25,298 bases of DNA from a virus, in IMG/VR virus record IMGVR_UViG_3300022594_000029, positions 1 through 25,298 of that record; one strand, 5' to 3'. Positions 1-25,298 of the stretch are shown here, in pieces (the stretch's first letter is position 1; every line of letters starts with the position of its first letter). The notes under the pieces were generated by a model. The model was given only the letters and a program-made list of their open reading frames with translations, had not been told where the DNA came from and made no database searches. The position numbers were made by a program, and so were the translations under genes.

Positions 1-73
1 CCAAAGCCACAGAGCCTGGGCAGTTGATGACGCGCTTTGCGGTTGAACCGCCGACGATATTTGAGTGAAGCAT
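1..73 (-). CDS. Cas4/RecB-like nuclease, N-terminal fragment (partial, runs off left edge)
   Basis: An ATG at 71-73 (minus strand) opens a frame of 24 codons that stays open to the window edge, preceded by an AAAGGA ribosome site. The peptide reads MLHSNIVGGSTAKRVINCPG and continues SVAL. The pattern S-x-A-x-R-x-x-x-C-P-G-S near the N-terminus is typical of phage DUF2800/Cas4-like PD-(D/E)XK exonucleases, in which this cysteine can belong to an iron-sulfur cluster. The catalytic part lies outside the window, so the family call rests on this motif only. Such enzymes usually sit in phage replication/recombination modules, which fits the divergent early operon beside it. Confidence 0.55.
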   Translation of the reverse strand, partial: MLHSNIVGGSTAKRVINCPGSVAL

Positions 74-168
74 ACTGTCCTTTCGTTTAAAGAAATTGCA
101 GTGTAGCACAAAATAAATGTCGTCAAGAACTTTTTTCATGATATTATTCAGGCAAAGGAGTAAACAAC
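74..168. promoter_or_regulatory. divergent early promoter region
   Basis: This is the only sizeable intergenic gap on the left side and it separates genes transcribed in opposite directions. Leftward: TTGACG (complement of 121-126), a 15-bp spacer and TGC-TACACT (TACACT is the complement of 100-105) resemble a sigma70 promoter with an extended -10; the spacer is short. Rightward: TGATATTAT at 139-147 resembles an extended -10 element without a clear -35. A strong ribosome site (AAAGGAG, about 154-160) follows for the gene at 169. The promoters are predicted by eye only. Confidence 0.45.
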
Positions 169-387
169 ATGGAATACATTAAATTTGAAGTACCGATCGG
201 CGACATGACCTTTATTGATAAAGACAAAACCAAGCATGTGTACGCACCGCAGGATGACATAACGCCTATCGAGTTGGCGCATCTATTGCACTTGATGATC
301 ATTTGCGTCAATAGCCGTTCGCCATTGACTTGGTGGCCGTTTGTTGAAAAGCACAATTTGTGGAGACATTTCCGTGCGGGAGAGTGA
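169..387 (+). CDS. hypothetical early protein, 72 aa
   Basis: First gene of the rightward operon, with ATG preceded by AAAGGAG at good spacing. The product is small and soluble-looking, with a mixed charged N-terminal half (EVPIGDMTFIDKDKTKH) and a hydrophobic, Trp-containing C-terminal half (LLHLMIICV, then TWWPFVEKHNLW). I do not recognise a family. Its last bases overlap the start of the next gene (GTG at 374), suggesting translational coupling to the nuclease. Confidence 0.7.
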   Translation: MEYIKFEVPIGDMTFIDKDKTKHVYAPQDDITPIELAHLLHLMIICVNSRSPLTWWPFVEKHNLWRHFRAGE

Positions 388-649
388 AGTAGAGCGTCAC
401 TTCTGCTGGGTTGTTGAGCGCGCTGGGGGCAAGACGTACAAATTCACCAGTCCAGGGCGCAAAGGCGTCGCTGACAGGATCGCGTGTATGCCCGACGGCA
501 CGACGTGGTTTGTGGAGTTGAAGACGAAGGGTGGACGACTCAGCAAACTACAAGAGCTGTTCGCGCAAGAGGTGCAAGCCCTCAACCAACGATACGCATG
601 TTTATGGACTAAGGAACAAGTTGATGAATGGTCTAAAAGAAATGGCTAG
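374..649 (+). CDS. VRR-NUC domain nuclease
   Basis: A compact 91-aa protein that is almost entirely a VRR-NUC (PD-(D/E)XK superfamily) domain. Visible landmarks are an N-terminal acidic residue (E7), G28-R29-K30-G31-V-A-D34-R-I, F46-V-E48-L-K50 and the downstream L-S-K-L-Q60; D34, E48, K50 and Q60 are the expected metal/catalytic set. I chose GTG at 374 because TGGAGA lies 8 nt upstream and the domain begins immediately after. An in-frame ATG at 341 has a poorer context and would overlap the previous gene by 47 bp. In phages, stand-alone VRR-NUC proteins commonly neighbour SNF2-type helicases, as here two genes on. The likely role is processing of branched or structured DNA during replication or recombination; the exact substrate is not known from sequence. 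Confidence 0.88.
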   Translation: MRESEVERHFCWVVERAGGKTYKFTSPGRKGVADRIACMPDGTTWFVELKTKGGRLSKLQELFAQEVQALNQRYACLWTKEQVDEWSKRNG

Positions 650-842
650 ACAAGCTGGATATGACGATATTGAAGAACGAGGCATTTATATGTTTGAAAA
701 CTTTGATCTTGAAGCCTTTGCCAAACTGGTAGCAGCTAAAGAACGAGAAGCGTGTGCAAGATTATGTGAAAAGTTTACCCCTACAGATGCAAATGGGGAA
801 TGTACTATGGCTGACATTATTCGGTCAAGAGGTGAAGAGTGA
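624..842 (+). CDS. hypothetical phage protein, 72 aa
   Basis: Small helical protein whose core (FAKLVAAKEREACARLCEKF) matches a pattern I recognise from many phage hypothetical proteins: a phenylalanine-led helix followed by EREAC and a second Cys. The start is uncertain. ATG 624 has AAGGA 8 nt upstream and gives MNGLKEMARQAGY; ATG 642 overlaps the nuclease stop by 8 nt and lacks a good ribosome site. I prefer 624. It lies between the VRR-NUC nuclease and the helicase and overlaps the helicase start by 4 nt (GTGA), so it belongs to the same translation-coupled unit. Function unknown. Confidence 0.72.
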   Translation: MNGLKEMARQAGYDDIEERGIYMFENFDLEAFAKLVAAKEREACARLCEKFTPTDANGECTMADIIRSRGEE

Positions 843-2161
843 AACTCCGACCCTATCAAGAGACAGCTGCTGACTTTTTGTACGAGCACGACCGCGCCAT
901 GATCTTGGCGCCAGTCGGTGCTGGCAAGACAGCCATCACGCTGACTGCTATGCGAGACATGGTCAAGGACGGCATCGTGGCGCGTTGGCTGGTCATTGCA
1001 CCCAAACGCGTCTGTACCGACGTGTGGCCAGTCGAGGCGCCGAAGTGGGCGCCCGAGCTCAAGGTCGCTGTGGCCGTGGGCACACCAGCGCAACGACTAA
1101 AAGCGCTGGAGAGCAACGCCAACGTGGTGGTGACGAACTACGACAACCTGCAGTGGCTTGCACAGCAGAGCCTTGGCACCTTTGCCGGCATTGTGTTTGA
1201 TGAGCTAACCAAGCTAAAGAACCCATCAGGAACGCGTTTTAAGGCATTGGCCAAAGTCATCGACCTGCCAGTGCGTTGGGGCCTGACTGGTTCGTTCACA
1301 TCGAACGGCCTTGAAGACGTCTTTGGCCAATGCAAGATCATCGACGAGTCGCTGTTGGGCCGCAGCAAGGGTGCGTTCATGCAACAGTACTTCGTGTTGG
1401 TCAACAAAGATTTCGGCGAATGGGCACCGCGTGCCTCGTCGCTGCCGATGATCATGGACCGCATCAAGCCTGCGACGTTCGTGCTGGACGCTGGCGAATA
1501 CGCCGACAAGCTGCCGCCGTGCCACCACGTCGAGATGCGCTGCAAGTTCAGCGACCGCGAGCCCTACGAGAAGATGAAGTCCGACTTTGTGGCGTTGGGC
1601 GTGACAGCCCTCAACGCTGCTGTCGTGACGGGCAAGCTGCAACAGATGGCCAGTGGCTTCGTGTACGACACGCAAGTGTCGGCCAGCGAAGAGTATGGTC
1701 GATTTAATATGGAACAAACCCCGATCTGGTTTAGCGACCACAAGTTTGATTTACTTAACGACCTATTGGAGGAAAACCAACATGCCAACACGATCATCGC
1801 GTACAACTACAAAGAGGAGTTGGCCGAGCTTAGACGCCGATACAAACACGCGGTCACCCTCGATGACGACCGCGCGATCGAGCGATGGAACAAAGGCGAG
1901 GTCGAACTTCTTTTGGTCCACCCCAAGTCAGCCGGCCACGGGCTCAACCTCCAGCACGGTGGATGCCGCATGGTCTTCGTGTCCTTGCCCTGGTCGCTCG
2001 AATTGTTTGAACAGACAGTCGGGCGCCTGCATCGTAGCGGCCAGCGGCATGACGTGTGGGTCTACATACTGATGACCGAGAAAACAGTCGACGAGAAAAT
2101 CTGGGCGGCGTTGCATGACAAGCGCGCCATATCTGAAATTGCAATGGAGGAATTGAAATGA
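839..2161 (+). CDS. SNF2-family DNA helicase/ATPase
   Basis: A 440-aa superfamily 2 ATPase with a complete helicase core. The Q-motif-like N-terminus is LRPYQ (3-7), Walker A is APVGAGKT (24-31), the DEAD-box equivalent is FDEL (120-123) and motif III is LTGSFTSNG. The C-terminal lobe has SAGHGLNLQ and the SNF2 signature QTVGRLHRSGQR, whose arginines include the arginine finger. It starts at GTG 839 (GTGA overlap with the previous stop; AGAGGTG upstream), so no ATG is available at the domain edge. Phage proteins of this type are thought to translocate on duplex DNA during replication or recombination. Pairing with VRR-NUC upstream is a common phage arrangement and suggests the two act together, which is inference. 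Confidence 0.93.
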   Translation: MKLRPYQETAADFLYEHDRAMILAPVGAGKTAITLTAMRDMVKDGIVARWLVIAPKRVCTDVWPVEAPKWAPELKVAVAVGTPAQRLKALESNANVVVTNYDNLQWLAQQSLGTFAGIVFDELTKLKNPSGTRFKALAKVIDLPVRWGLTGSFTSNGLEDVFGQCKIIDESLLGRSKGAFMQQYFVLVNKDFGEWAPRASSLPMIMDRIKPATFVLDAGEYADKLPPCHHVEMRCKFSDREPYEKMKSDFVALGVTALNAAVVTGKLQQMASGFVYDTQVSASEEYGRFNMEQTPIWFSDHKFDLLNDLLEENQHANTIIAYNYKEELAELRRRYKHAVTLDDDRAIERWNKGEVELLLVHPKSAGHGLNLQHGGCRMVFVSLPWSLELFEQTVGRLHRSGQRHDVWVYILMTEKTVDEKIWAALHDKRAISEIAMEELK

Positions 2162-2640
2162 GTAAAGAAACATTAAATCTGTTGCTTGAGGCACTGGAGT
2201 ATGTTTTAACGCCTTATGGCGGAACTAGAGCGCACGTTTGGGATAGTGATGAGGCGCGTTTTGTTGTTCAGGCTTACAAAGTTGTAGAAGAAGCACTATC
2301 CAAGCAAGAGCAGGGTGAGCCTGATGACTTAATGATTGCCTATATGAGTGGCTTGTATGACGGTAAAAAACTAGCCAAACAAAGCACAAAGTGCGTAGAG
2401 CAGAGCGTTAGCGTGGGTGAGCCTGTGGCGTGGATGGACAGAGATGGTGACTTATATAAAAAATTACCAAGTGAAAACTGGCATCCACCACATACGCCTC
2501 TCTACACCACACCACAACAACGCACATGGATTGAGCTGACAGATGAGGAAAGGACTCAAGTTATGCAAAGCAGAACATGGATGCACACGGAAGGATTGTG
2601 TAAAGCTATCGAAGCCAAACTCAAGGAGAAGAACATATGA
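2158..2640 (+). CDS. hypothetical phage protein, 160 aa
   Basis: ATG overlaps the helicase stop (ATGA). The N-terminal third is a helix-rich segment (residues 1-50). The middle carries GEPVAWMDRDGD and then HTPLYTTPQQRTWIELTDEE, a motif pair common in phage early hypothetical proteins of proteobacterial hosts. I recognise the motif style but no function is known. The A+T content looks a little higher and the codon use different from the helicase upstream, which may mean it was acquired separately. Confidence 0.78.
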   Translation: MSKETLNLLLEALEYVLTPYGGTRAHVWDSDEARFVVQAYKVVEEALSKQEQGEPDDLMIAYMSGLYDGKKLAKQSTKCVEQSVSVGEPVAWMDRDGDLYKKLPSENWHPPHTPLYTTPQQRTWIELTDEERTQVMQSRTWMHTEGLCKAIEAKLKEKNI

Positions 2641-2798
2641 CGCGGCTAGAACTTTACAAACAAAAGCTCAAAGCCGCGAAGGCTGAGATGCCGATGCGGC
2701 AACGCCAGTTCAATGCAGCTGAACGGCACTTACGAAAAACTTTTCAAACAATTAAACAACTGGAGCAGAAAATAAATGTCTACTTGGCGAAGCATTAA
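2637..2798 (+). CDS. small basic helical protein, 53 aa
   Basis: Opens with ATGA overlapping the previous stop, after AAGGAGAAGAAC, and closes inside the next gene (23-bp overlap). The product is basic and Lys/Gln/Arg-rich (for example YKQKLKAAKAEM and HLRKTFQTIKQLEQKI), predicted to be one long helix or coiled coil. No recognised family. Coding status is supported by the strong ribosome site and tight packing rather than by homology. Confidence 0.65.
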   Translation: MTRLELYKQKLKAAKAEMPMRQRQFNAAERHLRKTFQTIKQLEQKINVYLAKH

Positions 2799-2961
2799 CC
2801 ACACCTTGAGCAGCAAGACCGAAGCAGAAGTCTTGCAGATGCTGAATGACGAACGTGTTGGACAGCGCAGGGTCACCATTCTCGAGCGCCTGCATCAACG
2901 CTACAACACACTGCGCGTCGCTCGCGAGCGCTTAGAACTATTAAAGGAAGCAACAAAATGA
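2776..2961 (+). CDS. small helical protein, 61 aa
   Basis: ATG 2776 follows GGAG at about 10 nt and ends in an ATGA overlap with the next gene. The protein is strongly charged and helical (SKTEAEVLQMLNDERVGQRR, then a heptad-like ERLHQRYNTLRVARERLELL), so probably a short coiled coil. The EAEVLQMLNDER stretch resembles small phage early proteins of unknown role. No enzymatic motif is visible. Confidence 0.7.
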   Translation: MSTWRSINHTLSSKTEAEVLQMLNDERVGQRRVTILERLHQRYNTLRVARERLELLKEATK

Positions 2962-3143
2962 TCGAAAAACTACAAGTCTATTTTCGCGTGCCCAGCGCCG
3001 ACGTGTTGGCGTTGCGAGAGCTAGAAGAAGCCAAACGCGAACTGTTACGCAGCCAATCAGCGCAGGACTACTACAAGCGCATGGTTGACTATCACTCAGA
3101 CCGAATCAAACGCCTCACCGCGTACACAAATCATGCTGCTTGA
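2958..3143 (+). CDS. small helical protein, 61 aa
   Basis: Translation-coupled by ATGA to the gene before it. After an extended N-terminus (MIEKLQVYFRVPSADV) the product is an uninterrupted amphipathic helix (LRELEEAKRELLRSQSAQDY onwards) rich in Glu, Arg and Lys. Together with the two preceding genes it forms a run of three tiny helical proteins of similar size (53, 61 and 61 aa). I see no convincing identity among them. Function unknown. Confidence 0.7.
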   Translation: MIEKLQVYFRVPSADVLALRELEEAKRELLRSQSAQDYYKRMVDYHSDRIKRLTAYTNHAA

Positions 3144-3261
3144 CGACATCGCCAACATCGCCCTGATATGCCTGATCATAGGCGTCGGCGCGGGTATCAC
3201 CATCGCCGTTTTGATCGCCTACGTCACCGCGCTGGCGTTCTTGGAGGACCACATTGATTAA
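3133..3261 (+). CDS. small single-span membrane protein, 42 aa
   Basis: ATG at 3133 overlaps the previous gene by 11 nt. The peptide starts MLLDDIANIALICLIIGVGA and continues with ITIAVLIAYVTALAF, followed by a short acidic tail (LEDHID). Nearly all of residues 7-36 is hydrophobic, enough for one long or two short membrane spans. It sits in an otherwise soluble-protein early operon and ends across the ribosome site and TTG start of the next gene. Role unknown; a small host-membrane-acting early protein is possible. Confidence 0.6.
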   Translation: MLLDDIANIALICLIIGVGAGITIAVLIAYVTALAFLEDHID

Positions 3262-3541
3262 CGCTTTTCACAAAGACTACATGGCCACGCATGAGCCTAA
3301 GTTCATGGATGCGTTTCGTACGCACGACGCGCGCCGAGCTGCCGCTGAGACACTGACCAAGCATGTTGAGAAAGTCCGCAAGACCAAACCAACGCATGGC
3401 TTTGTTCACGGCATCCGCAAACGAGAGCGCGAGATGACGATGACTGAAATCCACAACGAGATGATCGCAGTCAGACCATTCCACGTTTACAGCAAAGCAG
3501 GCTATGCGAAAAAAGTATCGACCAAAACCAATAAAGACTGA
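3254..3541 (+). CDS. hypothetical basic protein, 95 aa (TTG start)
   Basis: A GGAGG sequence (3243-3247) lies 6 nt before TTG 3254, an excellent ribosome site, so I take TTG as the start (MINAFHKDY). The alternative ATG at 3281 has no comparable site. The protein is basic and His-rich (for example AFRTHDARRAAAETLTKHVE and KPTHGFVHGIRKREREMTM). No family recognised. It overlaps the previous gene by 8 nt and the next by 38 nt. Confidence 0.65.
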   Translation: MINAFHKDYMATHEPKFMDAFRTHDARRAAAETLTKHVEKVRKTKPTHGFVHGIRKREREMTMTEIHNEMIAVRPFHVYSKAGYAKKVSTKTNKD

Positions 3542-3944
3542 CGTTATCTCGTACGTCTTAACTGGCATCCGACCGTTCGCTAACGTGCCTTACGGCGTCA
3601 CCTTGCGCATCAAGAATCACGACGCGCTAGACAAGCTGCGCTTGGGCAAAGCAGACCGAGAGACGATTGACATCTTGATTGGGGCGTACAACGTCGCAGA
3701 GGGGTTGATCAGGCTCAACATAGGCCGTGAGTACAGCGAAGAGCTGCGGGCTGGCCAAGACGCTTTGCTGGCCGTGGCCAGACGAGACAGGTTTATCTTA
3801 AAGCCGCAAGAGCTGACAGCGCTCAACTTAGCCATGGAAGTACACGACGCTCAATTAGACGTCTGCACGATTGTTGAGCTAGAGCGCGCGATGGATATTG
3901 TTCAAGAAGAAGTAACGCACAAAAGAGCAAGGAGTGTGAAATGA
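3504..3944 (+). CDS. conserved phage hypothetical protein, 146 aa
   Basis: ATG 3504 follows AGCAGGCT. The N-terminus MRKKYRPKPIKTD and the block IKNHDALDKLRLGKADRETI resemble a widespread phage hypothetical family of about this size, mostly alpha-helical, with no catalytic motif. The gene sits in the early operon and its stop overlaps the next start as ATGA. The role is unknown; genes of this type are usually near replication or host-takeover functions. Confidence 0.78.
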   Translation: MRKKYRPKPIKTDVISYVLTGIRPFANVPYGVTLRIKNHDALDKLRLGKADRETIDILIGAYNVAEGLIRLNIGREYSEELRAGQDALLAVARRDRFILKPQELTALNLAMEVHDAQLDVCTIVELERAMDIVQEEVTHKRARSVK

Positions 3945-4120
3945 AAGACATCATGGCCCTAAAATGGGCGATTCAACACCGCGTGAACAACTACGCAAAA
4001 GACGAACACGGCGAGTTCCGTTTGTTCTCAACCAAAGCAGAAGCACAAAAAGTGATCGATTGGATTCCCATCGTCAACGCCAAACCTGTGCGCGTCCATC
4101 TCCACATCAGGCCATGGTGA
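3941..4120 (+). CDS. hypothetical protein, 59 aa
   Basis: Starts with ATGA after AAGGAGTGTGAA, an excellent ribosome site. The product begins MKDIMALKWAIQHRVNNYAK, continues with EFRLFSTKAEAQKVIDWIP and ends in a basic, His-containing beta-like tail (KPVRVHLHIRPW). The two-part helix/strand pattern suggests a small folded domain but I do not recognise it. It ends 5 nt before the ATG I selected for the next gene. Confidence 0.7.
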   Translation: MKDIMALKWAIQHRVNNYAKDEHGEFRLFSTKAEAQKVIDWIPIVNAKPVRVHLHIRPW

Positions 4121-4125
4121 GAAAA

Positions 4126-4359
4126 ATGATTGACTGTCAAACAATCGAGAAAGCGCTCGACAAACAAGTCGCTGGCAATCATTACAAAGACATGCCTATA
4201 CAGCCCGTGGAGTTTATCCACGCTAACGCGCTGGGGTACTTCGAGGGCAACGTCGTCAAGTACATCAGCCGCTGGCGCAAGAAAGGCGGTCTAGCCGACC
4301 TTGAAAAAGCCAAACATTACGTTGAACTACTCATTGAACTGGAGAAAAAGAATGCCTGA
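4126..4359 (+). CDS. DUF3310 family protein
   Basis: 77 aa with the hallmark DUF3310 sequence: DKQVAGNHYKDMPIQPVEFI (11-30), then FEGNVVKYISRWRKKGGLAD and LEKAKHYVELLIE. DUF3310 proteins are very common in phage early regions; they resemble a MazG-like helical fold and have been loosely labelled nucleotide kinase or SaV-like, with no firmly assigned reaction. ATG 4126 follows GGTGAG; an in-frame ATG at 4114 would add four residues and overlap the previous gene. It ends in an 8-nt overlap (ATGCCTGA) with the next gene. Confidence 0.88.
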   Translation: MIDCQTIEKALDKQVAGNHYKDMPIQPVEFIHANALGYFEGNVVKYISRWRKKGGLADLEKAKHYVELLIELEKKNA

Positions 4360-4516
4360 ATTTAAGACTTGGACCCGCGAAAACTTGGATAAGTTCGCCA
4401 CCGACGCATATTTGAAGCTGCAAGAGCAGGAAGACCTGATCCAGCAGCTTAATTGCGATCTCAAGGACGCCATCAAGGCGTACCGTGATCTTATAAAAGC
4501 GCAAGAACTTCGTTAG
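4352..4516 (+). CDS. small coiled-coil protein, 54 aa; last gene of rightward operon
   Basis: ATG 4352 overlaps the DUF3310 stop by 8 nt and follows GGAGAAAAAG. The product is helical and acidic/mixed (MPEFKTWTRENLDKFATDAY, then a Leu/Gln-rich LKLQEQEDLIQQLNCDLKD) and probably forms a coiled coil. No family recognised. Its 3' end runs 26 bp into the 3' end of the oppositely oriented endolysin gene, and no terminator hairpin is visible between them. Confidence 0.7.
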   Translation: MPEFKTWTRENLDKFATDAYLKLQEQEDLIQQLNCDLKDAIKAYRDLIKAQELR

Positions 4517-5084
4517 TATGGCGGATGCGCTCGTCTAAGCCGATCGTGCCACCGTTGATCTTCTTGGTCAGCCCCACCCAATCGGATGCTTCAGCCAATT
4601 GATTGCATCCGTGGGTGGCCCAGAACCAACCCGCGGTCAGAGCAGCGTACTGCACTGTGGCCACCAGGTCTGGATTCGCGCCGAAGTCCAAGCCCAAAGC
4701 CTGCCCAGCGTGAAAGTAATTTGAATAGCCAGTAAGCTGAATGCAACCACGACCCCTAAACCTATAGCCATCACCACTAGACTCGTCGCGATTGCCCATG
4801 CGGTTAGCGTAGACGTTATTGGCGATTTTCTTGAGGTTGCCTGCATACTGATTCGCAATGTCGAGTGTTGGAAAACGCTTGGGCCACAGCTTCATCAGCG
4901 TAGCTGCACGATAGTTCAGGTTTTCTTCCAAGATCCGAAAGTTGCCGCATTCATGGCCGCACTGGCCAATAAACGCCGCCTGCTGGCGTGGCGTGGCGAT
5001 GCCCCAACGCGCAAACGTGTCGTTAAGCGCTGGCACCCACTCCAGACCGATGTGCAGCTTTTGCAGTTGTTCAGCGTTGACCAT
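4491..5084 (-). CDS. GH19 chitinase-like endolysin
   Basis: A 197-aa single-domain glycoside hydrolase family 19 enzyme, the size usual for phage GH19 endolysins, expected to cut the beta-1,4 glycan strand of peptidoglycan. Signatures are GHECGNF (43-49) with E45 as the likely general acid and E53/E54 as candidate second acid, then NRMGNRD, FRGRGCIQLTGYSNY (substrate cleft) and the C-terminal KKINGGTIGLDER. No signal peptide or SAR segment is visible, so export should depend on a holin. AAGGGA precedes ATG 5084. The start lies 14 nt inside the Rz gene, making a lysis cassette holin candidate-Rz/Rz1-endolysin in transcription order. It is the last late gene. Confidence 0.93.
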   Translation of the reverse strand: MVNAEQLQKLHIGLEWVPALNDTFARWGIATPRQQAAFIGQCGHECGNFRILEENLNYRAATLMKLWPKRFPTLDIANQYAGNLKKIANNVYANRMGNRDESSGDGYRFRGRGCIQLTGYSNYFHAGQALGLDFGANPDLVATVQYAALTAGWFWATHGCNQLAEASDWVGLTKKINGGTIGLDERIRHTNEVLALL

Positions 5085-5487
5085 TGAGCGTGTCCCTTAC
5101 TTGGTTGTAGCGGTCGATGCAGGAGTTGAGGTCGATGATGGCGCGGTCTCCTTCGGCGACGAGCTTGATAAGGTCTTCAGCAGTCTGTCCGTCAAGTTCG
5201 GCTCGCGCTTGGCTATTGGCATTACCGGCACAGCCACCCGTGGTGGTGATGGGGACGTACAGCCTTGGGCGAGAAGACAAAATCCCAGACAACTTAGTTT
5301 CAAACTCTTGCTTAACAGCGACATCTTTGGCATCTTGTTCATCCTTCTTTTGGTTCATCTCGGTGTTCAGACGGGCGATCTCCAGCGCGTCCTCCGTCTC
5401 CTTTTGCACATAGCCAGCATGGTGGCCGTACAAATATGCACTGAAAGCGACAACGATAGCCGCTAGGATCATTGAGGGACTCGGCAT
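5071..5487 (-). CDS. Rz: Rz-like inner-membrane spanin
   Basis: 138 aa with one N-terminal membrane segment (about residues 6-20), a charged coiled-coil periplasmic region (VQKETEDALEIARLNTEMNQ onward) and the conserved Rz-type C-terminal block ARAELDGQTAEDLIKLVAEG followed by DRAIIDLNSCIDRYNQVR. i-spanins bridge the periplasm to an outer-membrane lipoprotein partner and drive outer membrane disruption at the end of lysis. The ATG overlaps the preceding gene's stop by 1 nt (TGATG). A lipoprotein frame is embedded inside it, the classical Rz/Rz1 arrangement, which supports the call strongly. Confidence 0.88.
   Translation of the reverse strand: MPSPSMILAAIVVAFSAYLYGHHAGYVQKETEDALEIARLNTEMNQKKDEQDAKDVAVKQEFETKLSGILSSRPRLYVPITTTGGCAGNANSQARAELDGQTAEDLIKLVAEGDRAIIDLNSCIDRYNQVRDTLNGQR
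5097..5342 (-). CDS. Rz1: Rz1-like outer-membrane lipoprotein spanin, nested in Rz
   Basis: Lies wholly within the Rz gene in another frame. It encodes up to 81 aa with a short basic start, a hydrophobic stretch ending LLAQGC (lipobox, lipidated Cys28 counting from the first Met), then a proline-rich mature part (TSPSPPRVAVPVMP) and a Ser/Thr/Pro-rich tail. The +2 residue is Thr, compatible with transport to the outer membrane. It should pair with Rz through the periplasm. The start could be Met1, Met4 or Met7 (ATG at 5342, 5333 or 5324); Met7 gives the most typical signal peptide length. The C-terminal tail is longer and less proline-rich than in lambda Rz1. Confidence 0.8.
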   Translation of the reverse strand: MNKMPKMSLLSKSLKLSCLGFCLLAQGCTSPSPPRVAVPVMPIAKREPNLTDRLLKTLSSSSPKETAPSSTSTPASTATTK

Positions 5488-5963
5488 CAGGCTGACTCCA
5501 GTTTGGCGGCTGCTCGTTCATTTGCAATGTCCTCAACCGCAGGGTCGATATAGTCGGCAGGCGTCGTGGGCGGCGGAGGCGCGCGCCATGTCTCGTCAAA
5601 CTCTGGGTTCTTGAAGTTTAGAAAATCAAAGCCCGATGAAGCCGTAGGCGCGGGGCTAACACTAGGCGCTACGGCTTGGGGCTGTGGGGGCGCTGCAATG
5701 CGTTCAGATAGGCTTTGGACGCCCTTCTTGGACATCACGCCACCAATGCCGCCCACGATCAACAACACGATGTCGTTGAGCATTTTGGCAAAGGCTTGGT
5801 CCATAGGCGCCATGGCTTTCAAAGGCTGGGTGACGTATGCCAAGCTGTAGAGCATGAACATGACGATGCCAGCGAGAATGATCGTCACGATGATGACGAC
5901 CGCGGCCCAGACGCGGACCTCGATCTCTTCAGCGCTCAGAAGACGCGGCGGGTGCTGGTGCAT
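5487..5963 (-). CDS. candidate holin / two-span membrane protein
   Basis: 158 aa. A charged N-terminus (HQHPPRLLSAEEIEVR) is followed by a long hydrophobic segment (about 17-44) and a second one around MLNDIVLLIVGGIGGVM (about 61-78), then a Pro/Ala-rich soluble tail (about 88-135, including PPQPQAVAPSVSPAPT). The block LNDIVLLIVGGIGG-VMS is familiar from small membrane proteins next to phage lysis genes. Position directly upstream of Rz/Rz1 and endolysin and the two-span topology make it the best holin candidate in the window, though the long C-terminal tail is unusual. GGAG lies well placed before the ATG; the start overlaps the lipoprotein gene by 35 nt. Confidence 0.65.
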   Translation of the reverse strand: MHQHPPRLLSAEEIEVRVWAAVVIIVTIILAGIVMFMLYSLAYVTQPLKAMAPMDQAFAKMLNDIVLLIVGGIGGVMSKKGVQSLSERIAAPPQPQAVAPSVSPAPTASSGFDFLNFKNPEFDETWRAPPPPTTPADYIDPAVEDIANERAAAKLESA

Positions 5964-6141
5964 TTGTTTTCTCCAATACAGGTGCTACAAGGTAATCAGG
6001 GCAGTCTTGCGTGAACTGACAAGCTGGTCGCTGGCATCGCTTCGCTGACCAGTTCTCGGGGTCTTGACAATAATAGCGGAAGCGCTCATCGCACGCTACC
6101 AAGCTAATCACCGTCAACAGGATCAATGCGAGTTTTTTCAC
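5929..6141 (-). CDS. small Cys-rich lipoprotein, 70 aa
   Basis: GTG start with AGGAAAAG upstream. The protein has a textbook lipoprotein signal: KK, a hydrophobic core and LVAC (residues 14-17). The mature part has a compact Cys pattern, C25-Q-D-P-x-N-W, C36, C41 and C47-P, followed by a short Ala/Pro tail. The CxDPxNW...C...C...CP layout is one I recognise from small proteins in many environmental phages; function unassigned. Asp at +2 after the lipidated Cys would, by the E. coli rule, keep it in the inner membrane facing the periplasm. It lies in the lysis region, but the pattern is not that of a spanin, so superinfection exclusion or lysis timing are possibilities only. Confidence 0.78.
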   Translation of the reverse strand: MKKLALILLTVISLVACDERFRYYCQDPENWSAKRCQRPACQFTQDCPDYLVAPVLEKTNAPAPAASSER

Positions 6142-6286
6142 GTTTCTTTTCCTTTTCCTCTAGCCGCAACATGAGCGCGTCTACTTTTTTGAGCTGCTTC
6201 TCGACGTGGATTATCGCAAACGATAGGCCCATCAGGCAAAAGATAATCAGTGTGACTATAGCGGCCCAGAACCAAAACTCCTTCAT
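6104..6286 (-). CDS. small single-span membrane protein, 60 aa
   Basis: ATG 6286 overlaps the preceding stop as ATGA, which favours this start over the upstream in-frame ATG at 6388. The product starts MKEFWFWAAIVTLIIFCLMG, has one membrane span (about 4-26) and then a charged coiled-coil tail (VEKQLKKVDALMLRLEEKEK). Size and topology would allow a lysis accessory or antiholin-like role, but nothing in the sequence proves it. Its 3' end overlaps the lipoprotein gene by 38 nt. Confidence 0.65.
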   Translation of the reverse strand: MKEFWFWAAIVTLIIFCLMGLSFAIIHVEKQLKKVDALMLRLEEKEKKREKTRIDPVDGD

Positions 6287-7005
6287 AGAGTGAAATACAG
6301 TCCCATCACCTCTAGCAGCCCCATTGTCACTGCTATTACGTAGATCAGTTTGGCTACTAGGATTTCTCTGCGGTGTTCTAGTCGCCATTCGCTGTTCCGT
6401 TCTTTTCTCAGTCTGATACCGCGAGCAACTTCTTGCTCCTCCAAAATCTCGTCATACTTTGCAAGAAACTCTTGGTACATCGCGCCAAGCCCAAGCTCTT
6501 CAGGCGTTCCATAGATCATGGCCTGCTTCAGTTGAGCTGACAGCTGACTCATTTGCCACTGCATCTCGATGCGATCAATCGCGCTGTCGGCCACCTTTTC
6601 TGTCGTCAACGCTTCTTCTTCAAGTTCTCGACAATGCGCCTTGAGATGCCTCATGGCTTCAAAGTAAACCTTCAGATTCTCGCAGATGTCGTGAACCGCG
6701 CGCGCTTGGAACCCCTCGTAACTTAACTCTGGTTCAGGGGTTGCTTTTGCTTTAGGTGCGTCAACAGCTGCTGGCGTGCTTGGAAGTACTGGTGCAGATG
6801 GTTTTGGAGTTGGTCCAAAGAGCCCTGTAATCCAGCCCCAGAGCCCTGTGACTTCTTTGAAGATGGCTTTAGCGTCTGCCACGCCGCCTTCAACTTGCTT
6901 TTTAAACTTGCCAATTTCAGCCTTACCTTCACTGAGCATCTGGCAGCCAGCGCGGATAGCACTGACGGCACTTTGCGCCATGAGGAGAAGACTGATTGGG
7001 TCCAC
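6283..7005 (-). CDS. hypothetical protein with C-terminal membrane span, 240 aa
   Basis: Starts at GTG 7005, one base after the previous stop. The N-terminal module (about 1-65: PISLLLMAQSAVSAIRAGCQ, then EIGKFKKQVEGGVADAK and GLWGWITGLFG) is hydrophobic and amphipathic and resembles proteins found near tail and lysis genes of environmental phages. A Pro/Ala linker follows (66-92), then a long charged helical domain (95-215) and a terminal membrane segment (LIYVIAVTMGLLEVMGLYF). No family with known function recognised. Placement at the border of tail and lysis genes leaves both a virion and a membrane/lysis role open. Confidence 0.7.
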   Translation of the reverse strand: MDPISLLLMAQSAVSAIRAGCQMLSEGKAEIGKFKKQVEGGVADAKAIFKEVTGLWGWITGLFGPTPKPSAPVLPSTPAAVDAPKAKATPEPELSYEGFQARAVHDICENLKVYFEAMRHLKAHCRELEEEALTTEKVADSAIDRIEMQWQMSQLSAQLKQAMIYGTPEELGLGAMYQEFLAKYDEILEEQEVARGIRLRKERNSEWRLEHRREILVAKLIYVIAVTMGLLEVMGLYFTL

Positions 7006-7006
7006 A

Positions 7007-7210
7007 TCATAAGCCTATGAGCTTTTTAAGAAACTCAGCCGCGACGCCTGGGCCTAAAAGCACAGCCGCGATCACGGCGTACAAAAGATATTCGATCTTG
7101 GTCATGCGCTTTTCGCCTGTCTCCAATGACTCGTTGATCTTTTCATATCTCAGCGCACAAATTTCTTCATGTGTTGATAAACGAGCCTCTGTTGCATCTA
7201 TAGTAGCCAT
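7007..7210 (-). CDS. XhlA-like small membrane protein, 67 aa
   Basis: The product has a charged helical N-terminus (ATEARLSTHEEICALRYEKI, then NESLETGEKRMTKIE), a single membrane segment (LLYAVIAAVLLGPGVAAEF) and a short basic tail. This helix-plus-terminal-span layout with a KIE/KVD block before the span resembles haemolysin XhlA-type phage membrane proteins; similarity is by eye. I chose ATG 7210, just after the upstream stop at 7215; an earlier in-frame start at 7249 would overlap the upstream fibre gene. It is the first gene of the membrane/lysis set. Confidence 0.62.
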   Translation of the reverse strand: MATIDATEARLSTHEEICALRYEKINESLETGEKRMTKIEYLLYAVIAAVLLGPGVAAEFLKKLIGL

Positions 7211-7214
7211 GGGT

Positions 7215-7745
7215 TTATTCGTAAAGAATGTTGATTGAACCAGCATCAAAGGTGTCTGTTCCGTTTACCGTGGTAATACGGACACGATCAAGAGTTCCTG
7301 ATAATGATTTGACGCCTGCAACAATAGTAAACAACGCTGAATCAGAACGACCAGATTGACCAGATGCAGTCCAAATTCCAGTTGCTGAATCTAATAAACT
7401 CAAAATTACAAAACCGTTTCTAACAGCAGAACCAGATGCGGCGGCATCAAAGATAAATCCAGCAGATAAGTTTGCCAAAGAGTTTGCGGTAGCTTGAGCT
7501 TGTGAATAAGTTCCTGTGTAACCACTTGTCTGAACAGAACCAGCTCCAATTTGAATTTGAGTTAGTGAGGAACCGCTAGTAGACACGCCGTTAAACATCA
7601 CGGTGATGCGCTTCACCCACGAAGGGATAGACGTAAAGTCGATTGATGTGCCAGATGTGCTTGCTACGGCTGTGCCAGAAGTAATCACACCACCTTGGTA
7701 TGTGCCAGAGATTGAAGGCGAATCGCCACTTAGAACTAATGCCAT
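7215..7745 (-). CDS. small tail-fibre-like protein B, 176 aa (tandem paralogue)
   Basis: Ser/Thr/Gly-rich, beta-structured protein. The N-terminus (MALVLSGDSPSISG) resembles that of the 72-aa gene at 8505-8723. It shares with the adjacent 199-aa protein the blocks ASTSGTSIDFT-IPSWVKRITVMF and LSGTLDRVRITTVNGTDTFD-AGSINI-YE, so the two are tandem duplicates of one domain. I recognise this domain as one that recurs in fibre-type proteins of environmental phages; a receptor-binding or virion surface role is inferred. The start lies 2 nt after the upstream paralogue's stop. Confidence 0.78.
   Translation of the reverse strand: MALVLSGDSPSISGTYQGGVITSGTAVASTSGTSIDFTSIPSWVKRITVMFNGVSTSGSSLTQIQIGAGSVQTSGYTGTYSQAQATANSLANLSAGFIFDAAASGSAVRNGFVILSLLDSATGIWTASGQSGRSDSALFTIVAGVKSLSGTLDRVRITTVNGTDTFDAGSINILYE
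7228..7305 (-). repeat. direct repeat copy 1 (3' end of fibre paralogue B)
   Basis: About 78 bp closely matching 7764-7841 at a 536-bp offset (both begin ATGTTGATTGAACCAGC on the plus strand, with scattered mostly third-position differences). It is the DNA trace of the gene duplication that made the two small fibre-like genes. Confidence 0.8.
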
Positions 7746-7747
7746 GA

Positions 7748-8347
7748 TTAACCTTCGTACATGATGTTGATTGAACCAGCGTCAAAGGTGTCTGTGCCGT
7801 TGACTGTGGTGATTCGTACACGGTCAAGAGTGCCTGAAAGTGTTTTTCTAGCTGCGCCAACAGACGAAAAGTTACCCACAGCAGGGTCTGTTGTCACAAC
7901 AATAGAAGCAACCCAAAGATTAGAACCCAGAGACGTAATCGTAATAATTCCAGAAAGAGTATACGAAGCATTGTTAGCGCAATTAGCCAAGATGCCGGTG
8001 GTGCTATTGGAATTTGCCACGCCGGAATAACTTGAAAGAGTGCCGACATAGCCTGTTGTTTCAACACCGCCTGAAGTACCAAGTTGAATTTGCGGTAAAC
8101 TTGTTCCATTAGTTGATACTGCGCTAAACATTACAGTAATACGCTTTACCCAAGATGGGATGCCTGTAAAGTCAATGCTAGTACCTGAAGTAGACGCTTG
8201 AGCAGTACCCGACTTTAACTGACCATAAGCGCCAGTAGAAGACACGGTTAGCTGTGTAGTTCCGTTGCTTTGCAGTTCCAGCGTTCCACTGGTGTCTGCG
8301 GTCTGGATTAAACCAGCCGATGTTGATGCGTTAATAAGTGTGGACAT
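7748..8347 (-). CDS. small tail-fibre-like protein A, 199 aa (tandem paralogue)
   Basis: The N-terminal segment (LINASTSAGLIQTADTSGTL, then ELQSNGTTQLTVSSTG) is a typical phage fibre repeat motif. The remainder is the domain shared with its neighbour: SGTSIDFTGIPSWVKRITVM, a variable centre of about 70 residues, and LSGTLDRVRITTVNGTDTFD at the C-terminus. The conserved edges and divergent middle suggest a common scaffold with a diversified exposed surface. The ATG overlaps the preceding stop by 1 nt (TAATG). Confidence 0.78.
   Translation of the reverse strand: MSTLINASTSAGLIQTADTSGTLELQSNGTTQLTVSSTGAYGQLKSGTAQASTSGTSIDFTGIPSWVKRITVMFSAVSTNGTSLPQIQLGTSGGVETTGYVGTLSSYSGVANSNSTTGILANCANNASYTLSGIITITSLGSNLWVASIVVTTDPAVGNFSSVGAARKTLSGTLDRVRITTVNGTDTFDAGSINIMYEG
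7764..7841 (-). repeat. direct repeat copy 2 (3' end of fibre paralogue A)
   Basis: Counterpart of 7228-7305. Both copies encode the conserved C-terminal block of the two paralogues; a weaker second match pairs about 7591-7660 with about 8123-8200 (the IPSWVKRITVMF region). Confidence 0.8.
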
Positions 8348-8502
8348 TATTCACCTTCTGTTGGTGCAGGGGTTTCTTGTTGAGCAGCAGCCTCGGCAGC
8401 TTGTTGAGCCAACGAAGCATCATATGCTGCTAGTTCTTCACCGACTAATTCAAATTCAGTTGTTTGACCAGTAGCAAGGTCTACTATGATTTTGGTAGGC
8501 AT
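8347..8502 (-). CDS. small acidic protein, 51 aa
   Basis: ATG at 8500-8502, 2 nt after the previous stop; the stop TAA overlaps the next ATG by one base. It encodes MPTKIIVDLATGQTTEFELV and then an Ala/Gln/Glu-rich helix (AQQAAEAAAQQ) with a Pro/Glu tail. An N-terminal K-I-I-V-D-x-x-T-G pattern followed by an Ala-rich helix is common in tiny phage proteins beside fibre genes. An assembly or chaperone role is conceivable but unproven. Confidence 0.7.
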   Translation of the reverse strand: MPTKIIVDLATGQTTEFELVGEELAAYDASLAQQAAEAAAQQETPAPTEGE

Positions 8503-8504
8503 GA

Positions 8505-8723
8505 TTAAGTTCCAGATGTAGAAGCCAAAAGATAATAAACAGTGCCGCCAATGTTTATGGCAATTTTATTTGTTACTGTTGATAAAACAGAACTTGAAAC
8601 AGCAGTAGAAACCAGCACATTTCCAGTAACTGCGGGGACAGTGACGGTATTAGAACCAGCAACAGCAGGAACGGTAACAGTTACCGTACCGCTTGTGTCG
8701 CCTGATAGAACTACACTTGACAT
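8505..8723 (-). CDS. small beta-rich fibre-like protein, 72 aa
   Basis: AAGGAA lies well placed before ATG 8723. The protein is made of Val/Thr/Ser repeats (SSVVLSGDTSGTVTVTVPAV, then AGSNTVTVPAVTGNV), a motif widespread at junctions of phage fibre proteins. The N-terminal VVLSGDTSG resembles LVLSGDSPS of the 176-aa gene, hinting at a shared virion-attachment or trimerisation tag. No catalytic features. Confidence 0.72.
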   Translation of the reverse strand: MSSVVLSGDTSGTVTVTVPAVAGSNTVTVPAVTGNVLVSTAVSSSVLSTVTNKIAINIGGTVYYLLASTSGT

Positions 8724-8732
8724 ATTATTTCC

Positions 8733-9449
8733 TTAAAGAATAACCCAACGGCTACGCGATGGAACAGTTACGGCGTTGCCGCTTGCAATTGTGATTGGCC
8801 CAACGGTGTTAGCGGTGAAACTTGTGGGGATAGTGTAGCTTGTGTTGACGGTTTGACCGTTCAGATTGAAGACCTGATCTGCACCGCCGCCTGTTGCGCC
8901 CCCACCCAGCTGGCCCCAAGCGCTGTTGGCGTAGCCTTCATATTTAAGCGTGGTGGTGTTGTAGCGAATGTCGCCGTCTACTGGAGAGGCAGGGCGTTGA
9001 GCAGTCGTGCCCGTGTTAATTTTGACAGCGCCTGTGCCTGAGAAAGTCACTGCGTCCGTAAAGTCAGCCGTGCTTTCAAATATCGCTGTGCTAGTGACGT
9101 TCAAAGTTGTAAACGTGCCTGCGTTAGGTGTGCCACTACCGATCGGAGGCGGTGAAGCAAAGGAGGTCGATGTCAGCGGTACGGAAACGTAATCGACCGT
9201 GTACAGCAGCGTGTCGGTGGATGTTTTTAAGACGTACTTGTAGTTGGTCGTATTGGGCAACCACACATCGGCTTCACCGTTGGAGTCCAAGATGACTGGG
9301 TTGGTGTTTTGCGTATTGCCTGTGTAGTCGGTATACGTCGCCAAAGGCGTTGTAGTGCCCGCGGCGTACGTGTACAGCTTACCGCCGACAAGCGGCAGCC
9401 CGTCAGTGCCGAAGAACTGTAGCTTGGGGGTGGGTGATAGTGATGCCAT
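8733..9449 (-). CDS. tail adaptor / short spike-like protein, 238 aa
   Basis: The N-terminal ~100 residues have the pattern common to phage tail-spike/fibre attachment domains: LQFFGTDGLPLVGGKLYTYA, AGTTTPLATYTDYTG, NTNPVILDSNGEADVWL and YKYVLKTSTDTLLYTVDYVS. A central segment contains TTAQRPASPVDGDIRYNTTT, a motif frequent in fibre proteins, and the C-terminus ends ITIASGNAVTVPSRSRWVIL. There is no large receptor-binding body. It lies where P22 carries its tailspike gene (after gp7, gp20 and gp16), so it may be the spike anchor, with small proteins downstream acting as exchangeable tips (inference). AAGGAA precedes the ATG. Confidence 0.8.
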   Translation of the reverse strand: MASLSPTPKLQFFGTDGLPLVGGKLYTYAAGTTTPLATYTDYTGNTQNTNPVILDSNGEADVWLPNTTNYKYVLKTSTDTLLYTVDYVSVPLTSTSFASPPPIGSGTPNAGTFTTLNVTSTAIFESTADFTDAVTFSGTGAVKINTGTTAQRPASPVDGDIRYNTTTLKYEGYANSAWGQLGGGATGGGADQVFNLNGQTVNTSYTIPTSFTANTVGPITIASGNAVTVPSRSRWVIL

Positions 9450-9451
9450 CT

Positions 9452-11497
9452 TTATTCCTTGCCGGTTAATTCTATCCGCAACGCGTTCTTAGGTCTATCT
9501 TGTTTTGGGGCCAAAGCGTTAACTGCTGTTGCGGCCACGCCTGGCGTCCAATCTTGAGGGTTAGACAGCAACTTCATGACACGAGAGCGTTCGGCGCCTG
9601 GCAACGTATTGAGCAGTTCAGTTGCGCCTTCAGGTGTTTGAGACGCCTTAGTCAGCACGTCCATTGTGCGCGTACCAATACGGTCTTCCAAAATTTGCAA
9701 CGCCTTGTTGGTGGTGGACGCTACCGCGCTCAAATACGACGGAATGCGCACCTTAGAAATCTGCTGCAACAACAACTCTTTAAGCGCATCTTGGCCAGCG
9801 GCAGCTTGCGTAGATACTTTTGTATTGCGCACAACTTTAGCCGCTTGTTCTTGAAGCGTAGACAACATGTTGTCGCTGACTTCTTTGGCAATGTCGTATT
9901 TGCCTTTGCCCAACACTTTTTCTACGGCGTCAGGCGATTCCCCTTGCACTAGCTTTACAAATGCGTCTGGATTTGTTTTGTACAAATCTAGCGCTTCGCC
10001 ACCAAGTTTCTTCTGCGCAATCCCTTGCATGGCTTTGGTGTAGTTGCCCAAGTATTCACGATAGCCAGTGCCGCCAGCGCTTTCGATGGCGTCAATGATT
10101 GCAGGACGCACTTTGTCAAGCACACTGGCAGCCAAGTTTTTCTGTGTGCTGGCATCCGCGCCAGGGCGCAGCTGTTCGATCGCAGCGTTAACTGAGTTCT
10201 TACGGATGGCATCAAGCGCTTGCGCATCAATGATGCCATTTTTTGTCCATTTGGAAATGTCTTGCGCTACATTTTTAAGCGCGCCTTCAACAATATCGTT
10301 ACCCGCAAACTCAGGGTTTTTCGCTACGTTCTGCAGGCTGCTTACGAGTGATTGCGTTTCAAGCGGTTTGATGCCTGACTTACGCAAAGCATCAGATGCC
10401 AGTTGGTTAAAGCGTGACTCAGCACCCGCTTGCAACGAGCCTTGCGCAGCCTCAGCTGATGCTTGTTCGGCTAACGCTGGCAGATCACCACCTACATATG
10501 TGTACTTAGCCGCACCGACTGGCTGACCTTTTTCGATCAATGCAGTGCGGGCAATCGCTTCAGCGCGAGGTTTGGCGGCTTCAAAGCGGCGAACGTCTTG
10601 AACTTTTTGGCCAGCTTCAGCAGCCAAGCGTTCAGCCTCGTTAGCGTACTGCGCTGTTGTTTGACCAAGATTGGCGCGTTTAAGCGCGCTTTCTTTGACC
10701 GGCTCAAGCACTCGGTTAATGTTGGCTTTTGTAGTTTCAGCGCCTGCGCGCACTTCGGTAGCTGTTGAACCGCCGGCCAATTTGGCCAACGCGTTAAGCG
10801 ATACTTCACCTTGCGAATCTTTAAGCGCTTCCATAAACCGTGGGTCACGTTTACTGGCGCGGTCCAACAAGGCTTGCCATGTCGGGCTATTGATTTCAGC
10901 TGTGGCTTGAGCAGCAGTTATGTCAGACGGCGCGCGCGCCAAGGCATTTTTAACCGCGGCCAGATCAGGGCCTAAAGCATTACGGGCAATCTCAGCGGCT
11001 TTTTGCTGTGGGATTTGACGCAAATCTGCGATCTTGCCACCCACGTAGCCAAGCGCTTTGCCAACAGCTTGCCCGCCGGCTTCCATAGTCGCGCCTTCAA
11101 GCGCGGTTTTGGCTTGACGCAAACCCGCTTGAGCCATGCTTTCTTTAGGTCCGCCTTCACCTGCGACAGTATCAGCGAGCTTCAGCAGTTCTTTAGCGCC
11201 TGCGTAGCCTAAACCAGCGCCGGCCACAGTTCCTGCAGGCCCCGCCATTGAGCCTAACGCACCACCACCGACAGCGCCAAGCGCTTCAACAGTAGGCGTG
11301 ACAAACTCACGAACTTTTGAGTACGTTGATGGTTCAGCGGTTACTCCAAACTTTGCACGGATAGCATCCTGTGTGGCTGCGTTGGCTTTGGTAAAGTTTG
11401 CGTCATTGGCTGAAAATTTATCAAAGATCGCTTGCTTGGTGGCAGCGTTTGCGTTGACATAGTTAGGGTCAGTCAGGATGCTGGATAAATCAGCCAT
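9452..11497 (-). CDS. internal virion / DNA ejection protein, gp16-like by position
   Basis: 681 aa, Ala-rich and almost wholly helical. The N-terminus has short repeated blocks (NANAATKQAIFDKFSANDAN, and KANAATQDAIRAKFGV), then a glycine-rich hydrophobic stretch (about 72-105, GAVGGGALGSMAGPAGTVAG) that could enter a membrane, then long helices to the end. P22 gp16 (609 aa) occupies this slot and is ejected with gp7 and gp20 to help DNA across the envelope. Direct sequence similarity to gp16 is not obvious; the call rests on size, composition and gene order. No lytic transglycosylase or protease motif seen. Confidence 0.7.
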   Translation of the reverse strand: MADLSSILTDPNYVNANAATKQAIFDKFSANDANFTKANAATQDAIRAKFGVTAEPSTYSKVREFVTPTVEALGAVGGGALGSMAGPAGTVAGAGLGYAGAKELLKLADTVAGEGGPKESMAQAGLRQAKTALEGATMEAGGQAVGKALGYVGGKIADLRQIPQQKAAEIARNALGPDLAAVKNALARAPSDITAAQATAEINSPTWQALLDRASKRDPRFMEALKDSQGEVSLNALAKLAGGSTATEVRAGAETTKANINRVLEPVKESALKRANLGQTTAQYANEAERLAAEAGQKVQDVRRFEAAKPRAEAIARTALIEKGQPVGAAKYTYVGGDLPALAEQASAEAAQGSLQAGAESRFNQLASDALRKSGIKPLETQSLVSSLQNVAKNPEFAGNDIVEGALKNVAQDISKWTKNGIIDAQALDAIRKNSVNAAIEQLRPGADASTQKNLAASVLDKVRPAIIDAIESAGGTGYREYLGNYTKAMQGIAQKKLGGEALDLYKTNPDAFVKLVQGESPDAVEKVLGKGKYDIAKEVSDNMLSTLQEQAAKVVRNTKVSTQAAAGQDALKELLLQQISKVRIPSYLSAVASTTNKALQILEDRIGTRTMDVLTKASQTPEGATELLNTLPGAERSRVMKLLSNPQDWTPGVAATAVNALAPKQDRPKNALRIELTGKE

Positions 11498-11506
11498 GTT
11501 GATCCC

Positions 11507-12664
11507 TTATGGTTTCAGTAATGGGTTGCTGTGGTCGACTTCGCCCGCGCCAGCTGCTGCTGGTGCTTTCTTTGGCTCGGGCAACAGACCAGACGTTACC
11601 ATACGCTTCTTAGCCTCGTCCCACGCGGCCATACGTTGATCAGATGGAATGCTTGGGTCAGCAACGCTACCCAAAGTGCTGACAATAAAGTTGCGGTCGT
11701 CGTTAGAAATACCAGCACCAAGTTTGCCATTAAGCATATCAAGCGAAATCTGGTTGGCACGCGCTTGCAGTCGGCCAATTGCTTCACGACCAGAAGTTGT
11801 GTAGTTGAACATGCCGGCAGCTGCTGACAGTCCTTGCTCCGCCAAACCACCAGTCGATTTTTTAATCAACTTGGAAATTTCGTCTTCGCCTGTTTCGACG
11901 TTGTAACCTGCGGTCTTCAATGCTTTAACTGCAGAGCGTTGATCTTTAGTTGCTTGAATTTCAGGCACTGGCGTAAAGCCGCCGGTTGGGTTGTTGGCGT
12001 TGGGTGGCGTGACCCAACCTTGACCAGCTTCGTTCCAAACAGGTTTAGCTGCAGTTTCGCGAGCCAATTGCAGATGACCTTGCGCCACACCTAAGTTGGC
12101 TTTTTCGCTTGCAGTCATTGTGCTGCGTTCGATAAACTTGCTCATGCCCAAAGCATTTTTAGCTTTCCAATCTGCAAACCCTTTAGGGTCTGTAGGGATA
12201 GCAGCTAATGCTTGATCAAGCGGGCGCATCGAGCTGACGATTGGCTTTAAATCAGAATCTTGATGTTGCGCAGCAATCCAAGCAGCCGCTTGTTGCGGTG
12301 TATTTACATCGGCAAGCGCGTCTTTAAACATAGCTGTTTTGTCAGCCGCGATTTTCATTTGCTTCTCTTGAATATCAGCGCGGGCTTTATCTTGCTCAGA
12401 CATCAGTTTGCTGTATTCAAGACCAGTTTTACCAAACTGCATCAGCCCATTACGCGTTTCTGGAGCGCCTAGTTCTTTGTTAGCCAAGTAGTTACGAATG
12501 CTGTCTTCTTCTTGGCGCGCGCGGCCATACTCTTCCATTTTCATTTGGTTGAGCTGATTGGCTTGTTGCACACCTTGAAGCTGCGCGACTTGAGCGTACT
12601 GCGTAAAAGGGTTTGCTACTTCAAGCGGTTTGACGCCAAGAGCAATGGATGGATCAACGGCCAT
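11507..12664 (-). CDS. internal virion / DNA ejection protein, gp20-like by position
   Basis: 385 aa, Gln/Ala-rich helical. The N-terminus (ANPFTQYAQVAQLQGVQQAN, then QLNQMKMEEYGRARQEEDSI) is a pattern I associate with internal virion proteins of podoviruses. The central region is a long helical domain with TPQQAAAWIAAQHQDS; the C-terminus is Pro/Ala-rich. It lies between the gp7-like and gp16-like genes as P22 gp20 (471 aa) does. Expected to be packaged inside the head and ejected. No enzymatic motif. Confidence 0.7.
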   Translation of the reverse strand: MAVDPSIALGVKPLEVANPFTQYAQVAQLQGVQQANQLNQMKMEEYGRARQEEDSIRNYLANKELGAPETRNGLMQFGKTGLEYSKLMSEQDKARADIQEKQMKIAADKTAMFKDALADVNTPQQAAAWIAAQHQDSDLKPIVSSMRPLDQALAAIPTDPKGFADWKAKNALGMSKFIERSTMTASEKANLGVAQGHLQLARETAAKPVWNEAGQGWVTPPNANNPTGGFTPVPEIQATKDQRSAVKALKTAGYNVETGEDEISKLIKKSTGGLAEQGLSAAAGMFNYTTSGREAIGRLQARANQISLDMLNGKLGAGISNDDRNFIVSTLGSVADPSIPSDQRMAAWDEAKKRMVTSGLLPEPKKAPAAAGAGEVDHSNPLLKP

Positions 12665-12666
12665 GA

Positions 12667-13371
12667 TTATTTTCCTGCGTTGAAGTAGTTAGCAATGCCG
12701 CCAGGCGTTTGCAGCCCAGACATAAGGTTATTCTGGTTTAGCGCGCTAACTAAGTTGTTGCCTTGGTTGTAGTTCAGATACGTACCCAAACCGTTTGAAT
12801 ATGCGTTGGCTGCACCGACTTGCCCTGCTGCATTAGCTGCCGCGCCGCTAGTTAAGTAGTTGCCAGCTGTTGACGCTGCAGTTTGCCCCGCCGCACCAAG
12901 GTTAGCCGCTGTTGTTTGGCCAACGCCAGCCAACGATTGCAAAGGTGCCAGTTGAGCTGCGCGCTGAGACTGATAGCGGTTAAATGCGTTTTGGTATTCC
13001 TGCGAGCCCATGTCTTGGCCGTAGCCCACAGCAGCGCGAAGAGCGTTACCTGAAATCAAACCGCCGCGTGCGGCTGCTTGGCTATCCAAAGCCTTTTGGC
13101 CTTCAGACAAACGGAATGCGTACCCTGGGTCCGCAGTCATCGCGTTGTAGTCAAACGGCGTGTAGTTTTCAGCTAAAGGAGTTAGCTTAGATAGCGCGCT
13201 GGCGCCAGCTTGCAGCCAAGGCATTTGATCTTGGCGTGTTTGCTGATACTGTTGGTTTTGCAAATCAGCCGCATGGCTAGATGCCGCAGCTTGATCTGCG
13301 CCAGCATTACTTGCTGCGTTAGAGCCAATAAGTGAACTACCGATAATCGCGGCGCCTGTCATCCATGCCAT
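12667..13371 (-). CDS. DNA transfer/ejection protein, gp7-like
   Basis: 234 aa, close to P22 gp7 (229 aa). A hydrophobic, small-residue N-terminus (MAWMTGAAIIGSSLIGSNAA) is followed by FDYNAMTADPGYAFRLSEGQ and ALDSQAAARGGLISGNALRA, conserved blocks of this ejection-protein family, then an Ala/Gly/Gln-rich tail. It should be packaged in the virion and ejected early into the envelope. AAGGAG precedes the ATG. First of three consecutive ejection-type genes. Confidence 0.8.
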   Translation of the reverse strand: MAWMTGAAIIGSSLIGSNAASNAGADQAAASSHAADLQNQQYQQTRQDQMPWLQAGASALSKLTPLAENYTPFDYNAMTADPGYAFRLSEGQKALDSQAAARGGLISGNALRAAVGYGQDMGSQEYQNAFNRYQSQRAAQLAPLQSLAGVGQTTAANLGAAGQTAASTAGNYLTSGAAANAAGQVGAANAYSNGLGTYLNYNQGNNLVSALNQNNLMSGLQTPGGIANYFNAGK

Positions 13372-13372
13372 A

Positions 13373-13735
13373 TTAAACTCCTTCGCTCAAACAATGAGCT
13401 ATTTCACGCACTTGTTCTGGATCGATGTCAGCAATAATTACTTCATCGACTTCATGTTCATCAGTGCAATCTGTTGCGTGAATGCAATACCAAACTACGT
13501 CTGTGAGAGATTTTACGCCGTGATGCTTGCCTGCTGCAATAGTTAAGCATGCAGGCGCATTAATTATTGACTTTTGACCATCAACGATCAGCTCAATTGA
13601 GCCTTTGGCCAACACAGACAAATGATCATGCTTGTGAGTATGCTGCACCAACCATTTGTCTGCGGGAATAAAGGTCTCTTTGGCGTACACACCGCCGCCG
13701 AAATGATGATTGACTTCAGGTTCAATAAAGCTCAT
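13373..13735 (-). CDS. cupin-fold protein, 120 aa
   Basis: A single small cupin domain. Motif 1 is visible as H32-x-H34-x3-H38-x6-G45, with His in place of the usual Glu; motif 2 is represented by G69-K-H71-H72-G with further H86. These residues could bind a metal ion. There is no added domain pointing to a substrate, so enzyme, sensor or purely structural use cannot be told apart. GGAGA precedes ATG 13735. It is locked into the late operon: ATGA overlap with the 113-aa gene and a 1-nt gap before the gp7-like gene. By gene order this is the P22 gp14 slot. Confidence 0.82.
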   Translation of the reverse strand: MSFIEPEVNHHFGGGVYAKETFIPADKWLVQHTHKHDHLSVLAKGSIELIVDGQKSIINAPACLTIAAGKHHGVKSLTDVVWYCIHATDCTDEHEVDEVIIADIDPEQVREIAHCLSEGV

Positions 13736-14073
13736 GAAATCTCCCGACCGCTAACACGAATGTTGATCGCGTTAGCTGCGCTGGCTACAGCTGAAATGAA
13801 GTCAGATGTTTGTAAGATTTGGCCCACAAGTTCAGGGAACGTGTAGACGTTGGACGGCGCCAAAGTGTATGTTTTGGTTATCAAATTCTTGTCTGCTGCT
13901 GAGTCAGGCGTAGTCACTACGTTGATGCTGACTGTAGCTGATGAACCGCTGATATTCGTGCAAGTGAACTTGTCAATGATCGTGGACGTAATAGTAAGCG
14001 GCACGGTGTACTGCGTCGTCTGAGCATTCTCGACAAACTTAGCGGGCACAAGGTTTTTTGCAGTGACAGTCAT
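13732..14073 (-). CDS. hypothetical virion-region protein, 113 aa
   Basis: I chose ATG 14073, which overlaps the fibre stop as ATGA, over an in-frame TTG at 14085. The protein is Thr/Ser/Val-rich and beta-like (for example AQTTQYTVPLTITSTIIDKF and SGSSATVSINVVTTPDSAAD) with a mixed C-terminal part (LVGQILQTSDFISAVASAAN). It looks like a small virion beta-sandwich similar in style to phage decoration proteins. No firm family. It is translationally coupled to both neighbours. Confidence 0.7.
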   Translation of the reverse strand: MTVTAKNLVPAKFVENAQTTQYTVPLTITSTIIDKFTCTNISGSSATVSINVVTTPDSAADKNLITKTYTLAPSNVYTFPELVGQILQTSDFISAVASAANAINIRVSGREIS

Positions 14074-16412
14074 AAGATAACCCAACGTGAGCCAGAAGGT
14101 ACAGTTACTTTAGCGCCAGACGCAATGGTTATTTTGCCTGCTGACATGGCGTTATTACCTGATGTGATCGTGTAATTGGATGAGATTGTGGCGCTATTCT
14201 CCCACAAACCTTGAGACGTAATGTTGCTGCTACCCGATGGCGTAGACCATGACAATGTGCCTGAGCCGTTTGTCGTTAAGGCTTGACCAGTCGTACCATC
14301 GGCTGAGGGTAATGTGTAGGTTGTAGAGCCAGCCACAGCGGCCGCTTGCAAGCCGACATAGCCAGATGTGCTGCCCATGAATTGGTGCGAACCTTTGGTC
14401 TGGAACAGCGTTGATGTAATCTGTGCACGCCATGCAGATTTGGCTTGAGTAAAGCCGCCCACATAGAACTGATGCGCGTTTGTTGAGCCAGTCGAATCAG
14501 TAGCGTAGACCAAGTTGCCTGACGCGCCTGCGCCAGATGGCGCAGAGCCAAACAAATAGGCTTCATTGGCGCCCGTAACGGTATAAGTTGCGTCGGCGTA
14601 CGTTTGGCTTGTAAAGCCCATGTCAGCCCAGCCGTGAGCGTCAGTGCTGTTGTTGGCATATGCAACCAAGTCAGCCGATGAGCTGATGCCGTTCTGGGAG
14701 TTATAGACGTAGGTCTGAACGTAGTTGGTCGTGCCAGGGTTGCCGGTAAACGCAGCCACGGGGTTTGTAAGGCCGCCCAAGGCCGCCGCCGCGCCAACCA
14801 GCAGATATGTGCCGTTGTACTGAAGTTGTGAGCTTGAGCTATACGCGCCAGTTCCATTACCGTAGGGAATGTAGTTGGCGGTCAGACTTGTCAGGCCAGT
14901 GCCACCGTTGGCCACAGCCACAGTTCCTGTGACGTTGGCGGCGTTGCCCGAAATGTTGCCAGACACTTGAGAGCCTGGCAGACTCAACGCGCTCAAGGTT
15001 GTTAAAGTCGAATTGCTTGTAGCTGTGATGTTTGACGCAGTGCCAGTGGTATTCTGGTTTAGCGTTGGGACATCTGCCGCTTGAATGGACGACATGACCA
15101 CGTTTGTGCCATTGCCACGCAAATACGAACCGCTTGTGACCGAACCAGCAAACGCGTTCATGGCCGCTTGTGCGGTGGTTTGACCCGACCCGCCGTTGGC
15201 AATAGCCACAGTTCCTGTGACGTTGCTGGCCGTGCCGGTAGTGTTCTGGTTAAGTGTAGGGAAATCAGCCGCTACCGCGATAGACAGAGCGCCTGTCGTG
15301 GTGGTGGACTTTAATATGCCCGTACCCAGCGACGAAGTGCCTGCCGAATAATCTGTGCCTGCGGTAGCCGCAGAAATAGCTGTGCCGTTGCCCTTGAGCA
15401 AGCCGGTGATGCTGGTCGATAAAGTCAGCGATGGTGTTGTGCCACCACTTGATGTGCCAGCAAAACCGTTGGCCGAGGCCACGGACACTGCGGTCAAATA
15501 TGAGCCTGCAGCTTGTTTACCGTTAAATGTGTTCCAGTCTGTCGAGCTCAGATAGCCGTTGGTCGACGTGGTGGCCTGCGTAATGCCAATAGTAGGGGTT
15601 AACCCTCCTGTTGACGTGATTGGTGCAGACACGCCGATGGAACTGACATAGCTTAATGCTGGAATGTCAGCCGACACCAAAGCTCGGAATGTAGGCACGC
15701 CAGCCGATCCGTTGGGTGCAGCCAACACATAGTTGGCTGTTTTGCTGGCGTATGGGTTTTGCGTGTCGCCATAACCTGACGCCAAACTGATAGCTGGCGT
15801 TGCGCCGCCAGACGACACCACAGGGCTTGTACCTGTGACGCTGGTAACTGTGCCGCTGCCAGTGCCTGCGCCGATCGCCGTGCGAAACGTAGCCGCATCC
15901 AGCGCGCTTACGCTGTTGTCAGCGTTGATCCGAACAAACGTGATCGCGCTGGGATTGGTCAGCGTGAAGAAGTTTTGGCCTACGGTTGTGCCACCCAATG
16001 ATGTGCGGCCAGTGGCTGCCACAAGACTGGTTGCCCCGCCGTCCCAATGCAAAGTATTGGTGTAGGCGGTGTCCCATTGAGTCTGTTTGGCTGTCGTGGG
16101 GATCGCATACCCAGACGCATAAGTCACGGCCAACGTGCCTGCTGTGGTGATAGGATTGCCAGATACGGCCAATCCTGTAGGCACTGTCATGTCCACCGAA
16201 GTTACGGTGCCTGTGCCTCCGCCGCTACTGCTGCCTGCAGGAGGGCCAACTTGCAAGTCTTCAAGCGATGTTTGGTTGCCGCCAGAGCCTGCCAAGCTGA
16301 ACAGATTTAAGAAAAACCTATACCATTCACGCGAAACTAACCCTGTCTTCGGGTCGATAAAATCGACGCGATTCGAAGGTATGTTTGTGACGTTTTGTTG
16401 AGAACTAGGCAT
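14070..16412 (-). CDS. repetitive tail fibre/needle-position protein, 780 aa
   Basis: The N-terminus (IPSNRVDFIDPKTGLVSREW, then YRFFLNLFSLAGSGG) is a recognisable virion-attachment segment shared by many phage tail proteins. The body is Gly/Ser/Thr-rich beta-repeat sequence with GTVTSV blocks and fibre motifs such as TLNQNTTGTASNVTGTVAIA followed by NGGSG, then a less repetitive region (about 555-690) and a C-terminus ending ITIASGAKVTVPSGSRWVIL. It directly follows the gp10-like gene with an 8-nt overlap, the position of the P22 gp26 needle, but it lacks the long coiled coil of gp26. It probably forms the distal tail or a side fibre. No pectate-lyase or hydrolase motif identified. Confidence 0.85.
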   Translation of the reverse strand: MPSSQQNVTNIPSNRVDFIDPKTGLVSREWYRFFLNLFSLAGSGGNQTSLEDLQVGPPAGSSSGGGTGTVTSVDMTVPTGLAVSGNPITTAGTLAVTYASGYAIPTTAKQTQWDTAYTNTLHWDGGATSLVAATGRTSLGGTTVGQNFFTLTNPSAITFVRINADNSVSALDAATFRTAIGAGTGSGTVTSVTGTSPVVSSGGATPAISLASGYGDTQNPYASKTANYVLAAPNGSAGVPTFRALVSADIPALSYVSSIGVSAPITSTGGLTPTIGITQATTSTNGYLSSTDWNTFNGKQAAGSYLTAVSVASANGFAGTSSGGTTPSLTLSTSITGLLKGNGTAISAATAGTDYSAGTSSLGTGILKSTTTTGALSIAVAADFPTLNQNTTGTASNVTGTVAIANGGSGQTTAQAAMNAFAGSVTSGSYLRGNGTNVVMSSIQAADVPTLNQNTTGTASNITATSNSTLTTLSALSLPGSQVSGNISGNAANVTGTVAVANGGTGLTSLTANYIPYGNGTGAYSSSSQLQYNGTYLLVGAAAALGGLTNPVAAFTGNPGTTNYVQTYVYNSQNGISSSADLVAYANNSTDAHGWADMGFTSQTYADATYTVTGANEAYLFGSAPSGAGASGNLVYATDSTGSTNAHQFYVGGFTQAKSAWRAQITSTLFQTKGSHQFMGSTSGYVGLQAAAVAGSTTYTLPSADGTTGQALTTNGSGTLSWSTPSGSSNITSQGLWENSATISSNYTITSGNNAMSAGKITIASGAKVTVPSGSRWVIL
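14887..15262 (-). repeat. degenerate internal repeats in the fibre gene
   Basis: Three units at roughly 14887-14955, 15021-15072 and 15184-15262 share DNA strings such as CCACAGTTCCTGTGACGTTG and CTGGTTTAGCGTTGGGA variants. They encode versions of PTLNQNTTGTASN-VTGTV and ANGGSG. Such repeats allow length change by recombination. Confidence 0.7.
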
Positions 16413-17847
16413 TGGTAGGCGTTACATGCAATTGAGCGCCCATGATAGCGATTTTTACGGGGTCTGTGCCCGAAACCTCGTACACACGGTCGCGTAATTT
16501 CAATGTCATACCTAGCCGACGCTGAATAGCGCGGTAAAAATACGCTCCAATTTTGCCCATGGACATCCAATATTCATTGGACCATGTATGGCCGCCATCA
16601 TCAGACCAGCGCAGCATCAGCTGTGGATCACTGCCTTGGCCAACATCAAGGCCAACGCCAGTCTGACAGTCAATCTGCAAGCTGTGATGTGCACTACGTT
16701 TTAAGTCATTTGTGCCCGTAGGCAGCGCGCGCCATGAGCGTAGCCATTTTTGAACGCCGCCGTTGTCTGAGTAGACGTTTAAGTCAAACGCATAGATGTT
16801 GCCGTTTGCGTAATCGCCGACCAGCACTTCATTGTCGAACACGAATTGACAGTTTGAACGATGACGAGCAAACGATCCGTTGTCCCAGCCAGCGCGCTCA
16901 TGCCATGCTTGAGTAGCCGCATCGTAAACCCAAGTGGTTTGCGCAGTTGGGAAGATCAGCACATAGAACGAATGGCCGTCTTGCTGGTATGTGTAGCCAA
17001 TAGCATCAGAGATGTCGCTGTACTCTTGAATTTGCCATTCAATAGCGTGCGTAGAAATGCGAATGCCTGTATAGCCGTTTGAACGGTACACAATACCTCG
17101 TCCACGCGAATCAGAACCTAGCCAGAAGATGCCGTTGTCCATTTTGGCCACCGAGTATGGGGCCGCGCATCCGAGCTCGTTAAAAGCCCCTTGGATGCGT
17201 TGCAAAGGGAAATTGGGTGTGCCTGCGTCATACCAGACTTCAACTGAGTTGGTACCGAACAGCCATGCTTCTTGGTGGTCGACAATAAGCGAGATCAACA
17301 AGTCAGGCGAGCCTTCAGCACTGGCAAAGCTCAAAGGATTGATTGACAAACCGTCCAAGAGCGCAGTAGTCCACACACGTGAACTGTTTGGCTCGTTAAA
17401 CACAAAATAGCCATCAAGGTAGCCAACAGTTACCGCGCCAGGGAAATCTGGGTCTGTAATCTGCTGAAATACGTTTGTGTTTGTGTTGTAGATAAAGCCG
17501 TCAGGGTTGCAAGCAATAAAGATTTGCGTGCCGTTGTCGGTGATGGACACAGGGCCAGTGCCGGTCACAGTACCAATCAGCGTGCCTTTGAGGCGTGTGC
17601 GACCATAGACTTGTACTTTGTAAAACTCAGTGCCAGACACAGCGTACATGACGCCTTTGGTTTGCCACATCCCGCGAATAGGGCCTGAACCAATCGTTGC
17701 TTTGCGCAACAGACCTGGGCAACGTGACAAAAACGCTGCTTCCTTGCCGCCCTCGGGAATGATCTCGGGGTACAAATTGACCATGCGGTTATCCGCAGCA
17801 TTGACGCTGCGGGCCACATAAGACGAGCCAAGGATGGGCGATTTCAT
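16405..17847 (-). CDS. tail protein, P22 gp10-like (packaged-DNA stabilisation protein)
   Basis: 480 aa, close to P22 gp10 (472 aa). The N-terminal SPILGSSYVARSVNAADNRM, VNLYPEIIPEGGKEAAFLSR and CPGLL are characteristic of this phage stabilisation family, followed by a beta-propeller-like series of Gly/Trp-containing strands (for example FNELGCAAPYSVAKMDNGIF and WLGSDSRGRGIVYRSNGYTG). In P22, gp10 hexamers attach below gp4 to close the portal and carry the needle and spikes. I start at ATG 17847 (TGATG overlap with gp4-like) rather than TTG 17850. Confidence 0.92.
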   Translation of the reverse strand: MKSPILGSSYVARSVNAADNRMVNLYPEIIPEGGKEAAFLSRCPGLLRKATIGSGPIRGMWQTKGVMYAVSGTEFYKVQVYGRTRLKGTLIGTVTGTGPVSITDNGTQIFIACNPDGFIYNTNTNVFQQITDPDFPGAVTVGYLDGYFVFNEPNSSRVWTTALLDGLSINPLSFASAEGSPDLLISLIVDHQEAWLFGTNSVEVWYDAGTPNFPLQRIQGAFNELGCAAPYSVAKMDNGIFWLGSDSRGRGIVYRSNGYTGIRISTHAIEWQIQEYSDISDAIGYTYQQDGHSFYVLIFPTAQTTWVYDAATQAWHERAGWDNGSFARHRSNCQFVFDNEVLVGDYANGNIYAFDLNVYSDNGGVQKWLRSWRALPTGTNDLKRSAHHSLQIDCQTGVGLDVGQGSDPQLMLRWSDDGGHTWSNEYWMSMGKIGAYFYRAIQRRLGMTLKLRDRVYEVSGTDPVKIAIMGAQLHVTPTNA

Positions 17848-18560
17848 CAATAGTTACCAGCGTAGATGTTGAATCGTTGGCGGTTGGCCACCATGGCGTA
17901 TGGCATGGCCATCACGTCATCTGGGTTGTTGATACGCTTCAAATCACGCTTAGAAGTCATTGCAATGCGCTGAACTTGAGGCGAAGGCTCAACGCCAAAC
18001 TCAGGCGCAAACTCCATCGCCAAGTTGTACGTAAACGCACGCAGATAACCTGGTGGGTAGTACATTACCGTGTCTAGCGTGGCTGGACGATCCAATTCTT
18101 GCGCTGAAATCAAGTGCCACACCAAGTCTTGTGTAGGCTTGGGATAGACAGTCAATGTGACGTCAGGAAAGCCCATGTTTACCCAGCAAACTTGCGGGTA
18201 AGTAGACGTGACAGTTTTGACGGCGATACCGTCATATTGTTGTTGGTTGATGAACTTGATGCCGTACGACACGCCGTTGGGCGCAACGTAGTATGTAGCA
18301 TCATCCATCAAGATAGGGCGCAAGCCTACAAAGTCACCTGAAGGACCCAAGTCTCGGCTGATATAGCCTGCGGGCCAAGTAAACACTTGGTCTTGAGTCA
18401 CAAACGTAGACAAGCTCTCGGTGTTCCAAGAATCAATCATTTGATTCAAGGCCATCAAGGCATCTTGAGACATGGCCGCGGAAGGTGTTTCACCTTCAGC
18501 AAGAATACCCAGCAGACGCAGGGCTCGGTTAATCTGATCGCCAGCTGTGTATGTGGCCAT
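17847..18560 (-). CDS. tail accessory factor, P22 gp4-like head-tail adaptor
   Basis: 237 aa; P22 gp4 is 166 aa, so this is a longer family member. The diagnostic N-terminal helix-turn-helix block is GDQINRALRLLGILAEGETP followed by SAAMSQDALMALNQMIDSWN. The middle is beta-rich (FPDVTLTVYPKPTQDLVWHL) and the C-terminal part is helical (LAMEFAPEFGVEPSPQVQRI). It binds the portal ring as the first tail component and stabilises packaged DNA. P22 gp4 has also been described as muralytic; no catalytic residues can be assigned here by eye. Confidence 0.9.
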   Translation of the reverse strand: MATYTAGDQINRALRLLGILAEGETPSAAMSQDALMALNQMIDSWNTESLSTFVTQDQVFTWPAGYISRDLGPSGDFVGLRPILMDDATYYVAPNGVSYGIKFINQQQYDGIAVKTVTSTYPQVCWVNMGFPDVTLTVYPKPTQDLVWHLISAQELDRPATLDTVMYYPPGYLRAFTYNLAMEFAPEFGVEPSPQVQRIAMTSKRDLKRINNPDDVMAMPYAMVANRQRFNIYAGNY

Positions 18561-18562
18561 AT

Positions 18563-18748
18563 TTAAGCCTCTTCTGTAACTACTTTTCTACGGCGTTTGA
18601 CTTCCAGCACGTTTACAGGAGCCACCTCTTCAGAAGGTGTATCCAGAGTATATCGTACCCAGCCATTTTTCTCGTCAGCAACTGCTTCTTCTTCCATGTT
18701 TGCCACTTTAGCGCCGTGGACGTCATGTTTCATGTAGATAACTGGCAT
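18563..18748 (-). CDS. small head-region protein, 61 aa
   Basis: Begins MPVIYMKHDVHGAKVANMEE and has E-K-N-G-W-V-x-Y midway, then a basic end (VLEVKRRRKVVTEE). Short proteins with a Y-M-K-H-x-x-H-G start and an NGW motif recur next to coat genes in tailed phages; function not established. Its ribosome site (AGGA) lies within the U-rich tail of the hairpin at 18761-18784, so expression may depend on readthrough of that structure. Confidence 0.75.
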   Translation of the reverse strand: MPVIYMKHDVHGAKVANMEEEAVADEKNGWVRYTLDTPSEEVAPVNVLEVKRRRKVVTEEA

Positions 18749-18760
18749 TTATATTCCTAA

Positions 18761-18784
18761 AAACGGGAGCCGAAGCCCCCATTT
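18761..18784 (-). terminator. UUCG-loop hairpin H3 after the 134-aa gene
   Basis: In minus-strand RNA a 10-bp stem closes a C(UUCG)G tetraloop: AAAUGGGGGC-UUCG-GCUCCCGUUU. Two of the pairs are G-U wobbles that would be A-C mismatches in the plus-strand RNA, so the structure works only in the late-transcript direction. It starts 3 nt after the stop codon at 18788 and runs into UUUUUA. Of the three related hairpins it is the best intrinsic terminator candidate. Confidence 0.75.
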
Positions 18785-18787
18785 AAT

Positions 18788-19192
18788 TTACGCACCGTGA
18801 ATGATGGCAAAGTTGATGACAACAGCTTCAGACAACGTGCCGCCTGAAATGTTGCGCAACGTGATGCTGACAGAACCAGCAGCCAACGAATTGGCAAACA
18901 CGTTGTATGAACCTGGAGTAGCTTGTCCACCAGAAATGGTCAACAAAACAGAGTCATTGACGCTGAGAAGCGCGTTGTTCAAAGTGAACGTAGCGTTGGT
19001 AGCAGTAGCCAAAGAAGCGTTGTTCATTGTGATACGACCGCAAGACTTGTCCAGCGTGACCGCCGTGGACTTGCTTGTCAGTTGAGTCACAGCACCTTGA
19101 GCAGCGGCTGCGTAGCCAATCTCCTCAGTTGCGTAGCATGTGCTGAACTCGGGGTCCAGATATGCAACGCCAATAGCTTTGGTATTTGACAT
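18788..19192 (-). CDS. probable capsid decoration protein, 134 aa
   Basis: Beta-rich protein with the block VTLDKSCGRITMNNASL then FTLNNALLSVNDSVLLTISG and GSVSITLRNISGGTLSEAVV. I recognise this pattern from small virion proteins of many environmental phages, where it has a decoration or outer-capsid type of architecture, although a named family escapes me. AAAGGA precedes the ATG; its own transcript ends or is protected by hairpin H3. High expression is expected from its place right after the coat gene. Confidence 0.72.
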   Translation of the reverse strand: MSNTKAIGVAYLDPEFSTCYATEEIGYAAAAQGAVTQLTSKSTAVTLDKSCGRITMNNASLATATNATFTLNNALLSVNDSVLLTISGGQATPGSYNVFANSLAAGSVSITLRNISGGTLSEAVVINFAIIHGA

Positions 19193-19206
19193 GATGTTTC
19201 CTTTAG

Positions 19207-19230
19207 AAATAGGGGCCGAAGCCCCTATTT
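19207..19230 (-). terminator. UUCG-loop hairpin H2 after the 129-aa gene
   Basis: A perfect 10-bp stem with C(UUCG)G tetraloop in minus-strand RNA: AAAUAGGGGC-UUCG-GCCCCUAUUU, beginning 1 nt after the stop codon at 19232. No long U-run follows (CUAAAGG), so it is at best a leaky terminator and could equally be a 3'-end stabiliser or processing signal. The next gene's AAAGGA ribosome site starts just after the stem. Confidence 0.75.
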
Positions 19231-19231
19231 A

Positions 19232-19621
19232 TTAAGACAAGCGGTACAAAGTCCAAGCACCGTTAGCTGTTTTGCGAACAGCAAAACGGCCAGAAGTGCC
19301 GTTGGTAACTGCAGCAGAACCAACAATTGTCCAGCCAGTGTTGGTGGTCAATGAAGGAGTGCCAGCACCAGTTGCAATCACGCTCAAAGTGAAAGCATAG
19401 TTTGACTTAGACACGGTGATGACGTTTTCAACGTCAGACACCAAAGGCAACTGCAAGTTAGCAGTAGCTCCAGAGTAAGTCAGGATGCCTGCGCTGATGT
19501 CAGCAACAGTCAAAGTAGCGGCAGCAGCGTAAGCAGCTGGGTTACCTTGATCATAAATTTCAACTTCGTTCAGATTGCCGTCACCAACTTGATAACCGCC
19601 TGCGCCATTTGGGAGTGCCAT
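19232..19621 (-). CDS. small virion protein, candidate decoration protein, 129 aa
   Basis: N-terminus MALPNGAGGYQVGDGNLNEV, then beta-strand-rich sequence (ATLTVADISAGILTYSGATA, QLPLVSDVENVI and GRFAVRKTANGAWTLYRLS). It has the look of a beta-sandwich/tulip-type capsid-associated protein. It is flanked by hairpins H1 (upstream) and H2 (immediately after its stop), which isolates it as its own transcript segment between coat and the 134-aa gene. No further family assignment. Confidence 0.72.
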   Translation of the reverse strand: MALPNGAGGYQVGDGNLNEVEIYDQGNPAAYAAAATLTVADISAGILTYSGATANLQLPLVSDVENVITVSKSNYAFTLSVIATGAGTPSLTTNTGWTIVGSAAVTNGTSGRFAVRKTANGAWTLYRLS

Positions 19622-19651
19622 GATAGATTTCCTTAAAAAAGAGTTTGCGAA

Positions 19652-19674
19652 GAAAGGGGCCGAAGCCCCGTTTC
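19652..19674 (-). terminator. UUCG-loop hairpin H1 after the coat gene
   Basis: Minus-strand RNA forms GAAA(C)GGGGC-UUCG-GCCCCUUUC, a 9-bp stem with one bulged C, starting 3 nt after the coat stop at 19678. The 3' side reads CUUUCUUCGC, a weak U-tract. It belongs to the same family as the hairpins at 19207-19230 and 18761-18784. Confidence 0.75.
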
Positions 19675-19677
19675 AGA

Positions 19678-20886
19678 TTAGCCCCAGAGGCGAACAGCCA
19701 TTTGTGGGCGGATTGTGCTGTAGCCATACAACACGTCGATACGGCAAGGCATACGATCGTTGTTGATGTCGTATTGGCGAACCACACGCAAGCTGATGCC
19801 ATTGTGTTGAGCGCGAGCAGCCATGTCCACGCCTTGTGGGAGCAACAAGTCGGCTGTAGCGAAGGTGATCGCATCTTTGTGGTACACCAAGTTTTGAGCG
19901 TACTGAGTAGACGCAGCACCCACAAACACAACAGCAGAACCGGAAGCAGGGAAGCTGTCCACGGTAGCCAAAGCATTGGTCGATGTGTAGATAGGAGCAA
20001 CAGTGATGCTACCGGCACCAGAGCTGTCCAAAGTCACGTTTGCAGTAGCAACGAACTGGAACAACGAACCGGTAGATTCACGAGTTTGTGGGTTGACAGC
20101 ATAGCAGCCAGCCACAGTGAACACGTCGCCGATTTTTACAGTACCTGCGTTACCAGCGCCAGTGATAGCGATAGTAGTTGCGCCTTGTGCAGACACAGAA
20201 GCAGACAAAGTGCCGCCAGTAGCAGTACGTGAGCCAGTTGTGAATTGCTTGATAGATTGAGACATGTTGATCTCATCAAAGCCCAACACGCCTTCGCCCA
20301 TCATGCCATTCTTGAATTGCTTGCTGATAGTGTCTGTTGGGTTAAACAGACCTTTCATGCCTTCAACCAAACCTGCGTTAGCAGCTGGGTTGACGGTAGC
20401 GTAACGTGGGCTCATGGTAGCTGCGTTTTCGTTCAACTTTTGTTGGGCTTGCAACAAGACCAAAGAAGTCGAAGGAGTAGTACCAGGAGTACCAACAGTG
20501 TTACCAACGCCAAGGTATGCGTTAGCCACGTCAGCATCGATAGAAGATGCCAATTGGCTGATACGAGGCTTCAACACACGTTCAGCGAAGTCGTCCAATT
20601 GCATGGTCAATTCAGCAGATGTGAAGTTAACACCAATGTGCTTTTGGTTGGCGACAGTCAAAGTTGTGTACTGTTCGTTGTCGTCTTGCACTTGCAAGGC
20701 GGCGCCGTCAGTCACCAAAGCGCGGTCGGGCAAACGGATACGCAAAGTTGAGCCGATTTTCGCGCCTTCGACAGCGAAGCTATCGTCGTACTGGCGGTTC
20801 ACGTTACGTGTGATGACCAAGTTGTTCTCGAGGATTTCGAGAGACTTGCGGGTGATCATGTCGATCGTTAAGATACTGTTTGACAT
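19678..20886 (-). CDS. major capsid (coat) protein, P22 gp5-like
   Basis: 402 aa (P22 gp5 is 430). The N-terminal SNSILTIDMITRKSLEILEN, LVITRNVNRQYDD and KIGSTLRIRLPDRA are characteristic of the P22 coat family (HK97 fold). The central beta-rich insertion (about 220-320, containing SAQGATTIAITGAGNAGTVK) corresponds in place to the P22 I-domain, and the C-terminus LRVVRQYDINNDRMPCRIDV then YGYSTIRPQMAVRLWG is typical. It forms the T=7-type shell with scaffold help. AAAGGAC precedes the ATG; hairpin H1 follows the stop. Confidence 0.94.
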   Translation of the reverse strand: MSNSILTIDMITRKSLEILENNLVITRNVNRQYDDSFAVEGAKIGSTLRIRLPDRALVTDGAALQVQDDNEQYTTLTVANQKHIGVNFTSAELTMQLDDFAERVLKPRISQLASSIDADVANAYLGVGNTVGTPGTTPSTSLVLLQAQQKLNENAATMSPRYATVNPAANAGLVEGMKGLFNPTDTISKQFKNGMMGEGVLGFDEINMSQSIKQFTTGSRTATGGTLSASVSAQGATTIAITGAGNAGTVKIGDVFTVAGCYAVNPQTRESTGSLFQFVATANVTLDSSGAGSITVAPIYTSTNALATVDSFPASGSAVVFVGAASTQYAQNLVYHKDAITFATADLLLPQGVDMAARAQHNGISLRVVRQYDINNDRMPCRIDVLYGYSTIRPQMAVRLWG

Positions 20887-20904
20887 TTAAAGTCCTTTGA
20901 AAAG

Positions 20905-21687
20905 TTAGCGGGTTTTGGCCTGCAATTTTTTCATCTGTCTTGCACGTTCCGCTTCAATCCACTGCGAGGCCGTCATGCTCTTGGTAGAGCGTGGGTCTGT
21001 AGTGTCATGAGACGGTGAACCATTGGTTCGAGCCGTGACAGGTGAAATCGGCGCAGGCGCAGATGTTGTCTTTTTGACCGGTGGATTATCTGCCAATTTG
21101 GCTTCAATCTTACCGATTTCTTTCGCCTGCATGTAGGGCGACAAGCGAGAAATTCGTTCCGCATCCTTTGGGTTAGAACCGAGATAGTAAGCTAAATCAG
21201 GACCAATTTCAGAATGTTGGATCGTTTCAGCCATCACGCTTGTGATCGACAATTTAGGGTTGTACGCGACTTGTTCAAAGTCATCATACTTATCCCGAGC
21301 TTGTTCTTCACGCTCTTGATAGCTTTCTAGAACTTGCGACTGTTGCTTTGCGGCTTCGCGTTGCTGGACTAGCTTGTCGGCTTCTGCACGGATGAAATCC
21401 GCATAGTCAGCTGGTGACTGAAACTGGTCTGGCGACGGTAACTCGGTCGGCACGACTTGCTTTTCAGCACTTCGTTGCGCTTGTTCACGTTCCCACTTAC
21501 GTTGCTCTCTTGCGAGGCGTTTGCCGATTAACGCATCAACTTCTTCTTGCGAAAATGCTTTCGCAGGCGTCTGTTCTTTGCTTTCATCAGCGACTACCGG
21601 CGTATTTTCTACAGTCTCTGTGGTGGCCGTCACTTCAGGGGCTGGCGCGGAGTCAACTTCCGCTAGGTTTTGGACTTCTTCAGTCAT
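20905..21687 (-). CDS. scaffolding protein
   Basis: 260 aa (P22 gp8 is 303), acidic and low-complexity at the N-terminus (VDSAPAPEVTATTETVENTP), then a charged coiled coil (KRLAREQRKWEREQAQRSAE) and a long helical centre (PADYADFIRAEADKLVQQRE). It ends in a basic helix (SQWIEAERARQMKKLQAKTR) comparable in character to the coat-binding C-terminal helix-turn-helix of P22 scaffold. It lies directly upstream of coat, the universal position. It should co-assemble with coat and leave before or during DNA packaging. Confidence 0.88.
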   Translation of the reverse strand: MTEEVQNLAEVDSAPAPEVTATTETVENTPVVADESKEQTPAKAFSQEEVDALIGKRLAREQRKWEREQAQRSAEKQVVPTELPSPDQFQSPADYADFIRAEADKLVQQREAAKQQSQVLESYQEREEQARDKYDDFEQVAYNPKLSITSVMAETIQHSEIGPDLAYYLGSNPKDAERISRLSPYMQAKEIGKIEAKLADNPPVKKTTSAPAPISPVTARTNGSPSHDTTDPRSTKSMTASQWIEAERARQMKKLQAKTR

Positions 21688-21731
21688 TCATGAATCCTAA
21701 GATTCCTCGGTGATCCCCGCCGATAAGGTGG

Positions 21732-21764
21732 TTTGATATTACATCAAAATTTATTCGTAAGCAA
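21732..21764 (-). promoter_or_regulatory. possible promoter upstream of scaffold/coat
   Basis: In minus-strand orientation TTGCTT (complement of 21759-21764), a 17-bp spacer and TAATAT (complement of 21736-21741) resemble a sigma70 promoter. The -10 lies inside a short inverted repeat, TTTGAT-ATTAC-ATCAAA (21732-21748). It would fire toward scaffold and coat from within the 63-bp gap. The match is moderate. Confidence 0.35.
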
Positions 21765-22017
21765 CAGTATACGACGCGATACCAGACAAAACGATGTACA
21801 ACCCTTTGTTGAAGTACAAACCGCTTGGAATGTTGGCGTAAGTATTTCCTGCAACTACGGTGATTGTGTCCAAGATTTTGGGGTCGCTTGTGCTTGATGC
21901 AGGCGAGTCGTACACGGTCAAGGTTCCTGCTGTAGTAGTAGAAACAACGATACCGTACAGTTTGCCGGCGCCAACTTTGACTTGGGTGGTAGCCGATGTT
22001 TGGGTGTAATTAGCCAT
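21751..22017 (-). CDS. small beta-rich virion protein, 88 aa
   Basis: Sequence MANYTQTSATTQVKVGAGKL followed by YGIVVSTTTAGTLTVYDSPA and LDTITVVAGNTYANIPSGLY. I recognise the KVGAGKLYGI-V-T-AGTLTVYDS pattern from small proteins in head gene clusters of many phages; it looks like an immunoglobulin-like or jelly-roll module and is probably displayed on the virion, with no proof. AAGGAC precedes the ATG. It lies between the Dps-like gene and scaffold. Confidence 0.75.
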   Translation of the reverse strand: MANYTQTSATTQVKVGAGKLYGIVVSTTTAGTLTVYDSPASSTSDPKILDTITVVAGNTYANIPSGLYFNKGLYIVLSGIASYTVAYE

Positions 22018-22026
22018 GATGAGTCC

Positions 22027-22389
22027 TTATGCTAAAAAGCGAAGTTTGTAGAGGGTGCGAAGATAAATCTCGACGATATTATCTATCAGCTGTTGCATTG
22101 ACGTGTCTGTGCGGTCACAAACTTCGTAACGGCCTTTTTCGATTTCGTCTAGCTGATCTTGCAAGAACTCAATGATGTTGGCAGTTTTCTTGGCGGCTGG
22201 GATGCTGATTTGGCCAACCAGACCATGGCGGCCTTGGTAGGCTTCAGCAAAATCATCAGCGGCATCAATAATGCGGTCGTAGAAAATGTTGAGCGCAATG
22301 TGCTTGGAGTAGCTGCGAGTGTTCAGGTGCACTGAATGGGCCACATTGCGGCCCAAAAACAGCAAACCTATAAGTTGAGCTGCGGTCAT
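22027..22389 (-). CDS. ferritin/Dps-like helical protein (DUF5856-like), 120 aa
   Basis: ATGA overlap couples it to the portal gene. The segment H18-S-V-H21-L-N-T-R-S-Y-S-K-H30-I-A-L-N-x-x-Y-D38 ... D45-D-F-A-E49-x-Y-Q-G resembles a family of phage proteins with a ferritin-like look. The spacing H18, H30, D45, E49 equals that of E. coli Dps ferroxidase residues H51, H63, D78 and E82; the Dps D67 position is Asn34 here. The rest is two further helices (IIEFLQDQLDEIEKGRYE and MQQLIDNIVEIYLRTLYKLR), giving the length of a small four-helix bundle. The family has no demonstrated activity; iron binding or a structural role is inference. Confidence 0.68.
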   Translation of the reverse strand: MTAAQLIGLLFLGRNVAHSVHLNTRSYSKHIALNIFYDRIIDAADDFAEAYQGRHGLVGQISIPAAKKTANIIEFLQDQLDEIEKGRYEVCDRTDTSMQQLIDNIVEIYLRTLYKLRFLA

Positions 22390-24542
22390 TGTTCCATTCC
22401 TTCGTTAGGCATTTCAGGACCAATATCGACGTCTTGGCCTGGCAATTCGCCAGTCAAATCGCCAGTTGTGATCATTCCATGCACAGTGCCAAGCACAATA
22501 TCTTGAACTTGCTCTTCCGACAGCACTGGCGTAACGACTTGCAAGCGCTTAGTCTCAGCATCGTAGGCTTTGATTTCAGCTTCAAAGTCTTTGCGGCGCT
22601 GCTCTTGCACTTCAATCGATTTGCCCACATTGGTGATCATCTGGTGCATTTGCTCCATCTCATGGCCCATGGCTTGAATCTGTTGTTCAGCAGCTTGCAA
22701 CTCAGGTGACTTGTCGTCAGACGCCAAGATCTTAGGATCGATGGTTTTCTTAAACCGCTGGCTCATCTCTTGAGCCCCTGGCCAGTCCATGTTTTTAACG
22801 AACAAATCACCAGCCACTTGCCACAGCTGTGGGTTGCCTTGCAGCAACTGAGCCATAGCTTCCAATGCTTCTTGGCGCTTGGTTGCGTAGCCTGGGCCGG
22901 TGGTGGCCACCACGTCATACTTGCCAACGCTTGGGTTGTAGATCTTCTCAATCACAACACCTTGCTCGTCAACAATTTTATTGACTGGCTGGTCTTGCTC
23001 GGGGTTGATCTTGACCATTTTTGTCTCGCCATCTTCGCCGATCACACGCGCGATGCGCTGTGTGTCGTAGATTTTGGGGACCAAATCGATCAATTGACGC
23101 GCAATATGACGCACGCCACGGGCCAAGTTGTCGCCGTAGTGGTATGTGCCCACATCGCCTTCGCGTTGGCGGGCCAAAATGGCTTTGCCAGAGCGCTCGT
23201 TTGAGCCCATGCCCAAAGAAGCGTTGTATTGGCCAGTGGTCGACTTAATGTCTTCCGCCGCGCCAGATTTGGCTTGCAACAGACCGCTTGAAGCCATTGG
23301 TGGCTGCGCGCGCTGTGGCAAAGGCAAAACTGCACCTTGGCCATCGGTCACATCAGGGTTGACTTCTAAATACGGCCAGTTGTTGGTGTTGGCAGTCTTC
23401 CACTTGTCTTCGTAGCCCTCAAACTGACCGCCGTAACCAATAAATGGCGCCTTGGGCGCCAATGCCAGCATCTCTGCTTCTTGGCTGACCCAGTAGTTGT
23501 ACATGCGTTGGGCATCTTTGGCGTTACGCACAAGGCCAGATACATACAAGCGACCGTCAACTTCAAATTCGTTGCCCACTATACGCACGACAGGAATCCA
23601 CTTGCCAGCCCACTCGGCTTCTTCAAGAATCTCGTAGCCGTTAATCTTGCAATACTTAACCTTAGGGTTCTGAACTTCGCGTGTTCTCTTAGGTTTGCCG
23701 TATACAGCTTTGTATTCTTTATCTTCGCGGCTACCTTCAAACGCAGTCACGTTGCCTGGGTACAGGTTCAGCGTGGCTTTTTCGTAGTCGATGTAGTAAT
23801 AGTCAGCAATTCGAATCGTGTCTTCATACAACCAGTTGCTGATGGATTGATCGCCCACGCCGAGGGACTGTAATGTCGAGATAGGCGCAGCGTCTGGATA
23901 CAGGCGCTCGTACTCGTTTTTGGTCAAATCTTCGGTGATAAAGCACCACTTAGCATCCGCGCCCGTTGGGTCTTGGATGAGTGGGTCCATGTAAACCGAA
24001 AATGAGTTGCGAATACGGCCAATTTTGATGTCTTGGTCGAAAGTTGTCGGGTCGCAATACTCAGTCAAGATGCGAATGTAGCCTTCGCCGTAAGCGACTT
24101 GGTTTTCGCACGCTGTGTCATACGCCACATCTGCATCAGAGATGTATTCGATGTGGCGAATCATGCCATTGAATATTTCAGCCACTTCCACGTCAGCGCC
24201 GTCATCCACGGGGATGACTTTGGCGCCAGGGCGGTTCTGACGCTGATCGTTTGTCACCTGACGCACGTGCTGCGGTAGTTTGTTGACTGTCAGCGTTGGG
24301 CGTGCGTTGATGGTCTGACCTTGAACCGCGCCGCGGGTAGCCAACACGTCCGCTGGCCACTGCCATTGGTTGTCAGGCGAGCCAGCGTAGAAGCGCAGGT
24401 CGTCAATTTCGTCTTCACGGCTTTCAGACAGCGCGTCGACAGCTTGGTCCAAGCGGCTGCGGGCCGTGGCCAGAATGTCAGATTTAGGAGTGTTGCCGTT
24501 AGCGACGTTAGCCGCGGCACGCATCCCAGTTGGATCAGCCAT
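22386..24542 (-). CDS. portal protein, P22 gp1-like
   Basis: 718 aa (P22 portal is 725). Family features are visible along the length: N-terminal ARSRLDQAVDALSESREDEI and DDLRFYAGSPDNQWQWP, RPTLTVNKLPQHVRQVTNDQ, ACENQVAYGEGYIRILTEYC and QDPTGADAKWCFITEDLTKN. The C-terminal third is helical and Gln/Glu-rich (PELQAAEQQIQAMGHEMEQM), like the barrel of P22 portal. It forms the dodecameric ring through which DNA is packaged and ejected. It overlaps the GroES-like gene by 8 nt and the Dps-like gene by 4 nt. Confidence 0.94.
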   Translation of the reverse strand: MADPTGMRAAANVANGNTPKSDILATARSRLDQAVDALSESREDEIDDLRFYAGSPDNQWQWPADVLATRGAVQGQTINARPTLTVNKLPQHVRQVTNDQRQNRPGAKVIPVDDGADVEVAEIFNGMIRHIEYISDADVAYDTACENQVAYGEGYIRILTEYCDPTTFDQDIKIGRIRNSFSVYMDPLIQDPTGADAKWCFITEDLTKNEYERLYPDAAPISTLQSLGVGDQSISNWLYEDTIRIADYYYIDYEKATLNLYPGNVTAFEGSREDKEYKAVYGKPKRTREVQNPKVKYCKINGYEILEEAEWAGKWIPVVRIVGNEFEVDGRLYVSGLVRNAKDAQRMYNYWVSQEAEMLALAPKAPFIGYGGQFEGYEDKWKTANTNNWPYLEVNPDVTDGQGAVLPLPQRAQPPMASSGLLQAKSGAAEDIKSTTGQYNASLGMGSNERSGKAILARQREGDVGTYHYGDNLARGVRHIARQLIDLVPKIYDTQRIARVIGEDGETKMVKINPEQDQPVNKIVDEQGVVIEKIYNPSVGKYDVVATTGPGYATKRQEALEAMAQLLQGNPQLWQVAGDLFVKNMDWPGAQEMSQRFKKTIDPKILASDDKSPELQAAEQQIQAMGHEMEQMHQMITNVGKSIEVQEQRRKDFEAEIKAYDAETKRLQVVTPVLSEEQVQDIVLGTVHGMITTGDLTGELPGQDVDIGPEMPNEGMEQ

Positions 24543-24771
24543 AGAAGACTCCAGTTATGTGTGGCTCACGCATGACGACGTATGCTTTCTTGTCATGTGT
24601 AAACTCTTGGCCGACGCCAAAATATAGGCAATCGCCTACTTTAATTTCTTTGCAATCAGGCCCAATAGCAATAGCTTTGCCCGTTTCCATGGGATCGCCA
24701 GGCGGCAAGATAAACATGCCTTGCTCTTCCACGTCACGCTCAATGATGACGCAGTCTTTTAGTGCTCTCAT
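24535..24771 (-). CDS. GroES-like co-chaperonin
   Basis: 78 aa, shorter than bacterial GroES (about 97). The beta-barrel signature is seen in MRALKDCVIIERD, GKAIAIGPD (31-39), KVGDCLYFG (44-52) and the C-terminal YVVMREPHITGVFYG, matching the GroES order of V-I, G-x-A-x-G-P, G-D-x-V-Y-F and D-I-x-A-V. The mobile loop is shortened but keeps a hydrophobic stretch G18-M-F-I-L22 comparable to the GGIVL GroEL-binding loop. It may adapt host GroEL to fold phage coat, as T4 gp31 does (inference). Start ATG overlaps the preceding stop as ATGA. Confidence 0.82.
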   Translation of the reverse strand: MRALKDCVIIERDVEEQGMFILPPGDPMETGKAIAIGPDCKEIKVGDCLYFGVGQEFTHDKKAYVVMREPHITGVFYG

Positions 24772-24902
24772 TTTTTCTTCGCAGCAGCTCGCTTTTCGCT
24801 GTAGGCGATGGCAACACTTTGCTTGACTGGCTTGCCGGCCTTAATTTCAGCTTTGACGTTTGATTTAAAGGCTTCTTTGCTAGTAGATTTCTTCAATGGC
24901 AT
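24768..24902 (-). CDS. small basic phage protein, 44 aa
   Basis: ATG at 24900-24902, 2 nt after the terminase stop, ending in an ATGA overlap with the GroES-like gene. The peptide is MPLKKSTSKEAFKSNVKAEI, then KAGKPVKQSVAIAYSEKRAA and a Lys tail. The MPLKK-S-x-x-x-F-x-x-N-V-x-x-E-I-K-A-G-K-P-x-K-Q-x-V-A-I-A pattern is one I recognise as a very widespread tiny phage protein of unknown function. Strong conservation of the motif and operon packing make it a real gene. Confidence 0.85.
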   Translation of the reverse strand: MPLKKSTSKEAFKSNVKAEIKAGKPVKQSVAIAYSEKRAAAKKK

Positions 24903-24904
24903 TT

Positions 24905-25298
24905 TTAGCTCCCCATCCAACCAGTTGACACCATGCCGCGCTCAGAAACGATGCGGCGTCTAGGCTCAGTATACTCCCTGTGAGCCACAGGGAACGCAAA
25001 AGTCACGCAGATAGCGTCTGCCGCGTCGGGCGATGCAAGTCCGCGTGCTTTCATGTCCTTTTTTGACTCCAAGAAGATCGTTCCCTTCGAGTCAGGCTTC
25101 ATCATAGGTGAAATCAAGTCGGTTTTCAAGAACCGATCCTTCGGAATGCTCGCCGACTTGAGCCATTCTTTCATTTTTCCCCACATTTCAGCCCTTTTGT
25201 TGCCGTACATGATGGGCTGCGCGGATTTATTGCCAAAATTCACGCCTTTGATCTTGTATCGCTGCTCTTTCAGGCGGTCCACAATGCCCGCACCCAGC
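24905..25298 (-). CDS. terminase large subunit, C-terminal nuclease part (partial, runs off right edge)
   Basis: Open from the window edge (first residues L-G-A-G-I-V-D-R) to TAA at 24905. The visible ~130 residues are the C-terminal part of the RNase H-like nuclease domain: GAGIVDRL, VKGVNFGNKSAQP and, near the end, ARGLASPDAADAICVTFAFP, where the D-A-A-D pair contributes a conserved metal-binding acid. The ATPase domain lies outside. The protein translocates DNA into the prohead through the portal and cuts concatemers. A GTG inside the frame at 25280-25282 is not the true start. Confidence 0.92.
   Translation of the reverse strand, partial: LGAGIVDRLKEQRYKIKGVNFGNKSAQPIMYGNKRAEMWGKMKEWLKSASIPKDRFLKTDLISPMMKPDSKGTIFLESKKDMKARGLASPDAADAICVTFAFPVAHREYTEPRRRIVSERGMVSTGWMGS

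Follow-up and report, generated by a model that had tools for sequence, protein, structure and literature searches.

The late operon of this podovirus carries three very stable RNA hairpins: the coat gene and the two small genes that follow it each have one just past the stop. Relatives keep their structure and position, the hairpins are limited to this trio of genes, and each has a U-tract. The probable explanation, in our judgment, is that they are leaky intrinsic terminators within a single late operon, and also probable protectors of mRNA 3' ends, that favor coat and accessory mRNA. Three partial intrinsic terminators would thus lie after coat and after each of two small genes, the first of which encodes a candidate capsid spike. 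At each hairpin some RNA polymerases would stop, and the rest would continue into the 61-aa gene, tail adaptor, head closure, and tail genes, with the outcome that coat and accessory mRNA would outnumber tail mRNA; the same very stable stem would probably shield the 3' ends produced by termination. All parts of this model are proposed from sequence: that termination occurs, that it is partial, that 3' ends are protected, and that protein ratios change.

Three hairpins in the late operon

The window is the whole virus record (25.3 kb) of a phage with a P22-type coat and portal, described as freshwater-type; no tRNA or tmRNA was found in it. Late genes on the minus strand run in the order portal, two small genes, scaffold, coat (402 aa), 129-aa gene, 134-aa gene, 61-aa gene, tail adaptor, head closure, and tail genes. 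The features relevant here, in the direction of transcription, are as follows.

19678..20886, minus strand: major coat protein, P22 type, 402 aa (PF11651, E 1e-39; phrog_283, E 7e-76)
19652..19674, minus strand: hairpin 1, after coat, GAAA-c-GGGGC-UUCG-GCCCC-UUUC (5 bp, bulged C, 4 bp)
19630..19640, minus strand: U-run and Shine-Dalgarno (UUUUUUAAGGA) ahead of the 129-aa gene, distinct from the hairpin 1 U-tract
19232..19621, minus strand: 129-aa protein, candidate capsid spike/decoration protein (AlphaFold pLDDT 88; Foldseek 9ny6_C, E 8e-6)
19207..19230, minus strand: hairpin 2, after the 129-aa gene, AAAUAGGGGC-UUCG-GCCCCUAUUU, 10 bp
19199..19204, minus strand: Shine-Dalgarno AAAGGA of the 134-aa gene, immediately past hairpin 2
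18788..19192, minus strand: 134-aa all-beta protein, corresponding to the C-terminal part of phrog_18251 (weak fold matches)
18761..18784, minus strand: hairpin 3, after the 134-aa gene, AAAUGGGGGC-UUCG-GCUCCCGUUU, 10 bp including U-G and G-U wobbles
18755..18760, minus strand: end of U-run and Shine-Dalgarno (UUAGGA) of the 61-aa gene, immediately past hairpin 3
18561..18748, minus strand: 61-aa protein, first gene past hairpin 3, without a hairpin after it
17847..18560, minus strand: 237-aa tail adaptor-like protein (phrog_12985; head-tail adaptor phrog_637)
16405..17850, minus strand: 481-aa head closure protein, P22 gp10-like (phrog_578)

The initial annotation placed each hairpin 1 to 3 nt past a stop codon, and this is borne out: the stops of the coat gene (TAA, 19680-19678), the 129-aa gene (19234-19232), and the 134-aa gene (18790-18788), all on the minus strand, are followed by hairpins that start 3, 1, and 3 nt on. 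When both strands were scanned, these were the sole C(UUCG)G stem-loops of at least 5 bp in the window, far above chance; 300 dinucleotide shuffles gave a mean of 0.027 such stems per strand and never three. Fold z-scores were −1.7, −3.7, and −2.5 for hairpins 1, 2, and 3, and Rfam covariance models gave no match in the window above the gathering threshold.

The proposal that the structures form only in late-strand RNA held in part. Hairpin 3 is strand specific (−6.6 on the plus strand versus −15.2 on the minus), and the UUCG loop is present only in minus-strand RNA for all three, but hairpins 1 and 2 fold about equally well on the plus strand (−12.7 versus −15.5 and −17.5 versus −17.3).

Structure is conserved among relatives

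A scan of viral contigs provided 80 close relatives, to which the hairpin survey added ten named phages. We counted a hairpin as stable if it folded below −12 kcal/mol within 50 nt of the stop. By this measure 91% of coat genes, 99% of 129-aa genes, and 94% of 134-aa genes in the combined set are followed by a stable hairpin (the coat slot likewise has one in 91% of the 80 close relatives), compared with 3% for scaffold, 14% for portal, 5% for the 61-aa gene, 17% for the adaptor, 9% for head closure, and 15% for random stretches. Seven near-complete relatives have between them 19 UUCG or UACG stems with a G/C closing pair, of which 17 sit after coat or after the next one or two genes.

Because the relatives are akin to one another, these percentages are not independent trials, and the case rests more firmly on compensatory changes. 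At the coat, 129-aa, and 134-aa places we counted 33, 38, and 20 distinct stem cores, respectively. Where the loop is 4 nt, the five pairs nearest it are paired in every distinct hairpin despite switches among G-C, C-G, A-U, and G-U. The paired fraction of stem partners is 0.86 to 0.93 against a shuffle maximum of 0.59 to 0.76, and shuffling partners lowers the overall paired fraction to 0.54 to 0.68. The usual loop is UUCG, although UACG, UUUG, UUAG, UCCG, and the 7-nt CUAAUCA also occur. From this pattern of substitution we conclude that the relatives' hairpins are under selection for structure. Lack of structure conservation in homologous phages was the result named in the initial annotation as counting against its interpretation; conservation was clearly found instead, in both position and compensatory changes.

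Several further observations concern the hairpins as a family. In the 134-aa slot, 15 relatives have GGGGG-CUAAUCA-CCCCC, whose 7-nt loop is nearly invariant and is followed by variable sequence. At least five close relatives (L004, L005, L007, L050, and L072) lack the coat hairpin and keep the Shine-Dalgarno region of the next gene; these natural deletions would be useful for comparing expression. Homogenization of hairpins within a genome is weak at best, since similarity within genomes versus between near relatives was 0.85 versus 0.79 for hairpins 1 and 2, with little difference for other pairs. An extra UUCG stem within the 134-aa frame of many relatives (TTTCnGGCGG-TTCG-CTGTCnGAAG) was set aside as coding driven, since it overlaps a conserved protein motif. 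A DNA search of named phages with the consensus hairpin returned short, weak matches in 416 scattered records from many unrelated phages, as expected since this stem type is common.

Evidence bearing on the proposed leaky termination

The window offers a stable, G/C-rich stem-loop in the transcribed strand with a U-rich tract just past the stem, as expected for an intrinsic terminator; the U-tract is confounded by the nearby Shine-Dalgarno sequences and is missing past the coat hairpin of a sister clade (see below). Past the loop, hairpin 1 reads GCCCCUUUC and then UUCG, and its U-tract, UUUCUU, overlaps the lower stem. The initial annotation saw a convincing U-tract only in the third hairpin and suggested a graded set. 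The first point does not hold up, as each of the three has 5 U's in the 8 nt past its G/C core; the second lacks support, as predicted terminator scores for hairpins 1, 2, and 3 are similar (24.8, 20.2, and 24.8; a d'Aubenton-Carafa-type score whose calibration used only random windows from these loci). Its broader suggestion of leaky terminators or 3'-end stabilizers does remain the best reading, with structure conservation in its favor.

Among relatives, the median U count over the same 8 nt is 4 to 5, against a background of 1.8. Scores exceed 0 for 79%, 99%, and 94% of the coat, 129-aa, and 134-aa groups, compared with ∼1% of random windows and 0 to 1% of sites after neighboring genes. Elsewhere in near-complete relatives, the strongest sites of terminator type reach ∼41 to 57 and presumably mark operon ends; they have longer U-tracts and other loops. 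Coat-region hairpins in the same comparison score ∼17 to 40, and these lower values fit weaker, leaky stops. Complete termination is unlikely because the downstream genes, which seem to lack a promoter of their own, would be silenced: we found no σ70-like site between hairpin 3 and the adaptor gene, though the late genes may use a different kind of promoter.

Some of the U signal may be there for translation. The tracts are short (5 of 8), those of hairpins 2 and 3 merge with the Shine-Dalgarno that follows, and the coat gene, with no hairpin ahead of it, has a similar U-run before its own Shine-Dalgarno. Terminators would also be ignored if late transcription were antiterminated. Neither a Q antiterminator (PF06530) nor a T7-type RNA polymerase turned up in 13 relatives; the polymerase result is uninformative, since the control genomes were negative as well.

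A strong terminator-like stem (TGGCGCC-CAA-GGCGCCA, followed by TTTATTGG) also lies within the portal coding sequence at 23461-23445 on the minus strand, where it is probably masked by translation.

Hairpins after coat in more distant phages, and alternative roles

A hairpin after coat recurs in more distant P22-coat clades, at 59% in the P26218 clade, 73% in the PAE2 clade, and 98% in the Vibrio phage clade, compared with 3 to 12% of random windows; named phages with such a stem-loop are PAE2, PBR31, BA3, P26218, EBPR podovirus 1, and DSL-LC05. The hairpins of the Vibrio clade and of a large part of the PAE2 clade are textbook intrinsic terminators with long U-tracts and varied loops, and several P26218-clade coat hairpins have negative terminator scores. 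The sister clade of the window's own group has a coat hairpin of non-GGGGC stem, mostly of GGCCCUCGG type (GGCCCUCGG-UUCG-CCGGGGGCC-AAC), and the letters right past it are mainly A rather than U. Since this clade keeps the hairpin without a proximal U-tract, termination may not be the coat hairpin's sole role. Together with the U-run that precedes the coat Shine-Dalgarno without a hairpin, the A-rich sequence past this stem makes it likely that the stem itself has a role in at least some lineages, of which 3'-end protection is the simplest.

Some of these observations also favor a reading in which the hairpins act mainly as elements of 3' mRNA stability or processing: the UUCG stem would block 3'-5' exonucleases on ends made elsewhere by processing or by Rho, so that coat and decoration mRNA would last longer while little termination took place. 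The sister clade and some P26218-clade phages keep the hairpin without a proximal U-tract, pairing stays while loops and stems drift, and a passage of PMC8948821 ties a T4 CUUCGG hairpin to mRNA stability. However, U's are enriched right past the stem in the window's own clade, and other clades have textbook terminators at this place. We regard stability as the main function as possible but unlikely.

A more general rule is doubtful, somewhat more so than the stability reading: that in this phage group every small gene placed between coat and the tail-adaptor module needs a very stable stem-loop at its end, one that marks and protects the 3' end rather than terminating. Its non-terminating job is suggested by clades that keep the hairpin without a U-tract. 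If the rule were true, each capsid-accessory message would be a modular expression unit with a protected 3' end; we found no description of such a unit in the literature.

We consider it improbable that the hairpins are translational insulators, in which a stem between a stop and the next Shine-Dalgarno would uncouple the genes and leave the start site unstructured, allowing each to be translated at a high rate. Nearly all other neighbors among the listed late genes overlap or almost touch, the hairpins occupy three of the rare gaps, and hairpins 2 and 3 stop just short of a Shine-Dalgarno, a few nucleotides ahead of it. Hairpin 1, however, ends ∼18 nt ahead of the next one; coat, probably the most expressed gene, has no hairpin ahead of its start (3% after scaffold); and relatives without the coat hairpin retain a normal start for the next gene. 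Very improbable is a role in DNA only, as palindromic recombination patches for swapping small capsid-accessory genes: the hairpins do persist while slot genes vary between relatives, but they differ between slots of one genome and drift with compensation, whereas recombination needs sequence identity, and the wobble pairs of hairpin 3 preserve RNA rather than DNA pairing.

Genes in the hairpin-ended slots

Between coat and the 61-aa gene, relatives have zero to two small genes, dominated by the 129-aa and 134-aa families; single relatives have other ORFs of 78 to 172 aa, which in close relatives are hairpin ended too. Profile searches found no family match for the 129-aa protein, but its predicted fold is similar to that of the Pseudomonas phage Pa223 capsid spike. 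This similarity favors a capsid-accessory role and makes the protein a candidate spike or decoration protein.

The initial annotation took the repeated gene-plus-hairpin cassette as a sign of duplication or modular acquisition. Duplication we reject: the 129-aa and 134-aa proteins have no sequence similarity, their predicted folds differ, and hairpin 3 tracks coat. Nor does hairpin 3 appear to travel with its decoration gene, since its distances correlate with those of coat (partial r = 0.39) and not with those of the 134-aa gene (0.05). Modular acquisition has gained some support from the other small genes in these slots that also end in a hairpin. Hairpin 3 goes with the genome lineage more than with its own gene, which suggests a turnover of genes in slots that continue to end in a hairpin.

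Relation to known systems

In T7, a terminator lies immediately past coat gene 10, and read-through is the sole source of transcripts of genes 11 and 12 (PMC5592923); in the T7-like phage LUZ100, what appears to be a strong terminator immediately follows the major capsid gene (PMC10134795). The window matches the position of a Tφ-type attenuator, with a candidate terminator directly after coat and tail genes downstream in the same direction. T7 uses one terminator and a phage RNA polymerase; here as many as three follow one another, behind coat and accessory genes.

Phage intergenic gaps with C(UUCG)G-closed stems were known as early as Tuerk et al. 1988, according to a passage of PMC8948821, and by the definition in that passage the window's hairpins belong with the intercistronic CUUCGG hairpins of T4 and other phages. 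They differ in being confined to three slots of one operon, in being conserved in position, and in that loop and stem change (UUCG, UACG, UUUG, and CUAAUCA), such that UUCG is not obligatory. The Rho-independent terminators of Vibrio phages, Thalassomonas phage BA3, and Xanthomonas phage PBR31 occupy the same place after coat; their U-tracts are clearer and their loops mostly other, whereas the U-tracts in the window are shorter, and those of hairpins 2 and 3 continue into the next ribosome-binding site.

Leaky stop signals that favor coat over tail expression, the most likely role of these hairpins, are a solution already known in other phages, to which the hairpins add members. More unusual are the succession of three, their restriction to these genes, and the fact that they persist when slot contents change and even where no proximal U-tract is present. 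That a hairpin after coat recurs across several P22-coat clades with very different sequences suggests that RNA hairpins often set coat-to-tail dosage. Since public records name hosts for PAE2, PBR31, P26218, and the Vibrio phages, mapping of RNA 3' ends could test this idea. As markers of where fast-changing capsid-accessory genes end, the hairpins could also aid the search for such genes in metagenomes.

Other features of the minus strand

Two proteins, of 780 aa (14070-16412) and 238 aa (8733-9449), end in a common motif, ...VTVPS.SRWVIL, which suggests a shared C-terminal module; they are otherwise different and are probably tail or fiber proteins. Among the tail genes, 13373-13735 encodes a 120-aa protein that by eye has a cupin-like look and a histidine-rich HTHKHDHLSVLAKG stretch.
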